From Pseudomonas nicosulfuronedens (GTDB taxonomy: Bacteria > Pseudomonadota > Gammaproteobacteria > Pseudomonadales > Pseudomonadaceae): a stretch of 64,000 bases of DNA. Each line of letters begins with the position of its first letter. Within the stretch, counting starts at the first letter, position 1. Made by a program: the position numbers and the translations under genes. The DNA is taken from contig NZ_SWDV01000014.1 in the NCBI RefSeq assembly GCF_005877905.1, positions 124,001 to 188,000 of the forward strand, written 5' to 3'. Shown in pieces: positions 1 through 64,000 of the stretch. The notes below the pieces were generated by a model, which was not told where the DNA came from, ran no database searches, and worked only from the letters and a program-made list of their open reading frames with translations.

Positions 1-1
1 G

Positions 2-673
2 CGCTACAAGCGCCTGGTGAAGGGCGTGGCGAACAAGCACGGGCTGCAGGCCTGCTTCATGGCCAAGCCGTTCGGCGACCGCGCGGGCTCCGGCATGCAC
101 CTGCACGTCAGCCTGGCGGATGCCGAGGGCAACAACCTCTACGCCAGCGAAGACATTCACGGCACCCCGCTGCTGCGCCACTCCATCGGCGGCATGATGG
201 CGCGTCTGCTGGACTCCCTGGCGATCTTCTGCCCCAACGCCAACTCCTTCCGCCGCTTCCAGGCCAACAGCTACGCGCCACTGGCCAAGAGCTGGGGCGT
301 GAACAACCGCACCGTGTCGTTCCGCGTGCCCGGCGGCCCGGCCAAGAGCCGGCACATCGAGCACCGCATCTGCGGCGCCGACGCCAACCCGTACCTCGCC
401 GCGGCGGCGATCCTCGCGGCCATCCACGAAGGCATCCGCGAGCAGATCGATCCGGGCGCGCCCATCGTCGGCAACGGCTACGAGCAGGCCACCGAGTTCC
501 TCCCCACCGACTGGCTCACTGCGCTGCGCGCGCTGGAGTCTTCCACCTGGGCGCGCGAAGCACTGGGCGAGGAGTTCCTCAAGGTGTTCCTGGCGATCAA
601 GTGGGAAGAGTTCCGCCAGTTCATGGGCGAAGTCGGCGAGCAGGACTGGCGCTGGTACCTGCACCACGCGTGA
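2..673 (+). CDS. Glutamine synthetase family protein, gamma-glutamylputrescine synthetase type (3' part only)
   Basis: The gene runs in from the left edge, so only the C-terminal 223 residues are visible, ending at TGA 671-673. The visible part is the GS catalytic domain: the HLHVSL strand, the NRTVSFRVPGG block and the EHR...ADANPYL block are typical of type III/PuuA-like ligases rather than GlnA. Such enzymes join glutamate to putrescine or other amines using ATP, the first step of the gamma-glutamyl polyamine route. The SDR gene downstream is in the same direction but 309 bp away beyond a REP element. The exact amine substrate cannot be told from this fragment. Confidence 0.85.
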   Translation, partial: RYKRLVKGVANKHGLQACFMAKPFGDRAGSGMHLHVSLADAEGNNLYASEDIHGTPLLRHSIGGMMARLLDSLAIFCPNANSFRRFQANSYAPLAKSWGVNNRTVSFRVPGGPAKSRHIEHRICGADANPYLAAAAILAAIHEGIREQIDPGAPIVGNGYEQATEFLPTDWLTALRALESSTWAREALGEEFLKVFLAIKWEEFRQFMGEVGEQDWRWYLHHA

Positions 674-708
674 TCGCAGGCCGTATCGGCAAAGACGAAA
701 CGGCTCTT

Positions 709-775
709 GTAGGAGCGAGCTTGCTCGCGAACAAGCTCCAACGCTGAGGCGTTCGCGAGCAAGCTCGCTCCCACA
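709..775. repeat. REP-like inverted repeat, first copy
   Basis: GTAGGAGCGAGCTTGCTCGC faces GCGAGCAAGCTCGCTCCCAC across a short spacer, giving a long imperfect palindrome. It is one of about nine copies in the window. It lies between the synthetase stop and the SDR gene. The rest of the 674-982 gap shows no convincing ORF; AGGGAG at 963-968 is the ribosome binding site of the SDR gene. Confidence 0.9.
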
Positions 776-982
776 GGGACAGCAACCCTCGATGCCTCCG
801 ATCCGCTCACCCGCCGACACGCAAAAGACTTACGAAAAATTTACCCTGCCAGAGTGAAGATTCTGGTCTTTTCTTGGTCAGTAGTTCCACGGGGCGCGGC
901 TGAGCGTTTCCGTGGTCAAAGCGGCGCCGCCGGTCTGCCTGCCGGCCGCCGTTCCCTCTCAGGCAGGGAGAACCCGTAGACA

Positions 983-1741
983 ATGAGCACTCCTGTCGTA
1001 CTGATCACCGGCGCCGCCGGTGGCCTCGGAAAAGCCATCGCCAAACGTTTCGCCCAAAGCCACTGGCGCATCGCCGCCACCGACGTGGACAAAGCCGGCC
1101 TGCATGCCCTCAATGCCCAGGTCCCGCTGGACGCCAGCGCCGTTGCCGACCTGCGACGCTCCGACAACTGCCACAGCCTGGTCTCCGACATTCTCGCCCG
1201 CACCGGTCGCCTCGACGCCCTGGTGAACGCCGCCGGTGTCTGGCGCGAAGGCCCGGTAGAAGACTTCAACGAGGACGACTTCGACCTGGTCATGGGCGTG
1301 AACCTCAAGGCCGCGTTCTACATGTGCCAGGCCGCCACGCCGTACCTCAAGGAAAACCACGGCTGCATCGTCAACATCTCCAGCGATTCCGGCCGCCAGG
1401 CCTATCGCGGCTCGGCGGCCTACTGCGCAAGCAAGGCGGCGCTGACCATGCTGACCCGCACCCTGGCGCTGGAACTGGCCGAGCAGAAGGTCCGGGTCAA
1501 CGCCATCTCCCCGGCCGACATTGCCACGCCGATGCTCGACTACCAGGCCGAGCGCTACGGGCAGGGCAATCCGGACGGCTACAAGCGAGCCCTGCTGAAG
1601 GATTATCCACAGGGCAAGGTGGCGCGCTTCATCCGTCCCGAGGAAGTCGCCGAACTGGTCTGGTACCTGTGCAAGCCGGAATCCGAGGCCATCACCGGCG
1701 CGGACCTGGCCATCGACTTCGGCCTTTCCGCCGGGCGCTGA
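983..1741 (+). CDS. SDR family oxidoreductase
   Basis: A 252-residue classical short-chain dehydrogenase/reductase. The N-terminal Rossmann motif TGAAGGLG lies at about residues 8-15, an NAAG motif at about 84, and the catalytic YxxxK (YCASK) at about 149. The length is normal for the family. An AGGGAG ribosome binding site sits 15-20 bp before the ATG. From memory PAO1 PA5521 is an SDR in the same neighbourhood. Substrate unknown; proximity to a polyamine ligase does not prove a shared pathway. A strong terminator follows directly. Confidence 0.85.
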   Translation: MSTPVVLITGAAGGLGKAIAKRFAQSHWRIAATDVDKAGLHALNAQVPLDASAVADLRRSDNCHSLVSDILARTGRLDALVNAAGVWREGPVEDFNEDDFDLVMGVNLKAAFYMCQAATPYLKENHGCIVNISSDSGRQAYRGSAAYCASKAALTMLTRTLALELAEQKVRVNAISPADIATPMLDYQAERYGQGNPDGYKRALLKDYPQGKVARFIRPEEVAELVWYLCKPESEAITGADLAIDFGLSAGR

Positions 1742-1757
1742 ACCGGCCAACAAACGA

Positions 1758-1784
1758 ACGGGCGACCAGGGGTCGCCCGTTTTC
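1758..1784 (+). terminator. Intrinsic terminator of the SDR gene
   Basis: A perfect 10-bp stem ACGGGCGACC / GGTCGCCCGT with an AGG loop (1758-1780) followed by TTTTCG. It ends transcription of the SDR gene before the thioesterase. Confidence 0.85.
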
Positions 1785-1943
1785 GTTCGAAGCGTTGATC
1801 GAACGGCGGATGCACCGCTGGCGAAGGGTCCACTGGCGCCGCTGGCCAATCAGGGATATAGAAAAAACTGTGTCGCCAGCCGCACTCCGGTTGTCCAGAG
1901 TGAGGCCCTTTCCTTTTCCCAAGATGATTCCGAAGAGAATTCC

Positions 1944-2423
1944 ATGGAACCTGGCAACCACCAGCTCAGCATGACCGTCCTGATGACCCCCGACATGGCC
2001 AACTTCTCCGGCAATGTCCACGGAGGCACCCTGCTCAAGTACCTCGACGAGGTCGCCTACGCCTGCGCCAGCCGCTATGCCGGCTACTACGTGGTGACAC
2101 TGTCGGTGGACCAGGTGATCTTCCGCCAGCCGATCCACGTCGGCGAACTGGTCACCTTCCTTGCCTCGGTGAACTACACCGGCCGCACCTCCATGGAGAT
2201 CGGCGTGAAAGTGGTCACCGAGAACATCCGCGAGAAATCCGTGCGCCACACCAACAGCTGCTTCTTCACCATGGTGGCGCTGGACGACGACCGCAAGCCG
2301 ATCGAGGTGCCACAACTCGACCCACAGACCAAGGACGAGAAACGTCGCTTCGCCCAGGCCCAGCAACGCCGACAGATTCGCCAGGAGCTGGAACAGCGCT
2401 ACCAGGAGCTTCGCGACGAATAA
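1944..2423 (+). CDS. Acyl-CoA thioesterase, hotdog fold
   Basis: A 159-residue single-domain hotdog protein of the YciA/acyl-CoA hydrolase type. Near the N-terminus MTVLMTPDMANFSGNVHGG carries the usual N-x-x-x-x-HGG active-site region, followed by LLKYLDEVAY. The C-terminus (after about residue 125) is a charged, probably helical extension rich in Q, R and E. The ATG at 1944 has a GAAGAGA ribosome binding site. It likely hydrolyses acyl-CoA thioesters in the cytoplasm; chain-length preference is unknown. Confidence 0.85.
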   Translation: MEPGNHQLSMTVLMTPDMANFSGNVHGGTLLKYLDEVAYACASRYAGYYVVTLSVDQVIFRQPIHVGELVTFLASVNYTGRTSMEIGVKVVTENIREKSVRHTNSCFFTMVALDDDRKPIEVPQLDPQTKDEKRRFAQAQQRRQIRQELEQRYQELRDE

Positions 2424-2632
2424 GCGACGTTCACGACATTTCCTGAAAAGAAATCCCGCGTGTCGCGGAAATTTCCCAATGCGTCAACAGGTTACCCTTG
2501 CGTGAAAGCAAGGTAGGAATTCATTACTACGCCTAAACTTTTCACACGCGGGTTTGCCCCCGTGACCCACCGTCGAGCGACCCGGTGCTGATACGCAGTC
2601 CGGTCGCTCCCTGAGTGCCCGGAGCCCAGACC

Positions 2633-4336
2633 ATGCATCACACCCCGCTACTGACCACCCTCGCCGTCGGCTTCGTGCTGGCCTTCGTCCTCGGCGCCCT
2701 GGCCAACCGCCTGCGCATCTCGCCACTGGTGGGCTACCTGCTCGCCGGCGTACTGGCCGGCCCCTTCACCCCCGGTTATGTCGCCGACCAGGCGCTGTCC
2801 ACGGAGATCGCCGAACTGGGCGTGATCCTGCTGATGTTCGGCGTCGGCCTGCACTTCTCGCTCAAGGACCTGTTGTCGGTAAAAGCCATCGCCATTCCCG
2901 GCGCGGTGGTGCAGATCGGCGTCGCCACCCTGCTCGGCCTGGGCCTGGCCTGGATGATGGGTTGGAACTTCGGCGGTGGTCTGGTCTTCGGCCTCGCGCT
3001 GTCGGTGGCCAGTACCGTCGTGCTGCTGCGAGCGCTGGAGCAGCGCCAGCTGATCGACACCAAGCGCGGGCGCATCGCCATCGGCTGGCTGATCGTCGAG
3101 GACCTCGCCATGGTCCTCACCCTGGTCCTGCTGCCGGCGCTGGCTGGCTCGTTGGGCGGCACCTCCGACGGTGGCGACGGCGGCCTGCTGATGCCGATCC
3201 TGCTGACCCTGGGCAAGGTCGCCGCCTTCGTTGCGGTGATGATCCTGGGCGGCCGCCGCTTCGTACCCTGGGTACTGGAGCGTGTCGCGAAAACCGGCTC
3301 GCGCGAACTGTTCACCCTCGCCGTGCTGGCCATCGCGCTGGGCATCGCCTATGGCTCGGCGGTGATCTTCGGCGTGTCCTTCGCCCTGGGCGCCTTCTTC
3401 GCCGGGATGATCCTCAACGAATCCGAGCTCAGCCACGAGGCGGCGGAAAACTCGCTGCCGCTGCGCGACGCCTTCGCCGTCCTGTTCTTCGTCTCCGTCG
3501 GCATGCTGTTCAACCCGGCGATCCTGATCCACGAGCCGCTGCCGGTGCTGGCCACCTTCCTGGTGATCGTCTTCGGCAAGTCGGTGGCGGCCTACGTCAT
3601 CGTGCGCATGTTCGGCCACCCCAACAGCACCGCGCTGACCATCGCCGCGAGCCTGGCGCAGATCGGCGAGTTCTCCTTCATCCTGGTCGGTCTGGGCGTG
3701 ACCCTGAACCTGCTGCCCGAAGCCGGCCGCGACCTGGTGCTGGCCGGCGCAATCCTGTCGATCCTGGTCAACCCGCTGCTGTTCATCGCCATCGACCGCC
3801 TGCAGGCGCGCCAGGAGCAGAAGGCCGAGAACGACCCCGGCGTGGTCCAGGTGGAGGCGCCGGATCTGCCGCCACCGGTGCTGGAAGAGAACCACGCCAT
3901 CCTCATTGGCCACGGCCGCGTTGGTGCGCTGGTCAGCGAGCGCCTGCGCAAGGACAAGGTCCCGGTGGTGGTGATCGAGGACAAGCGCGAGAAGGCCGCC
4001 GAACTGCGCGAGCACGGTCTCTGCGTGGTGGTCGGCAATGCCGCCAATCCCGATGTCCTGAACCAGGCCAACATCACCTCGGCGCGCTGGCTGCTGATCG
4101 CCATCCCCAACGGCTTCGAGGCCGGGACGATCTCCAGCCATGCGCGGGCGATCAACCCGAACCTGGATATCATCGCCCGCGCCCACTTCGACGCCGAGGT
4201 GGACTACCTGGAGCAGAACGGTGCCAACCTGGTGATCATGGGCGAGCGGGAAATCGCCCGCGGCATGGTCGAGCGGGTCGAGCGCGAGGACGCCACCACG
4301 GCGCCCAGCGACGACCACCTGCCGCAGTCGGCCTGA
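2633..4336 (+). CDS. Kef/YbaL-type cation:proton antiporter with RCK domain
   Basis: A 567-residue inner-membrane protein. Residues 1-390 form the Na+/H+ exchanger-like core with about 12 hydrophobic segments. Residues from about 415 form a TrkA-N (RCK) nucleotide-binding domain with the motif ILIGHGRVGALV and a VIEDK end strand. I chose ATG 2633, not the in-frame GTG 2615, because GGAG at 2621-2624 is spaced 8 bp from 2633. The family exports K+ (or Na+) in exchange for H+. From memory PA5518 occupies this position in PAO1. It ends 4 bp before the next gene, so the two are probably co-transcribed. Confidence 0.88.
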   Translation: MHHTPLLTTLAVGFVLAFVLGALANRLRISPLVGYLLAGVLAGPFTPGYVADQALSTEIAELGVILLMFGVGLHFSLKDLLSVKAIAIPGAVVQIGVATLLGLGLAWMMGWNFGGGLVFGLALSVASTVVLLRALEQRQLIDTKRGRIAIGWLIVEDLAMVLTLVLLPALAGSLGGTSDGGDGGLLMPILLTLGKVAAFVAVMILGGRRFVPWVLERVAKTGSRELFTLAVLAIALGIAYGSAVIFGVSFALGAFFAGMILNESELSHEAAENSLPLRDAFAVLFFVSVGMLFNPAILIHEPLPVLATFLVIVFGKSVAAYVIVRMFGHPNSTALTIAASLAQIGEFSFILVGLGVTLNLLPEAGRDLVLAGAILSILVNPLLFIAIDRLQARQEQKAENDPGVVQVEAPDLPPPVLEENHAILIGHGRVGALVSERLRKDKVPVVVIEDKREKAAELREHGLCVVVGNAANPDVLNQANITSARWLLIAIPNGFEAGTISSHARAINPNLDIIARAHFDAEVDYLEQNGANLVIMGEREIARGMVERVEREDATTAPSDDHLPQSA

Positions 4337-4340
4337 CGCC

Positions 4341-4925
4341 ATGCTGCGCCGGCTCTATGACTGGACCATGCGCCTGGCGGGACATCCGCGGGCAGAGCTG
4401 GCGCTGGGCGGGGTGACCTTCGCCGAGAGTTCGTTCTTCCCCATCCCACCGGACGCGCTGCTGGTGCCGATGGTCCTGGCCAACCGCGCCAAGGCCTGGC
4501 GCTATGCGGCGATCTGCATCGTCAGTTCGGTGCTGGGCGGTATCGCCGGCTACTTCATCGGCCTGCTGCTGTTCGAAACGGTGGGCCAGGCGATCCTCGC
4601 CTTCTACGGCCTGCAGGAGAACTTCGCCGAGGTCGCCGAGCGCTACAACGAGCTCGGCTGGCTGATGGTGCTGCTGGGCGGCGGCTTCACGCCGCTGCCC
4701 TACAAGCTGATCACCCTGACCAGCGGGGTGACCCAGCTGGACCTGGTGCTGTTCATCGCCTTGAGCGTGGTGGCGCGCACCCTGCGCTTCGCCGCCACCT
4801 GCGCGCTGCTGTTCTGGGCCGGCCCGGCACTGCGCGAAGCCATCGAGAAGCGCCTGGGGCTGGCGTTCGGGCTGCTGACGGCGATGGTGGTGGGCGGGTT
4901 GCTGCTGGGCAAGTACATGCTCTGA
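4341..4925 (+). CDS. YqaA/DedA-like VTT-domain membrane protein
   Basis: A 194-residue integral membrane protein with about four hydrophobic segments. The SSFFPIPPDALLVPM motif near residue 30 and the GGGFTPLPYKLITLTSG motif near residue 113 are the re-entrant-loop signatures of the SNARE-associated/VTT (DedA, YqaA) family. Members are linked to membrane lipid or ion homeostasis, but the transported substrate here is unknown. It starts 4 bp after the Kef-type gene and is likely in its operon. Confidence 0.8.
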   Translation: MLRRLYDWTMRLAGHPRAELALGGVTFAESSFFPIPPDALLVPMVLANRAKAWRYAAICIVSSVLGGIAGYFIGLLLFETVGQAILAFYGLQENFAEVAERYNELGWLMVLLGGGFTPLPYKLITLTSGVTQLDLVLFIALSVVARTLRFAATCALLFWAGPALREAIEKRLGLAFGLLTAMVVGGLLLGKYML

Positions 4926-4935
4926 ACCGTTCTTC

Positions 4936-5013
4936 GTAGGAGCGAGCTTGCTCGCGAACCGCCCAACGCCCAGAGCCACCGGTAAATTAATTCGCGAGCA
5001 AGCTCGCTCCTAC
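4936..5013. repeat. REP-like inverted repeat
   Basis: Complete copy with both GTAGGAGCGAGCTTGCTCGC arms and a 35-40 bp spacer. It sits between convergent genes (stop of the VTT gene and stop of pdxY), the usual place for such elements. Confidence 0.9.
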
Positions 5014-5042
5014 AGGGGAAGTACGGCGAGCTGGACATGCCC

Positions 5043-5912
5043 TCACCCCATCTTCACCGCCTCGAACTTCACCCGCGGGTGGGCGATGCGATCCTGCGCG
5101 CGCACCAGCTCCAGCTCGTAGCTGCCGCAGGCCTGGGTTTCCAGCAGCACCTCGTGCACGGCGGCGGCGCAGAACTCGAAGGCAGTGCGCAGATCATCGC
5201 CCAGCAGCAGGCGGGCGAGGAACAGCCCGGATGTCAGGTCGCCCACGCCCACCGGCTGGCGCGGGAAGGCCAGCAGCGGGCGGCGCAGGTGCCAGGTCTC
5301 GTCCAGGGTCACCAGCAGCATTTCGAAGGCGTCCGCCGGCTTGCCGGGGTAGTTCAGGTGCTTCACCAGGATCGCCTTCGGGCCACGTACCAGCAAGCCA
5401 CGGGCCATCGCCGCGCAGTCCTCCAGGGAGGTCGGCTGGCGGTCGCAGAAGCTGTCCAGCTCCAGTTGGTTGGGGCACAGGTAGTCGGCCACGGCAGCAG
5501 CCTCGTGGAGCAGGAACTCGCCGACTTCCGGGGCGACGATGCAGCCCTTCTCCGGATGGCCCATCACCGGGTCGCACAGATAAACGGCGCGCGGGTTCAC
5601 TTCGCGGATGCGGCGCACCACTTCGAGGATCGAGCGGCCCTGCGCCGCGCTGCCCAGGTAGCCCGAGAGCACCGCATCGCAGTTGCCCAGCTCGCCAATG
5701 GCGGCGATGCCATCCACCAGCGCGGGAATCTGCTCCGGCGGCAGCACCTGGCCGGTCCAGTGGCCATACTGGGTATGGTTGGAGAACTGCACGGTGTTCA
5801 GCGGCCAGACGTTCACCCCGACGCGTCGCATGGGGAACTCGGCAGCGCTGTTGCCTGCATGGCCGAAGACGACGTGGGACTGGATGGCGAGAACGTGGGG
5901 AGTGCGCGGCAT
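5043..5912 (-). CDS. pdxY: Pyridoxal kinase PdxY
   Basis: A 289-residue ribokinase-fold kinase that phosphorylates pyridoxal to PLP in the salvage pathway. Visible signatures are the N-terminal [18 protein letters not shown], the [10 protein letters not shown] block and the anion-hole/active-site [11 protein letters not shown] near the C-terminus. Starting at ATG 5912 ([10 protein letters not shown]) gives the length normal for PdxY (about 287); an upstream in-frame ATG at 5957 would add 15 non-conserved residues. From memory PA5516 is pdxY at the same place in PAO1. It is divergent from the DUF3301 gene. Confidence 0.92.
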
Positions 5913-6032
5913 AACGGTGTCCTGTTGCAGAATGGGCCAGTATGGGGCGCAATTCACACGCTGTGAACATCCGCCACTCGCCGCCCGGCAGTGGAGTGAG
6001 TAAGCTGGTGCGCCGATTCCGAGGAAGCCGAA

Positions 6033-6524
6033 GTGGACCTGGGCAATCTATTCATTTTCATGCTGGTCATTGCCGGCGCCGCCTGGTGGTGGCGCGCCCA
6101 CGGCATCCGCGAGCGTGCGCTGGCACTGGCCAAGCAGCACTGCGCGCGCGAGGGCGTGGAGCTGCTCGATGACGCCATGGCCCTGCAGCGCTTCCGCTTC
6201 CAGCGCGACGGCCGCGGCAACCTGCGCCTGGCCCGCGAGTACGCGTTCGAGTTCACCGCCACCGGGCAGGAGCGCTACGCCGGCACCATTGCGATGTTCG
6301 GCCAGCACCTGGGCCGCGTAGAGCTGGCGCCGTTCCGCATGGAGCCCGAGCCGCGCATGCCGGTTTCCCCCGTCGCCACCTTCCATCCCGCCGCGGCTCC
6401 GGTGGATGAAGAGATCATCGATGCGGTTTTCGACGACACCCCGCCGCCAGCGCGCCCCAAGGGTGAGGTCATCCGCCTGGACGAATGGCGCCGCGCGCAC
6501 CAGGACAAGAAAGTCGGCGACTAG
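6033..6524 (+). CDS. DUF3301-like membrane-anchored protein
   Basis: A 163-residue protein starting with GTG (6033), preceded by GAGGAA at 6021-6026. Residues 4-20 are a single N-terminal membrane anchor ([15 protein letters not shown]); the rest is soluble, with a conserved-looking [20 protein letters not shown] block and an acidic, proline-rich C-terminus. It resembles the DUF3301 family of gammaproteobacterial hypotheticals; function unknown. Its TAG stop shares the palindrome CTAG (6521-6524) with the stop of the convergent gene. Confidence 0.7.
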
Positions 6525-6874
6525 AGCTGCACGCGGATCTTCTGCCAGTGGTCCTCGGTGGCATAGGTCATCGCACGCCGCAGAACCCGGCAGCGCAACC
6601 GGTGCCAGAGTCCATGGCGCCGCCGCTGGTTGCGCCGGCAGGCCTCGAACAGCCAGTCCGGATCGAAGCCGTCCCACACTCCCGCCGTCGCCCAGGCGTT
6701 GCTCCAGACCACCGGCGCCACTTCCAGACGGTAGATCGCCTCCAGCTCGTCCACGGGCAAGCCGCTGATCGCCAGGGTCCCCGCAATGGCAGCAAGGTCC
6801 GCTGCGTCCAGCTCGGTGTCCAGCCACAACTCGGACAGCGCCAGCCAGACGGACTCGCGGGCCGGGTCGTTCAT
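6521..6874 (-). CDS. Hypothetical small protein coupled to the upstream hydrolase gene
   Basis: A 117-residue cytoplasmic protein of unknown function. ATG 6874-6872 overlaps the TGA of the upstream alpha/beta hydrolase (ATGA), which strongly suggests translational coupling and fixes the start. It begins MNDPARESVWLALSELW, has an acidic N-terminal half and an arginine-rich C-terminal part (RRNQRRRHGLWHRLRCR). No catalytic motif seen. It ends in a shared CTAG with the convergent DUF3301 gene. Confidence 0.72.
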   Translation of the reverse strand: MNDPARESVWLALSELWLDTELDAADLAAIAGTLAISGLPVDELEAIYRLEVAPVVWSNAWATAGVWDGFDPDWLFEACRRNQRRRHGLWHRLRCRVLRRAMTYATEDHWQKIRVQL

Positions 6875-7749
6875 TCGTGGCCCAGCAGGAAGCGCGAGAC
6901 TCGCTCGGCGCTCTCCTCGGGGAATTCCTGCATGAAGCAGTGGCCGCCGTCGACGCACTGGCCGCTCACCACGGTGTTCGAAGCGCACCAGCGCGCCACG
7001 GACTTGGGCACGAAGGGATAGGTGCGCTCGCCGAACAGTACCTGGGTCGGCGTCACCACCTTGTTCAGCGTCGGCCACAGGCGCTTGGGGAAGGAACTGA
7101 AGATTTCCGCCTCGCGGCTGGGCCGGCATTTCAGCTCGACACCGGCCTCGGTACGCTTCATCGCGTTCTCCACGTAGGCCCAGAGCGCGTCGTCGGTCCA
7201 ACCCTTGAAGATGCCGCGACCGTGCAGGCCGGCGTAGGCCGCTTCGCGGTCCGCCCACTGGCTGCGCCGCGAGCGCGCCTTCTGCACCATGGTGCGGCGC
7301 TTGTGCAGGCCGAGCACTTCGGAGAGCGCCATCACACCGATCATCGCCGGGGTGAAGAGCACCGGGTCGAGCAGCACGGCGCGACGGAACAACTCGGGAT
7401 GGCGACCGAGGATCAGGCTGCTGAGCACGCCGCCAAAGCTGTGCCCTGCAGCGTAATGCGGCACGTCGCCGAATACCGGGTTGCCGGCCTGGAAGGCCTC
7501 CACCGCCATCTCGGCGTTACGGTTCCAGCCGTGGAAACGCCCGCCATGGTCACTGTCGCCATGGCCCTGGACGTCGCACAGCCAGAGGTCGAAATCCTTG
7601 GCCAGCACCTTGAGCATCGGCTCGTAGGCGCGGCCGCAGAAGCCATTGCCATGCAGGAAGTGCAGCAGCGGCTTGCCACTGGGCTCGCTGCGCCAACCGC
7701 GCAGGGTGAAACCGGCGGACCCTTCGTGGGTCCAGGACGACAACTGCAT
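6871..7749 (-). CDS. Alpha/beta hydrolase
   Basis: A 292-residue alpha/beta hydrolase. The HGNGF oxyanion loop lies near residue 34, the nucleophile elbow GHSFGG at about 103, a DPV acid region at about 129 and a C-terminal GGHCF that carries the likely catalytic His. No signal peptide. Substrate unknown. It forms a two-gene unit with the downstream 117-residue protein (ATGA overlap) and is divergent from mifS, only about 100 bp away. Confidence 0.83.
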   Translation of the reverse strand: MQLSSWTHEGSAGFTLRGWRSEPSGKPLLHFLHGNGFCGRAYEPMLKVLAKDFDLWLCDVQGHGDSDHGGRFHGWNRNAEMAVEAFQAGNPVFGDVPHYAAGHSFGGVLSSLILGRHPELFRRAVLLDPVLFTPAMIGVMALSEVLGLHKRRTMVQKARSRRSQWADREAAYAGLHGRGIFKGWTDDALWAYVENAMKRTEAGVELKCRPSREAEIFSSFPKRLWPTLNKVVTPTQVLFGERTYPFVPKSVARWCASNTVVSGQCVDGGHCFMQEFPEESAERVSRFLLGHE

Positions 7750-7852
7750 CGAAGCTCTCCATCGGGATGCGGCAGTTTAGCGAGGCAGCGGGGCGCCGGA
7801 CCAGCGCGTGGTCATGCTATTGTCGCCGACCGTTGGTCGAACACCGTCGAAC

Positions 7853-9616
7853 ATGTCGCCTGCCCGCCCTCTTCGCCTGCTGCTGATCTGCCTGCTCCTG
7901 CTGGCCGGGCTGGTGCTGTCGGTATTCTGGGCCGGCGAAAAGGCGCGGCACCGCGCGCTATTGGCCGAGGCAGAAGCCGCCCACGAACAGCTCGGCCTCT
8001 ATGCCAACTCCCTGCACACCCTGATCGAGCGTTTCCGCAGCATCCCCGCCGTGCTGGCGCTGGACCCGGAGCTGCGCGCGGCCATGCGCGGCCCGGTGAC
8101 CGGCGAGCTGCAGCACCGGCTCAACCTCAAGCTGCAGGAAATCAACGGCGCGGCGCGCTCCTCGACCCTGGAGCTGCTGGACCACACCGGCCTCGCCGTG
8201 GCCGCCAGCAACTGGAACCTGCCGGTCAGCTACGTCGGCCACAACTACGGCTTCCGCCCCTACTTCCGCCAGACCATTGCCCAGGGCGCCGGGCGCTTCT
8301 ACGCCGTCGGCGTGACCAGCGGGATTCCCGGCTACTTCCTGTCCAACGCCCTGCGCGACGACGACGGCCGCTTCCTCGGCGCCATCGTGGTCAAGCTGGA
8401 GTTCCCCGACCTCGAGCGGCAGTGGAGCCAGACCCCGGACGTGGTACTGGTGAGTGACAGCAAGGGCGTGGTGTTCCTCGCCAACCACCCGCGCTGGCGC
8501 TACCGCGAACTGATGCCGCTGGACGCCGTGGCCCGCGCCGAGATGGCCGACACCCGCCAGTACCACAAGCAGCCACTCAGCGCGCTGCCGCACCGGACGC
8601 TGGAAACCCTCGGCGAACACGCGCGCATGGTCCGCGTCGACGGCCAGGACATCAGCGGCGACTACCTCTGGCAATCGGTCGGTCTGCCGGAAGACGAGTG
8701 GACCCTGCACCTGCTGCGCAATCCCCACGGCGTGCAGTCCGACGTCACCAGTGCGCGGCTGGCCGCCGCCGGCGTCTGGCTGGCGCTGGTGTTCCTCGTG
8801 CTCTGGCTGCAACAGCGCCGCCGCCTCGCCCGCCTGCGCCAGCGCAATCAGGAAGAGCTGGAGCGTCTGGTCGAACAGCGCACCGCCGCCCTGCGCACCG
8901 CCCAGGATGGCCTGGTACAGGCCGCCAAGCTGGCCGCGCTGGGGCAGATGTCCGCCGCGCTGGCCCATGAGATCAACCAGCCGCTCACCGCCCAGCGCAT
9001 GCAGCTGGCCAGCGTACGCCTGCTGCTCGACGCCGGCCGCCAGGACGACGCCCGCGCCGCGCTGGTGCGCGTGGATGAACTGCTCGAACGCATGGCCGCG
9101 CTCACCGGCCACCTGAAGACCTTCGCCCGCAAGACACCCGGCGGCCTGCGCGAGCGCATCGAGCTGGGCCACGTCATCGAACAGGCGCTGCAGCTGCTGG
9201 CCGTGCGCATCCGCAGCGAGGGCGTGGAGATCCATCAGCACCTCGACCTGCCCGCCTGTGTGCTGGGCGACGCGATCCGCCTGGAACAGGTGCTGGTCAA
9301 CCTGATCCGTAATGCCCTGGACGCGGTGGCCAGCAGTGACCGGCCACGCATCGAGCTGACCCTGCGCCGCGAAGACGACCAATGGTGCCTGGAGGTGGCC
9401 GACAACGGCCCGGGCATCGACGACGAACACCTGGCCAGCGTCTTCGACCCCTTCTTCACCACCAAGCCGATGGGCGAAGGACTGGGCCTGGGGCTGGCGG
9501 TATCCTATGGCATCGTCCACGAACTCGGCGGGCGCCTCGGCGCCGCCAACCAGCCCACCGGCGGCGCGGTGTTCCGCCTGAACCTGCCGGCCGCCAGCGA
9601 AGAAAGAAGACCATGA
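7853..9616 (+). CDS. mifS: Sensor histidine kinase MifS (DctB type)
   Basis: A 587-residue membrane kinase. A transmembrane helix spans residues 7-23 (LRLLLICLLLLAGLVLSVF); a long periplasmic Cache-like domain follows; a second helix spans about 300-318; then a coiled coil, HisKA with ALAHEINQPL (His phosphoacceptor) and an HATPase domain with NLIRNALDAV, DNGPGID and GLGLAVSYGI. I used ATG 7853 rather than 7808 because the signal-anchor then lies at the N-terminus. It overlaps mifR by ATGA. Neighbouring pdxY and the Kef-type gene support MifS; in P. aeruginosa MifSR with RpoN controls alpha-ketoglutarate uptake and biofilm growth. AauS or DctB remain alternatives. Confidence 0.78.
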   Translation: MSPARPLRLLLICLLLLAGLVLSVFWAGEKARHRALLAEAEAAHEQLGLYANSLHTLIERFRSIPAVLALDPELRAAMRGPVTGELQHRLNLKLQEINGAARSSTLELLDHTGLAVAASNWNLPVSYVGHNYGFRPYFRQTIAQGAGRFYAVGVTSGIPGYFLSNALRDDDGRFLGAIVVKLEFPDLERQWSQTPDVVLVSDSKGVVFLANHPRWRYRELMPLDAVARAEMADTRQYHKQPLSALPHRTLETLGEHARMVRVDGQDISGDYLWQSVGLPEDEWTLHLLRNPHGVQSDVTSARLAAAGVWLALVFLVLWLQQRRRLARLRQRNQEELERLVEQRTAALRTAQDGLVQAAKLAALGQMSAALAHEINQPLTAQRMQLASVRLLLDAGRQDDARAALVRVDELLERMAALTGHLKTFARKTPGGLRERIELGHVIEQALQLLAVRIRSEGVEIHQHLDLPACVLGDAIRLEQVLVNLIRNALDAVASSDRPRIELTLRREDDQWCLEVADNGPGIDDEHLASVFDPFFTTKPMGEGLGLGLAVSYGIVHELGGRLGAANQPTGGAVFRLNLPAASEERRP

Positions 9617-10947
9617 GCGAGACCATCCTCTTCGTCGACGACGAAGCCGCCATCCGCGACGCCGTGCAGCAGTGGCTGCAACTTTCAGGCTTCGAAGTGC
9701 GCCTGTGCAGCAGCGCCGACGAGTGCCTGAAAAGTGTCTCCCGCGAGCTGCCCGGCGTAGTCATCAGCGATGTGCGCATGCCCGGCACCGACGGCCTGAC
9801 CCTGCTCGAACGCCTGCAGCAGATCGACCGCGACCTGCCGGTGATCATGGTCACCGGCCATGGTGACGTACCCATGGCGGTACAGGCGATGCGCCAGGGT
9901 GCCTACGACTTCATCGAGAAACCCTTCACCCCCGAACGCCTGCTCGACAGCCTGCGCCGCGCCCTGGAGAAACGCCGGCTGGTGCAGGAGAACCGCCAGT
10001 TGCGCGAACAGGCGGCGCTCAAGGACCAGATCGAATCGCGGCTGCTCGGCGTCTCGCGGCCCATGGAAACCCTGCGCCGGCAGATCATGGCGCTGGCCGG
10101 TACGCCGGTGAACGTGCTGATCCGTGGCGACACCGGCAGCGGCAAGGAGCTGGTCGCACGCTGCCTGCACGACTTCGGCCCGCGCGCCGACAAGCCCTTC
10201 GTCGCGCTGAACTGCGCGGCGATCCCCGAGCAGTTGTTCGAGACCGAGCTGTTCGGCCACGAAAGCGGCGCCTTTACCGGCGCCCAGGGCAAGCGCATCG
10301 GCAAGCTGGAGCACGCCAACGGTGGCAGCCTGTTCCTCGACGAGATCGAGAGCATGCCGCTGGCCCAGCAGGTGAAGCTGCTGCGCGTGCTGCAGGAGCA
10401 GCAGCTGGAGCGCCTGGGCTCGAACCAGAGCATCAAGGTCGACCTGCGGGTCATCGCCGCGACCAAGCCGGACCTGCTCGAAGAAGCCCGCGCCGGACGC
10501 TTCCGCGAGGACCTGGTGTATCGCCTGAACGTCGCCGAACTGCGCCTGCCGCCGCTACGCGAGCGCCGCGAGGACATCCCGCTGCTGTTCGAGCACTACG
10601 CGCTGCTGGCCAGCGAGAAGTTCGGCCGCGAGGCCGCGCCGTTATCGGCCAGCGAACTGGCCCGCCTGCTCGCCCACGACTGGCCGGGCAACGTGCGTGA
10701 ACTGGCCAACGCCGCCGAGCGCCACGTGCTCGGCCTGGACCGCGCCGAGCTGCCGATCGAGCCCGCCGGCAACGGCCTGTTCGAACGCATGGAAGCCTAC
10801 GAGGCGCAGTGCATCCGCCAGGCACTGGGACAGTGCAAGGGCGACATCAAGGCGGTGATGGAACTGCTCGGCCTGCCGCGCCGCACCCTCAACGAGAAGA
10901 TGCAGCGCCATGGGCTGAGCCGCGGGGATTACCTGGGCGAGGACTGA
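9613..10947 (+). CDS. mifR: Sigma54-dependent response regulator MifR
   Basis: A 444-residue NtrC-family activator. The receiver domain (about 1-120) has ILFVDDEA and VISDVRMPG, with the phosphoacceptor Asp near residue 53. The AAA+ domain has Walker A GDTGSGKE, the sigma54-contacting GAFTGA loop and Walker B GGSLFLDEI. The C-terminal Fis-type helix-turn-helix is ...MELLGLPRRTLNEKM. The start ATG overlaps the mifS stop. It presumably activates RpoN promoters of a dicarboxylate/alpha-ketoglutarate transporter; none of its targets is evident in this window. The 3' end overlaps a convergent gene by 19 bp. Confidence 0.82.
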   Translation: MSETILFVDDEAAIRDAVQQWLQLSGFEVRLCSSADECLKSVSRELPGVVISDVRMPGTDGLTLLERLQQIDRDLPVIMVTGHGDVPMAVQAMRQGAYDFIEKPFTPERLLDSLRRALEKRRLVQENRQLREQAALKDQIESRLLGVSRPMETLRRQIMALAGTPVNVLIRGDTGSGKELVARCLHDFGPRADKPFVALNCAAIPEQLFETELFGHESGAFTGAQGKRIGKLEHANGGSLFLDEIESMPLAQQVKLLRVLQEQQLERLGSNQSIKVDLRVIAATKPDLLEEARAGRFREDLVYRLNVAELRLPPLRERREDIPLLFEHYALLASEKFGREAAPLSASELARLLAHDWPGNVRELANAAERHVLGLDRAELPIEPAGNGLFERMEAYEAQCIRQALGQCKGDIKAVMELLGLPRRTLNEKMQRHGLSRGDYLGED

Positions 10948-11933
10948 ACCAGCTGCTCGGCGAAGAACCAGCCGGTGCACCAGCGCGCCAACGGCCAGAG
11001 CAGCGCCAGCAGCAGGATCGCCGGCGGCAGCAGGTAGAGCGGCAGGCTACTGGCGTTCAGTGAGCTGTAGGCGGCGAAGGCCACCAGGGTCGACACCAGC
11101 ACAATCGCCACCAGCCACAACGCCAGCAACACCAGCGCGCAGGCCAGCACACGGCCAGCGGCGAAGCGCGAGACCTGGGCAGGCAAGCGAGTCCTCACCG
11201 CCGTCATGACAATGGCGAAAGGCAGTACACAGCTCGACAGCATGAATACCGACTGCCAGCCGTCTGCGCCGCTGTACAGGTAGAGCGCTCCGTAGCTGAG
11301 TGCCGCAAACAGCTTGTAGATCACTGCGGTGAAGCACAATGCTACCGCCAGCGCCACGTGCCAGGACGGCAGCGCGACGGCCAGGCCCGGCGCCATCGGT
11401 GCGGATCGCGAGCGCGCCAGGTGCAGGACCAGCCAGAGCGGCAGAAGGCACCCCAGGATCAGGTTGAGCAGCGAATTGACCTGGCCATACAGGACCATCC
11501 AGAGGGTCCGGGAGCCCTGCTCGAACGCCCACTGATAGAAGGACACGCTCAGGTAGGACACGGCCGTGCTGACGATCATGGTCGCGACCAGATAAGTCAC
11601 GCCGAAGCCCACCAGCAACCCGGCCAGCGGCCTGAAGCGCGCGATACCGTGGCGCTCGCGCTGGTCATGCACCAGCAGCAGGACCGCCGCCGAGTAGAGG
11701 ATCAGCCCTCCCAGCCAGTTGGCCAGCATGGTAGGCAGGTACTGCAGCAGGCGCTCGCGGAAACCGCCCAGATCGAAGAGCCACTGCATGGCATTGCTGC
11801 CGAAGAACACCACTGCCGCCGCCACCATCATGGCGGCGACGAATTGCAGAGGCTCACGGCCGACCGACGTCGTGGCGGCTACCGGTGCGGTAAGCGGGGC
11901 ATGGGGCGTCGCGAAGGGATTATCAGTGGTCAT
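10929..11933 (-). CDS. Hypothetical multi-pass membrane protein
   Basis: A 334-residue protein with a soluble N-terminus (first 28 residues, A/T/P rich) and about eight hydrophobic segments. ATG 11933 begins MTTDNPFATPHAPL; the longer frame to 12065 runs through a terminator and is not credible. No family recognised. It ends inside the 3' end of mifR (stop codons 10945-10947 and 10931-10929), so the two genes converge with a 19-bp overlap. Confidence 0.65.
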   Translation of the reverse strand: MTTDNPFATPHAPLTAPVAATTSVGREPLQFVAAMMVAAAVVFFGSNAMQWLFDLGGFRERLLQYLPTMLANWLGGLILYSAAVLLLVHDQRERHGIARFRPLAGLLVGFGVTYLVATMIVSTAVSYLSVSFYQWAFEQGSRTLWMVLYGQVNSLLNLILGCLLPLWLVLHLARSRSAPMAPGLAVALPSWHVALAVALCFTAVIYKLFAALSYGALYLYSGADGWQSVFMLSSCVLPFAIVMTAVRTRLPAQVSRFAAGRVLACALVLLALWLVAIVLVSTLVAFAAYSSLNASSLPLYLLPPAILLLALLWPLARWCTGWFFAEQLVQSSPR

Positions 11934-12011
11934 CTCGGCATCCTTGTCGAATCCGGCCCTGGGCGCGGAGTGCGCCCAGCCTACCAGCCCGCCTGCGCTT
12001 TTCCAGCGGCA

Positions 12012-12041
12012 TAAAAAAAGGCCGCTGGAAACAGCGGCCTT
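12012..12041 (-). terminator. Intrinsic terminator (minus strand)
   Basis: AAGGCCGCTG / CAGCGGCCTT perfect stem with a 4-nt loop; seven A residues at 12013-12019 give the U tract on the minus transcript. Confidence 0.8.
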
Positions 12042-12133
12042 GAGACGGACGTCGATCTGGAGCAATCAAGAATCGGCGTCGGGAAGCTTGCCGGCGGTGA
12101 GGCCGGTAACGGCGCTGCTCGAAAGCCGCGCTG
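12018..12133 (-). ncRNA. Candidate small transcript ending in a strong terminator
   Basis: On the minus strand a TATACT box at about 12140-12145 precedes about 110 nt that end in a perfect 10-bp hairpin (12018-12027 / 12032-12041, GAAA-type loop) and a U tract. No gene upstream would need this terminator, since the 64-residue gene at 12321-12515 has its own terminator at 12238-12266. A short reading frame ending at 12066 finishes with residues DADS, like the NADS end of that secreted protein, so a decayed small gene is the alternative. Confidence 0.3.
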
Positions 12134-12187
12134 TTGGGTCAAGTATATTGACCGATAAGACAGGAATACAGATCACGGGCAGCGAAA

Positions 12188-12212
12188 GACTGTTACAGCT
12201 TCTGTAATAGTC
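12188..12212. promoter_or_regulatory. 25-bp palindrome, possible operator
   Basis: GACTGTTACAG, a CTT spacer, then CTGTAATAGTC: two 11-bp arms with a single mismatch. The core TTACAG-N3-CTGTAA is a perfect palindrome. It lies between two minus-strand terminators, just upstream of the candidate small transcript. A DNA-binding dimer site or an RNA hairpin are both possible. Confidence 0.4.
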
Positions 12213-12237
12213 GTCTCTCCAGTGAAGAAAACGCAGG

Positions 12238-12266
12238 CAAAAAAACGCCGCATGTCTTATGCGGCG
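12238..12266 (-). terminator. Intrinsic terminator of the small secreted protein gene
   Basis: CGCCGCAT (12246-12253) / ATGCGGCG (12259-12266) with a 5-nt loop, followed on the minus strand by eight U residues. Confidence 0.8.
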
Positions 12267-12320
12267 CAAGGTGTTGAGAAGCCCGGCTCACGCTCCGGAC
12301 CTCCCGGGGGAAGCGGCCGA

Positions 12321-12515
12321 TCAGGAATCGGCGTTGCTGCCAGCGGCGGCCTTGGCGGTCTGCTCGGCGGACTGGGCCTGCTGCTGGGCAATCACGGCTT
12401 CGTTGGCCTTGACCATCTTGTCGGTCATCAGGCGCGATTCTTCGGCGAAGCTCAGCTGAGTGAAGGACAGCGAGCAGAGGGACAGCAGGGCAGCAACATA
12501 AAGAGAACGGGACAT
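12321..12515 (-). CDS. Small secreted/periplasmic protein
   Basis: A 64-residue protein starting at ATG 12515 (MSRSLYVAALLSLCSLSFTQ). Residues 1-25 form a signal peptide ending SFAEE; the mature part (about 40 residues) is charged and then Q/A-rich (NEAVIAQQQAQSAEQTAKAAAG), probably helical. A GGATCACC stretch precedes the start on the minus strand, and a dedicated terminator follows at 12238-12266, so it is a single-gene unit. Family not recognised; function unknown. Confidence 0.7.
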   Translation of the reverse strand: MSRSLYVAALLSLCSLSFTQLSFAEESRLMTDKMVKANEAVIAQQQAQSAEQTAKAAAGSNADS

Positions 12516-12696
12516 GACGGTGATCCTTTCTGAACACCCGGTTGGTCGGGGTTGTTGAAAGGTTACGGCGCAACAGTGGATCGAAAAATAGCTAGCTAAC
12601 CAACAAAGCATTGCCTAAAAAGCAACAATCCGCGCCGATCGTCCGAGAATGCCGACATAGAGCGGCTGCGACGACCCGCCACGCTAGCCCTTTGCC

Positions 12697-13632
12697 TTAT
12701 GCCCAGTTGACGGGATCGTTGAGCGCTGCTTCGTCGTCCTCGAAGACCCGCGGCAGCTCCGCCTTGAGAAACTCGACCCAGGTGCGGATCTTCGCGTCGA
12801 GGAAGCGCCGCGACGGGTACAGCGCATAGATCTGCCGCACGTGCAGGCTGTGCCGGGGCAGCACGCGTACCAGTGAGCGGCGACGCAGCGCGGGCGCGGC
12901 GACGTAGCTGGGTAACAGGCAGATACCCATGCCGGCGGCCGCAGCACCGGTCAGCGCTTCGGCGACGTTGACCATGAAGGTGTCGCGCGGGCGGATCACG
13001 CTTTCCTCGTTGCCCTCCTCGAAGGCCCAGCCCTCGGGGAAGGTCGGGTCCTGCAGGCGCAGGCACTGGTGCTGGTGGAGGTCGGCGACACTGGTCGGGG
13101 TGCCGCGCCGCTTGAGGTATTCGGGGCTGGCACAGAGCACGCTGTAGATCGTGCCCAGGGTCTGGGCGACGAACTCGGAGTCGGGCAGCTCGCGGTCGCG
13201 GGTGATCACCACGTCCTGGCCCTCTTCGAGAATGTCCGGCTGGCGCTGGGCCAGGGTCAGCTCGATGTAGACCTCGGGGAAGGACTCGCAGTAGCGCGAG
13301 ATCAGGGGGATCAGATGCTGCTGGCCGAGGCCGGTGAGTGAATGGACGCGCAGGCGGCCGCGCGGCTTGAGATGCGCACCGCTGGCTTCGGCCTGGGCTT
13401 CATCGACATCGGCGAGAATTTCCCGGCAGCGCAGCAGGTAGCGCTCGCCGGTTTCGGTCAGCGCCAGGCGCCTTGTGGTGCGGTGCAGCAGACGTGCTTC
13501 AAGCTGGGCTTCGAGGTCGGAGACCACGCGGGAGACCTGGGCTGTGGATAGCCCCAGGGCATTGGCGGCGGCGGTGAAACTGCCGGCATCCACCACCCGG
13601 ACGAATGCCCGCATCGCGTGAAGTACGTCCAT
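12697..13632 (-). CDS. LysR family transcriptional regulator
   Basis: A 311-residue LysR-type regulator. The winged HTH is at residues 1-60 (MDVLHAMRAFVRVVDAGSFTAAANALGLSTAQVSRVVSDLE), followed by the two-lobed effector domain. I chose ATG 13632; the frame upstream to 13686 has no ribosome binding site advantage. It belongs to the subgroup with N-terminal FVRVVDAGSF, commonly repressors or activators of oxidoreductases. It is divergent from a candidate sRNA, and a perfect palindrome lies 46-61 bp before its start. Target genes unknown. Confidence 0.88.
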   Translation of the reverse strand: MDVLHAMRAFVRVVDAGSFTAAANALGLSTAQVSRVVSDLEAQLEARLLHRTTRRLALTETGERYLLRCREILADVDEAQAEASGAHLKPRGRLRVHSLTGLGQQHLIPLISRYCESFPEVYIELTLAQRQPDILEEGQDVVITRDRELPDSEFVAQTLGTIYSVLCASPEYLKRRGTPTSVADLHQHQCLRLQDPTFPEGWAFEEGNEESVIRPRDTFMVNVAEALTGAAAAGMGICLLPSYVAAPALRRRSLVRVLPRHSLHVRQIYALYPSRRFLDAKIRTWVEFLKAELPRVFEDDEAALNDPVNWA

Positions 13633-13677
13633 GCTTCCCCCTGCCTGTTGATCTTGTCGTAGGCGCCTGTAGGAGAT

Positions 13678-13693
13678 GACAACCATTGTTGTC
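13678..13693. promoter_or_regulatory. Perfect palindrome upstream of lysR, possible autoregulatory operator
   Basis: GACAAC-CATT-GTTGTC, 6-bp arms with a 4-bp spacer, between the LysR start and the promoter of the divergent candidate sRNA. LysR proteins usually bind such dyads in divergent control regions. Confidence 0.5.
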
Positions 13694-13759
13694 CGCGCCG
13701 CAAAACTGAATCGCAGTATAGGGTCGTTTTTTGCCGATTGTTACCACGTATAGTGCCGG

Positions 13760-13905
13760 ACAAGTCGCTGCAGCAACGTTGGGCATACCAGGCTCATCGT
13801 ACGGCCGCCGATACACCAATCGACGGCCCTCTCCCCCGCGCATACCTGGCTGCAGCGACTGACTCTTTCTCCAGGGGCGGCCATCTTCGGATGACCGCCC
13901 TTTTT
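13760..13905 (+). ncRNA. Candidate structured small RNA with terminator
   Basis: A TATAGT -10 box lies at 13749-13754. The predicted RNA has a 12-bp closing helix (13763-13774 with 13849-13860), an internal hairpin (13803-13812 with 13819-13828, loop ACACCA, one C-A mismatch) and a terminator hairpin (13875-13884 with 13891-13900, loop CTTCGG) followed by five T. No ORF with a ribosome binding site fits. The -35 element is weak. I cannot name the family. Confidence 0.6.
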
Positions 13906-13942
13906 CGTTGCTGGCCACAGCAACGGAGCCGAGCCGGATGGT

Positions 13943-14032
13943 GTAGGAGCGAGCTTGCTCGCGAACAGGTCAAACGGCGGCGCCAAAGTTGAGCGGTTCG
14001 CGAGCAAGGGCTGGGCGCCCCCTCGGTCCTAC
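13943..14032. repeat. REP-like element with a variant right arm
   Basis: The left arm is the common GTAGGAGCGAGCTTGCTCGC. In the right arm the usual CTCGCTCCTAC is replaced by GGCTGGGCGCCCCCTCGGTCCTAC. The mirror-image variant arm occurs at 19377. Confidence 0.85.
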
Positions 14033-14042
14033 AGAAAGCCGA

Positions 14043-14747
14043 TCAGCGCGGCAGCGGGTAGAGGCGCTCGTCGAACTGATCCAGGCGCACGAACTCCAGC
14101 GGCGTATCACTCTCCAGGTTCTGTAGACGGTCCTGGTACTGGCGCAGAAAGTCCTGGCGCGCCTCGTTGCTGATGTAGGGCACATGCCAGGCCACGAAGG
14201 GCGGCAGCACGCTCATGCCGGTGTAGGCCAGGGTGCCGCGCAGGATCGGTCGCAGCATGTCCTCCAGCGGGCCGTGGATAGCGCCGTCACCGAACATGTG
14301 GTCGCGCCCGCCGAGGGTCACGCTGACCAGAGCCTTCTTGCCGGCCAGGCCGCCCTGGTCGTAGAAGCGCTTGCCGCCGTAGCAGATGCCCGAGACCAGC
14401 ACGCGGTCGAACCAGCCCTTGAGAATGGCTGGCGCGGAGAACCAGTAGATCGGGAAGTTGAAGACCACCAGGTCCGCCCAGAGCAGTTTGTCCAGCTCGG
14501 CCTGGATGTCGGCGGCGATGGTCTTGGCCTTGGCGCCTTCGCGCTGTTCCAGGGCATAGACCAGGTACTCGGGGTTGGCGCGGGCGCCGAAGTCGGCGGC
14601 GCTGGCCACCGGGTTCCAGTTCATCGCGTAGAGGTCGGAGACCTGCACTTCGTGGCCCTGGCCGCGCAGGGTCTCTTCGGCGAGCTGGTAGAGCGCAGTG
14701 CTGAAGGATTGCGGTTCGTTGTGGGCGTGGACGATCAGTACGTTCAT
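14043..14747 (-). CDS. NAD(P)H:quinone oxidoreductase, flavodoxin-2 fold
   Basis: A 234-residue FMN/FAD-dependent reductase of the NQO1/KefF/MdaB superfamily. It begins MNVLIVHAHNEPQSFS (flavin phosphate loop), with FNFPIYWFSAPAILKGWFDRV in the middle and SVTLGGRDHMFG in the nicotinamide/flavin region. Start ATG 14747; the frame further upstream crosses a repeat. From memory PA4975, a quinone oxidoreductase, precedes aruH in PAO1. It is the last gene of the minus-strand aru cluster but is separated from the ALDH by a repeat, so co-transcription is uncertain. Confidence 0.85.
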   Translation of the reverse strand: MNVLIVHAHNEPQSFSTALYQLAEETLRGQGHEVQVSDLYAMNWNPVASAADFGARANPEYLVYALEQREGAKAKTIAADIQAELDKLLWADLVVFNFPIYWFSAPAILKGWFDRVLVSGICYGGKRFYDQGGLAGKKALVSVTLGGRDHMFGDGAIHGPLEDMLRPILRGTLAYTGMSVLPPFVAWHVPYISNEARQDFLRQYQDRLQNLESDTPLEFVRLDQFDERLYPLPR

Positions 14748-14784
14748 GTCGGGTCCTGAATGGTCGGGTATTGGCGCTGGGCGT

Positions 14785-14931
14785 TGCCCTCTCCCTAACC
14801 CTCTCCCTGAAGGGAGAGGGGACTGGCCGGTGCGAACGGGAATTCCCGTGCTCGCCGGCCAACTCCCTTCCATCCGGAAACTCCGAACGGCTCCCTCTCC
14901 CGCTGGCGGGAGAGGGCTGGGGAGAGGGTGC
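14785..14931. repeat. Two CTCTCCC/GGGAGAG palindromic repeats
   Basis: CCCTCTCCCTGAAGGGAGAG at about 14800-14820 and CCCTCTCCCGCTGGCGGGAG at about 14892-14911 with flanking GGGGAGAGGG. They belong to a second dispersed family, distinct from the GTAGGAGCG repeats, and fill the gap between two genes. Confidence 0.8.
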
Positions 14932-14942
14932 TCTTCAGTCGC

Positions 14943-16361
14943 TCAGAGTTGAATGGCCTTGAGCTCGACGAACTCGTGCAAGCCCTGCTCGCCCCATTCG
15001 CGGCCGTTGCCGGACTGCTTGTAGCCACCGAAGGGCGCACGATAGTTGAAGGCACCACCGTTGACGAAACATTGGCCGGCGCGCATCTGCCGGGCGAGGC
15101 GCAGGCCATCTTCGCGGTCGCCTGCCCACACGGCGCTGGACAGGCCAAACGGCGAGTCATTGGCGATGGCAATCGCCTCGGCCTCGTCGGCGTAGGGAAT
15201 CAGGCACAGCACCGGGCCGAAGATTTCCTCTCGGGCGATGCGCATCTGGTTGGTCACGCCGGCGAAGATCGTCGGTTGCACATAGTGCCCGCGCTCCAGG
15301 TGAGCCGGGCGTTCGGCGCCGCCGCAGACTAGCTGTGCGCCCTCTTCCTGGCCAACGCGCAGGTAATCGAGCACGGTGCGGCGCTGGCCGCCCGAGCACA
15401 TCGGGCCGAGGAAGCTGTCGGCGTCCAGCGGGTCGCCCATCTTCAGCGCGAGGGCTTCGGCGCGGGCGATCTCGACGGCTTCGGCATAGCGATGGGCCGG
15501 CAGCAGCATGCGCGTGAGCGCGGTGCAGGTCTGCCCGGAGTTGATCATCACGTCCTGCACGCCGTGGCGCACGGCGGCGGCCAGGTCGGCCTCGGCGGTG
15601 ATCAGGAACGGCGACTTGCCGCCCAGCTCCAGGCACACGCGCTTGACCGTCGGTGCTGCCGCTTCGGAGACCTTCACACCCGCGCCGGTGGAACCGGTGA
15701 ACGACACCATGTCCACATCCGGATGCCGCGCCAGCGCTTCGCCGACCTTGGAGCCGGGGCCGCTGACCAGGTTGAACACACCGGCCGGCAGACCGATGGC
15801 GTGGACCATGTCGGCGAGCAGGAAGGCGTGCAGCGGGGTGTCCTGGCTCGGCTTGACCACCACGGTGCAGCCGGCGGCGAGGGCCGGGGCGAGCTTGCCG
15901 ATGAGCTGGTGCAGCGGGTAGTTCCAGGGGTTGATGAAGGCGCAGACGCCCACCGCTTCCTTCACCACCAGCGAGTTGCCGACCTCGCGTACTTCGTCCA
16001 TGTGCGCGGCCATGGCGGCGTAGCTTTCCAGGCCCTCGATGGGCCCGTCGACCTGCACCATGCGGCACCACTGCACGGGCATGCCCAGCTCGGCGGTGAT
16101 CAGCCCGGCCATCTCATCGGCGCGGCTTTTCAGTTGTTCGGCGAGGGCACGGATGTAGCCGGCGCGGACGTGGGAAGGCGTCTGCGACCAGGCCGGGAAA
16201 GCCCGGCGCGCGGCGTCCACCGCGCGGTTCACGTCACCTTCGCCACCCAGGGGAACGCGGCCGACGCATTCCTCGGTGGCCGGGTTCTGCACCTCGGCCA
16301 TGCCCTGCCCTTGCGGCACCACCCAGGCGCCGTCGATGTAGAGCTGCGTACGATCATGCAT
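14943..16361 (-). CDS. Aldehyde dehydrogenase, probable 4-guanidinobutyraldehyde dehydrogenase
   Basis: A 472-residue NAD(P)+-dependent ALDH. NPWNYPLHQLIGKLAPALAAG, FTGSTGAG, LELGGKSP and the catalytic Cys in NSGQTCTA are all present. Its ATG (16361) overlaps the aruH stop (16354) by 8 bp, so it is translated with aruH. AruH and AruI turn arginine into 4-guanidinobutyraldehyde, and this enzyme is well placed to oxidise it to 4-guanidinobutyrate. In PAO1 that step is usually assigned to a distant kauB-type gene, so the substrate is an inference. Confidence 0.85.
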   Translation of the reverse strand: MHDRTQLYIDGAWVVPQGQGMAEVQNPATEECVGRVPLGGEGDVNRAVDAARRAFPAWSQTPSHVRAGYIRALAEQLKSRADEMAGLITAELGMPVQWCRMVQVDGPIEGLESYAAMAAHMDEVREVGNSLVVKEAVGVCAFINPWNYPLHQLIGKLAPALAAGCTVVVKPSQDTPLHAFLLADMVHAIGLPAGVFNLVSGPGSKVGEALARHPDVDMVSFTGSTGAGVKVSEAAAPTVKRVCLELGGKSPFLITAEADLAAAVRHGVQDVMINSGQTCTALTRMLLPAHRYAEAVEIARAEALALKMGDPLDADSFLGPMCSGGQRRTVLDYLRVGQEEGAQLVCGGAERPAHLERGHYVQPTIFAGVTNQMRIAREEIFGPVLCLIPYADEAEAIAIANDSPFGLSSAVWAGDREDGLRLARQMRAGQCFVNGGAFNYRAPFGGYKQSGNGREWGEQGLHEFVELKAIQL

Positions 16362-17544
16362 AGCGTTTTTCCTTGAGCAATTCGGCAGCGCACAAGGCGA
16401 TGCGGCGGCAGGCTTCGCGCAGCGGCTCGGCGCCGAGCACCAGGCCCAGGCGGATGTGCCCGGCGGCGCTGGGGCCGAAGGCTTCGCCGGCCAGTACGGA
16501 AACGCCGTGGCGGTCCAGCAGCACATCGGCGAAGTCCTGGGCGGAGAGCCCGGTGGCGCGGATATCCACCATCACGAACATGCCGCCGTCCGGGCGCAGG
16601 GCGCGCACGCCGACGCAATCAGCGAGGCAGTCGAGCACCAGGTCGCGGCGCTGGCGATAGGCCTCGCGCATGGCTTCCAGTTCCGGCAGCTTCGCTTCCA
16701 GCGCGGTGCAGGCGGCGTCCTGGATGAAGTCCGGTGAGCCGTAGAGCATGCACAGGGCGAGGTTTTCCAGGTGCGCGCAGAGTTCCTGCGGGCCGACCAC
16801 CCAGCCTACTCGCCAACCGGTCATCGCATGGGATTTCGACAGGCTGTTGAGGGTCGCAGTGCGCTCGGCCATACCCGGCAGGCTGGCGGGGCTGATGTGC
16901 TCGCCGTCGAACAGCAGCTCGCTGTAGACCTCGTCGGAAATCATCCACAGGTCGTTGTTAACGCACAGCTCGGCGAGCTTTTCCCAGGTGGCCCGCGGCA
17001 GGCTCGCGCCGGAGGGGTTGTGCGGGCTGTTGATCGCCAGCGCGCGGGTGCGCGGGGTGATCAGTGCGGCGACATCCTCGGCCTGCACGCGGAAGCCGTG
17101 CTCGGAGCGCACCGACACCGGGATGACCTTGGCGCCACAGGCACCGAACACCGCTTCGTAGGTGACGTACATCGGCTCGGCGACGATCACCTCGTCGCCC
17201 GGATTGAGCACGCACTGCGCCACGGCATACAGCGCACACTGGGCGCCGGCCAGCACGACCACGTCATCGGCGGTGACCGCCTGGGCACTGCGCTCGCTGT
17301 GACGACGGGCGATGGCTTCGCGCAGCGAACGCTTGCCACGCACATCGGCGTAATGGGTGTTGCCGGCCAGCAGGCTGTCGATGGCCGACTGCACGATGGG
17401 CACCGGGGTATCGAAGTCCGGGTCGCCTACCGACAGCAGCAGGATGTCGTCACCCTGCTCCATTCGCGCCAGGGCACGGTAGTGGATGTCCCAGGCGGCG
17501 GCGCCGTCGCCGGCGATGCGTTGGGTGAAATTCGAATAGCGCAT
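16354..17544 (-). CDS. aruH: Arginine:pyruvate transaminase AruH
   Basis: A 396-residue fold-type I PLP aminotransferase. It starts MRYSNFTQRIAGDGAAAWDI, closely like PAO1 AruH as I recall it. AGAQCALYAVAQ, NSPHNPSG, the PLP-lysine motif SLSKSHAMTGWRVGW and the C-terminal arginine-binding region GHIRLGLVLG are visible. It moves the alpha-amino group of L-arginine to pyruvate, giving 2-ketoarginine and alanine. It lies 53 bp downstream of aruI and overlaps the ALDH gene, forming aruI-aruH-aldH. Confidence 0.93.
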   Translation of the reverse strand: MRYSNFTQRIAGDGAAAWDIHYRALARMEQGDDILLLSVGDPDFDTPVPIVQSAIDSLLAGNTHYADVRGKRSLREAIARRHSERSAQAVTADDVVVLAGAQCALYAVAQCVLNPGDEVIVAEPMYVTYEAVFGACGAKVIPVSVRSEHGFRVQAEDVAALITPRTRALAINSPHNPSGASLPRATWEKLAELCVNNDLWMISDEVYSELLFDGEHISPASLPGMAERTATLNSLSKSHAMTGWRVGWVVGPQELCAHLENLALCMLYGSPDFIQDAACTALEAKLPELEAMREAYRQRRDLVLDCLADCVGVRALRPDGGMFVMVDIRATGLSAQDFADVLLDRHGVSVLAGEAFGPSAAGHIRLGLVLGAEPLREACRRIALCAAELLKEKRYA

Positions 17545-17597
17545 GGGGAACTCCTTGCGGCGCCGGGACCTGTGCGGCCCCGGCGAGTACGACGGGC

Positions 17598-19208
17598 CTA
17601 CTTCGCGCAGGCGTGTTTCAGCTCGATCAGGGTCACGCCCGGATGGGCGAAGCCTTCGCGCAGGTCGCGCTCCAGTTCGTCCAGGCTCTGCGGCTGGCGC
17701 ATCTCGCAGCCGTAGGCACGGCCGAGCAAGGCGAAGTCCGGATTGCGCGGCAGGACGCCGATGGGCTCGATGTCCAGGCCGATCATGTCGTCGCGGATCT
17801 GCCCCAGCGCATCGTTGTTCCACAGCAGCACCACCAGCGGGCTGTCCAGCTCTTCGGTGGCGGTGGCCAGTTCCTGCGCGGTATAGAGGAAGCCGCCGTC
17901 GCCGACCAGCACCAGGCCGGGGCGCTCCGGCGCGCCGAACTTGGCGCCGATGCCGGCGGGCACGCCGTAGCCGAGGGTGCCGTAGCCGGTGGGGTGCAAC
18001 CAGCCGCGCGGGGCCTTGCTCGGGTAGAGGTAGTTGGCGGTGTAGGCCAGCTGGGTCATGTCGCTGGCGATGAAGGCGTTGTCCGGCAGGACCTTGGCGA
18101 TGCGCTGCAGGATCGACTGGTGGATGCGTTGCAGCGGCGCGTGGCCGGCTTCGATCTGCGCGCGCAGCTCGGCGATGCGCGACTGTGCCTTCGCAGCGTC
18201 GCGGGTCGCGCTGGGCAGCGCGGCAAGCAGGGCTTCGGCGGTGGCTTTCGAATCGCCCAGCAGCGCGACGGCGCTCGGGTAGAAATCGTTGAACTTGCGC
18301 GAGTCGACGTCGACGCGGATCACTTCGCCGCTGACCGGCAAGCGGTCGCGCCAGAAGTCAGTGTCGGCCATCTCGGTGCCGATGGCGAGGACCACGTCGG
18401 CTTCGGCGATCATGTCCCAACCGGCCTGGGTGCACAGGGTGGAGCCCGCGGCGAGCGGCGCTTCCGGTGCCAGCAGACCCTTGCCGGCGACGCTGGTGAA
18501 CAGCGGTGCGGCCAGACGTTCGCTCAACGCAGCCAGGGCATCGGCGGCGTGCAGCGCGCCGCCGCCGGCGATGATCATCGGGCGCTTGGCGGCCTTGAGC
18601 TTATCCACAGCCTGCTGCAGAGCATCGGCGGCGGGCTGGCCACGGCCGGCGCGGCGCACGACTTCGTGGGTCCAGTCGCGGGCGACGGGGTTGGCGAGCA
18701 CGTCCAGCGGCACGGAGATGTGCACCGGGCGGGGGCGCTCGCTGTCGAACACGGCGTAAGCACGGGCGATCAGCTCGGGCAGGTCCTCGGCGCTCAGAGC
18801 GACGGCCGAGAACGCGGTGATCGGCGCGGTCATGGCGCGCTGGTCCTGGGTCTCGTGCAGGCAGCCCCAGCCCTTGCCCAGGCTGGCGGTGTGGTTGACG
18901 CTGGAGATCACCAGCATCGGGATCGAGTCGGCGTAGGCCTGGCCGATGGCGGTGGCGGCGTTGGTCACCCCCGGGCCGGTGATGATGAAGGCCACGCCCG
19001 GCTTGCCGCTGACGCGCGCATAGCCGTCGGCCATGAAGCCGGCGCCCTGTTCGTGGCGGGTCAGCACATGGCGGATGCCGCTGCCGGGCAGGCCGCGGTA
19101 CAGCTCCAGGGTGTGTACACCGGGAATGCCGAACACGGTGTCGACGCCATAGTTGGCCAGCAGGCGTACCAGGGCCTGGCCGCCGGTGAGGTTCTTGTTG
19201 TTTTGCAT
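17598..19208 (-). CDS. aruI: 5-guanidino-2-oxopentanoate decarboxylase AruI
   Basis: A 536-residue thiamine diphosphate enzyme of the acetolactate synthase superfamily. The N-terminal domain has FGIPGVHTLELYRGLPG and the catalytic Glu region TRHEQGAGFMADG; the C-terminal ThDP-binding motif starts GDGGFLYTAQEL and ends NN. It decarboxylates 2-ketoarginine to 4-guanidinobutyraldehyde. Start ATG 19208 (MQNNKNLTGG); the ORF upstream adds 13 residues without support. First gene of the aruI-aruH-ALDH unit; expected control is by AruR. Confidence 0.92.
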   Translation of the reverse strand: MQNNKNLTGGQALVRLLANYGVDTVFGIPGVHTLELYRGLPGSGIRHVLTRHEQGAGFMADGYARVSGKPGVAFIITGPGVTNAATAIGQAYADSIPMLVISSVNHTASLGKGWGCLHETQDQRAMTAPITAFSAVALSAEDLPELIARAYAVFDSERPRPVHISVPLDVLANPVARDWTHEVVRRAGRGQPAADALQQAVDKLKAAKRPMIIAGGGALHAADALAALSERLAAPLFTSVAGKGLLAPEAPLAAGSTLCTQAGWDMIAEADVVLAIGTEMADTDFWRDRLPVSGEVIRVDVDSRKFNDFYPSAVALLGDSKATAEALLAALPSATRDAAKAQSRIAELRAQIEAGHAPLQRIHQSILQRIAKVLPDNAFIASDMTQLAYTANYLYPSKAPRGWLHPTGYGTLGYGVPAGIGAKFGAPERPGLVLVGDGGFLYTAQELATATEELDSPLVVLLWNNDALGQIRDDMIGLDIEPIGVLPRNPDFALLGRAYGCEMRQPQSLDELERDLREGFAHPGVTLIELKHACAK

Positions 19209-19226
19209 GAACGATCTCCCGAACTG

Positions 19227-19332
19227 TTCTTCGGCGGATAACCGCAAGCGGTTATTCGCCCTACTCGTTGGGGCCTACGCCGAGTGTCCGGCGTGCGCCG
19301 CTTTTGCTCCCTCTCCCTTCAGGGAGAGGGGG
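19227..19332. repeat. Two short dispersed repeats upstream of aruI
   Basis: GGCGGATAACCGCAAGCGGT...ATTCGCCCTAC (19227-19265) matches part of the element at 53116-53190. CTCCCTCTCCCTTCAGGGAG (about 19308-19327) belongs to the CTCTCCC family. Any aruI promoter must lie among these repeats. Confidence 0.7.
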
Positions 19333-19376
19333 ACGTTCGTGTACTTTCTTCAACGCCCAGCACTGAAGTTCTTTTC

Positions 19377-19458
19377 GTAGGACCGAGGGGGGCGCCTAGC
19401 CCTTGCTCGCGAACAAACCCCGCTGCGAGGCATGGTTCGCGAGCAAGCTCGCTCCTAC
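19377..19458. repeat. REP-like element with a variant left arm
   Basis: Left arm GTAGGACCGAGGGGGGCGCC then TAGCCCTTGCTCGCGAAC; right arm the common GCGAGCAAGCTCGCTCCTAC. The variant arm is the reverse complement form of that at 14000-14032. Confidence 0.85.
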
Positions 19459-19466
19459 AGGCACGG

Positions 19467-21554
19467 TCATTCAGCGGTGCGGATCAGCGCATCCACCGCC
19501 ACGGCGCCTTCGGCGTCCGCCAGCAGCGGGTTCACGTCCAGCTCCAGCAGGGTGTCCACGTGCTCGCAGGCGTAGTCGGCGACGGCGCGGATGGCTTCCA
19601 CCAGCGCTTCCAGGTTCACCGGTGCGCGACCTCGGAAGCCGGTGAGCAACGGCGCGCTGCGCAGGCTCAGCAAGGCGTCGCGGATCGCCGCGTCGGTGGT
19701 CGGCAGCAGCAGGCTGCGGCTGTCCTTGAGCAGCTCGACGAGGATGCCGCCGGCCCCCAGCACCAGTGCCAGGCCGAAGCCGTTCTCGCGCTTGATGCCG
19801 ACGATCAGCTCGGCCAGTGGCGGATTGGCCATGCGCTCCAGCAGCACCTGGTCGAAGGGCACGCCAGGTGCGTGACGGGCGATGTTCTCGCGCATGTCGA
19901 ACAGCGCGGCTTCCAGCGCCGCCTCGTTGCGCAGGTTGAGTGCCACACCACCGGCCTCGGTCTTGTGCGGCAGCTGAGCACTGACGACTTTCAGCGCCAG
20001 CGGGAAGCCGACATCGGCAGCCGCTTCGCGGGCCTGGGTCGGGGTGCTCAGCGCGGCGCGCGGCAGCGGCAGGCCGAAGGGTTTCAGCGCCTGCTTGGAC
20101 TGCCACTCGTCCAGCAGCCGGCCTGCACCTTCCAGGGCCTGCGGGCAGAGCGGTACCAGCGCGGCTTCGCCACGGGCCAGCAGCGCTTCGCGGCGCTGAC
20201 GGTAATGGGCGATGCGGCCCCAGGCGGCGAGTCCGTCTTCCACGCCTTGCAGCGCGGCGACGCCGTGGGAGTGCAGCAGTTCGCGGGCATGTTTGGGCAG
20301 CAGCTCCGGCAGCGCGGAGGCGATGAAGCCGACTTTGCCGTGACGCTCCAGCGCGGCGCAGTACAGCTCCAGCAGCAGGTCGCACTGCGGGCGCTCGCCG
20401 GTTTCCTCGCCGGGGTAGTCCAGCACCAGCAGGGCGGCGTCGGCTTCGGTCTGCAGGGCGCTGTCGAGCATGCGTTGCAGAGCTGGGCCGTCGCCCCAGA
20501 TGGCGGTGGTGAAGTCCAGCGGGTTAGCGATGTTCGCGTAGTCCGGCAGCACCTGCGCCAGCTCGGTACGTTGCACGTCGACCAGCTTGGGTAGGCTCAG
20601 GCCGTTGCGCTCGGCGTAGTCGGCGATCAGCCCGGCGTCACCGCCGGAGCAGGCCAGCGCAGCCAGGCTCGGCCCGGCCGGCAGGTTGCCGCAGGCGGCC
20701 GCCTTGAGGGTTTCGATGAAGCTCACCGGGCCGCTGACGCGGATCACCCCGAGGCGATCGAACAGCGCGTCGTACAGCGCATCGGAGCCAGCCAGGGAGC
20801 TGGTGTGGCTGAGCGCGAGTTCCGCACCGATCTCGGAGACGCCGGTCTTCAGCGCGATCACCGGGATGCCTTTCTGCAGTGCCTTGAAGGCGGCGCGGGC
20901 GAAGCCGGGAACGTTCTTCAGGCCTTCCAGGTGCAGGCCGATGGCGGTGACGCGCGGCTCGTCGAGCAGCACGTCCATCAGTTCGGCCACGCCCAGTTGC
21001 GCCTGGTTGCCCACCGAGGCCATGTAGGCGATGGGCAGCGAGCGGTCGCTCATGGACAGGTTGTAGGCAAAGTTGCCGCTCTGGGTGAGAACGGCCACGC
21101 CCTTCTCGACGATGTGCCCGCCATGGGCCACCGGCCACAGCGCGGAGCCATGCAGGTAGTCGAGCAGGCCGTAGCAGTTGGGGCCGAGCAGGGCCATGTC
21201 ACCGGCGCTGGCGAGCAGGCGGCGCTGCAGCACTTCACCCTCGGCACCGGTTTCGGCAAAGCCGGAGGCGTAGCAGATGGCGCCGCCGGCATCCTTGGCG
21301 GCCAGCTCGGCGACGGCCTGCAGGGTCAGGTCGCGGTTGGTGGCGACGAATACCGCATCCGGCCCTTCGGGCAGCTCAGCGACGCTGCGCACACAGGGCA
21401 CGCCTTCGAGTTCATCGTACTGCGGGTTGACCAGCCACATCGGCCCGGCGAAGCCGCCTTCGGCGCAGCGCTTGAGCGCGCGCGCCATGCTGCGGCCGCC
21501 GATGAAGGCGACGTGACGGGGGGCCAACAGGCGCTGGAGGTTTTCTCTTTTCAT
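19467..21554 (-). CDS. ADP-forming acyl-CoA synthetase (alpha-beta fusion)
   Basis: A 695-residue NDP-forming acetate/acyl-CoA ligase with both subunits fused. The N-terminal CoA-binding domain has VAFIGGRSMARALKRC. The succinyl-CoA-ligase-like domain has the phosphohistidine region LALSHTSSLAGSDALYDA (about 255). The ATP-grasp domain occupies about residues 480-695 and ends ELDVNPLLADAEGAVAVDA. It activates an organic acid with CoA and ATP. It lies downstream of the acyl-CoA dehydrogenase and hydratase genes, which suggests a short acyl-CoA oxidation pathway, possibly for a guanidino or amino acid-derived acid. Confidence 0.85.
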   Translation of the reverse strand: MKRENLQRLLAPRHVAFIGGRSMARALKRCAEGGFAGPMWLVNPQYDELEGVPCVRSVAELPEGPDAVFVATNRDLTLQAVAELAAKDAGGAICYASGFAETGAEGEVLQRRLLASAGDMALLGPNCYGLLDYLHGSALWPVAHGGHIVEKGVAVLTQSGNFAYNLSMSDRSLPIAYMASVGNQAQLGVAELMDVLLDEPRVTAIGLHLEGLKNVPGFARAAFKALQKGIPVIALKTGVSEIGAELALSHTSSLAGSDALYDALFDRLGVIRVSGPVSFIETLKAAACGNLPAGPSLAALACSGGDAGLIADYAERNGLSLPKLVDVQRTELAQVLPDYANIANPLDFTTAIWGDGPALQRMLDSALQTEADAALLVLDYPGEETGERPQCDLLLELYCAALERHGKVGFIASALPELLPKHARELLHSHGVAALQGVEDGLAAWGRIAHYRQRREALLARGEAALVPLCPQALEGAGRLLDEWQSKQALKPFGLPLPRAALSTPTQAREAAADVGFPLALKVVSAQLPHKTEAGGVALNLRNEAALEAALFDMRENIARHAPGVPFDQVLLERMANPPLAELIVGIKRENGFGLALVLGAGGILVELLKDSRSLLLPTTDAAIRDALLSLRSAPLLTGFRGRAPVNLEALVEAIRAVADYACEHVDTLLELDVNPLLADAEGAVAVDALIRTAE

Positions 21555-21578
21555 GTCGGGTCTCGATACGGGGCTATG

Positions 21579-21722
21579 CCCTTTCCCCCAGCCCCTCTGA
21601 CTGGGCGCCCCCCGTGAAGGGAGAGAGGAGCTTCCGGGGTCATCCTTTGGCGCACGGTGTCTGCCCGCGTGCCGAATCGCTCTTGCCCCCTCTCCCTTCA
21701 GGGAGAGGGCTGGGGAGAGGGG
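21579..21722. repeat. CTCTCCC-family repeats, one carrying a GGGCGCCCCCC insert
   Basis: The copy at about 21686-21722 is regular (CTCTCCCTTCAGGGAGAG...GGGGAGAGGG). The copy at 21579-21630 reads CCCCTCTGACTGGGCGCCCC then CCGTGAAGGGAGAG, i.e. the expected loop is replaced by a CTGGGCGCCCCC block also found in variant REP arms. Confidence 0.8.
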
Positions 21723-21762
21723 CTTTCAACACCAGCCGGCCTTCCCCGAAAAGCGCCGAGAA

Positions 21763-22923
21763 TCAGCGCAGCAGCGGACGTAGCAGTTCGCGGGAAATGA
21801 TGTGGCGCTGGATTTCCGAGGTGCCTTCCCAGATGCGCTCGATGCGCGCGTTGCGCCAGATGCGCTCCACCGGGCCTTCGTCCATCAGGCCCATGCCGCC
21901 GAAGATCTGCACGGTTTCGTCGGCAACCTTGCCCAGCACTTCGCTGGCGAACAGCTTGGCCATGCCGGCTTCGCCGTCGGTCATGCTGCCGCGGTCCATC
22001 TTCCAGGCGGTGTGCAGGGTCATCAGCTCGGCGGCGCGAATCTGCGTGGCCATGTCGGCGAGCTTGAAGGAGATGCCCTGGTAGCTGCCGATGGCCTGAC
22101 CGAACTGCTTGCGGTCGGCCGACCATTGCAGTGCCAGGTCCAGCGCGCGCTGGGCCTGGCCCACGCAGTTGGCGGCGACCATCACACGGCCGGCGGTGAG
22201 CCAGGCGTTGGCCACTTCCCAACCCTTGTCGACTTCGCCCAGGACCTGGGAGGCCGGCACGCGGCAGTCGTCGAAGAAGATTTCGTAGGTGTGGTAGCCC
22301 TTGTTGCTCACGCATTTCGGGCCGCGGCGCACGGTCATGCCGGCGGTGCCCTTGTCGACCAGGAAGGCGGTCACGGCGTTGCGCTTCTTGCCGTTGCGCT
22401 CGAAGGTGTCGGTCACCGCGAAGACGATGGCGAAGTCGGCGTGGCCGGCGTGGCTGATGAAGTGCTTGGAACCGTTGATCACGAAGTCCTCGCCGTCACG
22501 CACGGCGCGGGTCTTGATCGAGTTGGCGTCGGAGCCGGCGCCCGGCTCGGTGAGGGCGAAGCAGTCGATCTTCTCGCCCTGCACCACCGGCAGCAGGTAG
22601 TTCTGAATCTGCTCGCCCTTGCAGGCCATGAGGATCTTCGAGGGGCGCGCGACGAACACGTGCAGGGCCCAGGAGACCTTGGACAGTTCGCGCTCGACCA
22701 GCGCCTGGGACAGGTAGTCCAGGCCGCCGCCGCCGACTTCCTCGGGCATGTTGAAGGCGTAGAAGCCGGCCGCCAGGGCCTTGCCACGAATCTTCGCGGC
22801 CAGCTCCGGAGACACCGCGTCGGCGCGGTCCACTTCTTCCTCGTAGGGCAGCAGCTCTTTCTCGACGAAAGCCTTGACCGCCTCGACGAGCATTTCCTGT
22901 TCCTGGGTCAGTTGGAAATCCAT
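21763..22923 (-). CDS. Acyl-CoA dehydrogenase
   Basis: A 386-residue FAD-dependent acyl-CoA dehydrogenase. It starts MDFQLTQEQEMLVEAVKAFV, with FALTEPGAGSDA (FAD/substrate signature), INGSKHFISHAGHADF and the C-terminal QIFGGMGLMDEGPVERIWRNARIERIWEGTSEIQ block that carries the active-site region. Electrons go to ETF. It is 17 bp downstream of the enoyl-CoA hydratase, so the two form an operon. A close PAO1 counterpart is, from memory, PA4979 next to aruI. Substrate unknown. Confidence 0.9.
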   Translation of the reverse strand: MDFQLTQEQEMLVEAVKAFVEKELLPYEEEVDRADAVSPELAAKIRGKALAAGFYAFNMPEEVGGGGLDYLSQALVERELSKVSWALHVFVARPSKILMACKGEQIQNYLLPVVQGEKIDCFALTEPGAGSDANSIKTRAVRDGEDFVINGSKHFISHAGHADFAIVFAVTDTFERNGKKRNAVTAFLVDKGTAGMTVRRGPKCVSNKGYHTYEIFFDDCRVPASQVLGEVDKGWEVANAWLTAGRVMVAANCVGQAQRALDLALQWSADRKQFGQAIGSYQGISFKLADMATQIRAAELMTLHTAWKMDRGSMTDGEAGMAKLFASEVLGKVADETVQIFGGMGLMDEGPVERIWRNARIERIWEGTSEIQRHIISRELLRPLLR

Positions 22924-22940
22924 CACATCACCTGCAGCCG

Positions 22941-23729
22941 TCAGCGGCCTTTGAATTGGGGGGAGCGTTTCTCGGCCACGGCGCACAGCGCCTCGGCGGC
23001 ATCTTCACTGCGGCCGCAGAGCAGGCCGGCGGCCTGTTCGGCTTCCAGCTGCTGAGCCAGGGTGCGGCTGGCGCCTTCGCGGATCAGGCGCTTGGTGTGG
23101 CCGAAGGCGTAGGTCGGGCCGGCAGCCAGGCGTGCGGCGAATTCTCCGGCGTGGACCTGCAGCTGATCGTCGGCGACCACTTCGCCGACCAGGCCTGCGT
23201 TCAGCGCGCGTTCGGCGTTCCACAGCTCGTCGAGGAACAGCAGGCGCTTGGCCGCTTCGCCGCCGATCAGACGCGGCAGGTGCCAGCTGGCGCCGGCATC
23301 CGGGCAGTAGGCCATGCCGGTGTAGCCGGCCTTGAAGCGCGCGGAGGCGCCGGCGATGCGGAAGTCGCAGCACAGGGTCAGGTCCATCCCGGCGCCGACA
23401 GCGGTGCCGTTGACGGCGGCGATGGTCGGCTTGTCCAGGCTGTGCAGGCGACGCATCAGGGCGTGGGCGGTTTCGGTCCAGCCGTAGGTTTCCAGCTCGC
23501 CACGCGCTTCGGCCTCGGCCCATTCGGCGAGGTCGGCGCCGGCGCAGAAGCTGCGGCCTTCTCCGGTCAGCACGATGACGCGTACGGCCGCATCGGCCTC
23601 GTAGGCATCGAGCAGGGCCAGCAGGCTCTTGAGCGTGGGGACGTCGAGCGCGTTGCGCTGCTCGGGGCGGTTCAGGGTGATCCAGGCGATACCGTGCTGG
23701 ACCCGGCTGAGCGGGGATGGCTGAGTCAT
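22941..23729 (-). CDS. Enoyl-CoA hydratase/isomerase
   Basis: A 262-residue crotonase-fold protein. LNRPEQRNALD near residue 20, the oxyanion-hole GEGRSFCAGADLAEW near 60-73 and AAVNGTAVGAGMDLTL near 100 are present. Position 132-140 (YCPDAGASWHLPRLIG) corresponds to the second active-site region; the usual catalytic Glu there appears to be Asp (PDAGAS), as in some isomerase-type members, so hydratase activity is not certain. First gene of a hydratase - acyl-CoA dehydrogenase - (ligase) unit; two TetR-type operators lie upstream. Confidence 0.85.
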   Translation of the reverse strand: MTQPSPLSRVQHGIAWITLNRPEQRNALDVPTLKSLLALLDAYEADAAVRVIVLTGEGRSFCAGADLAEWAEAEARGELETYGWTETAHALMRRLHSLDKPTIAAVNGTAVGAGMDLTLCCDFRIAGASARFKAGYTGMAYCPDAGASWHLPRLIGGEAAKRLLFLDELWNAERALNAGLVGEVVADDQLQVHAGEFAARLAAGPTYAFGHTKRLIREGASRTLAQQLEAEQAAGLLCGRSEDAAEALCAVAEKRSPQFKGR

Positions 23730-23786
23730 GCTGCCCTCGTTCTTGTAGTCGTTTGCTGAGGCGGATGAAGCGTTGGAGCCAATACT

Positions 23787-23800
23787 AAACACTTGTTCAG
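23787..23800. promoter_or_regulatory. Putative TetR-type operator, proximal
   Basis: TAAACACTTGTTCA (reverse TGAACAAGTGTTTA), 58-71 bp before the hydratase start. It fits TGAAC-N4-GTT(C/T)A, the pattern of the operator before the tetR gene at 30501-30514. Confidence 0.55.
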
Positions 23801-23917
23801 CAAGCCGGCAATCCACCCGAATGGGTGGCTTGTAACGCCCTGCCTATCGACGGGAAGGCCGCGCGGCGCGGGGCTGAGGGGTTTCGCGGGGAATCGTGGA
23901 CGGGTTTGTTACAACTT

Positions 23918-23931
23918 CGAACAATCGTTCA
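23918..23931. promoter_or_regulatory. Putative TetR-type operator, distal
   Basis: CGAACAATCGTTCA is the exact reverse complement of TGAACGATTGTTCG at 30501-30514 upstream of the tetR gene. It lies about 190-200 bp before the hydratase start. Confidence 0.6.
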
Positions 23932-23971
23932 GCAGGATTGGCGCGAGGCAATGCTCGCCAATGCAGGAACC

Positions 23972-24021
23972 GTAGGATGGGTGGAGCGAAGCGATACCCA
24001 TCCTACAAAGCTCGCTCCTAC
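23972..24021. repeat. Chimeric short repeat
   Basis: GTAGGATGGGTGGAGCGAAG then CGATACCCATCCTAC is a compact copy of the TACCCATC family; directly after it comes AAGCTCGCTCCTACG, a right half of the REP family. The two families are joined end to end. Confidence 0.75.
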
Positions 24022-24031
24022 GCAAAGCGAA

Positions 24032-24052
24032 AAGCCCCGCGAGGCGGGGCTT
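24032..24052 (-). terminator. Terminator of the amino acid permease gene
   Basis: AAGCCCCGC / GCGGGGCTT with a GAG loop, followed on the minus strand by TTTTCGCTTT. Confidence 0.8.
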
Positions 24053-24069
24053 CTCCGGAGCGGAAGGGC

Positions 24070-25497
24070 TCAGCCGATGCTCGGCACTGCCTCATCCATC
24101 AACACTTGCCCACGCTTGCGCTTGAGCACGTAGTACGCCAGGTAGCAGGCCGCCATGAAGCCGAAGCCCCAGTACAGCGACGGACGCTGGGTCGGGTCCA
24201 GGGCGAGGAAGACGAACAGCGAACAGCAGATCGCGATGCACGCCAGCGGGATCAGTGGGAACAGCGGCGCTGCGTATTTCAGGTCGGCCACAGTGCCGCC
24301 CTTGGCCATGTGCTCGCGGCGGAAGCGGTACTGGGCGTAGGCGATGACGATCCAGGTAACGGTGCCGGACATCCCGCTCACCGCCATCAGCACCATGAAC
24401 AGGGTGTCGGCGGCGACGATGCTGGTCAGCAGCGACAGCAGGGCGAAGGCGAGGCTGATCAGCAGCGCATAGAGCGGCACGCCGCGGGTGCTGAGTTTCG
24501 ACAGCTTGCGTGGCGCCATGCCGGTCTTGGACATGGCCCAGAGGATACGCGTGGAGGCGTACAGGCCGGAATTGCCCACGGACAGGATGGCGGTGAGGAT
24601 CACGAAGTTCATCAGGTCGGCGGCATAGGGAATGCCAACCATGTCGAATACCTGCACGAACGGGCTTTCCATCAGGCCGGCCTGCTTCCACGGCACGATG
24701 CAGGACAGCACGACAATCGCCAGCACGTAGAAGATCAGCACGCGGAACACCACGTTGCGCACGGCGCGCGGGATGCTCTTTTCCGGCTGGTCGGTCTCGC
24801 CGGCGGCGACGCCCATGATCTCGCAGCCCTGGAAGGCGTAGACCACCGTCATCATCACCGCGAACACCGCGGACAGACCGTTGGGGAACAGGCCGTCGCT
24901 GACCAGGTTGGACAGCCCCGGCGCGGCCGCGCCGTCGTTCAGCGGAATGGCGCCGAAGATCACCAGCACCCCGACCACGATGAAGCCGAGGATGGCCGCA
25001 ACCTTGATCCCGGAGAACCAGTACTCGGCCTCGCCGAAGGCGCGGGTGGCCAGGGCATTGAGGGAGAACAGCACAACCACGAAGAGGCCCGACCAGAGCC
25101 AGATCGGCACCTCGGGGAACCAGCGGGTCATCAGCATGCCGGCGGCGGTGAATTCCAGCCCGACGGTGGAAGCCCAGCTCATCCAGTAGACCCAGCCGAT
25201 CATGAATCCGGTGGCCGGGCCGATAAAGCGCGTGGCGTGGGCCTGGAAGGAACCGGAGACCGGCATCTGCACCGACAGCTCGCCCAGGCAGACCATCACC
25301 AGGTACATCAGCAGGCCGGCGACTAGGTAGGCGAGGATGGCGCCCATCGGGCCGCCGGAGCCAATGGTGACGCCCGAGCCCATGAACAGGCCGGTGCCGA
25401 TGACACCGCCCAGCGACAGCATGAAGATGTGGCGGCTCTTGAGCGCGCGGGTGAGCTGGATCTTCTCGCCGCTACCGGCGTGATGGGTCTCAGACAT
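24070..25497 (-). CDS. APC-superfamily amino acid permease
   Basis: A 475-residue inner-membrane transporter with about 12 hydrophobic segments. The N-terminal SRHIFMLSLGGVIGTGLFMGSG is the signature of the AAT/LysP branch of the amino acid-polyamine-cation family (proton symporters). It has its own terminator downstream. It sits between the aru catabolic genes and aruS/aruR, so arginine or a breakdown product is the likely substrate; from memory PA4981 holds this position in PAO1. Confidence 0.88.
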   Translation of the reverse strand: MSETHHAGSGEKIQLTRALKSRHIFMLSLGGVIGTGLFMGSGVTIGSGGPMGAILAYLVAGLLMYLVMVCLGELSVQMPVSGSFQAHATRFIGPATGFMIGWVYWMSWASTVGLEFTAAGMLMTRWFPEVPIWLWSGLFVVVLFSLNALATRAFGEAEYWFSGIKVAAILGFIVVGVLVIFGAIPLNDGAAAPGLSNLVSDGLFPNGLSAVFAVMMTVVYAFQGCEIMGVAAGETDQPEKSIPRAVRNVVFRVLIFYVLAIVVLSCIVPWKQAGLMESPFVQVFDMVGIPYAADLMNFVILTAILSVGNSGLYASTRILWAMSKTGMAPRKLSKLSTRGVPLYALLISLAFALLSLLTSIVAADTLFMVLMAVSGMSGTVTWIVIAYAQYRFRREHMAKGGTVADLKYAAPLFPLIPLACIAICCSLFVFLALDPTQRPSLYWGFGFMAACYLAYYVLKRKRGQVLMDEAVPSIG

Positions 25498-25717
25498 GGC
25501 GCACCTCCAGGGAACGGCGGGCGCGGCTGAGCGGAACTCTACGTTGGATCATTATTGTTATCTCCAATCAATCAGAGGCCGTGGCTCGGGCACGGATGCC
25601 ACCGGATTATTGGAAGACGATGTAAGACGGGGTTGTTCGCCAGGATCGAAGTTGTAGAAAGATGTAAGGATTTTGTGCAGGGCTTGCTGCGCGGGGGGTT
25701 TAGCGTTTTTGATTTTC

Positions 25718-25796
25718 GTAGGAGCGAGCTTGCTCGCGAACGGTTTTCCCCGGGGAGTCCGAAGCTGGGCGGGTTCGCGAGCAAGCTCGCTCCTAC
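25718..25796. repeat. REP-like inverted repeat
   Basis: Complete copy with both common arms. It lies in the 25498-25836 gap between the aruS stop and the permease start. The rest of that gap has an AT-rich stretch at 25545-25570 that could hold the permease promoter, and no ORF. Confidence 0.9.
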
Positions 25797-25836
25797 AGGT
25801 CAGGCGCCCCACGATGGCATCGATGCCATCCCGAAC

Positions 25837-28080
25837 TTACGCCAGAGCGCTCTTCAGACGTTCAGCGGCAACCGCCCTCTCCTGCTCAAGCTGTTCCGCC
25901 CAATCCACCAGCGAAGCCCCTGCCAGCGCCGCCGCCTCCAGCTCACCCAGGCAATCCCCCAACCCGCGCAGGCCCATGGACCGGCAGCTCCCCGCCAGCC
26001 GGTGCGCCAGGCTGGCGGCCTCCACCGCATCGTCCTGGCGCAGCGCATCCAGCAGCAATGGCCATTGCTCATCCAGCAGCTTCCACAGGCTGGCGAGCAG
26101 CTCGTTCAGCTTGTGCTCGCCCAGCAGACGACGGTGGGTCTCCAGAACCTGATGATCCAGCGGTCCCTTTTCCACCGCCTCGGACGGCGGCTCCCAGGCC
26201 ACGCCGGCCAGCGCAAGGCGCAGGTCGTCGAGGCGCAGGGGTTTGCCCAGTACGCCCTGCATGCCGGCCTCGAAGTAGCGGCGGACCATGCCCGGCTGCA
26301 CGCTGGCGGTGAAGGCATGGATCGGTGTGGTCGCATTCAGTCCATCGGACTGCGAACGGATTGCGCGACACAGGTCGAGGCCGGTCATCCCTGGCAGGTG
26401 CATGTCCAGCAGGATCAGGTCGAAGCGCCGCGCCACAGTCAGCGCCAGCGCAGGCCCGGCGTCTCCAGCGAGCTGCACGCGATGGCCGTCGCGCTCCAGC
26501 AACGCCTGGGCGACTTCGCGGTTGAGGGCGACGTCCTCCACCACCAGCACGTCCAAGGCCGGCGCCTGCGCGACGGCCAGGCCGGTGCGCGGCAGCGCAC
26601 CCGGCGCAAGCACGATCTCGAACCAGAAGGTGCTGCCCTCGCCCTCGAGGCTCTCCACACCGATCTCGCCGCCCATGGCCTGCACCAGCCGCTTGCTGAT
26701 CGCCAGCCCCAGCCCGGTGCCACCGTAGCGCCGCGCCACCTCGTCGCTGGCCTGGGTGAAGCGCTGGAAGATCCTCTCCTGCTGCTCGGCGGAAAGGCCG
26801 ATACCGTCGTCGGTGACGCTGAAGCGCAGACGTTGCCCGGCCTCGCTGCTCTGCAGTAGCGCGACCTCCAGCAGCACCTCGCCCTCCTCGGTGAACTTCA
26901 CCGCGTTGGCCAGCAGGTTGCTCAGCACTTGGCGCAGGAACTGCTCGGCGCCCCGGCAGGCGTCCTGCACCTCTGAATCGACGCGCAGGCGCAGGCAGGT
27001 GCCGTTGTCCTCGGCGCGCGGCTCCAGCAGGGTCACTACGTCGTCGAGCAGGCGGCGCAGGGAGAAGTCCACCGGCTCGGGCTGGCTGGCGCCGTCTTCC
27101 AGCTTGGCGAAGTGCAGCACCTCGTTGAGGATCGCCAGCAGCCCTTCACCGGCGGTGGACAGTGCTTGCAGACGGCGCCGGTCCTGCTCGCCCATAGGCG
27201 CGGCGCGCAGCAGTTCGGCCATGCCGAGGATGCCGTTGAGTGGCGTGCGGATCTCGTGGCTCATGGTGGCGAGGAAGCGGCTCTTGGCGCGGTTGGCGGC
27301 CTCGGCTTCCTCCTTGGCGCGGCGCAGGCTGGCGGTGCGCCGCTCGACCCGCCGCTGCAATTCGTCGCGCTTGCTCTGCAGGGCCGCGCGGTCGGCTTCG
27401 CGCCGGCGCAACTCGGCGCGCAGGGCTCGTCGCAAGCCGTCGAGGGCATCGGCCACGGTGTCGATTTCGTCCTCTTCGCCTGAGCGTTTTTTAGCCAGCA
27501 CCAGCTCGGTGCCCAGGTCGCCGCCGGTGAGCCCGCGGACGAAATCGGCCATGGCCCGCAGGTGGCGGGTGACCAGGCTATGGAACAGCCAGCTCAGCGC
27601 CACCGCCAGGCCGCAGAGGAACACCCCCATCCACAACAGGCTGGCGAGCCCGCCATGGAGCAGGCGCAGATAGACGGCGCCGAGGTCGATGCTGATTTCC
27701 AGCTCGCCCAGCTCGCGGCGCTCGCCATCCGGTGGCTGGAAGGCCAGGGAGTAACGCTCGATGCGGAAGGGCCCGCGCGGGTCGTCGGCGTCCTGCACCA
27801 GGTTGAAGTCGGCGCTGCGCAGGCGCACCTGGGCGATGTCGGGGAAGTCGGCCAGGCCGTGCAGCTGCACGTTCAGCTGTTCCTGGTTGAGGTCCCATAG
27901 GCTGCGCTCGAAGCTGGCGAGGTATCCGACACGGATCAGCTCCAGGCGCGTATCGATGTCGCGCATCTCGCGGCGGTACTCGAAGTACAACTGCACGGCG
28001 CTGGCCAACACGGTGAAGCACAGGCTGAACAGCAGCACCCGCAACAGCAGGCGCCGGGCCAGGCCGCCGGGCAGCCTCAA
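25837..28080 (-). CDS. aruS: Hybrid sensor histidine kinase AruS
   Basis: About 747 residues if started at TTG 28080, which overlaps the TGA of the upstream gene (TTGA). Order: transmembrane helix (about 10-33), short periplasmic loop with [14 protein letters not shown], second helix (about 145-170), HAMP and coiled coil, HisKA ([15 protein letters not shown]), HATPase ([22 protein letters not shown]), receiver ([18 protein letters not shown]) and a C-terminal HPt domain ([14 protein letters not shown]). It would relay phosphate His-Asp-His to AruR. In P. aeruginosa AruRS controls aruIH. The start codon is an inference; no ATG fits. Confidence 0.82.
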
Positions 28081-28964
28081 CGCGGCACCCCGTCGCCGGC
28101 GTGCATGGCGCGGTAGTCGTGCTCGCTCTGTTCCAGCCAGCGGGCGACGCTGCCGTCGTCCACGCGTTTCTTCAGCAGCGCGTCGATCTCGTCCATCCGC
28201 GCGGCCAGCGGCGAATGGCGGGAGACGGCAATGCGCAGGTAATCCACGGTGAGCGGCCTGGACAGCGCGAAGATGTCCTGCCCACCGGCCAGTTGCTCGG
28301 CGAACAGCGTGCCGGTGCGCCGTTCGTGGGCGATGAAGTCGATGCGCTGGCGGATCAGCTTGCCGAAGTTCTGGCGACTGTCGGAGACCCATTCGACGTT
28401 GCCGTGCTCGGCGACGAAGCGGTCGAATTCCGGCCCGTAGCTCTCGCCGAACAGCAGTCCACCGCGGTAATGGCCTAGGTCGCCCAGCTGGTCGAAACGC
28501 ACTGGCTTGTGGCGGTTGTAGAAGATCGCTACTTCTTCGCGCAGCACCGGCACACGGGAGAACAGCAGGCCGTCGTCGCGCTGCGGGGTCTGGTAGGCGA
28601 GCACCACGTCGACGCGGCCTTCGGCAGCGTCCAGCAGGCAGCGCTTCCAGTTGCCCAGCACCACGGTCTTCACTTCATAGCCCAGCTCGCCGAGCACGCT
28701 GCGCACGGTTTGTGGCGCCAGACCGCGCACTTCGTGGCCGTCGCTCCAGGAGATGGGTGGGTAGACGGGGTAGTCGCAGTAGCGGATGGGCTGCGCGGCC
28801 TGAACAGCTGTGCAGAAGATCAACGTGAGCAGGGCAAGTACATGCTGCAAAGATCTGTGCGGCGATTGCCCTCTCCCCAGCCCTCTCCCTGAAGGGAGAG
28901 GGGGCAAAAGCCGTTCCCGCGCGAGGCTGAAGAATCGTTGCAACACGCTCACGGCAAGATGCAT
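28077..28964 (-). CDS. Periplasmic solute-binding (SBP_bac_3-like) sensor protein linked to AruS
   Basis: Up to 295 residues. The mature part begins AAQPIRYCDYPVYPPISW and continues with SBP_bac_3 features (GLAPQTVRSVLGELGYEVK, GRVDVVLAYQTP, LFGESYGPEFDRF). ATG 28964 directly follows the aruR stop (TGA-ATG). However, residues 20-34 are encoded by a dispersed CTCTCCC repeat, and TTG 28850 would give a normal signal peptide (QHVLALLTLIFCTAVQA). It overlaps aruS by 4 bp. It probably detects arginine or 2-ketoarginine in the periplasm and signals to AruS. Confidence 0.75.
   Translation of the reverse strand: MHLAVSVLQRFFSLARERLLPPLPSGRGLGRGQSPHRSLQHVLALLTLIFCTAVQAAQPIRYCDYPVYPPISWSDGHEVRGLAPQTVRSVLGELGYEVKTVVLGNWKRCLLDAAEGRVDVVLAYQTPQRDDGLLFSRVPVLREEVAIFYNRHKPVRFDQLGDLGHYRGGLLFGESYGPEFDRFVAEHGNVEWVSDSRQNFGKLIRQRIDFIAHERRTGTLFAEQLAGGQDIFALSRPLTVDYLRIAVSRHSPLAARMDEIDALLKKRVDDGSVARWLEQSEHDYRAMHAGDGVPR
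28868..28906. repeat. CTCTCCC-family repeat inside a reading frame
   Basis: CCCTCTCCCCAGCCCTCTCC then CTGAAGGGAGAGGGGGC. It lies within the first 40 codons of the binding-protein gene and encodes LPPLPSGRGLGRGQ, upstream of the hydrophobic signal core. Confidence 0.8.
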
Positions 28965-29705
28965 TCAGGCGTCGGCGGGCGTGGCAGTGAACAGGTATCC
29001 CGCGCCATGGATGGTGATGATCAGCTCCGGCTCGGCCGGGTCATCGCGCAGCTTGCGGCGCAGGCGGCCGACCAGCACGTCGATGGAGCGATCGTTGGGC
29101 AGCCACTCGCGGTTGCGGATCTGGTCCATCAACTGGTCACGGCTCAGGGTGTGGCCGGTGTTGCGCAGGAACACGCCGAGCAACTGGAATTCGCCGTGGG
29201 TCAGCGGGGTTTCGCTGCCATCGCGGTCGATCAGGCGGCGGCGGTCCGGGTCCAGCGTCCAGTGGGCGAAGCGCTTGTGGTGCTGCCGGCTGCCCGGCGC
29301 GGCTGTGGCGGCAGGTTGGCGCGCGTGGCGCACGCGGCGAATCAGGTTCTTCGCGCGGGATACCAGTTCACGCGGGTTGAGCGGCTTGATCACGTAATCG
29401 TCGGCGCCGCATTCCAGGCCGACGATACGGTCGATGTCATCGTTGCGCCCGGTGATCAGGATGATGCCGACCTCCGAGCGCACGCGCAGCTCGCGGGTCA
29501 GGGTCAGGCCGTCCTTGCCGGGCAGGCGGATGTCGAGCATCACCAGGTCGACGGGCTGCTCGGCCTGCTCGGCTTCGACGAGCGTTGCCTCGGCCTGTTC
29601 GGCGGTGCCGGCGCAAAGCACGTCATAGCCTTCCTCGCCGAGGTAAGCCTGGAGGAGCTCGCGAATCACCGGATCGTCGTCGACGATCAGTACACGGGAA
29701 GTCAT
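28965..29705 (-). CDS. aruR: Response regulator AruR (OmpR family)
   Basis: A 246-residue two-component regulator. The receiver domain (1-120) has VLIVDDDP, the phosphoacceptor in LVMLDIRLPGKDG and the conserved Lys in YVIKPLNPREL. The C-terminal winged helix (about 150-240) has THGEFQLLGVFLRN and DVLVGRLRRKL. It is the first gene of aruR - binding protein - aruS. In P. aeruginosa AruR activates the arginine transaminase genes in response to arginine; here aruI-aruH lie about 10 kb away in the same direction. Confidence 0.87.
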   Translation of the reverse strand: MTSRVLIVDDDPVIRELLQAYLGEEGYDVLCAGTAEQAEATLVEAEQAEQPVDLVMLDIRLPGKDGLTLTRELRVRSEVGIILITGRNDDIDRIVGLECGADDYVIKPLNPRELVSRAKNLIRRVRHARQPAATAAPGSRQHHKRFAHWTLDPDRRRLIDRDGSETPLTHGEFQLLGVFLRNTGHTLSRDQLMDQIRNREWLPNDRSIDVLVGRLRRKLRDDPAEPELIITIHGAGYLFTATPADA

Positions 29706-29821
29706 CGCAATACCCTGCTGAGGCCACCGCTCGTGGCGGGGCCATTCTTGTTATGCGTGGAGGTAGAGCTGTAGGAACTGTCCTGCAGATGGCGGCAGGT
29801 TACCGCCCGCTGAACAATCGA

Positions 29822-30469
29822 TCAACAGACTCCCGACGCCCGACAGAAGCGCTGCCGACCGCCGTACTGGAGGCCATCCACCCAGGCTTCGCAGATCTGC
29901 ACGCCCTGCTCCGGGGTGAAGGTATTGGGATTCAGACCGGACTCCAGCCACAGGCCGTCGAGCAAGGCGCTAAGGGCGATGGCGGCCAGCTCGGCATCGA
30001 AGTCGGCCCAATCCTGCTCCGTCGCCAGCTCGTTCAGCGCCTGCGCCAGCAACGCGCGGTACTCGCCGTAGGAATGGTCGTGGGCCTTGTTGATTTCCTC
30101 GGCCGTCTTCACCGCGCCCCAGAACGCCAGCCAGGCATCCAGCAGTTGCGGGTCGAGCAGTTCGGCGCAGAACGAGGCACGAAAGAACGCCGACAGTCGC
30201 GCACGCGCGTCGGGCGCCGCTTCGGCGATGGACTCGCGCAGTAACTGCATGACCCGCCCGGTGACCGTCAGGTAGGCCTCGGCCACCAGTTCGTCCTTGC
30301 CCGAATAGTGGTGGTTGATCAGCCCCACCGAGACCCCGGCCTCGGCGCAGATCTTGCGTATGGAGGCTCCCTGGAAGCCATGGCGTTTCAGGCACGCGAG
30401 GGTGGCCTCAATCAGCAGCGCCTTGCGCTGCTCCGGCTCCAGTCGGGTAAAGCGGACTTCCTCGTTCAT
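29822..30469 (-). CDS. TetR family regulator (BetI-like)
   Basis: A 215-residue TetR protein. The N-terminal HTH is EATLACLKRHGFQGASIRKICAEAGVSVGLINHHYSGKDEL, and the C-terminal half resembles the BetI/TetR_C_6 domain (LDAWLAFWGAVKTAEEINKAHD). ATG 30469 lies 32 bp from a palindromic operator (30501-30514), so it is likely autoregulated. Divergent from the polyamine-type binding protein gene. The same operator occurs upstream of the hydratase operon about 6.5 kb away, so it may also control acyl-CoA genes. Ligand unknown. Confidence 0.87.
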   Translation of the reverse strand: MNEEVRFTRLEPEQRKALLIEATLACLKRHGFQGASIRKICAEAGVSVGLINHHYSGKDELVAEAYLTVTGRVMQLLRESIAEAAPDARARLSAFFRASFCAELLDPQLLDAWLAFWGAVKTAEEINKAHDHSYGEYRALLAQALNELATEQDWADFDAELAAIALSALLDGLWLESGLNPNTFTPEQGVQICEAWVDGLQYGGRQRFCRASGVC

Positions 30470-30500
30470 GCCTGGCTCCTCAGGTTTCAGGTGGCCAATC

Positions 30501-30514
30501 TGAACGATTGTTCG
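30501..30514. promoter_or_regulatory. Putative TetR operator between divergent genes
   Basis: TGAACGATTGTTCG, half-sites TGAAC/CGAAC with a 4-bp spacer, between the tetR start and the start of the binding-protein gene (30627). An exact inverted copy is at 23918-23931. Confidence 0.65.
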
Positions 30515-30626
30515 ATTAGGCGCCAGTACCTACCCGTTCGGGGAATGGTCCGGGCACCGCCCCTGGTCGAGAGTGGCTTCATCCGCGACAACTCCAATTC
30601 ATAAGAAAACCAAAGGTGGGACTGAC

Positions 30627-31730
30627 ATGCAGAAAACGCTCGCAGCAGTACTCAGCGCGGCGCTGGCGACCTTGCCGGCACTGGGTCACGGGGAGGAAGC
30701 CGAAGGTGCGAAGACGCTGCGGCTGTACAACTGGACCGACTACATCGGCGAACACACCATCGCCGATTTCGAGAAGGAAACCGGAATCAAGGTGGTCTAC
30801 GACACCTTCGATTCCTACGAGACCGTGCAGGGCAAACTGCTGCCCGGCCGCTCGGGCTACGACCTGGTGGTGCTCAACGCCGCCCTGGTGCCGCCGCTGC
30901 TCAAGGCGGGCGTATTCCAGCCGCTGGACAAGACCAAGCTGCCCAGCTGGAACAACCTCGATGCGGACGTGCTCAAGCACCTGGACCACTACGATCCGGG
31001 TGTGAAGTATTCGGCGCCCTACACCTGGGGCAGCAACGGCATCACCTACAACATCGACAAGATCAAGCAGCGCATGCCCGACGCGCCCATCGGCTCGCTG
31101 GCGATGCTGTTCGATCCGAAGATCGTGTCGAAATTCGCCGATTGCGGGGTGACCATCATCGACTCCCCCACCGACGTGATCCCGCTGGCCCTGACCTACC
31201 TCAAGCGCGACCCCAACAGCGCGCTGCCCGAGGACCTGAAGGCCGCTCAGGACCTGCTGCAATCGATCCGCCCGTACATCCGCAAGTTCGACTCCACCAG
31301 CTACCTGAACGGCCTGGCCAACGGCGACCAGTGCATGGCGATGACCTGGTCCGGCGACTACGCCACCGCCCAGGCCCGCGCCGACGAAGCCGGCGCCAAG
31401 GTCAAGCTGGGCTACTTCGTGCCCAAGGAAGGCTCGCTGATCTGGTTCGACGACTTCTACATCCCGGCCGACGCGCCGCACGTGGCAAACGCCCACAAGT
31501 TCATCGAATACATGCTGCAGCCGAAGGTCGCCGCCGACGTCGCCGACTACATCCGCTACGCCTCGAGCAACGCCGCCGCCACCCCGCTGCTGGCCGCCGA
31601 AGTACGCAACGACCCGGCGATCTACCCCGACGCCGAAACCCGCGCCCGGCTGTTCACCCAGAAAGTGCAGAACCCCAAGGCGACCCGCCTGATCACCCGC
31701 ACCTGGAACGCGGTGAAGACCGGGACCTGA
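30627..31730 (+). CDS. Polyamine ABC transporter substrate-binding protein (SpuD/PotF-like)
   Basis: A 367-residue periplasmic protein, the usual length of SpuD/SpuE. Signal peptide residues 1-22 (MQKTLAAVLSAALATLPALGHG). The mature part has LRLYNWTDYIGEHTIADFEKETGIKVVYDTFDSYE, APYTWGSNGITYN and MTWSGDYATA, the polyamine SBP pattern. ATG 30627 follows GGTGGG. No permease or ATPase gene is adjacent, so it must use a transporter encoded elsewhere. It is followed by an omega-aminotransferase, suggesting uptake and transamination of a diamine. Confidence 0.87.
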   Translation: MQKTLAAVLSAALATLPALGHGEEAEGAKTLRLYNWTDYIGEHTIADFEKETGIKVVYDTFDSYETVQGKLLPGRSGYDLVVLNAALVPPLLKAGVFQPLDKTKLPSWNNLDADVLKHLDHYDPGVKYSAPYTWGSNGITYNIDKIKQRMPDAPIGSLAMLFDPKIVSKFADCGVTIIDSPTDVIPLALTYLKRDPNSALPEDLKAAQDLLQSIRPYIRKFDSTSYLNGLANGDQCMAMTWSGDYATAQARADEAGAKVKLGYFVPKEGSLIWFDDFYIPADAPHVANAHKFIEYMLQPKVAADVADYIRYASSNAAATPLLAAEVRNDPAIYPDAETRARLFTQKVQNPKATRLITRTWNAVKTGT

Positions 31731-31746
31731 TGGATCGCCAATCACA

Positions 31747-31768
31747 AGCCCCGGCCTGAGCGCCGGGG
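31747..31768 (+). other. Hairpin between binding protein and aminotransferase
   Basis: GCCCCGGC / GCCGGGGC around a short loop, 17 bp after the binding-protein stop. No T tract follows, so it may stabilise mRNA ends or attenuate rather than terminate. Confidence 0.45.
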
Positions 31769-31822
31769 CACGGGGAGAAGGCTCTCCCCACCACGAATAA
31801 CCGAAAGTCCGAGGTACAGACG

Positions 31823-33241
31823 ATGACCACCACCACCCCAGCCTACTTCGCCCAGTTCAACGACGAGCAGCTGGTCGCCGCCGACAAAGCCCACTACATG
31901 CACGGCTACCACGTGTTCGACGACCACCGGGTCAACGGTGCGCTGAACATCGCCGCCGGCGAGGGCGCCTACATCTACGACACCAAGGGCAATCGCTACC
32001 TGGACGCCGTGGGCGGCATGTGGTGCACCAACATCGGCCTGGGCCGCGCGGAAATGGCTGACGCCATCGCGGAGCAGGTGCGCCAGCTGGCCTACTCCAA
32101 TCCCTTCTGCGACATGGCCAACGTCACCGCCATCCAGCTCTGCGAGAAGCTCGCCGAACTGGCGCCGGGCGACCTCGACCACGTGTTCCTCACCACCGGC
32201 GGCTCCACCGCAGTGGACACCGCCTACCGCCTGATCCAGTACTACCAGAACTGCCGCGGCAAGCATGAGAAGAAGCACATCATCAGCCGCGTCAACGCCT
32301 ACCACGGCTCGACCTTCCTCACCATGTCCCTGGGCGGCAAGGTCGCCGACCACCCGGCCGAGTTCGACTTCCTCAAGGACGTCATCCATCACATTTCCTG
32401 CCCCAACCCCTACCGCGCCCCGGAAGGGATGACAGAAGGAGACTTCCTCGAATTCCTGGTGAAGGAATTCGAAGACAAGATTCTCGAACTGGGCGAAGAC
32501 AAGGTCGCCGCCTTTTTCGCCGAGCCGATCATGGGCTCGGGCGGCGTGATCATTCCGCCCAAGGGCTACCACCAGCGCATGTGGCAGGTCTGCCAGCAAT
32601 ACGACGTGCTCTACGTCGCCGACGAAGTGGTGACTTCCTTTGGCCGCCTCGGCGCCTTCTTCGCCTCCGAAGACGTGTTCGGCATGCAGCCGGACATCAT
32701 CACCACCGCCAAGGGCCTGACCTCCGGCTACCTGCCGCTGGGCGCGTGCATCTTCTCCGACCGCATCTGGAAGGTGATCGGCGAGGCCGACAAGGGCCGC
32801 TGCTTCGCCCACGGCTTCACCTACAGCGGGCACCCGGTGAGCTGCGTCTCGGCGCTGAAGAACATCGAGATCATCGAGCGTGAGAACCTTCTTGAGCACG
32901 TGAAGGACGTCGGCGGCTACCTGGAGCAGCGTCTGCAGGAACTGGCCGGCCTGCCGCTGGTAGGCAGCGTGCGTTGCCAGAAGCTGATGGCCTGCGTCGA
33001 GTTCGTCGCCGACAAGCGCAGCAAGGCGCTCTTCCCCGAGGAGCTGAACATCGGCGAAAAGATTCACCTGCGTGCCCAGGCCAAGGGCCTGCTGGTGCGG
33101 CCGATCGTGCACCTGAACGTGATGTCGCCGCCGTTGACCATCACCCGTGAGCAGGTCGACGAGATCGTCGACAAGCTGCGCGAGTCGATCCTGGAGGCTG
33201 CCGAAGACCTTCAGCGCAGCGGTGATTACGCGGGGCACTGA
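31823..33241 (+). CDS. Class III aminotransferase, putrescine/omega-amino acid:pyruvate type
   Basis: A 472-residue PLP enzyme. FLTTGGSTAVDTAYRLIQYY (PLP phosphate site), NAYHGSTFLTMSLGG, the DEVVTSFGR motif (Asp to pyridine N) and ITTAKGLTSGYLPLGA (Schiff-base Lys) are present. It resembles SpuC (putrescine-pyruvate) and GabT2-type enzymes. A pyrG-like ribosome binding region GAGGTAC precedes the ATG. Its stop overlaps the next gene's ATG by one base (TGATG). With the upstream polyamine-type binding protein it likely serves diamine or beta-alanine catabolism. Confidence 0.85.
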   Translation: MTTTTPAYFAQFNDEQLVAADKAHYMHGYHVFDDHRVNGALNIAAGEGAYIYDTKGNRYLDAVGGMWCTNIGLGRAEMADAIAEQVRQLAYSNPFCDMANVTAIQLCEKLAELAPGDLDHVFLTTGGSTAVDTAYRLIQYYQNCRGKHEKKHIISRVNAYHGSTFLTMSLGGKVADHPAEFDFLKDVIHHISCPNPYRAPEGMTEGDFLEFLVKEFEDKILELGEDKVAAFFAEPIMGSGGVIIPPKGYHQRMWQVCQQYDVLYVADEVVTSFGRLGAFFASEDVFGMQPDIITTAKGLTSGYLPLGACIFSDRIWKVIGEADKGRCFAHGFTYSGHPVSCVSALKNIEIIERENLLEHVKDVGGYLEQRLQELAGLPLVGSVRCQKLMACVEFVADKRSKALFPEELNIGEKIHLRAQAKGLLVRPIVHLNVMSPPLTITREQVDEIVDKLRESILEAAEDLQRSGDYAGH

Positions 33242-34164
33242 TGATCGATCCGAGGATTTTGCCTACACCCCGGCAGCCCTTTATGCTGCCGGACATGAGC
33301 GAATCTCAGGCACTGAGCGAAACGTCCGACGCACCGGCCCTGCATGCCTGGCATGCGGGGCTGGCGCGCGCCCTGGCCAGCGTCGGCGAAGTCGTCTTCG
33401 TCGAGCGCCTGGCCGACGCCCTGGGCTGCCTGGTGCCGGTGGAGTCGGTGATGCTCGGCCTGGAACAGCGCGGCCAGCCGCCACAACCGCTGTACCAGCG
33501 CGGCGTCCACCCGGAACACCACGAAGCGCTGGTCGACCGCTACTACGCCCGCGGCTACCTGCTGGACCCCTTCTGCCTGGCCATGGAAGACGGCCTCACC
33601 GAAGGTTTCTATCCGCTGGCCGACATCGCCCCGGACGACTTCTTCGCCAGCGAGTACTACAAGACCTACTACCTCAAGTTCGGCTGCACCGAGGACTGCC
33701 ACTTCATCATCGACCTGGGCGAAGCGCGCAAGGTCTCGCTGTGCCTGTACCAGGGCGAGAGCGGCGCGCGCTTCAGCGAAACCCAGCTGGACCTGCTGGC
33801 CACCGCCCTGCCGCTGGTGCGTGAGCTGTTCCGCCAGTTCGAGCGCAATGGCGGGCTGGACCTGCTGCTGGCCGGGCGCGGCGTGAAAGTCAGCGTGCAG
33901 GACGACCAGGCGCCGCTGAACCGGCACATCCGCGCGGCATTCATGAATTTCGGCGCCGACCGGCTCACCGAGCGCGAACGGGAAATCGCCCACCTGCTGC
34001 TGCGCGGCCACTCGGTGAAATCCAGCGCGCGGGTGCTGGATATCTCCCCGGAAACCGTGCGCATGCACCGCAAGCACCTCTACACCAAGCTGGCGATCAA
34101 CTCCCAGGCGGAGCTGTTCTCGCTGTTCATCGACTGGCTGACCGGCGACGCCAGCGCTGCCTGA
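33241..34164 (+). CDS. LuxR family transcriptional regulator
   Basis: Up to 307 residues. The C-terminal GerE HTH (about 240-295) has LTEREREIAHLLLRGHSVKSSARVLDISPETVRMHRKHLYTKL. The N-terminal 220 residues form an unrecognised ligand-binding region rich in aromatic residues (PDDFFASEYYKTYYLKFG). ATG 33241 overlaps the aminotransferase stop and is favoured by coupling, but ATG 33295 (MSESQALSE) is also plausible. It probably regulates the preceding catabolic genes. Confidence 0.83.
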   Translation: MIDPRILPTPRQPFMLPDMSESQALSETSDAPALHAWHAGLARALASVGEVVFVERLADALGCLVPVESVMLGLEQRGQPPQPLYQRGVHPEHHEALVDRYYARGYLLDPFCLAMEDGLTEGFYPLADIAPDDFFASEYYKTYYLKFGCTEDCHFIIDLGEARKVSLCLYQGESGARFSETQLDLLATALPLVRELFRQFERNGGLDLLLAGRGVKVSVQDDQAPLNRHIRAAFMNFGADRLTEREREIAHLLLRGHSVKSSARVLDISPETVRMHRKHLYTKLAINSQAELFSLFIDWLTGDASAA

Positions 34165-34174
34165 CCCCTGCGTT

Positions 34175-34255
34175 GCAGGATGGGTGGTGCGCAGCGATAC
34201 CCATGCAGCTGGCGTCCGCAATCGATGGGTATCGCTACGCTCCACGCCATCCTAC
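34175..34255. repeat. TACCCATC-family inverted repeat
   Basis: GCAGGATGGGTGGTGCGCAG...CGATACCCAT facing ATGGGTATCGCTACGCTCCA...ATCCTAC. A dispersed element unlike the REP family in sequence but similar in size and design. Confidence 0.8.
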
Positions 34256-34396
34256 GATTCCAGCTTGTCGACGGTGCCTCCCCCCTTCGCTCCTACAATC
34301 TCGATACCGTTGCATGCGGCATCGCGCCCGGAAATCTGCCAACCTATGGCGTTTCCCGCTGTCTGACCCGTGCCCCACCACCAGGAGAGCTCCCCG

Positions 34397-35407
34397 ATGT
34401 CCCGACGCTGGCTACCCGCCTTGCTGTTGGCCGCCGCCCTGCCACTGCACGCCGCCGAATCCAAACCCACCTACGGTCCGGAACTGGAGCGCTTCAACTA
34501 CTCCTACCCGGTCGGTCACTACAGCTTCGCGTCCCAGGGCCACCACATGCACATGGCCTACATCGACGTGAAGCCCAAGAAACAGCCCAACGGCCGCACC
34601 GTGGTGCTGCTGCACGGCAAGAACTTCTGCGCCGGCACCTGGGAAACCACCATCGCGGCTCTGAGCGACGCCGGCTACCGCGTCGTCGCGCCGGACCAGA
34701 TCGGCTTCTGCAAATCCACCAAGCCCGAGCGCTACCAGTACAGCTTCCAGCAGCTGGCGACCAACACCCATGCCCTGCTGGAGCACCTGAAGATCGGCAA
34801 GATCACCCTGCTGGGCCACTCCACCGGCGGCATGCTCGCCACCCGCTACGCACTGATGTACCCGCAACAGGTCGAGCAGCTGGCGATGGTCAACCCCATC
34901 GGCCTGGAAGACTGGAAAGCCCTCGGCGTGCCCTACCGCACCCCCGACCAGTGGTACGAGCGCGAGCTGAAGACCAGCGCCGAGAGCATCCGCCAGTACG
35001 AGCAGGCGACCTACTACGCCGGCCAGTGGAAACCCGAGTACGACAAGTGGGTGAACATGCTCGCCGGCCTGTTCAACGGTGCCGGTCACGAGCGCGTGGC
35101 GTGGAACTCGGCGCTGCTCTACGACATGATCTTCACCCAGCCGGTGGTCTACGAATTCGGCCAGCTGAAGATGCCGACCCTGCTGCTGATCGGCACCAAG
35201 GACAACACCGCGATCGGCAAGGACATCGCCCCGGCCGAGCTCAAACCCAAGCTGGGCAACTACGCCGAACTAGGCAAGGCGACTGCCAAGGCCATCCCCA
35301 ACGCCACCCTGGTGGAGTTCGACGACATGGGCCACGCGCCGCAGATCCAGGACCCGAAGCGCTTCCACGAGGCGCTGCTCAAGGGGCTGGCGGACCTCAA
35401 GCACTGA
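34397..35407 (+). CDS. Exported alpha/beta hydrolase
   Basis: A 336-residue alpha/beta hydrolase with an N-terminal signal peptide (MSRRWLPALLLAAALPLHAAE). Features: LLHGKNFCAGTW oxyanion loop, nucleophile elbow GHSTGG at about 141-146, LIGTKDN strand with acidic residue, and DMGHAPQ with the catalytic His. AGGAGAG at 34383-34389 supports ATG 34397. Substrate unknown; periplasmic or secreted esterase/epoxide hydrolase-like. Stands alone between repeat elements. Confidence 0.83.
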   Translation: MSRRWLPALLLAAALPLHAAESKPTYGPELERFNYSYPVGHYSFASQGHHMHMAYIDVKPKKQPNGRTVVLLHGKNFCAGTWETTIAALSDAGYRVVAPDQIGFCKSTKPERYQYSFQQLATNTHALLEHLKIGKITLLGHSTGGMLATRYALMYPQQVEQLAMVNPIGLEDWKALGVPYRTPDQWYERELKTSAESIRQYEQATYYAGQWKPEYDKWVNMLAGLFNGAGHERVAWNSALLYDMIFTQPVVYEFGQLKMPTLLLIGTKDNTAIGKDIAPAELKPKLGNYAELGKATAKAIPNATLVEFDDMGHAPQIQDPKRFHEALLKGLADLKH

Positions 35408-35432
35408 CAGCCCCGAGCCATCCGGGTAGTCC

Positions 35433-35514
35433 GTAGGATGGCGTGGAGCGCAGCGATACCCATCAATTGGCGTGCAACCACCGCATGGGTATCGCTGCGC
35501 TCCACCCATCCTAC
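35433..35514. repeat. TACCCATC-family inverted repeat
   Basis: GTAGGATGGCGTGGAGCGCA...GATACCCATC facing GCATGGGTATCGCTGCGCTC...CATCCTAC, 23 bp before a REP copy. Confidence 0.85.
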
Positions 35515-35536
35515 AAGTGCAGTACAGGGCAGACCT

Positions 35537-35613
35537 GTAGGAGCGAGCTTGCTCGCGAACCGCCCAGCGCCAGTGCCGCCGGGTAATCCGTTCGCGAGCA
35601 AGCTCGCTCCTAC
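35537..35613. repeat. REP-like inverted repeat
   Basis: Complete copy with both common arms, between two convergent genes. Confidence 0.9.
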
Positions 35614-35636
35614 GAAAGAGCCACCACACCGCGCCC

Positions 35637-35673
35637 ACAAAAACGCCGGCTCCCCTCACAGGGAGCCGGCGTT
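35637..35673 (-). terminator. Terminator of the cbcXWV operon
   Basis: A 13-bp perfect stem AACGCCGGCTCCC (35642-35654) / GGGAGCCGGCGTT (35661-35673) with a U tract on the minus strand, 18 bp after the cbcV stop. Confidence 0.9.
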
Positions 35674-35690
35674 CTTGATTCAGGCGAGGA

Positions 35691-36869
35691 TCAGCCCAGG
35701 TTCTTGCCCAGCAGCGCGTGGTACAGCTCGCTGTCGCCGAGCACGCCGACCACGCGGCTCTGCTCCTGCAGCACCAGCTTGTGGCCGGTCTGGTAGCGAA
35801 TCTGCAGCGCATCGCGCATGCGGATGTTGACGTCCACCAGGGTCGGCTCGTGCTTGAGCTTCTCCACCGGGTCGCCCGGGCGCCATTGCTGCAGGTCGAT
35901 GATGTTGCTGCCCTGGCGCGCGGTCTTGATCTGGTTCGATTCGGTCAGGCCCAGCCAGCAGTCGCGGCCCTGGTCGAAGCAGACCTCGTCGGCCTGGCGG
36001 CGGCACTGGTCCAGGCCACGCATCAGGCTGGAGCCGCACAGCACGTTGAGCGGGTTGGTGTGGGCGACGAAGGTGCGCACGTAGTCGTCCGCCGGGCTGA
36101 GCACGATTTCCTCGGGCTTGCCATGCTGGATGATGCGGCCGTCCTTCATGATTGCGATGCGCGTACCAATCTTCAGCGCCTCGTCCAGGTCATGGCTGAC
36201 GAAGACGATGGTCTTGTGCAGCTGCCGTTGCAGCACCAGCAGCTCGTCCTGCAATTGCTGGCGGATCAGCGGGTCCAGCGCGGAGAAAGGTTCGTCCATC
36301 AGCAGGATGTCACCATCCATGGCCAGCGCGCGGGCCAGGCCGACGCGCTGCTGCATGCCGCCAGAAAGTGAATCCGGACGCTTGTCGCGCCATTGCGACA
36401 GGCCGACCAGTTCCAGCTTCTCGTCGATCACCTTCTTCCGTTCATTGGCCGGGCGGCCCTGCATTTCCAGGCCGAAGCCGATGTTCTCGGCCACGGTCAG
36501 CCAGGGCATCAGCGCGAACTTCTGGAACACCATGGCGATGCGCTTGGTACGCATGGTCTTGAGCGCCGCCGGCGAGCAGTTGGCGATGTCCACCTGCTGG
36601 CCTTCGTGCTCGATCAGCAGCTTGCCGCGGCTGACCCGGTTGAGGCCGTTGATGCAGCGCAGCAGGCTGGACTTGCCCGAGCCCGACAGGCCCATCATCA
36701 CGCAGATTTCGCCGCGGTCGACGTCCAGGCAGGCATCCTCGACACCCAGCACCTGGCCGGTGCGCTTGAGGATTTCCTCGCGACCCAGGCCCTGGTCCAG
36801 CAGCTTGAGCGCTTCCTTGGTGTGGGTGCCGAAAATCACATCCACATGTTCGAATCGAATCGCCGACAT
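35691..36869 (-). CDS. cbcV: Choline/betaine/carnitine ABC transporter ATPase CbcV
   Basis: A 392-residue ATPase of the ProV/ChoV type. Walker A GLSGSGKSS, signature LSGGMQQRVGLARAL, Walker B ILLMDEPFSALD and switch His in VFVSHDLDEAL. A C-terminal region of about 100 residues holds CBS-like sequence (VDVNIRMRDALQIRY...VVGVLGDSELYHALLGKNLG). ATG 36869 (MSAIRFEHV) gives the length I recall for PAO1 CbcV. It follows cbcW by 5 bp. Energises the shared CbcWV core used by several binding proteins. Confidence 0.92.
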   Translation of the reverse strand: MSAIRFEHVDVIFGTHTKEALKLLDQGLGREEILKRTGQVLGVEDACLDVDRGEICVMMGLSGSGKSSLLRCINGLNRVSRGKLLIEHEGQQVDIANCSPAALKTMRTKRIAMVFQKFALMPWLTVAENIGFGLEMQGRPANERKKVIDEKLELVGLSQWRDKRPDSLSGGMQQRVGLARALAMDGDILLMDEPFSALDPLIRQQLQDELLVLQRQLHKTIVFVSHDLDEALKIGTRIAIMKDGRIIQHGKPEEIVLSPADDYVRTFVAHTNPLNVLCGSSLMRGLDQCRRQADEVCFDQGRDCWLGLTESNQIKTARQGSNIIDLQQWRPGDPVEKLKHEPTLVDVNIRMRDALQIRYQTGHKLVLQEQSRVVGVLGDSELYHALLGKNLG

Positions 36870-36874
36870 AGTGC

Positions 36875-37714
36875 TTACCTCCCCCGCAGCGAACGTTGCT
36901 TGCACACCCGGTCAAGCAGGATGGCGAGCAGGACGATGGCCAGACCGGCCTCGAAGCCGAGGGAAATATCCGCGGTGTTGAGCGCGTTGACCACCGGCTT
37001 GCCGAGGCCATCAGCACCCACCAGCGCGGCGATAACCACCATCGACAGCGACAACATGATGCATTGGGTGATCCCCGCACCGATGCTCGGCATGGCGTGC
37101 GGCAACTCGATGCGCGTCAGCAGTTGCCAGCGCGAGCAGCCGAAGGCCTTGCCGGCGTCCATCAGCTCCGCCGGCACGTCCTGGATACCCAGGCAGGTCA
37201 GGCGGATGGGCGCGGCGATGGCGAAGATCACCGTGGAGATCAGGCCTGGAACCACACCCAGGCCGAACAGCGTCAGGGTGGGGATCAGGTAGACGAAGGT
37301 GGGCACCGTCTGCATCAGGTCCAGCAGCGGCCTGAGTCCTGTGTAGAACCAGGGCTTGTGCGCCGCCAGGATGCCCAGCGGCACCCCGATGGCGATACAC
37401 ACCACCGTGGCGAAGATCACCTGCGCCAGGGTCTCCATGGTCTCCTGCCAGTACCCCAGGTTGAGGATCAGCAGCAGCGAGGCCAGGGCGAATGCCGCCA
37501 GGCCCCAGCTGCGCTGGATGTAGAACACCAGGAAGACCATCAGCGCGATCAGCGCCAGCGGGTTGAACCAGAGCAGGCTGTTGGTGACGCCGTGGATGAG
37601 GAACTCGAGAGTGTCGGAAATCTTGTCGAACACCGACGCGCCATGTTGCGTGAGCCAGTCGACGAAGGCGGCGATATGCTCGCCCAGCGGTAGCTTGTGG
37701 TCAGTCAGAAACAT
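36875..37714 (-). CDS. cbcW: Choline/betaine/carnitine ABC transporter permease CbcW
   Basis: A 279-residue ProW/ChoW-type permease with about six membrane segments. The binding-protein-dependent transport EAA loop is ELMDAGKAFGCSRWQLLTRIELPHAMPSIGAGI. It forms the membrane channel of the choline, glycine betaine and carnitine importer. Middle gene of cbcX-cbcW-cbcV; 54 bp separate it from cbcX. Confidence 0.92.
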   Translation of the reverse strand: MFLTDHKLPLGEHIAAFVDWLTQHGASVFDKISDTLEFLIHGVTNSLLWFNPLALIALMVFLVFYIQRSWGLAAFALASLLLILNLGYWQETMETLAQVIFATVVCIAIGVPLGILAAHKPWFYTGLRPLLDLMQTVPTFVYLIPTLTLFGLGVVPGLISTVIFAIAAPIRLTCLGIQDVPAELMDAGKAFGCSRWQLLTRIELPHAMPSIGAGITQCIMLSLSMVVIAALVGADGLGKPVVNALNTADISLGFEAGLAIVLLAILLDRVCKQRSLRGR

Positions 37715-37768
37715 AATGCGGGCCCATCAGAAGCTTGAGGAATCGGCCAACGGCAATTACTTCGGCTC

Positions 37769-38710
37769 TTATTTCGAGAACGCCACCTTGGCTGCCGCCA
37801 AGGCCGGTTTGCCGTCACGGGTGGTCACGCCGGCGAGCCAGGCGTCGAGCAGTTCCGGATGGTCCTTCAACCAGGCTTTGGCCGCCTCTTCGGGCTTCTT
37901 GCCCCCGTTGAGCACGGCGTCCATGAGTTTGTTTTCCATGTCCAGGGTGAAGGTCTGATTGCTCAGCAGCTTGCCGACGTTCGGACATTCCTGGGTGTAA
38001 CCCTTGCGCACGTTGGTGTAGATGGTCGCGCCGCCGTAGTTGGGGCCGAACACGTCATCACCACCTTCGAGGTACTTCATCTTGAAGCGGGTGTTCATCG
38101 GATGCGGTTCCCAACCCAGGAACACGATCCACTGGTTGCGACGGTCGGCGCGGCCAACCTGCGAGAGCATGCCGGCTTCGCTGGACTCCACCAGCTTGAA
38201 CTTGCCCAGGTCGAACTGGTTCTTGTCCAGCATGCCCTGGACCAGGCGATTGCCGTCGTTGCCCGGCTCGATGCCGTAGATCTTGTTGCCCAGCTTGTCG
38301 GCGTACTTGGCGATGTCGGCGAAGGACTTCAGCCCGCCGTCGTAAGCGGCCTGGGTGACGGCCAGGGTGTACTTGGCGCCCTCGAGGTTGGCTTTCACCG
38401 TCTCCACCGAACCGTTGTCGGCGTAGGGCTTGATGTCGTTGGCCATGCTCGGCATCCAGTTGCCGAGGAACACGTCGAGGTCCTTGTTCGCCAGCGACTT
38501 GTAGGTCACCGGCACGGACAACATGGTGACCTTGGTGGTGTAGCCAAGCGACTCGAGCACCTGACGGGTAGTAGCGGTGGTCACGGTGATGTCGGTCCAG
38601 CCGACGTCGGAGAAGCGTACCGTGCCGCACGACTCAGGTTCAGCGGCCTGAACCGCCAGCGGTGCGCAAACGGACACAGCAGCCAGCAGCAAAGACTTGC
38701 AACCATTCAT
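37769..38710 (-). CDS. cbcX: Choline-binding periplasmic protein CbcX
   Basis: A 313-residue SBP of the OpuAC/ProX-like quaternary amine family. Signal peptide 1-22 (LLLAAVSVCAPLAVQAAE). Tryptophan/tyrosine residues for a cation-pi cage lie in RFSDVGWTDITVTTA and VFLGNWMPSMANDIKPYAD. First gene of the cbcXWV operon; upstream lie three 21-bp-phased repeats (38861-38915) likely bound by GbdR. Ligand specificity (choline versus betaine) is assigned by synteny. Confidence 0.88.
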   Translation of the reverse strand: MNGCKSLLLAAVSVCAPLAVQAAEPESCGTVRFSDVGWTDITVTTATTRQVLESLGYTTKVTMLSVPVTYKSLANKDLDVFLGNWMPSMANDIKPYADNGSVETVKANLEGAKYTLAVTQAAYDGGLKSFADIAKYADKLGNKIYGIEPGNDGNRLVQGMLDKNQFDLGKFKLVESSEAGMLSQVGRADRRNQWIVFLGWEPHPMNTRFKMKYLEGGDDVFGPNYGGATIYTNVRKGYTQECPNVGKLLSNQTFTLDMENKLMDAVLNGGKKPEEAAKAWLKDHPELLDAWLAGVTTRDGKPALAAAKVAFSK

Positions 38711-38860
38711 GAGCGTACTCCTCTGCGGGGTGGGGCGCCGGCGCTGCCCACAGTGGGGCGCGGCGGTCTGAATTATGAGTGGGACCTCGGGGCGCAGGTC
38801 CTTTTGTTGTCATTTCGTAAACGATCATGGAGCAGGAAAATTTCGTCGCCTACCGGGTGG

Positions 38861-38915
38861 GTCGCATCCAGTGCAGGCGAAGTCGTATTCAGCACCAGCC
38901 ATGTCGCATCCAGTG
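38861..38915 (-). promoter_or_regulatory. Three 21-bp-phased direct repeats, putative GbdR operator of cbcX
   Basis: GTCGCATCCAGTG at 38861-38873 and an identical copy at 38903-38915 are 42 bp apart; a degenerate copy GTCGTATTCAGCA at 38882-38894 lies exactly midway. Spacing of 21 bp (two helical turns) is typical of AraC-family half-sites. 151-205 bp upstream of the cbcX start. Confidence 0.6.
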
Positions 38916-38951
38916 GAAAGGCCCGGTTCCAGCGACTTCCAGAGGCCCGGA

Positions 38952-39890
38952 TCATTCCATGGCGGCGGTTTTCTGGCCCCCTGGCACCACGCCCGATGTG
39001 CTGGGAGCGACACCCTGCAGCCAGCCGTCGAGCACCTGCGGGTTGGCCTTCAGCCAACTCTTGGCGGCCTGGCGGGGATTGCGTCGCTCGTTGAGCACCG
39101 CATCCATCAGCTGGTTCTCCATCGCCAGGTCGAATTTCAGGTTCTTCAGCAGCCGCGCGACATTCGGGCACTCCTGAAGATAGCCTGCTCTGACGTTGGT
39201 GAAGACCGTCGCACCGCCATAATTGGGACCGAAGTAGGAATCCCCTCCCTCCAGATAGTTCATTTGGATTCGGGTATTCATCGGATGCGGTTCCCAGCCC
39301 AGGAACACGATGGGTTGCTTCAAGGCCCCGGCTCGCTTGACGTAGGCCAGCATGTCCGCCTCGCTGGATTCCACCAGTTTGAAGTCGCCCAGGCCGAAGG
39401 CTTTTTCCTTGATCATCTTCTGGATCAGCTGGTTGCCGTCGTTGCCCGGCTCGATGCCGTAGAGGCGTCCACCCAGCTGTTCCTTGAATTTTGCGATATC
39501 GGCAAAAGTCTTCAGGCCCGCCTCATACGCGTAGCGCGGTACCGCGAGGGTGTACTTGGCGCCCTCGAGGTTGGCACCCACCGTTTCCACCTGGCCCTTG
39601 TCGGCGAAAGGCTTGATGTCGTTCGCCATGCTCGGCATCCAGTTGCCGAGGAACACATCGACCTTCTTCTCCGACATCGCCTTGTAGGTGTCCGGCACCG
39701 ACAGCCGGACCACTTGCGTGCGGTAGCCCTGGTGACTGAGCACCAGGCGGGTCACCGCGGTGGTCACGGTGATGTCGGTCCAGCCGACATCGGCGAAGCG
39801 CACCACGGTGCAGGATTCAGGTTCGGCGGCGCGCACGGCGCCCGGTAGTACCACGGATAACGCCAACAGCGACGACACAAGACTCTTCAT
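38952..39890 (-). CDS. Second quaternary amine-binding protein, CbcX paralogue
   Basis: A 312-residue periplasmic binding protein, by eye roughly 60% identical to CbcX, sharing RFADVGWTDITVTTA, VFLGNWMPSMANDIKP, GIEPGNDGN and FLGWEPHPMNTR. Signal peptide 1-21 (MKSLVSSLLALSVVLPGAVRA). The C-terminal 15 residues diverge. It has no permease of its own and points toward cbcXWV, so it probably delivers another ligand (betaine, choline analogue or carnitine) to CbcWV. Its upstream region resembles that of cbcX, consistent with a tandem duplication. Separated from cbcX by about 240 bp. Confidence 0.85.
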   Translation of the reverse strand: MKSLVSSLLALSVVLPGAVRAAEPESCTVVRFADVGWTDITVTTAVTRLVLSHQGYRTQVVRLSVPDTYKAMSEKKVDVFLGNWMPSMANDIKPFADKGQVETVGANLEGAKYTLAVPRYAYEAGLKTFADIAKFKEQLGGRLYGIEPGNDGNQLIQKMIKEKAFGLGDFKLVESSEADMLAYVKRAGALKQPIVFLGWEPHPMNTRIQMNYLEGGDSYFGPNYGGATVFTNVRAGYLQECPNVARLLKNLKFDLAMENQLMDAVLNERRNPRQAAKSWLKANPQVLDGWLQGVAPSTSGVVPGGQKTAAME

Positions 39891-39994
39891 GAGACCAGCC
39901 TCTGACTGCGGAGAATGGGGGTGGATACGGGCGAACGTGGCCGTTCGTCGGTGGCGGATCATGGAACAGCGCAACCGCCTGCGCCTATCGACCG

Positions 39995-40049
39995 GTCGTG
40001 GTTCGCAGCGCTCGCGTCGTAAAGAGGCAAGCTTTCGTCGGCCCCGGAA
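39995..40049. promoter_or_regulatory. 21-bp-phased GTCG repeats, putative GbdR operator
   Basis: GTCGTGGTTCGCA (39995), GTCGTAAAGAGGC (40016) and GTCGGCCCCGGAA (40037) repeat GTCG at exact 21-bp steps, as upstream of cbcX, but the flanks are less conserved. The 39891-40223 gap between the second binding protein and sdaB also has palindromes CGAACG-TGGC-CGTTCG (39932-39947) and GCTGCGTC...GACGCAGC (about 40107-40129). Confidence 0.4.
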
Positions 40050-40223
40050 CAGGAGGCCTGGCGCCCTGCACCGACGGGGTGCGCAGGCGGCGTTATTGGA
40101 TACGGCTGCGTCGCCGATGGACGCAGCCGGCGCCGAACTTGAGTCGATGATGGCCGGGCATCGCGGGCACAGGGACGTGCCTATCCCCCTCCCCATGGAC
40201 GTGCAGCTCGCCCGGAGTCCGGC

Positions 40224-41600
40224 ATGGCAATCAGTGTGTTCGACCTGTTCAAGATCGGTATCGGCCCTTCCAGTTCGCACACGGTCGGCCCCATGCGCGC
40301 CGCCGCGCTGTTCGTCGGCGCCCTGCGCGAACGGCAGATGCTCGAACGTACCCGCCGCGTGGAAGTGCGCCTGTACGGCTCGCTGTCCGCCACCGGCGTC
40401 GGCCACGGCACTGACCGTGCCGTGATCATGGGCCTGATGGGCGAATGGCCGGACCGCATCGACCCGCGCCAGATCGAACCGCGCATGGCCGCGCTGCGTG
40501 AGTCCGGCGAACTGCTGCTGGCCGGCAGCCGTGCGATCCCCTTCGACTGGGTCCGCGACATGCGCCTGCTCGAGGAGAACCTGCCCTACCACCCCAACGC
40601 CATGCGCCTGACCGCCATCGAAGGCGACCACGTGCTGCACAGCGACACCTACTACTCCATCGGCGGCGGCTTCGTGGTCGACGAGGAGCAGGCCGCCTCC
40701 GGCAGCCTCGACACCGACAGCACCGTGCTGCCCTACGACTTCGCCAGCGCCGCCGAACTGCTCATGCTCTGCCGCCGCCACAACCTGCGCGTGTCCGAGC
40801 TGATGTTGGCCAACGAGCGCATGTGGCGCAGCGAAACCGACATCCGCGAAGGCCTCAAGGTCATCTGGCAGGCCATGCGCGACAGCGTGAACAACGGCCT
40901 GAGCCAGGAAGGCATCCTCCCCGGCGGCCTCAACGTGCAACGCCGCGCCGCACGCCTGCACCGCAGCCTGCAGGACATCGGCAAGCCCAACGTCATCGGC
41001 TCGACCCTCTCCGCCATGGAATGGGTCAACCTCTTCGCCCTCGCGGTGAACGAGGAAAACGCCGCCGGCGGGCGCATGGTCACCGCGCCCACCAACGGCG
41101 CGGCCGGCATCATCCCGGCGGTGTTGCACTACTACATGCGCTTCAACCCCGATGCCAGCGACGACGACGTCACCCGCTACTTCCTGGCTGCCGCCGCCGT
41201 CGGCATCCTGTGCAAGAAGAACGCCTCTATCTCTGGCGCCGAGGTCGGCTGCCAGGGCGAAGTCGGCTCAGCCTGCGCGATGGCCGCCGCGGGCCTCGCC
41301 GAAGTGCTCGGTGCCTCCCCCGAACAGGTGGAGAACGCCGCGGAGATCGGCCTGGAGCACAACCTCGGGCTGACCTGCGACCCGGTCGGCGGTCTCGTCC
41401 AGGTGCCCTGCATCGAGCGCAACGCCATCGCCGCGGTGAAGGCCATCAACGCCGCGCAAATGGCCCTGCGCGGTGACGGCCAGCATTTCATCAGCCTCGA
41501 CCAGGTGATCCGCACCATGCGCAACACCGGCGCCGACATGCACGACAAGTACAAGGAAACCTCGCGCGGCGGATTGGCCGTCAGCATCATCGAGTGCTGA
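40224..41600 (+). CDS. sdaB: L-serine ammonia-lyase (L-serine dehydratase)
   Basis: A 458-residue single-chain iron-sulfur serine dehydratase. It begins [24 protein letters not shown]. Likely [4Fe-4S] ligand cysteines are in [26 protein letters not shown] and [18 protein letters not shown]. It converts L-serine to pyruvate and ammonia. In PAO1 sdaB lies beside gbdR and cbcXWV because glycine from sarcosine is turned into serine. Divergent from the second binding protein; followed by a terminator at 41793-41823. Confidence 0.93.
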
Positions 41601-41792
41601 CCCGCAATCGACCACGCGCCTTTCGGCGCGCCCCCCGATGGCGCAAACGGAACACCCGTCCCGACGACACACAGGGCGTTACCGTTCCGGGCACAGCACC
41701 GACAGTCGCGTGACCGGCGAGTGCTACCAAAAACCCCAGGCCACGATCCATGCGTATTTGCGACCTTCGAGGCGTCGCAATCCGGGCCTGCA

Positions 41793-41823
41793 AAAACGGC
41801 ATTCCCATGCCGTTTTCTTTTTT
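41793..41823 (+). terminator. Terminator after sdaB
   Basis: Perfect 10-bp stem AAAACGGCAT / ATGCCGTTTT with loop TCCC (41793-41816), then TTTC and a T run. Confidence 0.85.
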
Positions 41824-41845
41824 AATTGAACGCCCATTCAACCTA

Positions 41846-41859
41846 GGCACGGCATTTGC
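41846..41859 (+). promoter_or_regulatory. Putative sigma54 promoter of gbdR
   Basis: GGCACGGCATTTGC matches GGCAC-N5-TTGC with the required GG-N10-GC spacing (GG 41846-41847, GC 41858-41859). Transcription would start near 41870, leaving a 5' UTR of about 115 nt before gbdR. Confidence 0.6.
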
Positions 41860-41985
41860 CTTGCTATTGGGTAGCGAGCAATCAGAGGAATAGCCCCGGG
41901 CGATCCCGGAGCGAATTTCCCGACAGAAGAACAAGCATAAGAAACGCCTCCAGCGAGGCGACTGTGACTAGCGTGAGGTGACTGA

Positions 41986-43092
41986 ATGAACGCGTTCAAC
42001 CCCGGAGTTCCCCCGCAAAACCGAGCTCCGCAGTCCATCGGCTTCCTGCTGCTGGACAACTTCACCCTGATCTCCCTGGCCTCCGCGGTGGAACCGCTGC
42101 GCATGGCCAACCAGCTCTCCGGACGCGAACTCTACCGCTGGCACACCCTGAGCCTCGACGGCCGCCAGGTCTGGGCCAGCGACGGCCTGCAGATCACCCC
42201 TGACGCGGCCTGCGACAGCGCCCCGCAAATGGACACGCTGATCGTGGTCGGCGGCGTCGGTATCCAGCGCAGCGTCACCCGCGAACACACCACCTTCCTC
42301 CAGGCCCAGGCGCGCCTGGGTCGCAAGCTCGGCGCCGTGTGCACCGGCAGCTGGGCCCTGGCCCGCGCCGGCCTGCTCGACGGCTACGACTGCTCGGTGC
42401 ACTGGGAATGCCTGGCCGCCATGCAGGAAGCCTTCCCCCGCGTCGCCATGAGCACCCGCCTGTTCTCCATCGACCGCAACCGCTTCACCTCCTCCGGCGG
42501 CACCGCGCCGATGGACATGATGCTGCACCTGATCGGCCGCGAGCACGGCCGCGAGCTGTCGGCGGCAATCTCCGAGATGTTCATCTACGAGCGCATCCGC
42601 AACGAGCAGGACCATCAGCGCGTGCCCCTCAAGCACATGCTCGGCACCAACCAGCCCAAGCTGCAGGAAATCGTCGCGCTGATGGAAGCCAACCTCGAGG
42701 AGCCCATCGACCTCGACGAACTGGCAGTCTACGTCAACGTCTCGCGCCGCCAGCTCGAGCGCCTGTTCCAGAAGTACCTGCACTGCTCGCCGTCGCGCTA
42801 CTACCTGAAGCTGCGCCTGATCCGCGCGCGCCAGTTGCTCAAGCAGACGTCGATGTCGATCATCGAGGTCGCCTCGGTCTGCGGCTTCGTCTCCACGCCG
42901 CACTTCTCCAAGTGCTACCGCGAATACTTCGGCATCCCACCGCGCGACGAGCGCCAGGGCCAGCCCATCGGCCAGCCGGTCATGGTCATGCCTATCCCGC
43001 AGGACCTCGCCCTCATGCCCAACTCCTCGGCCATCTCGGCCCTCAGCCAGGCCCAGGGTGAATCCACCTTCGCCAGCGTACGGGTGCTCTGA
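41986..43092 (+). CDS. gbdR: AraC-family regulator GbdR
   Basis: A 368-residue GATase1-like AraC regulator, the size of PAO1 GbdR. The N-terminal DJ-1/PfpI-like domain has IGFLLLDNFTLISLASAVEPLRMAN and GAVCTGSWALARAGLL. The C-terminal double HTH (about 235-325) has LDELAVYVNVSRRQLERLFQKYL and VASVCGFVSTPHFSKCYREYFG. It responds to glycine betaine and dimethylglycine and activates choline/betaine catabolic and uptake genes. A sigma54-type promoter precedes it and a terminator follows at 43113-43140. Confidence 0.92.
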   Translation: MNAFNPGVPPQNRAPQSIGFLLLDNFTLISLASAVEPLRMANQLSGRELYRWHTLSLDGRQVWASDGLQITPDAACDSAPQMDTLIVVGGVGIQRSVTREHTTFLQAQARLGRKLGAVCTGSWALARAGLLDGYDCSVHWECLAAMQEAFPRVAMSTRLFSIDRNRFTSSGGTAPMDMMLHLIGREHGRELSAAISEMFIYERIRNEQDHQRVPLKHMLGTNQPKLQEIVALMEANLEEPIDLDELAVYVNVSRRQLERLFQKYLHCSPSRYYLKLRLIRARQLLKQTSMSIIEVASVCGFVSTPHFSKCYREYFGIPPRDERQGQPIGQPVMVMPIPQDLALMPNSSAISALSQAQGESTFASVRVL

Positions 43093-43112
43093 GCCCGAGT
43101 TGCCGGGAAACG

Positions 43113-43140
43113 AAAAGGGAGGCCCGTGGCCTCCCTTTTT
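43113..43140 (+). terminator. Terminator of gbdR
   Basis: AAAAGGGAGGC (43113-43123) / GCCTCCCTTTT (43129-43139), 11-bp stem, ending in five T. Confidence 0.85.
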
Positions 43141-43158
43141 CATGCCTGTGACGCATGA

Positions 43159-44715
<1,557 letters not shown>

Positions 44716-44719
44716 GCGA

Positions 44720-44971
44720 TCACAAGGGCTTGGGCACCAACGCCGGCAGCAACTGCCGGGAGATCGCCTCGCGCACGGCGGGCAGCAGGGTCGCGTTTCC
44801 AGCGAGCATTTCCTCCACCAGGTGGCGCAGCGCCAGCGAACGCTCCGGCGTCAGGCCGCGCACAGCGTACTCGCAGGCCTGCTCGGCGGTGATGCCCGGC
44901 GGCACGGCGAAACCCAACGCTTGCAGGCGTTCGCGGAAATCGTCCTGGTCGATCAGGTCGGCGTGCATCAT
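44720..44971 (-). CDS. Small hypothetical protein
   Basis: An 83-residue cytoplasmic protein, MMHADLIDQDDFRERLQALGF. AAGGAG 7 bp before tandem ATG codons (44971 and 44968) fixes the start; the longer frame upstream has no support. Predicted helical, with an EQACEYAVRGL segment. No family recognised. Its stop is 4 bp from the stop of the convergent 487-residue gene. Confidence 0.65.
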   Translation of the reverse strand: MMHADLIDQDDFRERLQALGFAVPPGITAEQACEYAVRGLTPERSLALRHLVEEMLAGNATLLPAVREAISRQLLPALVPKPL

Positions 44972-45131
44972 CGCGGGTCTCCTTGGGAGCGGCAGGGGTC
45001 TGCATCGATTCTGGTAAGCCCCGAGGAGCGCGGCAAGCACCTGTCCGACAGAATGTCCGCGGCGAGCAAGCGCAGGTCGTTTTCGGCTAACCGAGACGGC
45101 GGCACGACGCGCAGACTGGATTCCATACCCC

Positions 45132-45232
45132 GCAACCGGCACCGGCGCCGGTTGCAGGGCCTCGCACACTGAGAGCCCGAATCGGCTCGATTTGTCCCCT
45201 GCCGCGCGTCGGGCGCCGCAGGGGATTTTTTT
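45132..45232 (+). ncRNA. Candidate plus-strand RNA end: hairpin plus strong terminator
   Basis: GCAACCGGC (45132-45140) / GCCGGTTGC (45147-45155) forms a 9-bp hairpin; TCCCCTGC (45195-45202) / GCAGGGGA (45218-45225) plus seven T forms an intrinsic terminator. No plus-strand gene lies within 500 bp upstream, so an unannotated transcript starting in 44972-45130 is implied. I cannot place its promoter. Confidence 0.4.
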
Positions 45233-45252
45233 GTCCAGGTGAAAGCGAAAGG

Positions 45253-45328
45253 GTAGGAGCGAGCTTGCTCGCGAACAGGCTATCCGGCGACTCCATCGCT
45301 GGGCGGTTCGCGAGCAGCTCGCTCCTAC
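45253..45328. repeat. REP-like inverted repeat
   Basis: Complete copy; the right arm lacks two bases (GCGAGCAGCTCGCTCCTAC). Confidence 0.88.
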
Positions 45329-45352
45329 AACGCCTGGCCCAGACCGGAAAGG

Positions 45353-46531
45353 TCAACGCCCGCGCTGCAACACCAGGATGCGCGACAGCAGTTCGTCGCG
45401 GTCGATGTAGCAACCCTGCAGGTGCCGTTCGCCGCTGGCCGGGTCGAACGCGGTGCGGGCGTGCAGGGTGCGGCGGTTGTCGAAGCACCACATCTGCCCG
45501 GCACGCAGCTTCTGTTGCAGGCGGAAGCGCGGATCGCGGGTCAGCGAGAGGAAGGCGCGCCACGCGTGGTACAGCGCCTCCATGCGCTCGGCCGGTGCGT
45601 CGAAGGGACCGCGCAGGAAGTTGGCGATGCGGATTTCACTGATCTCGCCCCGCGCGTCCAGCGCGATCACCGGCGCCAGGCAACGGTAGTCGCTGCGGCG
45701 GTCCTTGTTGCGGAATTCGATGGGCATCTCGCAGAGCGTGCGGAAGTCTTCCGGCGCTTCGTCGCGCAGCGCCTGGGCGATGGCAAAACCGTCGACGAAC
45801 ACGCTGTCGCCGCCGTCGGCGTTGTTCACCAGGCAGTGCAGGAATTGCAGGCCCGGTTGCAGCTCGCGGGTCGGCAGGTCGGTGTGCAGCGGCAGGTTGA
45901 AGGCAGTATAGGCGTTGCTGTCGGCGGCGGCGGCCTTGGACTTCACGTCGAACAACACGCCGAAGTTGGTCTCGCGGATGAAGGCGATGCGCTGGGCGAT
46001 GCGGTGCAGCGAGCCGGGTGCGGTGGGCACGCCATCCACGCGACTGAGGCCGAGGTCGCGCAGCGCGAGCATCCACTCCAGCAGCGCCGAGTCGTCCTCC
46101 ATCAGCTGGTCGTGCTGGAACACCGGCACTTCGAAGTCGCGGCGCCAGACGCGGGTGGTCTGATGTGCGGCCAGGCGTTCGGCGCGGGAGTCATCGTCAT
46201 AGGCATGGGCGCGCAGCCATCCTGGGTCGAATTGGCTGCGGTGTCCATCGCTCCAGTGCACACACAGGTAGCCCAGTTCGATGGCGGCCCGCTCGGGGGC
46301 GAGGTCGGCGGGCACGTCGATGATCTCCAGCACCTGCTCACGGGTAACCGCGTAGACGCATTCGCCGCACGGGCAGTTGTCGCGCAGCCATTGGTGATGG
46401 AAGGGGCTGACCCGGCCGTCGTCCCAGACCAGGTCGAGGCGGTCTGCCTGCGGACGCAGCGAGGTCAGCGCGGCGGTCTGTGGATAAGTGCGCCAGTCGG
46501 CGATGGTGGGACGTTCCAGCGTCGTTTCCAT
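45353..46531 (-). CDS. Gamma-butyrobetaine dioxygenase (hydroxylase)
   Basis: A 392-residue Fe(II)/2-oxoglutarate oxygenase of the BBOX1/TMLH family. The N-terminal domain has the Zn-binding Cys cluster LRDNCPCGECVY. The oxygenase domain has the iron-binding HxD (NLPLHTDLP) and distal His in NRRTLHARTAF, with a nearby Arg for 2-oxoglutarate. It hydroxylates gamma-butyrobetaine to L-carnitine. Last gene of the minus-strand caiX-cdhCAB cluster, 13 bp after the esterase, so gamma-butyrobetaine could feed directly into carnitine breakdown. Confidence 0.87.
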   Translation of the reverse strand: METTLERPTIADWRTYPQTAALTSLRPQADRLDLVWDDGRVSPFHHQWLRDNCPCGECVYAVTREQVLEIIDVPADLAPERAAIELGYLCVHWSDGHRSQFDPGWLRAHAYDDDSRAERLAAHQTTRVWRRDFEVPVFQHDQLMEDDSALLEWMLALRDLGLSRVDGVPTAPGSLHRIAQRIAFIRETNFGVLFDVKSKAAAADSNAYTAFNLPLHTDLPTRELQPGLQFLHCLVNNADGGDSVFVDGFAIAQALRDEAPEDFRTLCEMPIEFRNKDRRSDYRCLAPVIALDARGEISEIRIANFLRGPFDAPAERMEALYHAWRAFLSLTRDPRFRLQQKLRAGQMWCFDNRRTLHARTAFDPASGERHLQGCYIDRDELLSRILVLQRGR

Positions 46532-46544
46532 GCTCTTCTCCTTG

Positions 46545-47474
46545 TCAGCTCAGGCTGCGGCGCAGGGCCGCGATCAAGGCGCCGCGCAGGGCATCCACTT
46601 CCGCCACGCGACGAGCGCGCAGGCAGCCATGGACGAGGCCGGCTCCGGGGAAGTAATCCACGGCCACGCCCGCTTCACGCAGGCGGTCGCGGTACAGCGC
46701 GCCGTCGTCGCGCAATGGGTCGAACTGGGCGACGGCGATGAAGGCCGGCGGCAGGCCGCCGAGGTCCTCGGCCAACAGTGGCAGCGCCAGCGGGTCACGC
46801 CAGTCGGCGGTGCGCGAAAGGTAAGCGGCGAGGTAGTCGTCAACGGCGGCGCTGGTCATCAGCGGCGCGTCGGCGCAGGTGGTGCGCGAGGGGGTGTCGA
46901 GGTTACCCAGCGCGGGGTAGATCAGCGCCTGGCTCAGTGGCAATGCTTCACCACTGCCGCGCAGGGCCAGGCAAAGCGCGGCGGCGAGGTTGGCGCCGCC
47001 GCTGTCGCCGGCCACAGCGATGCGGGACTTGTCCACAGGCTCGCCGAGGCCGTCCTGGTGAATGCGTCGCCAGGTGTCGAGGCAATCGTTGAGGGCGGCG
47101 GGATAAGGGTGCTCGGGCGCCAGCCGGTAGCTGATGGCGACCACCAGTGCGCCCAGCTCGGCAGCCAGGGGAATGCAGATCATGTCGTGGCTGCGGGCGC
47201 TGCCCAGCACCCAGCCGCCACCATGGATGTAGAACACCGTGGGCCAGCCTTTCGCCGGCGGCGCGCCTTCAGGCCGGTACAGACGCAGCTCGACCAGACC
47301 TTCGGGGCGAATGTCGCGGACCCGCAGGCCCGGCGGAACCGATGGCGCAAACGCCGCCGCCATGCGCTCGTAGTTTTCCCGCTGGGCATCGAGCGTCGGG
47401 CCGGCCAGTGGGTGAGCCTCCGTCTCGGCGACGAAGGCCTGCATGGCATCCGACAGCGGATAGCGCCGGTTCAT
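46545..47474 (-). CDS. Alpha/beta hydrolase (HSL family esterase)
   Basis: A 309-residue hormone-sensitive-lipase-type hydrolase. HGGGWV oxyanion motif near residue 84, nucleophile GDSGGANLA at about 152, and a C-terminal GLVHGCL with the catalytic His. No signal peptide. It ends 13 bp before the oxygenase gene and starts 5 bp after cdhB. From memory PA5384 is a lipolytic enzyme in the PAO1 carnitine operon. A role in hydrolysing acylcarnitines is plausible but unproven. Confidence 0.83.
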   Translation of the reverse strand: MNRRYPLSDAMQAFVAETEAHPLAGPTLDAQRENYERMAAAFAPSVPPGLRVRDIRPEGLVELRLYRPEGAPPAKGWPTVFYIHGGGWVLGSARSHDMICIPLAAELGALVVAISYRLAPEHPYPAALNDCLDTWRRIHQDGLGEPVDKSRIAVAGDSGGANLAAALCLALRGSGEALPLSQALIYPALGNLDTPSRTTCADAPLMTSAAVDDYLAAYLSRTADWRDPLALPLLAEDLGGLPPAFIAVAQFDPLRDDGALYRDRLREAGVAVDYFPGAGLVHGCLRARRVAEVDALRGALIAALRRSLS

Positions 47475-47479
47475 GCCGC

Positions 47480-47953
47480 TCAGCCCGGCAGGCCGATGAC
47501 GCGGCCAACGTAGTCTGGACGCGGCAGTGGACGATGGGCTTCGGCCAGCGCCAGCACGCGCTCGAGCACCACACCTTCGAAGGGTGCAGAGCGCGCACCT
47601 CCCTCGAGATTCACGTGCAGCAGCATCTGCTCGCTGGCGGCCAGGGCGAGGTCTTCGCCGGCACGGTGCAGGCTGTGGAAAACGTGCAGGCGCTTGCGAT
47701 CGTGGGCGATCAGCTGGGTGCGCACTTCAACCTTCTCGCCCTCCTTCACCTCGTGCAGGTAGTTGAGGTGCACTTCGAGGGTGAACAGGGAATCGTGGGT
47801 CGCGGCGCGATGCTCAGCGTCGAGGCCCAGATGGTCCATCAGGGCGTCGGTGGCGTAGCTGAACAGCAGCAGGTAGAAGGCGTCGCGCAGGTGGCCGTTG
47901 TAGTCGGTCCACTCGGCGAGGATGGGGGTTTCGCAGGTTTTCAGGGCGTGCAT
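47480..47953 (-). CDS. cdhB: Betainyl-CoA thioesterase CdhB
   Basis: A 157-residue hotdog thioesterase of the 4HBT family. WTDYNGHLRDAFYLLLFSYATDALMDHLG carries the N-terminal active-site region with Asp in place of the D17-like residue. It releases glycine betaine from betainyl-CoA formed by CdhC. The assignment rests on its position between cdhA and the esterase and on the family. A CTCTCCC repeat separates it from cdhA. Confidence 0.82.
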   Translation of the reverse strand: MHALKTCETPILAEWTDYNGHLRDAFYLLLFSYATDALMDHLGLDAEHRAATHDSLFTLEVHLNYLHEVKEGEKVEVRTQLIAHDRKRLHVFHSLHRAGEDLALAASEQMLLHVNLEGGARSAPFEGVVLERVLALAEAHRPLPRPDYVGRVIGLPG

Positions 47954-47970
47954 GGTTTCGCGTCCGTGAT

Positions 47971-48004
47971 GCCCTCACCCCAACCCTCTCCCAGGGGGAG
48001 AGGG
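47971..48004. repeat. CTCTCCC-family repeat between cdhA and cdhB
   Basis: CCCTCACCCCAACCCTCTCC then CAGGGGGAGAGGG, a short palindromic element within the operon. Confidence 0.75.
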
Positions 48005-48035
48005 GGTGGTTCGGAGCAGGTGGTGAACCGTGAGG

Positions 48036-49001
48036 TTAGTCGGCGAAGGCGAAGCCGTGTTTCGACTTGGTTTCCTTGATGGCACCGAGCACTGCCAGCA
48101 GGCAATCGTCGCGGTAGCGTTCCAGCTCGGCGATGCTGCGTGAGCCTTGCTGTTCGCTCGTGCCTTCCACCACGCGGTCGATCAGGGTCTCGGTCAGCTC
48201 CGGGGCGGGCAGGTAGGTCCAGGGCAATTGCAACGCCGGGCCGAACTGGGCCATGAAGTGGCGCATCCCGGCATTGCCGCCGGCCAGGGTGTAGGTGAGG
48301 AAGGTGCCCATGAAGGACCAGCGCAGGCCGGCGCCGAAGCGGATCGCATCGTCGATCTCACCGGTGCTGGCGATGCCGTCGTTGATCAGGTGCAGCGCCT
48401 CGCGCCAGAGCGCTTCGAGCAGGCGGTCGGCGATGAAGCCGGGGACTTCCTTGCGCACGTGCAGCGGCCGCATGCCGAGGGATTCGTAGACCTGGATGGC
48501 GGCCTGCACGGCTTCGGGCGCGGTCTTCGCACCGCCCACCACTTCCACCAGCGGCAGCAGGTACACCGGATTGAACGGGTGTCCGACCACGCAGCGCTCG
48601 GGGTGCGTGGCGTCGGCGTAGAACTCGCTGGGCAGCAGGCCCGAGGTGCTGGAGCCGATCAGGGCGTTGGGCTTGGCGGCGGCGCTGATCTTGGCGTGCA
48701 GTTCGCATTTCAGATCCAGGCGCTCGGGGGCGCTTTCCTGGATGAAGTCGGCATCACGCACGCACTCCTCGATGGTGGCGACGAAGCGCAGGCGATCCTG
48801 CGCAGCGCCAGGGGCGAGGCCGGCCTTTTCCAGCGCCGGCCAGGCGTTGGCGATGCGCGCGCGCAGCGCGGCTTCGGCGCCGGGTGCCGGGTCCCAGGCC
48901 ACGACGTCGAGGCCATGGGCCAGGGCGCGGGCGACCCAGCCGCTGCCGATGACGCCGCTGCCGAGGGCGGCAAAGGTTTTGATTTGGGTAATGAAGGACA
49001 T
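48036..49001 (-). CDS. cdhA: L-carnitine 3-dehydrogenase CdhA
   Basis: A 321-residue NAD+-dependent dehydrogenase of the 3-hydroxyacyl-CoA dehydrogenase superfamily. The N-terminal Rossmann motif is [22 protein letters not shown] and [11 protein letters not shown] follow, then [18 protein letters not shown] with the catalytic His. It oxidises L-carnitine to 3-dehydrocarnitine. Placed between cdhC (142 bp upstream, across a REP) and cdhB. The C-terminus lacks a fused thioesterase, in keeping with a separate cdhB. Confidence 0.9.
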
Positions 49002-49032
49002 GGATGGCTCCAGCAGGAATGGGGGATTACCT

Positions 49033-49111
49033 GTAGGAGCGAGCTTTCTCGCGAACCCGCCCAGCTCTTGAGCGGCCGGTTGACTCTGTTCGCGAGCAAG
49101 CTCGCTCCTAC
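49033..49111. repeat. REP-like inverted repeat inside the carnitine cluster
   Basis: GTAGGAGCGAGCTTTCTCGC (one change) and the common right arm, between cdhC and cdhA. Confidence 0.88.
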
Positions 49112-49143
49112 GAAGGGCGTGGCGGTCAGTTCGTACGGTGGAA

Positions 49144-50028
49144 TCAGCGCGGCTTGAGGTTCATCTTCCTGCGCCCCTCGACCGGGGTCAGGGCACGGCC
49201 GCCCAGGCGCTCGATGATCTCAATGGCGCGTTCGACCAGTTGGCCGTTCGTGGCATGCACGCCGCGGTCGAGCCAGATGTTGTCTTCCAGGCCGACCCGC
49301 ACGTTGCCGCCCAGCAGCATCGCCTGGGCGACCATGGGCATCTGCGAGCGGCCGATGCCGAAGCCGGCCCAGGTCAAGCCGTCGGGGATGTTGTCGGCCA
49401 TGGCCTTCATGGTGGTGGTGTCCGCCGGGGCGCCCCACGGGATGCCCAGGCAGATCTGGATCAGCGGGTCTTCCAGCAGGCCTTCCTTGAGCATCTGTTT
49501 GGCGAACCAGAGGTGGCCGGTGTCGAAGATCTCCAGCTCGGCCTTCACACCCAGCTCGGTGATGCGCTTGGCGCCAGCGCGCAGCTGGGCGGGGGTGGAG
49601 ACGTAGATGAAGTCGCCGTCGCCGAAGTTCAGGGTGCCGCAGTCCAGGGTGCAGATTTCCGGCAGCAGTTCCTCGACGTGCTTCAGGCGCTCCAGGGGGC
49701 CGACCAGGTCGGTGCCGGCGCCGAACTCCAGCGGCTGTTCACCCTCGCCGATCTGCAGGTCGCCGCCCATGCCGGCGGTGAGGTTGATGATGACGTCGGT
49801 GTCGCTCTCGCGGATGCGCTCGACCACTTCGCGGTAGAGCTTCACGTCGCGGCTGGGCTTGCCGGTCTGCGGGTCGCGGACGTGGCAGTGGGCGACGGTG
49901 GCGCCGGCCTTGGCAGCCTCGATGGCGGCGGCGGCGATTTCCTTGGGGGTGACGGGAATGGCCGGGTGCTTGCCGACGGTGTCGCCGGCGCCGGTCACCG
50001 CGCAGGTGACAATGACTTCGTAATTCAC
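49144..50028 (-). CDS. cdhC: 3-dehydrocarnitine:acetyl-CoA trimethylamine transferase CdhC (BKACE family)
   Basis: A 294-residue beta-keto acid cleavage enzyme (DUF849). The metal-binding [15 protein letters not shown] is near residue 47, NLTAGMGGD near 82 and a [11 protein letters not shown] strand near 128. GTG 50028 ([13 protein letters not shown]) is the natural start; upstream sequence is not protein-like. It cleaves 3-dehydrocarnitine with acetyl-CoA to acetoacetate and betainyl-CoA. Follows caiX by 73 bp. Confidence 0.9.
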
Positions 50029-50101
50029 GGTGGCAGTCCTTCTTCGGGTCGAACGAACCCACTGCGCGCCGGGCGACGCGCAGGGAGTTGCTGGGAGAGG
50101 G

Positions 50102-51040
50102 TTACTTGAGCGAAGCCTGGACGGCGGCGAGGCCGTCCTTGCCATCAAAGGTGGTCACGCCGTCAAGCCAGGCCTTGAGCGGCTCGGGGTTCTGTTTCAG
50201 CCAGGCCTTGGCGGCGTCCACCGGCTGGCTGCGGTCGAGGATCGGCACCATCACCTGGCTGACCTGCTCGCTGCTGAACTTGAGGTTGTGCAGCAGCTTG
50301 GCGACGTTGCCGCACTGCACCTGGTAGCCGCCGGCGGTCATGATGGAGACAGTGGCGGAGCCTTCGTCGGGGCCGAACACGTCGTCGCTGCCGGTGAGGT
50401 ACTTCATGTCGATCTGCAGGTTCATCGGGTGCGGCTTCCAGCCGAAGAACACCACCCACTGCTTGCGCTTGATGGCGCGCTTGACCGCGGTGAGCATGCC
50501 GGCCTCGCTGGACTCGACGATCTGGAAGCCCTTCAGGCCGAACTTGTCGTCGGCGATCATCTTCGCGGTGATGCGGTTGGAGCCGCTGCCGGGCTCGATC
50601 AGGTAGATCTTGTTGCCCAGCTTGTCCTTGAACTTGGCGATGTCGGCGAAGGTCTTCAGACCGCCGTCGTAGACGTAGGTCGGCACGGCGTAGGTGGACT
50701 GCGCGTCGGGCAGGGTCGGCGGGGTGATGACGTCGATCTGCTGCTTGTCGAGGTAGGGTTTGGCCACCGGCTGCATGGTGGGCTGCCAGTAGCCGAGGAA
50801 GACGTCGAGCTGCTTGTCGGCCATGCCGGCGAGGATGATCTGCTGCGAGGCGCTGGTCTGCTTGACCTTGTAGCCCAGGCCGTCGAGCACGGCTTCGGCC
50901 ACGGCGCTGCTGGCCACGACGTCGGTCCAGTTCACCGTGCCCATACGCACGTTCTGGCACTGGGCGGGCTCGGCGGCCCAGCTGGTACTGGCGACGAGCA
51001 TCAGCGCGGCACAGCCGAGCGCTTGGATCGATAGCTTCAT
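50102..51040 (-). CDS. caiX: Carnitine-binding periplasmic protein CaiX
   Basis: A 312-residue quaternary amine SBP. Signal peptide 1-23 ([24 protein letters not shown]). Family landmarks: [37 protein letters not shown] and FGWKPHPMN. It is more distant from CbcX than the second binding protein is. No transporter genes are adjacent; as known for P. aeruginosa CaiX, it would use CbcWV. First gene of caiX-cdhC-cdhA-cdhB-esterase-hydroxylase; divergent from cdhR. Confidence 0.9.
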
Positions 51041-51143
51041 GACTTCTCCCTCAAGGCCTTTGCGGCGTTGGTTATCGTTTTTGTAGGTCATGGCCCTCAC
51101 GGGGGCTGAAGAACAAATTACGCAGGCGCTGCCCCGGAGAATC

Positions 51144-51178
51144 GCACAGCGGCGACCAGCTCTTGCACAGCAGCGACC
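51144..51178. promoter_or_regulatory. 21-bp-phased direct repeat between caiX and cdhR, putative CdhR operator
   Basis: GCACAGCGGCGACC (51144-51157) and GCACAGCAGCGACC (51165-51178) differ at one base and start exactly 21 bp apart. They lie 104-138 bp from the caiX start and 85-119 bp from the cdhR start. Confidence 0.65.
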
Positions 51179-51262
51179 TCCCCGATTGCCAGGGCGACAT
51201 CCATGGTTCATAAGCAAGGGCAGGCTGCCACGACGCCGCCCTCCCATCGCACGGTACCCGCC

Positions 51263-52261
51263 ATGTCCCAAGACTTCTGGTTCCTGCTATTGCCCGGTTT
51301 TTCCGTGATGGGCTTCGTCTCCGCGGTGGAGCCGCTGCGGGTAGCCAACCGCTTTCGCGGCGAGCTGTACCGCTGGCACCTGATGAGCCTGGACGGCGGG
51401 CCGGTGCTGGCCAGCAACGGCATGTCAATGAACGCCGACAGCGGCCTGGAGGCCTTGCGCGAAGGCGACACGCTGCTCGTGGTGGCCGGCTTCGAACCGC
51501 TGCGCGCCTGCACCCCGGCACTGCTGCACTGGCTCAAGCGCCTGGACCGCGACGGCGTGACCCTGGGCGGCATCGACACCGGCAGCTTCGTGCTGGCCGA
51601 GGCCGGCCTGCTGCAGCGCCAGCGCTGCACAGTGCACTGGGAGGCGCTGGACGCCTTCCGGGAGACTTATCCACAGGTGCAGGCGACCCAGGAACTCTTC
51701 GAGATCGACGGACCGCGCATCACCTCCGCCGGCGGCACCGCGTCCATCGACCTGATGCTCGACCTGATCGCCCAGGCCCACGGGCCGGAACTGGCGGTGC
51801 AGGTATCGGAGCAATTCGTGGTCGGGCGCATCCGCACCCGCCAGGATCACCAGCGCCTGCAGGTCGCCAGTCGCTATGGCGTTTCCAACCGCAAGCTGGT
51901 GCAGGTGATCGGCGAGATGGAGCGGCATACCGAGCCGCCGCTGACCACGCTGGAGCTGGCCGAGCGCATCCAGGTGACCCGGCGCCAGCTCGAACGGCTG
52001 TTCCGCCTGCACCTGAACGACACGCCATCGAACTTCTACCTCGGCCTACGCCTGGCCAAGGCCCGGCAACTGCTGCGTCAGACCGACATGAGCGTGCTGG
52101 AGATCGGCGTGGCCTGCGGCTTCGAGACGCCCTCGTATCTGTCGCGCAGCTATCGGGCGAAGTTCGGCGTATGTCCGAGCCAGGATCGGGTGGGGTTGCG
52201 CAAGGTGGCGGGCAATTCTGGAGCTGTGGCCAAGAGCCCCTCTCCCCAGCCCTCTCCCTGA
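51263..52261 (+). CDS. cdhR: AraC-family carnitine catabolism regulator CdhR
   Basis: A 332-residue GATase1-like AraC regulator, homologous to GbdR. It begins MSQDFWFLLLPGFSVMGFVSAVEPLRVANRF; the C-terminal HTHs have LELAERIQVTRRQLERLFRLHL and IGVACGFETPSYLSRSYRAKFG. ATG 51263 is preferred over 51203. The last ten residues (AKSPSPQPSP) and the TGA stop are encoded by a CTCTCCC repeat. It activates caiX-cdhCAB in response to carnitine in P. aeruginosa. Confidence 0.9.
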   Translation: MSQDFWFLLLPGFSVMGFVSAVEPLRVANRFRGELYRWHLMSLDGGPVLASNGMSMNADSGLEALREGDTLLVVAGFEPLRACTPALLHWLKRLDRDGVTLGGIDTGSFVLAEAGLLQRQRCTVHWEALDAFRETYPQVQATQELFEIDGPRITSAGGTASIDLMLDLIAQAHGPELAVQVSEQFVVGRIRTRQDHQRLQVASRYGVSNRKLVQVIGEMERHTEPPLTTLELAERIQVTRRQLERLFRLHLNDTPSNFYLGLRLAKARQLLRQTDMSVLEIGVACGFETPSYLSRSYRAKFGVCPSQDRVGLRKVAGNSGAVAKSPSPQPSP

Positions 52262-52345
52262 AGGGAGAGGGAGTAGTCCCAGCCGGCTGACACCCAGGTT
52301 TCATCCTGCACCGAACGGTCCCCTCTCCCTTCAGGGGGAGGGATC
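52228..52345. repeat. CTCTCCC-family repeats forming the 3' end of cdhR and beyond
   Basis: CCCTCTCCCCAGCCCTCTCC then CTGAAGGGAGAGGG at 52240-52272, with the cdhR stop inside; a second copy CCCCTCTCCCTTCAGGGGGA at about 52320-52340. Confidence 0.8.
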
Positions 52346-52477
52346 GGCGTAACACCGGCAGCAGGAGCGTTCTCAGGAGCACTTGGCAATATCTGTGGGA
52401 TCACCGTCATTTACCCATCCGCCGGCCGGGTGGAGGATGGGCATCAGGTTCCTCACCCGCGAATCCAGGAGACCACC

Positions 52478-52948
52478 ATGAGCGAAGCCCGCCCCCCTCT
52501 GCCGCCCTTCACCCGCGACACCGCCATTCAGAAAGTCCGTCTCGCCGAGGACGGCTGGAACAGCCGCGATCCCCACCGTGTCTCACTGGCCTATACGCCG
52601 GACAGCCGCTGGCGCAACCGCGCGACCTTCGTCCAGGGCCGCGAGCAGATCGTCCAGTTCCTCACCGCCAAGTGGGTGCGCGAGCAGCAGTACCGACTGA
52701 TCAAGGAGCTCTGGGCTTTCACCGACAACCGCATCGCCGTGCGCTTCGCCTACGAATGGCACGACGACTCGGGCAACTGGTTCCGCTCCTACGGCAATGA
52801 GAACTGGGCGTTCGACGAGAACGGCCTGATGTTCGAGCGCCACGCCAGCATCAACGACCTGCCGATCAGCGCGGACGAGCGCCTGTTCCATTGGCCGCAG
52901 GGGCGCCGGCCGGACGATCATCCGTCGCTCAGCGACCTGGGCCTGTAG
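52478..52948 (+). CDS. SnoaL/NTF2-like protein (DUF1348)
   Basis: A 156-residue cytoplasmic protein of the nuclear transport factor 2-like fold. It has the DUF1348 hallmarks [38 protein letters not shown] and [29 protein letters not shown] before ATG 52478 fixes the start. Function unknown; members are often near oxidoreductase or stress genes. A single gene flanked by repeats. Confidence 0.85.
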
Positions 52949-52984
52949 GGGCAGATATCCACAGGAGTACGCCTGTGGCACACC

Positions 52985-53065
52985 GTAGGATGGCGTGGAG
53001 CGAAGCGATACCCATCGATTGCCGGTTGGGCCGTTGATGGGTATCGCAAGCTCCACCCATCCTAC
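52985..53065. repeat. TACCCATC-family inverted repeat
   Basis: GTAGGATGGCGTGGAGCGAA...GATACCCATC facing GATGGGTATCGCAAGCTCCA...CATCCTAC. Confidence 0.85.
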
Positions 53066-53115
53066 GAATGAGTTTCCCGGTGGCTGTGGGAGCGAGATTG
53101 CTCCTACGAAGAGCC

Positions 53116-53190
53116 GTAGGGCGCATAACGCGCCAGCGTTATCCGCCGCAAAGAGCCGGCGGATAACCTGTTCCAGGTTATTCGCCCTAC
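53116..53190. repeat. Third-family inverted repeat (GTAGGGCG...CGCCCTAC)
   Basis: GTAGGGCGCATAACGCGCCA...ATCCGCC facing GGCGGATAACC...GGTTATTCGCCCTAC. Half of it recurs at 19227-19265. A degenerate REP half (GGGAGCGAGATTGCTCCTAC) lies just before it. Confidence 0.75.
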
Positions 53191-53200
53191 GACTTCGCTA

Positions 53201-54829
53201 TCAGGCTGGCACGGCGTGGGCGGGAGCCGCTGCATGCTCGCGGCTGTCCTCCAGGATCATCGCCGCCGCGCGCTCGCCGAGCATGATGCAGGGCGCGTTG
53301 GTGTTGCCGCTGATCAGTGTCGGCATGATCGACGCGTCCACTACGCGCAGGCCCTTCAGGCCGTGCACGCGCAGGCGCAGGTCGACCACTGCCAGCGAGT
53401 CTTCACCCATCTTGCAGGTGCCCACCGGGTGGAACACGGTGGCGGCGTATTCGCGCAGGTGCTCCAGCAGTTGCTCATCGGTCTGTACCTGCGGGCCGGG
53501 GAGCATCTCGGCACCACGGATACTGTCGAATTCCGGCTGGGCAAGGATCTTGCGCGCCAGCTTGACACCCTCCACCAGCACGCGGCCATCCTCCTCGTTG
53601 GCGAGGAAGTTGTAGTCGATCTCGATGTCGCCACCCGGCTTCACACGCAGTTCGCCGATGCTTTTCGGACGCAGTACGCACGTGTGCACGGCATAGCCAT
53701 GGCCCCACTCGAACAGGCGGCCACGGTGGCTGCGATAGCCGGGCACGAAGTGGAACTGCACGTCGGCCAGCGAATCGGCCAACGGCGTACGCGCGAAGCC
53801 ACCGGCCTCGACGTAGTTGGTGGTCAGCCAGCCCTTCTTCGCCAGCAGGTACTTGAACGGCGAGAGCAGGATCTGCGGCAGCGAGCCGAGGGAGAAGCCC
53901 AGGCTCAGCGGGCTCGGCGAGCGCACGGTGACCAAGCCATCGAGATGGTCCTGGAGGTTCTTGCCCACGCCCGGCAGGTCGTGTTTCACCGGGATGCCGG
54001 CGGCCTTCAGCTCGGCAGCCGGGCCGATGCCGGAAGCCAGCAGGATCTGCGGCGAGCCGAGGGCGCCGGCGGTGAGGATCACCTCGCGGCGCGCCAGCAG
54101 GCGTTCGCCGCTGCGCAGTTCGAGGCCGGTGACGCGCTCGCCTTCGAGCAGCAGGCGGCCGACCTGGCGGTCGGTCAGTACGGTGAGGTTGGGGCGCTGC
54201 AACGGCGCGACGAAGGCGCGGTAGCTGCTCAGGCGCTTGGCGTCCTTCTGGGTCACGTTGTAGATGCCCACGCCCTCGAATTCGCGGCCGTTGAAGTCAT
54301 CGTTGCGGCGCAGGCCAAGGTGCCCGGCAGCCTTGATGAACAGGTGCGACAGCGGGTTGGGATCGCGCGGCTTGTCCACCACCAGCTCACCGAGGGTGCC
54401 GTGCAGCGCCGGGTCCTGGCCGAGCAGGTTGCGTTCGGATTTCTTGAAGAACGGCAGCACGTCCTTCCAGCCCCAGCCGGGGCAGCCTTCGGCTTCCCAG
54501 CGGTCGTAGTCGGAGGCGTGGCCGCGGATGTAGATCATGCTGTTCATCGAGCTGGAGCCGCCCAGGGCCTTGCCACGCGGGCAATGCAGCGAGCGGTTGT
54601 TCAGGCGCTGCTGCGGCGCGGAGTAGAAGTTCCAGCTGAACACCTTGCTCTTGTACAGCGTGATGGTGCCGGCCGGGGTCTGCACGCGCGGGCTGGCGTC
54701 GCTGCCACCGGCTTCCAGCAGGCAGACGCGCACGGCCGGGTCGGCGCTCAGGCGGTTGGCCAGTACGCAACCGGCGGAGCCAGCGCCAACGATGAGGTAG
54801 TCGTAGGTGGAGTCGTTGGAGTGGGACAT
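53201..54829 (-). CDS. GMC family oxidoreductase (choline/alcohol dehydrogenase type)
   Basis: A 542-residue FAD enzyme of the BetA/AlkJ branch. The ADP-binding DYLIVGAGSAGCVLANRLS is at residue 9, PRGKALGGSSSMNSMIYIRGH at about 85-105, the second GMC signature TAGALGSPQILLASGIGP at about 255, and the C-terminal active site HPVGTCKMG and SGNTNAPCIMLGERAA. True BetA is slightly longer and sits with betB/betI, absent here, so an alcohol dehydrogenase with a quinone or other acceptor is as likely as choline dehydrogenase. Confidence 0.87.
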   Translation of the reverse strand: MSHSNDSTYDYLIVGAGSAGCVLANRLSADPAVRVCLLEAGGSDASPRVQTPAGTITLYKSKVFSWNFYSAPQQRLNNRSLHCPRGKALGGSSSMNSMIYIRGHASDYDRWEAEGCPGWGWKDVLPFFKKSERNLLGQDPALHGTLGELVVDKPRDPNPLSHLFIKAAGHLGLRRNDDFNGREFEGVGIYNVTQKDAKRLSSYRAFVAPLQRPNLTVLTDRQVGRLLLEGERVTGLELRSGERLLARREVILTAGALGSPQILLASGIGPAAELKAAGIPVKHDLPGVGKNLQDHLDGLVTVRSPSPLSLGFSLGSLPQILLSPFKYLLAKKGWLTTNYVEAGGFARTPLADSLADVQFHFVPGYRSHRGRLFEWGHGYAVHTCVLRPKSIGELRVKPGGDIEIDYNFLANEEDGRVLVEGVKLARKILAQPEFDSIRGAEMLPGPQVQTDEQLLEHLREYAATVFHPVGTCKMGEDSLAVVDLRLRVHGLKGLRVVDASIMPTLISGNTNAPCIMLGERAAAMILEDSREHAAAPAHAVPA

Positions 54830-54899
54830 GGGGGCTCCCTTTGGAGTGTGGCGTGAAGGGTTGAGGGGCAAGCTCACACCCCGCCGCAACACCCAACCT

Positions 54900-54976
54900 G
54901 TAGGAGCGAGCTTGCTCGCGAACAAACTCACCGGCAGGTTCAGCGTTGGGCGGTTCGCGAGCAAGCTAGCTCCTAC
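54900..54976. repeat. REP-like inverted repeat
   Basis: Complete copy with one change in the right arm (GCAAGCTAGCTCCTAC), between the ATPase stop and the GMC start. Confidence 0.9.
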
Positions 54977-55065
54977 AAAAAGCACCGCGCTCGCCGGCTG
55001 ACTACAGCAGTAGCCGCGCTCCGCAGGCCCCTCTGCTCAGGGGAGGGCTGGGCGGTGTCAGGCTT

Positions 55066-55899
55066 TCAGTGCGCTTCTTCCAGGTCGTCGTGGAGCAGCC
55101 CGAGGATTTCGCGCTTCATCTCGATGAACTGGCGGTCCATGACCATGTCCAGCGAGCGCGGGCGCTCGATGGGCACGTCGAGGATGCGTTTGATGCGCCC
55201 CGGGCGCGCGCCCATGACGTAGACGCGGTCGCCCAGCAGGATGGCCTCGTCGATGTCGTGGGTGACGAACACCACGGTCTTCTTGCTGTGGTCCCATACG
55301 CGCAGCAGCAATTGCTGCATCTGCATGCGGGTCTGGCTGTCGAGGGCGCCGAAGGGCTCGTCCATCAGCAGGATCTGCGGGTCGTTGGCCAGCGCGCGAG
55401 CGATCGCCACGCGCTGCATCATTCCGCCGGAGAGCTGCTTGGGATAGTTGTTCTCGAAGCGGCGCAGGCCGACTTCGTCGAGGTAGTAATCGACGATCTC
55501 ACGGCGCTCGGCCGCCGGCATGCCGCGGCGCTTGAGGCCGAATTCGACGTTCTGCCGCACGGTGAGCCAGGGGAACAGGGTGTAGCTCTGGAACACCATG
55601 CCGCGATCGGCGCCGGGGCCGTCGACCAGCTGGCCGCCGACGTAGATGTCGCCTTCGGTGGGTTCGGCCAGGCCGGCGGTGAGGTAGAGCAGGCTCGACT
55701 TGCCGCAGCCGGAGGGGCCGACGATGACGGCGAACTGCTGGTCCGGCACCTCGAAGGAGACGTTCTCCAGCGCGCTGAAGGTGCCGCCCTCAGGCGTGCG
55801 GTAGCGCAGGCTGACGTTCTCCACCCGCAGGCGGGGCGGAGTACCGGGTTGCTGACCGGTCACGGCTGGTTCTTCCTGCTTGATCGCTACTGCGCCCAT
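55066..55899 (-). CDS. ABC transporter ATPase, nitrate/sulfonate/taurine type
   Basis: A 277-residue ATPase of the TauB/SsuB class. Walker A GPSGCGKSS, signature LSGGMMQRVAIARAL, Walker B ILLMDEPFGALD and VFVTHDIDEAI. ATG 55899 lies inside the 3' end of the permease gene (13-bp overlap), showing translational coupling. Last gene of a binding protein-permease-ATPase operon. The imported compound is unknown. Confidence 0.88.
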   Translation of the reverse strand: MGAVAIKQEEPAVTGQQPGTPPRLRVENVSLRYRTPEGGTFSALENVSFEVPDQQFAVIVGPSGCGKSSLLYLTAGLAEPTEGDIYVGGQLVDGPGADRGMVFQSYTLFPWLTVRQNVEFGLKRRGMPAAERREIVDYYLDEVGLRRFENNYPKQLSGGMMQRVAIARALANDPQILLMDEPFGALDSQTRMQMQQLLLRVWDHSKKTVVFVTHDIDEAILLGDRVYVMGARPGRIKRILDVPIERPRSLDMVMDRQFIEMKREILGLLHDDLEEAH

Positions 55900-56693
55900 G
55901 ACGCCACCTTCAGTCGGATGAATCGGAACAGTTGGTCGGTGATCAGGCCCAGCAGGCCGATGATGGCGATCGCCAGGAAGATCACGTCGACCTGGAAGCC
56001 GCGCATGGCCTTGAGGCTGATGTAGCCCAGGCCGCTGGAGGCGGCTACCAGCTCGGCAACCACCAGGTAGGTCCAGGCCCAGCCCATGGTCACGCGCAGG
56101 GTGTCGAGTACGCCGGGCAGCGAGGCCGGGCCGAGTACGTGGAGGACCACGTCGCGGCGGTTGCAACCCAGGGTGTAGGACGCGTTGACCAGGTCCTTGG
56201 CGACGCCGCGGGAGACGTCGGCGATCATCACCAGTTGCTGGAAGAACACGCCGAAGATGATCACGGTGACGCGCTGTTCCAGGCCGATACCAATCCACAG
56301 GATGAACAGCGGTACAAAGGAGGTCACCGGCAGGTAGCGGATGAAGTTCACCAGCGGTTCGAGGAAGGCCTGGACGATGCGGAAGCTGCCCATCAGCAGC
56401 CCCAGCGGCACCGCCACCAGCGAGGAGATGATGAAGCCGATCATCACCACCTTGACGCTGGCCATCACGTGGGTAGCGAGGGTGCCGTCACTGGCCAGGC
56501 GCACGCCGGCCGCGAGCACCGCGTCCGGGGTGGGCAGGAACATCGCCGGCACCACACCGCCGTAGGAAAGCCCGGCCCACAGGCCGAACACGAGCAGCCA
56601 GCACAAGGTGCCGGCGGACCAGACCAGTTTCAACGGCAGGTCGACCTTGGGCGTCAGGCAACGGCTGAGCCAGGATTGCGAACGACGAGGCAT
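55887..56693 (-). CDS. ABC transporter permease, TauC/SsuC type
   Basis: A 268-residue BPD_transp_1 permease with about six membrane segments. The EAA-like loop is LVNASYTLGCNRRDVVLHVLGPASLPGVLDTLRV, and ELVAASSGLGYI near 220 is characteristic of the sulfonate/taurine/nitrate class. 58 bp downstream of the binding-protein gene; overlaps the ATPase gene. Confidence 0.88.
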   Translation of the reverse strand: MPRRSQSWLSRCLTPKVDLPLKLVWSAGTLCWLLVFGLWAGLSYGGVVPAMFLPTPDAVLAAGVRLASDGTLATHVMASVKVVMIGFIISSLVAVPLGLLMGSFRIVQAFLEPLVNFIRYLPVTSFVPLFILWIGIGLEQRVTVIIFGVFFQQLVMIADVSRGVAKDLVNASYTLGCNRRDVVLHVLGPASLPGVLDTLRVTMGWAWTYLVVAELVAASSGLGYISLKAMRGFQVDVIFLAIAIIGLLGLITDQLFRFIRLKVASWAQ

Positions 56694-56751
56694 CGCGGAT
56701 TCCTCCAGGCGAGCGGCGCCAGGCCGCCCGCGGGGACATAGAGTGAGACGG

Positions 56752-57726
56752 TTACTCGGAAACGAAGCGCGGATCGACCAGGTCGTCGTAGCTGACTTCC
56801 AGGCGCTTGCCCTGCAGGCCGCTCCAGGTCTCGTTGGCGAGACGGATCAGACCTTTGATGTCGCCGGGCTTTCCGGGGGTACCGATGAGCTGCTCGCTCA
56901 TGGCCTTGTCGTAGAAGCGAACGCCCTTGGCGGCTTCGGCCAGGGCCTTGGGATCGGAGAGGTAGCCGCCGACGCCCTTGGCCATGATCGCGTAGGCCTC
57001 GTCCGGGTGCTCCTTGGTGTACTGCACGGCCTTGTACAGGCCTTTCACCAGGGCCTTCACGTCCTCGGGCTGCTTCTCGATGACGTCACAGTTGAGGGCG
57101 ACCACGTCGACGATCACGCCGGGGGTAGTGGAGCTGTCCACCAGCACCTTGCCCTGCTGTTTTTCGCGTACCAGGGAGAGGTGCGGCTCCCAGGTCACGG
57201 CGGCGGGTACACGGCCGGCAATGAAGGCGCTGGCCGCGTCATCGGCGGTCATGTTCTGCACCTTGATGTCGCTCATGTTCATGCCAGCGTGCTTGAGCAG
57301 GTAGGCCAGCCAGAACTGCGAGACGGAGCCTTCGTTCACCGCCACCTCCTGGCCCTTGAGCTGCGCCAGGCTGGTGACGTCCTTGCCTACCAGCACGCCG
57401 TCGCCGCCATGGCTGTCGTCCAGCGCAGCCACCGCCTTGAAGCAGAACTTGGGCCGGTACTTGAGGATTTCGTCGATGGTGGAAGCGGAGCCGGAGAGCT
57501 GGCCGGAAGCCTGGGCTGCCATGTACATCGAGGCTTCCTCGATGGTGGTCAGCTGCAGGTCCAGGCCCTGTTCCTTGAAGTAGCCCAGGTCACGGGCGAG
57601 GTAGAGGGTGCCGTAGCCGACCCAGGTGGTGTGGCCGATGGACAGGGTGCCGGCCTGCGCGCCGGAAACGGCGGCGAGAGCCAGGGCAGAACACGCGATG
57701 GAACGCACGAGCAAGGACTTGATCAT
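56752..57726 (-). CDS. ABC transporter substrate-binding protein, NMT1/TauA-like
   Basis: A 324-residue periplasmic protein with signal peptide 1-25 (MIKSLLVRSIACSALALAAVSGAQA). The mature part has the NMT1/SsuA-like fold: GHTTWVGYGTLYLARDLGYFKEQGLD, DVTSLAQLKGQEVAVNEGSVSQF and VPAAVTWEPHLS. First gene of the transporter operon. An AT-rich stretch at 57890-57905 probably holds its promoter. Ligand could be a sulfonate, a pyrimidine precursor or another small organic compound. Confidence 0.87.
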   Translation of the reverse strand: MIKSLLVRSIACSALALAAVSGAQAGTLSIGHTTWVGYGTLYLARDLGYFKEQGLDLQLTTIEEASMYMAAQASGQLSGSASTIDEILKYRPKFCFKAVAALDDSHGGDGVLVGKDVTSLAQLKGQEVAVNEGSVSQFWLAYLLKHAGMNMSDIKVQNMTADDAASAFIAGRVPAAVTWEPHLSLVREKQQGKVLVDSSTTPGVIVDVVALNCDVIEKQPEDVKALVKGLYKAVQYTKEHPDEAYAIMAKGVGGYLSDPKALAEAAKGVRFYDKAMSEQLIGTPGKPGDIKGLIRLANETWSGLQGKRLEVSYDDLVDPRFVSE

Positions 57727-58043
57727 GAAGCACTCCCACAGCCGTTTGGCTTTGTTGTTGATTTACTGCGGCAGTGGCCAGGAGGCCGGTAAAACCGGGA
57801 CATGCGCGGCATCGAGCTCTATGGCTCAGCGCCTGAAGGCTTTGTCTCGCGACATGTCTGACAGACCGATGGTGGCCGAAGCGGGAGGCTCGGAAAATTA
57901 TTAAATATGTCGTTGCGCCATAAGAAAAAGCTGCCTTGCGGGCGAAAGTGCACCAGCATGGCGCAAGAGAGAACTCGAACACGCGCGAGGCCCTTCCGGC
58001 TGCACTATCGTTGATCGCAGCTCTCTTCCAGGAAGGTCCCATC
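57727..58043. other. Divergent intergenic region
   Basis: 317 bp between the transporter operon and the large secreted protein gene. GAAAATTATTAAATATGTCG at about 57892-57911 is markedly AT-rich and likely contains promoter elements for one or both directions. AGGAAGG at about 58030-58036 is the ribosome binding site of the plus-strand gene. No ORF or terminator seen. Confidence 0.5.
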
Positions 58044-60443
58044 ATGGCTCTACGCCCCACCCTGTCTGCCCTGGCACTCGCCATCGGGCTGTCGCTGCTA
58101 CCGACTTACCCACAGGCCGCCGACGTCCAACCGCCCGCCACCGCCGCCCAATTGACCTGGCCCCGTGATTTCGCCCTGGGTGAACAGCATGTGCAGATCT
58201 TCCAGCCGCAGATCGAGGACTGGGACGGCACTCGCATGAGCGGCCGTGCGGCCATCGCCGTCGGCGCCGCGAAGGACGCTCCCACCTATGGCGTGGCGCA
58301 GTTCTCCGCTGCGGCGGCCATCGACAAGGCCAGTGGCCTGGTGCAGCTCACCGACCTGCGCATCGACAAGGTCGAAGTTCCCACCGCCCCGGACAGCGCC
58401 GGCAAGGTGCGCGATGCCCTGGTGGCGCGCTTGCCCAAGGATGGCCTGACGGTCTCCCTCGACCAGTTGCAGGCCAGCTACGCGGTGAACCAGCAGTTGG
58501 ACAAGCTGCGCCACGTCGAAGTGAAGAACGATGCGCCACAGATCCTCTTCGCCAGCACCCCAACCGTGCTGGTGATGATCGATGGCCAACCACAGTGGCA
58601 AGCCCTGACGGGCAGCGACTTCGAGCGGGTTATCAACAGCCGTGTGCTGCTCCTGCGCGACGCCCAGGGCAATCACTACCTGAACGCCGCCGGCAACTGG
58701 TACACGTCCCAGGCGCTGGACGGCAGCTGGCTGGTGCTGAGCCAGCCGCCGAAGGCACTGGTCAGCGCGCAGCAACTGGCGCAGAAAGCCGGGCCGGTGG
58801 ACGCGCTGCTGCCCAAGGATGGCAAGCAGCCGGCGAAGGCGCCGGCGGTGCTGGTCGCGACACAGCCCACCGAGCTCATCGTCAGCGACGGTACCGCGCA
58901 GATGCAGCCCGTGGACGGCGTCAGCCTGCTGACGATGCAGAACGCCGACCACGCGGTGTTCGTCGACCCGACCCACAACACCTGGTACGTGCTGTTGTCC
59001 GGCCGCTGGTTCAGCGGCCCCGGCGAGAAAGGCCCATGGACCTACGTGCCGGGCAAGGACCTGCCCGCCGACTTCGCGAAGATCTCGGCCAAGGACCCGA
59101 AGGCCAACGTACTGGTTTCGGTCCCCGGCACACCGCAAGCCAAGGAGGCCGCCATTGCCGCGAGCATCCCGCAGACCGCCAGCGTCTCGCGCAGCAAGGC
59201 GACGCTGAAGGTGAACTACGACGGCGCACCGAGCTTCCAACCCATTTCCGGCACTGCCCTCAACTACGCGGTGAACACGCCGACACCCGTGATCGAGGTC
59301 GCGGCCAATCAGTTCTTCGCCGTGAGCAACGGCGTCTGGTTCGTCGCCCCCAGCGCCACCGGCCCCTGGCAGGTAGCGACCGAAGTACCGGCGGCGATCT
59401 ACGGCATCCCGCCCAGCTCGCCGGTCTACTACGTGACCTACGTGCACATCTACTCGGTCACCCCGCAAACCGTCGTGGTCGGCTACACGCCGGGCTACCT
59501 GGGTGTGGTGGTCAACAGCGACGGCACAGTGGTCTACGGCACCGGCTACACCTATCCCGCCTACGTCAGCAGCACCGTTTACTATGGTTATCCACCGACC
59601 TACGGCTACGGAGCGGGCTTTGCGGTGGGCGCGCTGACCGGTTTCGCCTTCGGCTATGCCGCCGGAGCCTGGTGGGGCTCGCCGGAACCCTACTGGGGTC
59701 CGTACTGGGGCCCTTACCCGGCCGGAGGCTGGAGCTACACCAACATCAACCAGGCCAACTTCTACGGGCGCTGGGGTCAGGGCACCGTCACCCACGCCTA
59801 TGGCTACAACGGCTGGACCGGCACGCAATGGCAAGGCAGCTCCGCCGCCGGCTACAACCCGCGCACCGGCGCCCGGTTCGCCGGCAGCCAGGGAGCGGCG
59901 TTCAACCCCTATACCGACCAGGGAGTGGCCGGTCGGCGTGGCGCCTACGCCAATCCGTCCACCGGCATGTCTGGAGCTGGGCGCAGCGGCGTGGCGTACA
60001 ACACGGACAGCGGTGACTTCAAGGCGGGCCAGCAAGGCATCCAGCACAACGCCCAGACCGGTCGCACCACCATCGCCGAGCGCGGTGTCTCCGGCGACGT
60101 GGATGATGGTCGCGGCAGCTACGACCACAACAACCAGGGTGTCAGCTACAACCGCCGCACCGGGAACGCCGTGGCCTGGAAGAACGGCGACGTCTACGCC
60201 GGACACGACGGCAACGTCTACCAGCACACCCAGGATGGGGGTTGGCAGCAGCACACTGACAATGGCTGGCAACCGGTGCAGCAGGACCGCAGCGAAATGC
60301 GCAGCCAACTCGACCAGCAGTGGCAATCGCGCCAGACAGGTCAGCAGCGCTTCGGCGAGACCCAGCGTCAGTGGGGTGGCGGCGGCTTCGGCGGCGGTCA
60401 TTTCGGCGGTGGTCACTTCGGCGGAGGCGGCTTCCGCCGCTGA
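58044..60443 (+). CDS. Large secreted repeat protein of unknown function
   Basis: A 799-residue protein with a signal peptide (residues 1-26, ending YPQAA). Residues 30-480 consist of several similar blocks with W/Y-rich turns (GQPQWQALTG, AGNWYTSQALDGSWLVLSQPP, GRWFSGPGEKGPWTYVPG, NGVWFVAPSATGPWQVA). Residues 500-590 are extremely Y/G/P/W-rich. Residues 605-740 repeat an N-x-x-TG-x-x-x-AG pattern. The end is GGGGFGGGHFGGGHFGGGGF-like. Similar pseudomonad proteins are labelled carbohydrate-binding. Probably an extracellular or outer surface protein. Confidence 0.72.
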   Translation: MALRPTLSALALAIGLSLLPTYPQAADVQPPATAAQLTWPRDFALGEQHVQIFQPQIEDWDGTRMSGRAAIAVGAAKDAPTYGVAQFSAAAAIDKASGLVQLTDLRIDKVEVPTAPDSAGKVRDALVARLPKDGLTVSLDQLQASYAVNQQLDKLRHVEVKNDAPQILFASTPTVLVMIDGQPQWQALTGSDFERVINSRVLLLRDAQGNHYLNAAGNWYTSQALDGSWLVLSQPPKALVSAQQLAQKAGPVDALLPKDGKQPAKAPAVLVATQPTELIVSDGTAQMQPVDGVSLLTMQNADHAVFVDPTHNTWYVLLSGRWFSGPGEKGPWTYVPGKDLPADFAKISAKDPKANVLVSVPGTPQAKEAAIAASIPQTASVSRSKATLKVNYDGAPSFQPISGTALNYAVNTPTPVIEVAANQFFAVSNGVWFVAPSATGPWQVATEVPAAIYGIPPSSPVYYVTYVHIYSVTPQTVVVGYTPGYLGVVVNSDGTVVYGTGYTYPAYVSSTVYYGYPPTYGYGAGFAVGALTGFAFGYAAGAWWGSPEPYWGPYWGPYPAGGWSYTNINQANFYGRWGQGTVTHAYGYNGWTGTQWQGSSAAGYNPRTGARFAGSQGAAFNPYTDQGVAGRRGAYANPSTGMSGAGRSGVAYNTDSGDFKAGQQGIQHNAQTGRTTIAERGVSGDVDDGRGSYDHNNQGVSYNRRTGNAVAWKNGDVYAGHDGNVYQHTQDGGWQQHTDNGWQPVQQDRSEMRSQLDQQWQSRQTGQQRFGETQRQWGGGGFGGGHFGGGHFGGGGFRR

Positions 60444-60444
60444 C

Positions 60445-60488
60445 GCTGTGGACAAGGTTTTCCACAGCGCTGGTCGTTGTGGAAAACC
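60445..60488 (+). other. Two mutually exclusive hairpins
   Basis: GCTGTGGA (60445-60452) / TCCACAGC (60461-60468) competes with GGTTTTCCACA (60456-60466) / TGTGGAAAACC (60478-60488), because TCCACA is used by both. No T tract follows. It lies between the secreted-protein stop and the AEC transporter. Confidence 0.45.
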
Positions 60489-60582
60489 GCTGCAAGTCGG
60501 GCAATAAACTTATCCACACGCCTTGCCCTTCCCCGCACGCCCTCGGCAAGATGCCCGCTCCCACCACCATCGCGGGGTTGCC

Positions 60583-61497
60583 GTGACCGCTCTGTTCCAG
60601 GCCCTCTGGCCGTTGTTCGCGCTGATCGTCGGCGGCTTCGTGCTGCGCCGCAAAGGCTTTCCCGGTGACGCCTTCTGGCCGGCGGCAGAGCGACTCAACT
60701 ACTTCATCCTGTTCCCCGCTCTGCTCGCCAGCAGCTTGGCCAGCGCCCCGCTGAACGACCCCGGCCTCGCCCGCCAGGCGCTGGCGGTGATGCTGGGCCT
60801 GGGCATCGCCTGGATCGCCCTGTTGCTCGTCAAGCGCCTGCGAGGCTGGAACGCCGCGCGCTTCGGCGCCATAGCCCAGGGCGTACTGCGCTTCAACACC
60901 TACCTCGGACTCGCCGCGGTCGGTAGCCTTTACGGCAAGCCGGGGCTGACCTTGGCCGCGCTAATGCTGGCACTGATGGTACCGACGGTGAACGTGATGT
61001 CGGTATGGGCACTGACCGCCGAGCGCGGCATCAGCCTGCGCTCGCTGCTGCTGCCCATCGTGAAGAATCCGCTGATCCTTGCCTGCGTGGCCGGCGCCCT
61101 GCTCAACGTGACGGGTATCGGCCTGCCGGGCGGCACGGACCGGCTGTTCAACCTGCTGGCCGTGGCCAGCCTGCCACTGGGCCTGCTCTGCGTGGGCGCG
61201 GCACTGCAGCCACAGGAATTGCGTGCGGAAGTGTCGGCGCTGGGCTGGAACTGTGCGGTCCGCCTGCTGGCCATGCCGCTATTGGCCTTCGCCATCGCCC
61301 GCCTGCTGGCCCTGCCGGCGCTGGAAAGCGCGCTGCTGGTGCTGTTCTTCGCTTTACCCACAGCTCCGACCGCCTATGTGTTGACCCGCCAACTGGGCGG
61401 CGAGAGCGGGCTGATGGCCGGGATCATCACCCTGCAGACGCTGCTGGCCGGCGCCAGCCTGCTGCTGGTGATGGGCCTCATCCAGATGCTCGGGTGA
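60583..61497 (+). CDS. AEC (auxin efflux carrier) family transporter
   Basis: A 304-residue inner-membrane permease with about ten hydrophobic segments. FNTYLGLAAVGSLYG and the C-terminal FALPTAPTAYVLTRQLGGE are typical of AEC/YfdV-like proteins, which move organic acids or similar solutes. GTG 60583 is the likely start, preceded by GCGGGG; no ATG fits without adding a charged, proline-rich leader. Substrate unknown. Confidence 0.83.
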   Translation: MTALFQALWPLFALIVGGFVLRRKGFPGDAFWPAAERLNYFILFPALLASSLASAPLNDPGLARQALAVMLGLGIAWIALLLVKRLRGWNAARFGAIAQGVLRFNTYLGLAAVGSLYGKPGLTLAALMLALMVPTVNVMSVWALTAERGISLRSLLLPIVKNPLILACVAGALLNVTGIGLPGGTDRLFNLLAVASLPLGLLCVGAALQPQELRAEVSALGWNCAVRLLAMPLLAFAIARLLALPALESALLVLFFALPTAPTAYVLTRQLGGESGLMAGIITLQTLLAGASLLLVMGLIQMLG

Positions 61498-61758
61498 TCG
61501 TCCGCATAACCACCGTCCGGTCCTTGAATACCGGCAATGCACTCAGGACTGCCACCGCCTTTCTCAGATGACTGATGCCACGGGCAGCGCGGCCAGCAAT
61601 GGCGAGATCAATGGCCCCTGCCTGGAAGCGGCGCTCAGGCAATCACGCCAGCAGTCCCCCATCGCCAATACAGTGATCCACAATGGGTACAGGCGATCCT
61701 GATGTGGTCGATCAACTGACCCGACGCCAGCGTTTTTCTCCCACGACGAGGCAACACC
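61498..61758. other. Intergenic region
   Basis: 261 bp. A 44-codon frame (about 61568-61702, MTDATGSAASNG) lacks a ribosome binding site and is probably not a gene. GAGG at 61748-61751 is the ribosome binding site of the next gene. Nothing else is recognised. Confidence 0.4.
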
Positions 61759-62295
61759 GTGCGTAGATGGCTGATCCTGCTGGCTCTGGTCGCTCCTCTG
61801 TCGTGGGCCGCGAGCGTGACGAAGGAATTTACCTTTGCCGGTAGCGACTACTTCCATCGCTGGTCCCAGGAGGATCAGCATGAATTCACGCCACAAGGCC
61901 AGGAGGACCTGGCGAAGTGGCAGGACATGGTCACCCTGCACCGCTATGAGGCGGCCAGGAACGCCGAGCAGATGGCGGCGGTGGCCAACGCTGTACTGGA
62001 CAACTACCAGCAGCGGGGCGCGATCATCCTCAAGGTCGACGCCAGCCCCGCCCGGGGCAGCCAGCCTGCGGTCTACTTCATTGCGGCCGTGTTCCCGCAA
62101 CCGAGCTTCATCGAAGCGGTGTTCACCCGCCTCAAGCTGGAGAACGGCACGGGTACGGGGGTGATCTACTCCCACAGGCTCTACGGCAAGGCAACTGGCA
62201 ACAGCATGAGCGCCTGGCTCAAGGCCAACGCCACCGCGAGGGAGAACGACCTGATGGACTGGCAGCCGCCAGCCAAGGCTTTCCAGCGTCGCTGA
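61759..62295 (+). CDS. Exported hypothetical protein
   Basis: A 178-residue protein starting at GTG 61759 with a short signal peptide (MRRWLILLALVAPLSWAAS). The mature part has FTFAGSDYFHRWSQEDQHEFTPQGQEDLAKWQDMVTLHRYE, NAVLDNYQQRGAIILKV and AVFPQPSFIEAVFTRLKL. No Cys after the signal core, so a soluble periplasmic protein rather than a lipoprotein. Family not recognised. Single gene. Confidence 0.72.
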   Translation: MRRWLILLALVAPLSWAASVTKEFTFAGSDYFHRWSQEDQHEFTPQGQEDLAKWQDMVTLHRYEAARNAEQMAAVANAVLDNYQQRGAIILKVDASPARGSQPAVYFIAAVFPQPSFIEAVFTRLKLENGTGTGVIYSHRLYGKATGNSMSAWLKANATARENDLMDWQPPAKAFQRR

Positions 62296-62706
62296 GCCCG
62301 GGTCCCCCCGGTGTCGCATCGATGGGTATCGCTGCGCTCCACACCATCCTGCAATGCACCCCTGCTGCCAGCCCGGCGATGATCGGAGGACGGTTATTCA
62401 CACCACTGGCCTGGGCTTCACGACTTACCCACATGACCCTGTCATCCGTTCGCGAGCAAGCTTGCTTCTCCAGCAAAGTCCCGTCGATCAGCGGAAATCC
62501 TGCCGAAAGCCTGCTGAAAGCTTGACCCCCTAGCATCGCCGCCTCGGTCCTCCCGGCCGGACCTGCGTTCGCGCAGCGTACAAAAACAACAATCGGTGAT
62601 CGCTCATGCCCCGCTTCCTGTCTCTACCCGCCCCGACTCCGTCCGCACCACGCGTGCTTATCCACAGCCGCTGCTGAATCCCCCGCGCCGACCCGGAGTT
62701 ATCCCC
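62296..62706. other. Intergenic region with degenerate repeat halves
   Basis: 411 bp. ATGGGTATCGCTGCGCTCCA...CATCCTGC (62322-62352) is a right half of the TACCCATC family, and GTTCGCGAGCAAGCTTGCTT (about 62449-62468) a REP half. A TTATCCACA sequence lies at 62658-62666. GGAG at 62695-62698 is the ribosome binding site of the symporter. No ORF recognised. Confidence 0.5.
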
Positions 62707-64000
62707 ATGCTGACTTTCCTCGCCTTCGCCATGGTGGCGACCTTCATGTTCCTGATCATGACCAAGCGTCTGTCGGCGCTGATCGCGCTGATCCTGGTCC
62801 CGATCGCCTTCGCCCTGCTCGGCGGCTTCGCCAAGGGGCTGGGGCCGATGATGCTGGACGGCATCCGCACCCTGGCGCCGACCGGCGTGATGCTGATGTT
62901 CGCCATCCTCTACTTCGCCATCATGATCGACTCCGGGCTCTTCGACCCGGCGGTGCGGCGCATCCTCAGGCTGGTGAAGGGCGACCCGCTGAAGGTGTCG
63001 ATGGGCACCGCCGCGCTGGCGATGATCGTCTCGCTGGACGGTGACGGCTCGACCACCTACATGATCTGCGTGGCCGCCGTACTGCCGCTGTACAGCCGCC
63101 TGGGCATGAGTCCGCTGTTGATGGCCTGCCTGATCATGCTCTCCAGTGGAGTGCTGAACATGACGCCCTGGGGCGGCCCCACAGCCCGCGCGGCCAGTGC
63201 GCTGCATGTGGACCCGGCAGACATCTTCGTGCCGATGATCCCGGCCATGCTCGCCGGCATCGCGGCGATCTTCGGCCTGGCCTGGGTCTACGGCAAACGC
63301 GAGCGCGCACGCCTGGGTGAGCTGCACTTGCCCACCGACCACGAGGCCATGGCAGAGGTCAGCGTCTCGCAGTTCCCTGAGGCGCGCCGACCGAAGCTGC
63401 TGTGGTTCAACGCCGTGCTCACCGTGATCCTGATGGGCACCCTGATCGCCGGACTTCTGCCGATGCCGGTTCTCTTCATGATCGCCTTCGGTATCGCGAT
63501 GATCGTGAATTACCCCTGCATCCTGGAGCAGAAGAAGCGTATCGGCGCCCACGCCGAGAACGTCCTCGCGGTGGTTTCGCTGATCTTCGCCGCCGGGGTG
63601 TTCACCGGAATTCTCTCGGGAACGGGGATGGTCGAAGCCATGTCCAAGAGCCTGCTGGCGGTGATCCCGCCGGCGCTGGGACCGTACCTGGCGACCATCA
63701 CTGCGCTGGTGAGCATGCCGTTCACCTTCTTCATGTCGAATGATGCTTTCTACTACGGCGTGCTCCCGGTACTCTCCCAGGCCGCCGCGCAGTACGGCAT
63801 CACGCCGGTGGAAATGGCCCGCGCCTCCATCGTCGGCCAACCGGTGCACCTGCTCAGCCCGCTGGTGCCCTCCACCTACCTGCTGGTGGGCCTGGCCAAG
63901 GTGGATTTCGGCGACCACCAGCGCTTCACCCTCAAGTGGGCCGTGCTGGTGTGCCTGGCGATCCTCGCCGCCGCGCTGCTGCTGGGCCTGTTCCCCCTCT
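62707..64000 (+). CDS. CitMHS family citrate:H+/metal symporter (3' end outside window)
   Basis: The first 431 codons are visible and open to the right edge. The protein begins MLTFLAFAMVATFMFLIMTKRLSALIALILVPIAF and is a multi-pass membrane protein. SLDGDGSTTYMI, LNMTPWGGPTARAASAL and the late FTFFMSNDAFYYGVLPVLSQAAAQYG are strong CitMHS signatures. It takes up citrate as a metal complex, driven by protons. GGAG 9-12 bp before ATG 62707 supports the start. The family is usually about 430-440 residues, so few codons are missing. Confidence 0.9.
   Translation, partial: MLTFLAFAMVATFMFLIMTKRLSALIALILVPIAFALLGGFAKGLGPMMLDGIRTLAPTGVMLMFAILYFAIMIDSGLFDPAVRRILRLVKGDPLKVSMGTAALAMIVSLDGDGSTTYMICVAAVLPLYSRLGMSPLLMACLIMLSSGVLNMTPWGGPTARAASALHVDPADIFVPMIPAMLAGIAAIFGLAWVYGKRERARLGELHLPTDHEAMAEVSVSQFPEARRPKLLWFNAVLTVILMGTLIAGLLPMPVLFMIAFGIAMIVNYPCILEQKKRIGAHAENVLAVVSLIFAAGVFTGILSGTGMVEAMSKSLLAVIPPALGPYLATITALVSMPFTFFMSNDAFYYGVLPVLSQAAAQYGITPVEMARASIVGQPVHLLSPLVPSTYLLVGLAKVDFGDHQRFTLKWAVLVCLAILAAALLLGLFPL

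What the first reader, a model, noticed from the sequence alone, without database searches (positions are those of the whole stretch)
13760..13905. Unassigned, well-folded candidate small RNA divergent from a LysR gene
A TATAGT box, a 12-bp perfect closing helix (13763-13774 / 13849-13860), an internal hairpin with 9 of 10 pairs, and a clean terminator with a UUCG-type loop occur in order within about 145 nt with no credible ORF. Such nested architecture is unlikely by chance. I do not recognise it as RsmY/Z, CrcZ, PrrF, 6S or 4.5S RNA.
Basis: partly seen in the sequence, partly recalled or inferred. Interest (0 to 1): 0.75.

Follow-up and report, generated by a model that had tools for sequence, protein, structure and literature searches.

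The report
Sr006 small RNA upstream of LysR
The stretch encodes a known Pseudomonas small regulatory RNA, Sr006, whose conserved exposed C-rich stretch matches the start of the messenger for a lipid A-trimming enzyme (PagL), its reported target; the RNA family is already catalogued, but its catalogued shape looks wrong and the matching site gives a testable mechanism.

Summary
The RNA is not unassigned: it is Rfam RF02889, Sr006 (112.7 bits, cut-off 100), reported in reviews as an activator of pagL in P. aeruginosa (passages). It lies beside the same divergent LysR gene wherever found: 24 of 25 genus genomes, 0 of 373 other family genomes. The conserved unpaired linker CCCCGCG-C-AUA complements UAU-U-CGCGGGG at the predicted 5' end of pagL mRNA in 21 of 25 genomes. 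In the P. aeruginosa-like genome G011 both sides differ yet match over 8 nt, and a second Sr006-like element, in an HlyD-gene leader, matches over 12 nt. Likely mechanism: activation by pairing at the pagL 5' end. How pairing activates is unproven; simple release of the start codon is not supported by folding, and two genomes with Sr006 show no pairing.

The parts
13749..13754 (+). -10 box TATAGT of the small RNA (no good -35 seen)
   Evidence: sequence; TATAGT in 21 of 24 aligned loci, TATACT in L020 and L023, TAAACT in L024; not found by the consensus scan
13705..13717 (.). dyad ACTG-N5-CAGT overlapping the LysR gene's predicted -10; possible LysR-type site, about 45-57 nt upstream of the RNA start (inference)
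   Evidence: CTGNNTCGCAG in 23 of 24 aligned loci, not in L020
13763..13905 (+). Sr006 small RNA, about 143-146 nt with terminator; Rfam model covers 13763-13882 only
   Evidence: RF02889 112.7 bits; own model R1 166.3 bits (this sequence was in its training set)
13763..13774 (+). 5' arm of closing helix
   Evidence: 100% of cells paired in 24 sequences, 4 of 12 pairs with double changes
13849..13860 (+). 3' arm of closing helix
13776..13800 (+). hairpin 1, loop AUACCAG
   Evidence: 91.7% of cells paired, 2 of 9 pairs with double changes
13803..13828 (+). hairpin 2, loop ACACCA
   Evidence: 88.3% of cells paired, 7 of 10 pairs with double changes
13829..13848 (+). conserved unpaired C-rich linker CUCUCCCCCGCGCAUACCUG; proposed pagL-pairing site at 13834-13844
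   Evidence: mean unpaired probability 0.91 here, 0.77-0.98 over 24 sequences; duplex with pagL 5'UTR -20.0 kcal/mol
13873..13905 (+). intrinsic terminator, C(UUCG)G loop, five T
   Evidence: 88.1% of cells paired, 9 of 13 pairs with double changes; poorly formed in L020, L023, L024
12697..13632 (-). divergent LysR-family regulator, 311 aa
   Evidence: PF00126 and PF03466; homologue in 24 of 24 Sr006 loci

Best explanation
The stretch is the orthologue of the Pseudomonas small RNA Sr006. A 12-bp helix closes a multiloop that holds two hairpins and exposes a C-rich linker. That linker pairs with the first nucleotides of pagL mRNA (UAU-U-CGCGGGG) and raises PagL expression, probably by protecting the mRNA 5' end and/or loosening a fold that sequesters the start codon. 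Shown here: family membership, conserved fold, synteny, complementarity with pagL that is kept in 21 genomes and differs on both sides in one. From the literature: pagL activation through its 5'UTR. Inferred: the precise pairing site, the pagL transcription start, how pairing activates, and control of the RNA by the divergent LysR protein.
For: RF02889 above cut-off, one copy in its genome. Covariation for the whole fold (slid controls 24-60% paired against 92.1%). pagL (PF09411) in 25 of 25 genus genomes. Element TATTCGCGGGGATTTTTCATT with 0-1 mismatch in 21 of 25 genus genomes, each just upstream of pagL, and in 0 of 373 others; the same 21 have the CCCCCGCGC linker. G017, without Sr006, lacks the element. 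In G011 both sides differ and still match: UGCGGGGG with CCCCCGCA, 8 nt, reached by 8 of 1000 shuffles. Of 7 TATNCGCGGGG sites in the window's genome only pagL's lies in an evident 5'UTR. Reviews: Sr006 acts on the pagL 5'UTR, positively (passages).
Against: Per-genome significance of the 7-nt match is modest (22-91 of 1000 shuffles; by duplex energy 0-107 of 1000) and the genomes are related. In G004 and G013, which have Sr006, no significant pairing with pagL was found. The four genomes without the element include the most diverged Sr006 loci, so the agreement may partly reflect phylogeny. Blocking the paired bases leaves the start codon sequestered (P 0.81-0.99 in the 21 genomes). RNAcofold, which cannot draw this pseudoknotted contact, gave gains of -1.2 (G000, elsewhere) and -3.2 kcal/mol (G011: the pagL G-run with a different C-run, just 3' of the closing helix). 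A review says that deleting Sr006 had no effect on PagL. Two reviews call the action Hfq-independent, a third tabulates Sr006 as Hfq-dependent. No transcript was seen here for this species.
Confidence: 0.7

Rival explanations
1. Sr006 is real but pagL is a minor or side target; the linker and the hairpin loops mainly serve another mRNA or a protein.
For: G004 and G013 keep Sr006 without the pagL pairing; the hairpin 2 loop (CACC invariant in 24) is conserved without a known partner; deletion reported without effect on PagL.
Against: Agreement of linker and pagL element in 21 genomes and a matching difference in G011; pagL the only evident UTR hit among 7 sites in the own genome for that one pattern.
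Confidence: 0.2
2. The pagL 5' element is conserved for its own sake, as the outer strand of a fold that hides the pagL start codon, and its match to Sr006 is coincidental.
For: Start codon paired with the UTR at P 0.96 or more in 21 of 25 genomes, the same 21 that carry the element; 0.14 or less in the other four.
Against: The 12-nt match of the G011 pagL element with the Sr006-like leader (0 of 1000 shuffles) and the reported chimeras of Sr006 with pagL.
Confidence: 0.15
3. The region is a cis-acting leader or a chance terminator and not a separate RNA.
For: A Sr006-like element is the leader of an HlyD gene in G011.
Against: Here the next gene is convergent; terminator well formed in 21 of 24; Sr006 was annotated from the P. 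aeruginosa transcriptome (review passage).
Confidence: 0.03

Closest known systems
Sr006 (Rfam RF02889), P. aeruginosa
   Same: Scores over the curated cut-off; divergent LysR gene; unpaired linker complementary to the pagL 5'UTR
   Different: The supported fold differs from Rfam's (12-bp closing helix and hairpin 1 are absent from the model); this copy has a clear intrinsic terminator, inside which the Rfam model ends; the model's 124 positions equal the PAO1 annotation quoted in reviews
Activators by anti-antisense pairing such as DsrA or RprA on rpoS (recalled)
   Same: Positive action through pairing with a 5'UTR whose start region is predicted sequestered
   Different: Pairing at the very 5' end; release of the start codon not reproduced by folding; Hfq role disputed between reviews
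mRNA-protecting activators such as RydC on cfa or SgrS on yigL (recalled)
   Same: Would explain the reported rise in pagL mRNA
   Different: No decay data here

Membership tests
Rfam RF02889 Sr006 | covariance-model score at or above the gathering cut-off (100 bits) | tested here: met
   112.7 bits over the whole model, 1-124
Rfam RF02889 Sr006 | Rfam's consensus secondary structure | tested here: not met
   mapped on the 24-row alignment: 78.4% of cells paired; double changes only in hairpin 2, which the two structures share. This speaks against Rfam's structure for the family, not against homology
Sr006 of P. aeruginosa | same locus: beside the divergent LysR gene | tested here: met
   24 of 24 loci, including the P. 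aeruginosa-like G011; PAO1 itself was not held
Sr006 of P. aeruginosa | pairs with the pagL 5'UTR | tested here: inconclusive
   complementarity by computation only; absent in G004 and G013
Sr006 of P. aeruginosa | raises PagL | not testable with these tools
   reported in reviews; Hfq independence in two, Hfq dependence in a third's table

The most novel reading that the evidence does not exclude
Sr006 arose from, or shares descent with, the 5' leader of an HlyD-type efflux gene. In three genomes outside the genus the slot beside the LysR gene holds that HlyD gene; in the genus it holds Sr006; in the P. aeruginosa-like genome G011 a Sr006-like element is the leader of the HlyD gene at another place and carries a 12-nt perfect match to the pagL 5' end. 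An efflux mRNA leader and a free small RNA would then both regulate the lipid A deacylase, linking efflux to outer-membrane remodelling.
Probability: 0.3. Interest if true: 0.7.

Novelty: already known. Interest (0 to 1): 0.38.

Why it matters
The finding itself resolves to a catalogued RNA. What is added: a covariation-supported fold for Sr006 that differs from the catalogued one, a precise candidate pairing site with pagL, and a related mRNA leader. Together they make the open question of how this RNA activates pagL directly testable.

Tried and rejected
Rejected: unassigned RNA; small protein (lengths 119, 120, 123, 124 nt among relatives). No member found outside the genus: 0 of 373 by the Rfam model and by R1, both with the stricter filters used above 40 genomes. 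R1 without filters on ten loci around LysR homologues (nine from other genera of the family, one from G017) gave nothing better than E 0.068, a match lacking most of the structure (its only strong match was the G011 leader, given as the eleventh source). Simple start-codon release by the linker was tested and not supported. Further weak R1 matches in the genus (E 0.054-0.77) were not pursued. An alignment with loci in mixed orientation was discarded and redone. Searches for PA0159 with sRNA and for RF02889 found 0 papers. The primary paper, Zhang et al. 2017, is not held, so I do not know whether its authors already named this pairing site.

Full report
What is there. The fold is far better than 200 dinucleotide shuffles (z -5.73). 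The simple consensus scan found no plus-strand promoter or terminator by its rules, so the promoter's -35 is weak or absent.

What it is. A search of the 64-kb window against Rfam gives one match over its cut-off, exactly here: RF02889, Sr006, 112.7 bits at 13763-13882; no other family matches the region at E up to 1. The genome has one copy. Of 25 genus genomes 24 have it, 15 over the cut-off; of 398 family genomes the same 24, so 0 of 373 outside the genus, under stricter filters. A pattern scan of named genomes returned 11 contigs, all Pseudomonas, among them P. nitroreducens, P. pseudonitroreducens, P. citronellolis, P. delhiensis and P. panipatensis. A homologue of the divergent LysR gene (67-100% identical) is present in 24 of 24 loci (family).

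Structure. On the 24-row alignment the fold with closing helix, two hairpins and terminator has 92.1% of cells paired, 22 of 44 pairs with double changes and a covariation score of 0.259 against a shuffle mean of 0.151; slid versions pair 24-60%. The closing helix is paired in every sequence, with double changes in 4 of 12 pairs. RNAalifold on the same alignment predicts it without being told. Rfam's consensus structure, mapped onto the same alignment through the cmscan alignment (2 of its 30 pairs fall on gaps in our sequence and were dropped), pairs 78.4%, with double changes in 7 of 28 pairs, all in hairpin 2, which both structures share. The Rfam model ends at 13882, inside the terminator stem; its 124 positions equal the span 182,570-182,693 of PAO1 quoted in reviews. 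Wurtzel et al. 2012 state that sRNA 3' ends were estimated from whole-transcriptome data (passage). The terminator is poorly formed in L020, L023 and L024.

Literature. I saw passages of three reviews (PMC8395346, PMC12101431, PMC9308961). They report that Sr006 was found in chimeras with pagL mRNA, interacts with the pagL 5'UTR, and raises pagL mRNA and protein when overexpressed, while its deletion had no effect. Two call this Hfq-independent; the third lists Sr006 under 'Whether Hfq dependent' as 'Yes'. The primary paper (Zhang et al. 2017, reference seen) is not held.

Target site. pagL (PF09411) is in 25 of 25 genus genomes. Just after its TATAAT box lies GCTATTCGCGGGGATTTTTCATT in most. 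With 0-1 mismatch TATTCGCGGGGATTTTTCATT occurs in 21 of 25 genus genomes (20 exact, G010 with one), each time immediately upstream of pagL, and in 0 of 373 others; matches with 2-3 mismatches elsewhere look like terminator halves, which I did not test. It complements the unpaired Sr006 linker: UAU-U-CGCGGGG with CCCCGCG-C-AUA, -16.9 to -20.0 kcal/mol over the 21. The linker is unpaired with mean probability 0.77-0.98 in 24 sequences. The same 21 genomes have the CCCCCGCGC linker. G017 has neither Sr006 nor the element. G004 and G013 have Sr006 with another linker and no significant match. The 7-nt matches are individually modest (22-91 of 1000 shuffles by length, 0-107 by energy) and the genomes are related. 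In the window's genome 7 sites read TATNCGCGGGG: pagL, Sr006 itself read backwards, and five that show no sign of being a 5'UTR. This scan used one short pattern and is not a full target search.

How it may work. pagL mRNA is predicted to pair its start codon with its own UTR in the 21 element-bearing genomes (P 0.96 or more; 0.14 or less in the other four), with the G-run of the element as outer strand in most folds; linker pairing minus the cost of opening the mRNA is -8.5 to -13.8 kcal/mol, the cost of opening the small RNA not counted. But with those bases blocked the start codon stays paired (P 0.81-0.99). So either the outer strand only kinetically guards the start region, or pairing at the 5' end mainly protects the mRNA from decay, which fits the reported rise in mRNA. 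I consider 5'-end protection slightly more likely. RNAcofold, which cannot draw the linker contact, puts the G011 pagL G-run on a different C-run of Sr006, just 3' of the closing helix (-3.2 kcal/mol), and finds only four unrelated pairs for the window's genome (-1.2). The pagL transcription start is inferred from the TATAAT box, not mapped.

A second copy. In G011 a Sr006-like element (43.3 bits, E 5e-5 per genome) is the leader of an HlyD-family gene. Its stretch at the place of the linker matches the G011 pagL element over 12 nt (0 of 1000 shuffles, duplex -35.8 kcal/mol), though on its own the leader's minimum-energy fold pairs part of that stretch. Of 17 genomes tested the HlyD gene is found in G011 and in three genomes of other genera (G025, G034, G037), and in none of the 12 other genus genomes tested (E up to 1e-60); in those three the HlyD gene starts divergently beside the LysR homologue, in the slot that Sr006 fills in the genus. 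Their leaders do not match R1. Shared descent of Sr006 and the G011 leader is therefore likely; which came first is open.

Control of the RNA. The -10 box without a good -35, the divergent LysR gene in every locus and a dyad ACTG-N5-CAGT at 13705-13717 (CTGNNTCGCAG in 23 of 24 loci) suggest LysR control. This is inference.

Noticed in passing
L093:1507-1657 (G011): Sr006-like element as the 5' leader of an HlyD-family gene, with a 12-nt perfect complement to the G011 pagL 5' element.
   Followed up: partly
L025-L049, first 50 nt upstream of the pagL ATG: pagL start codon predicted to be sequestered by the 5'UTR stretch UUUUUCAUU in 21 of 25 genus genomes.
   Followed up: partly
window 13705-13717: Dyad ACTG-N5-CAGT overlapping the LysR gene's predicted -10, kept in 23 of 24 loci; possible LysR site.
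   Followed up: partly
window 13785-13791, 13813-13818, 13842-13846: Three AYACC motifs in unpaired positions; the hairpin 2 loop is the best conserved (CACC invariant in 24), the linker copy nearly so, the hairpin 1 copy variable; partner unknown.
   Followed up: no
window 13942-14033: Inverted repeat around TGTAGGAGCGAGCTTGCTCGCGAAC, a REP-like element common in pseudomonads (name recalled).
   Followed up: no
window 12324-12515 (-): 64-aa reading frame with a signal-peptide-like start (by eye) and no Pfam match, downstream of the LysR gene.
   Followed up: no
L020:10-1497 (G011): In the P. aeruginosa-like genome the gene convergent to Sr006 is an RND efflux transporter (PF00873), unlike the flavodoxin-fold reductase at 14043-14747 in the window.
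   Followed up: partly
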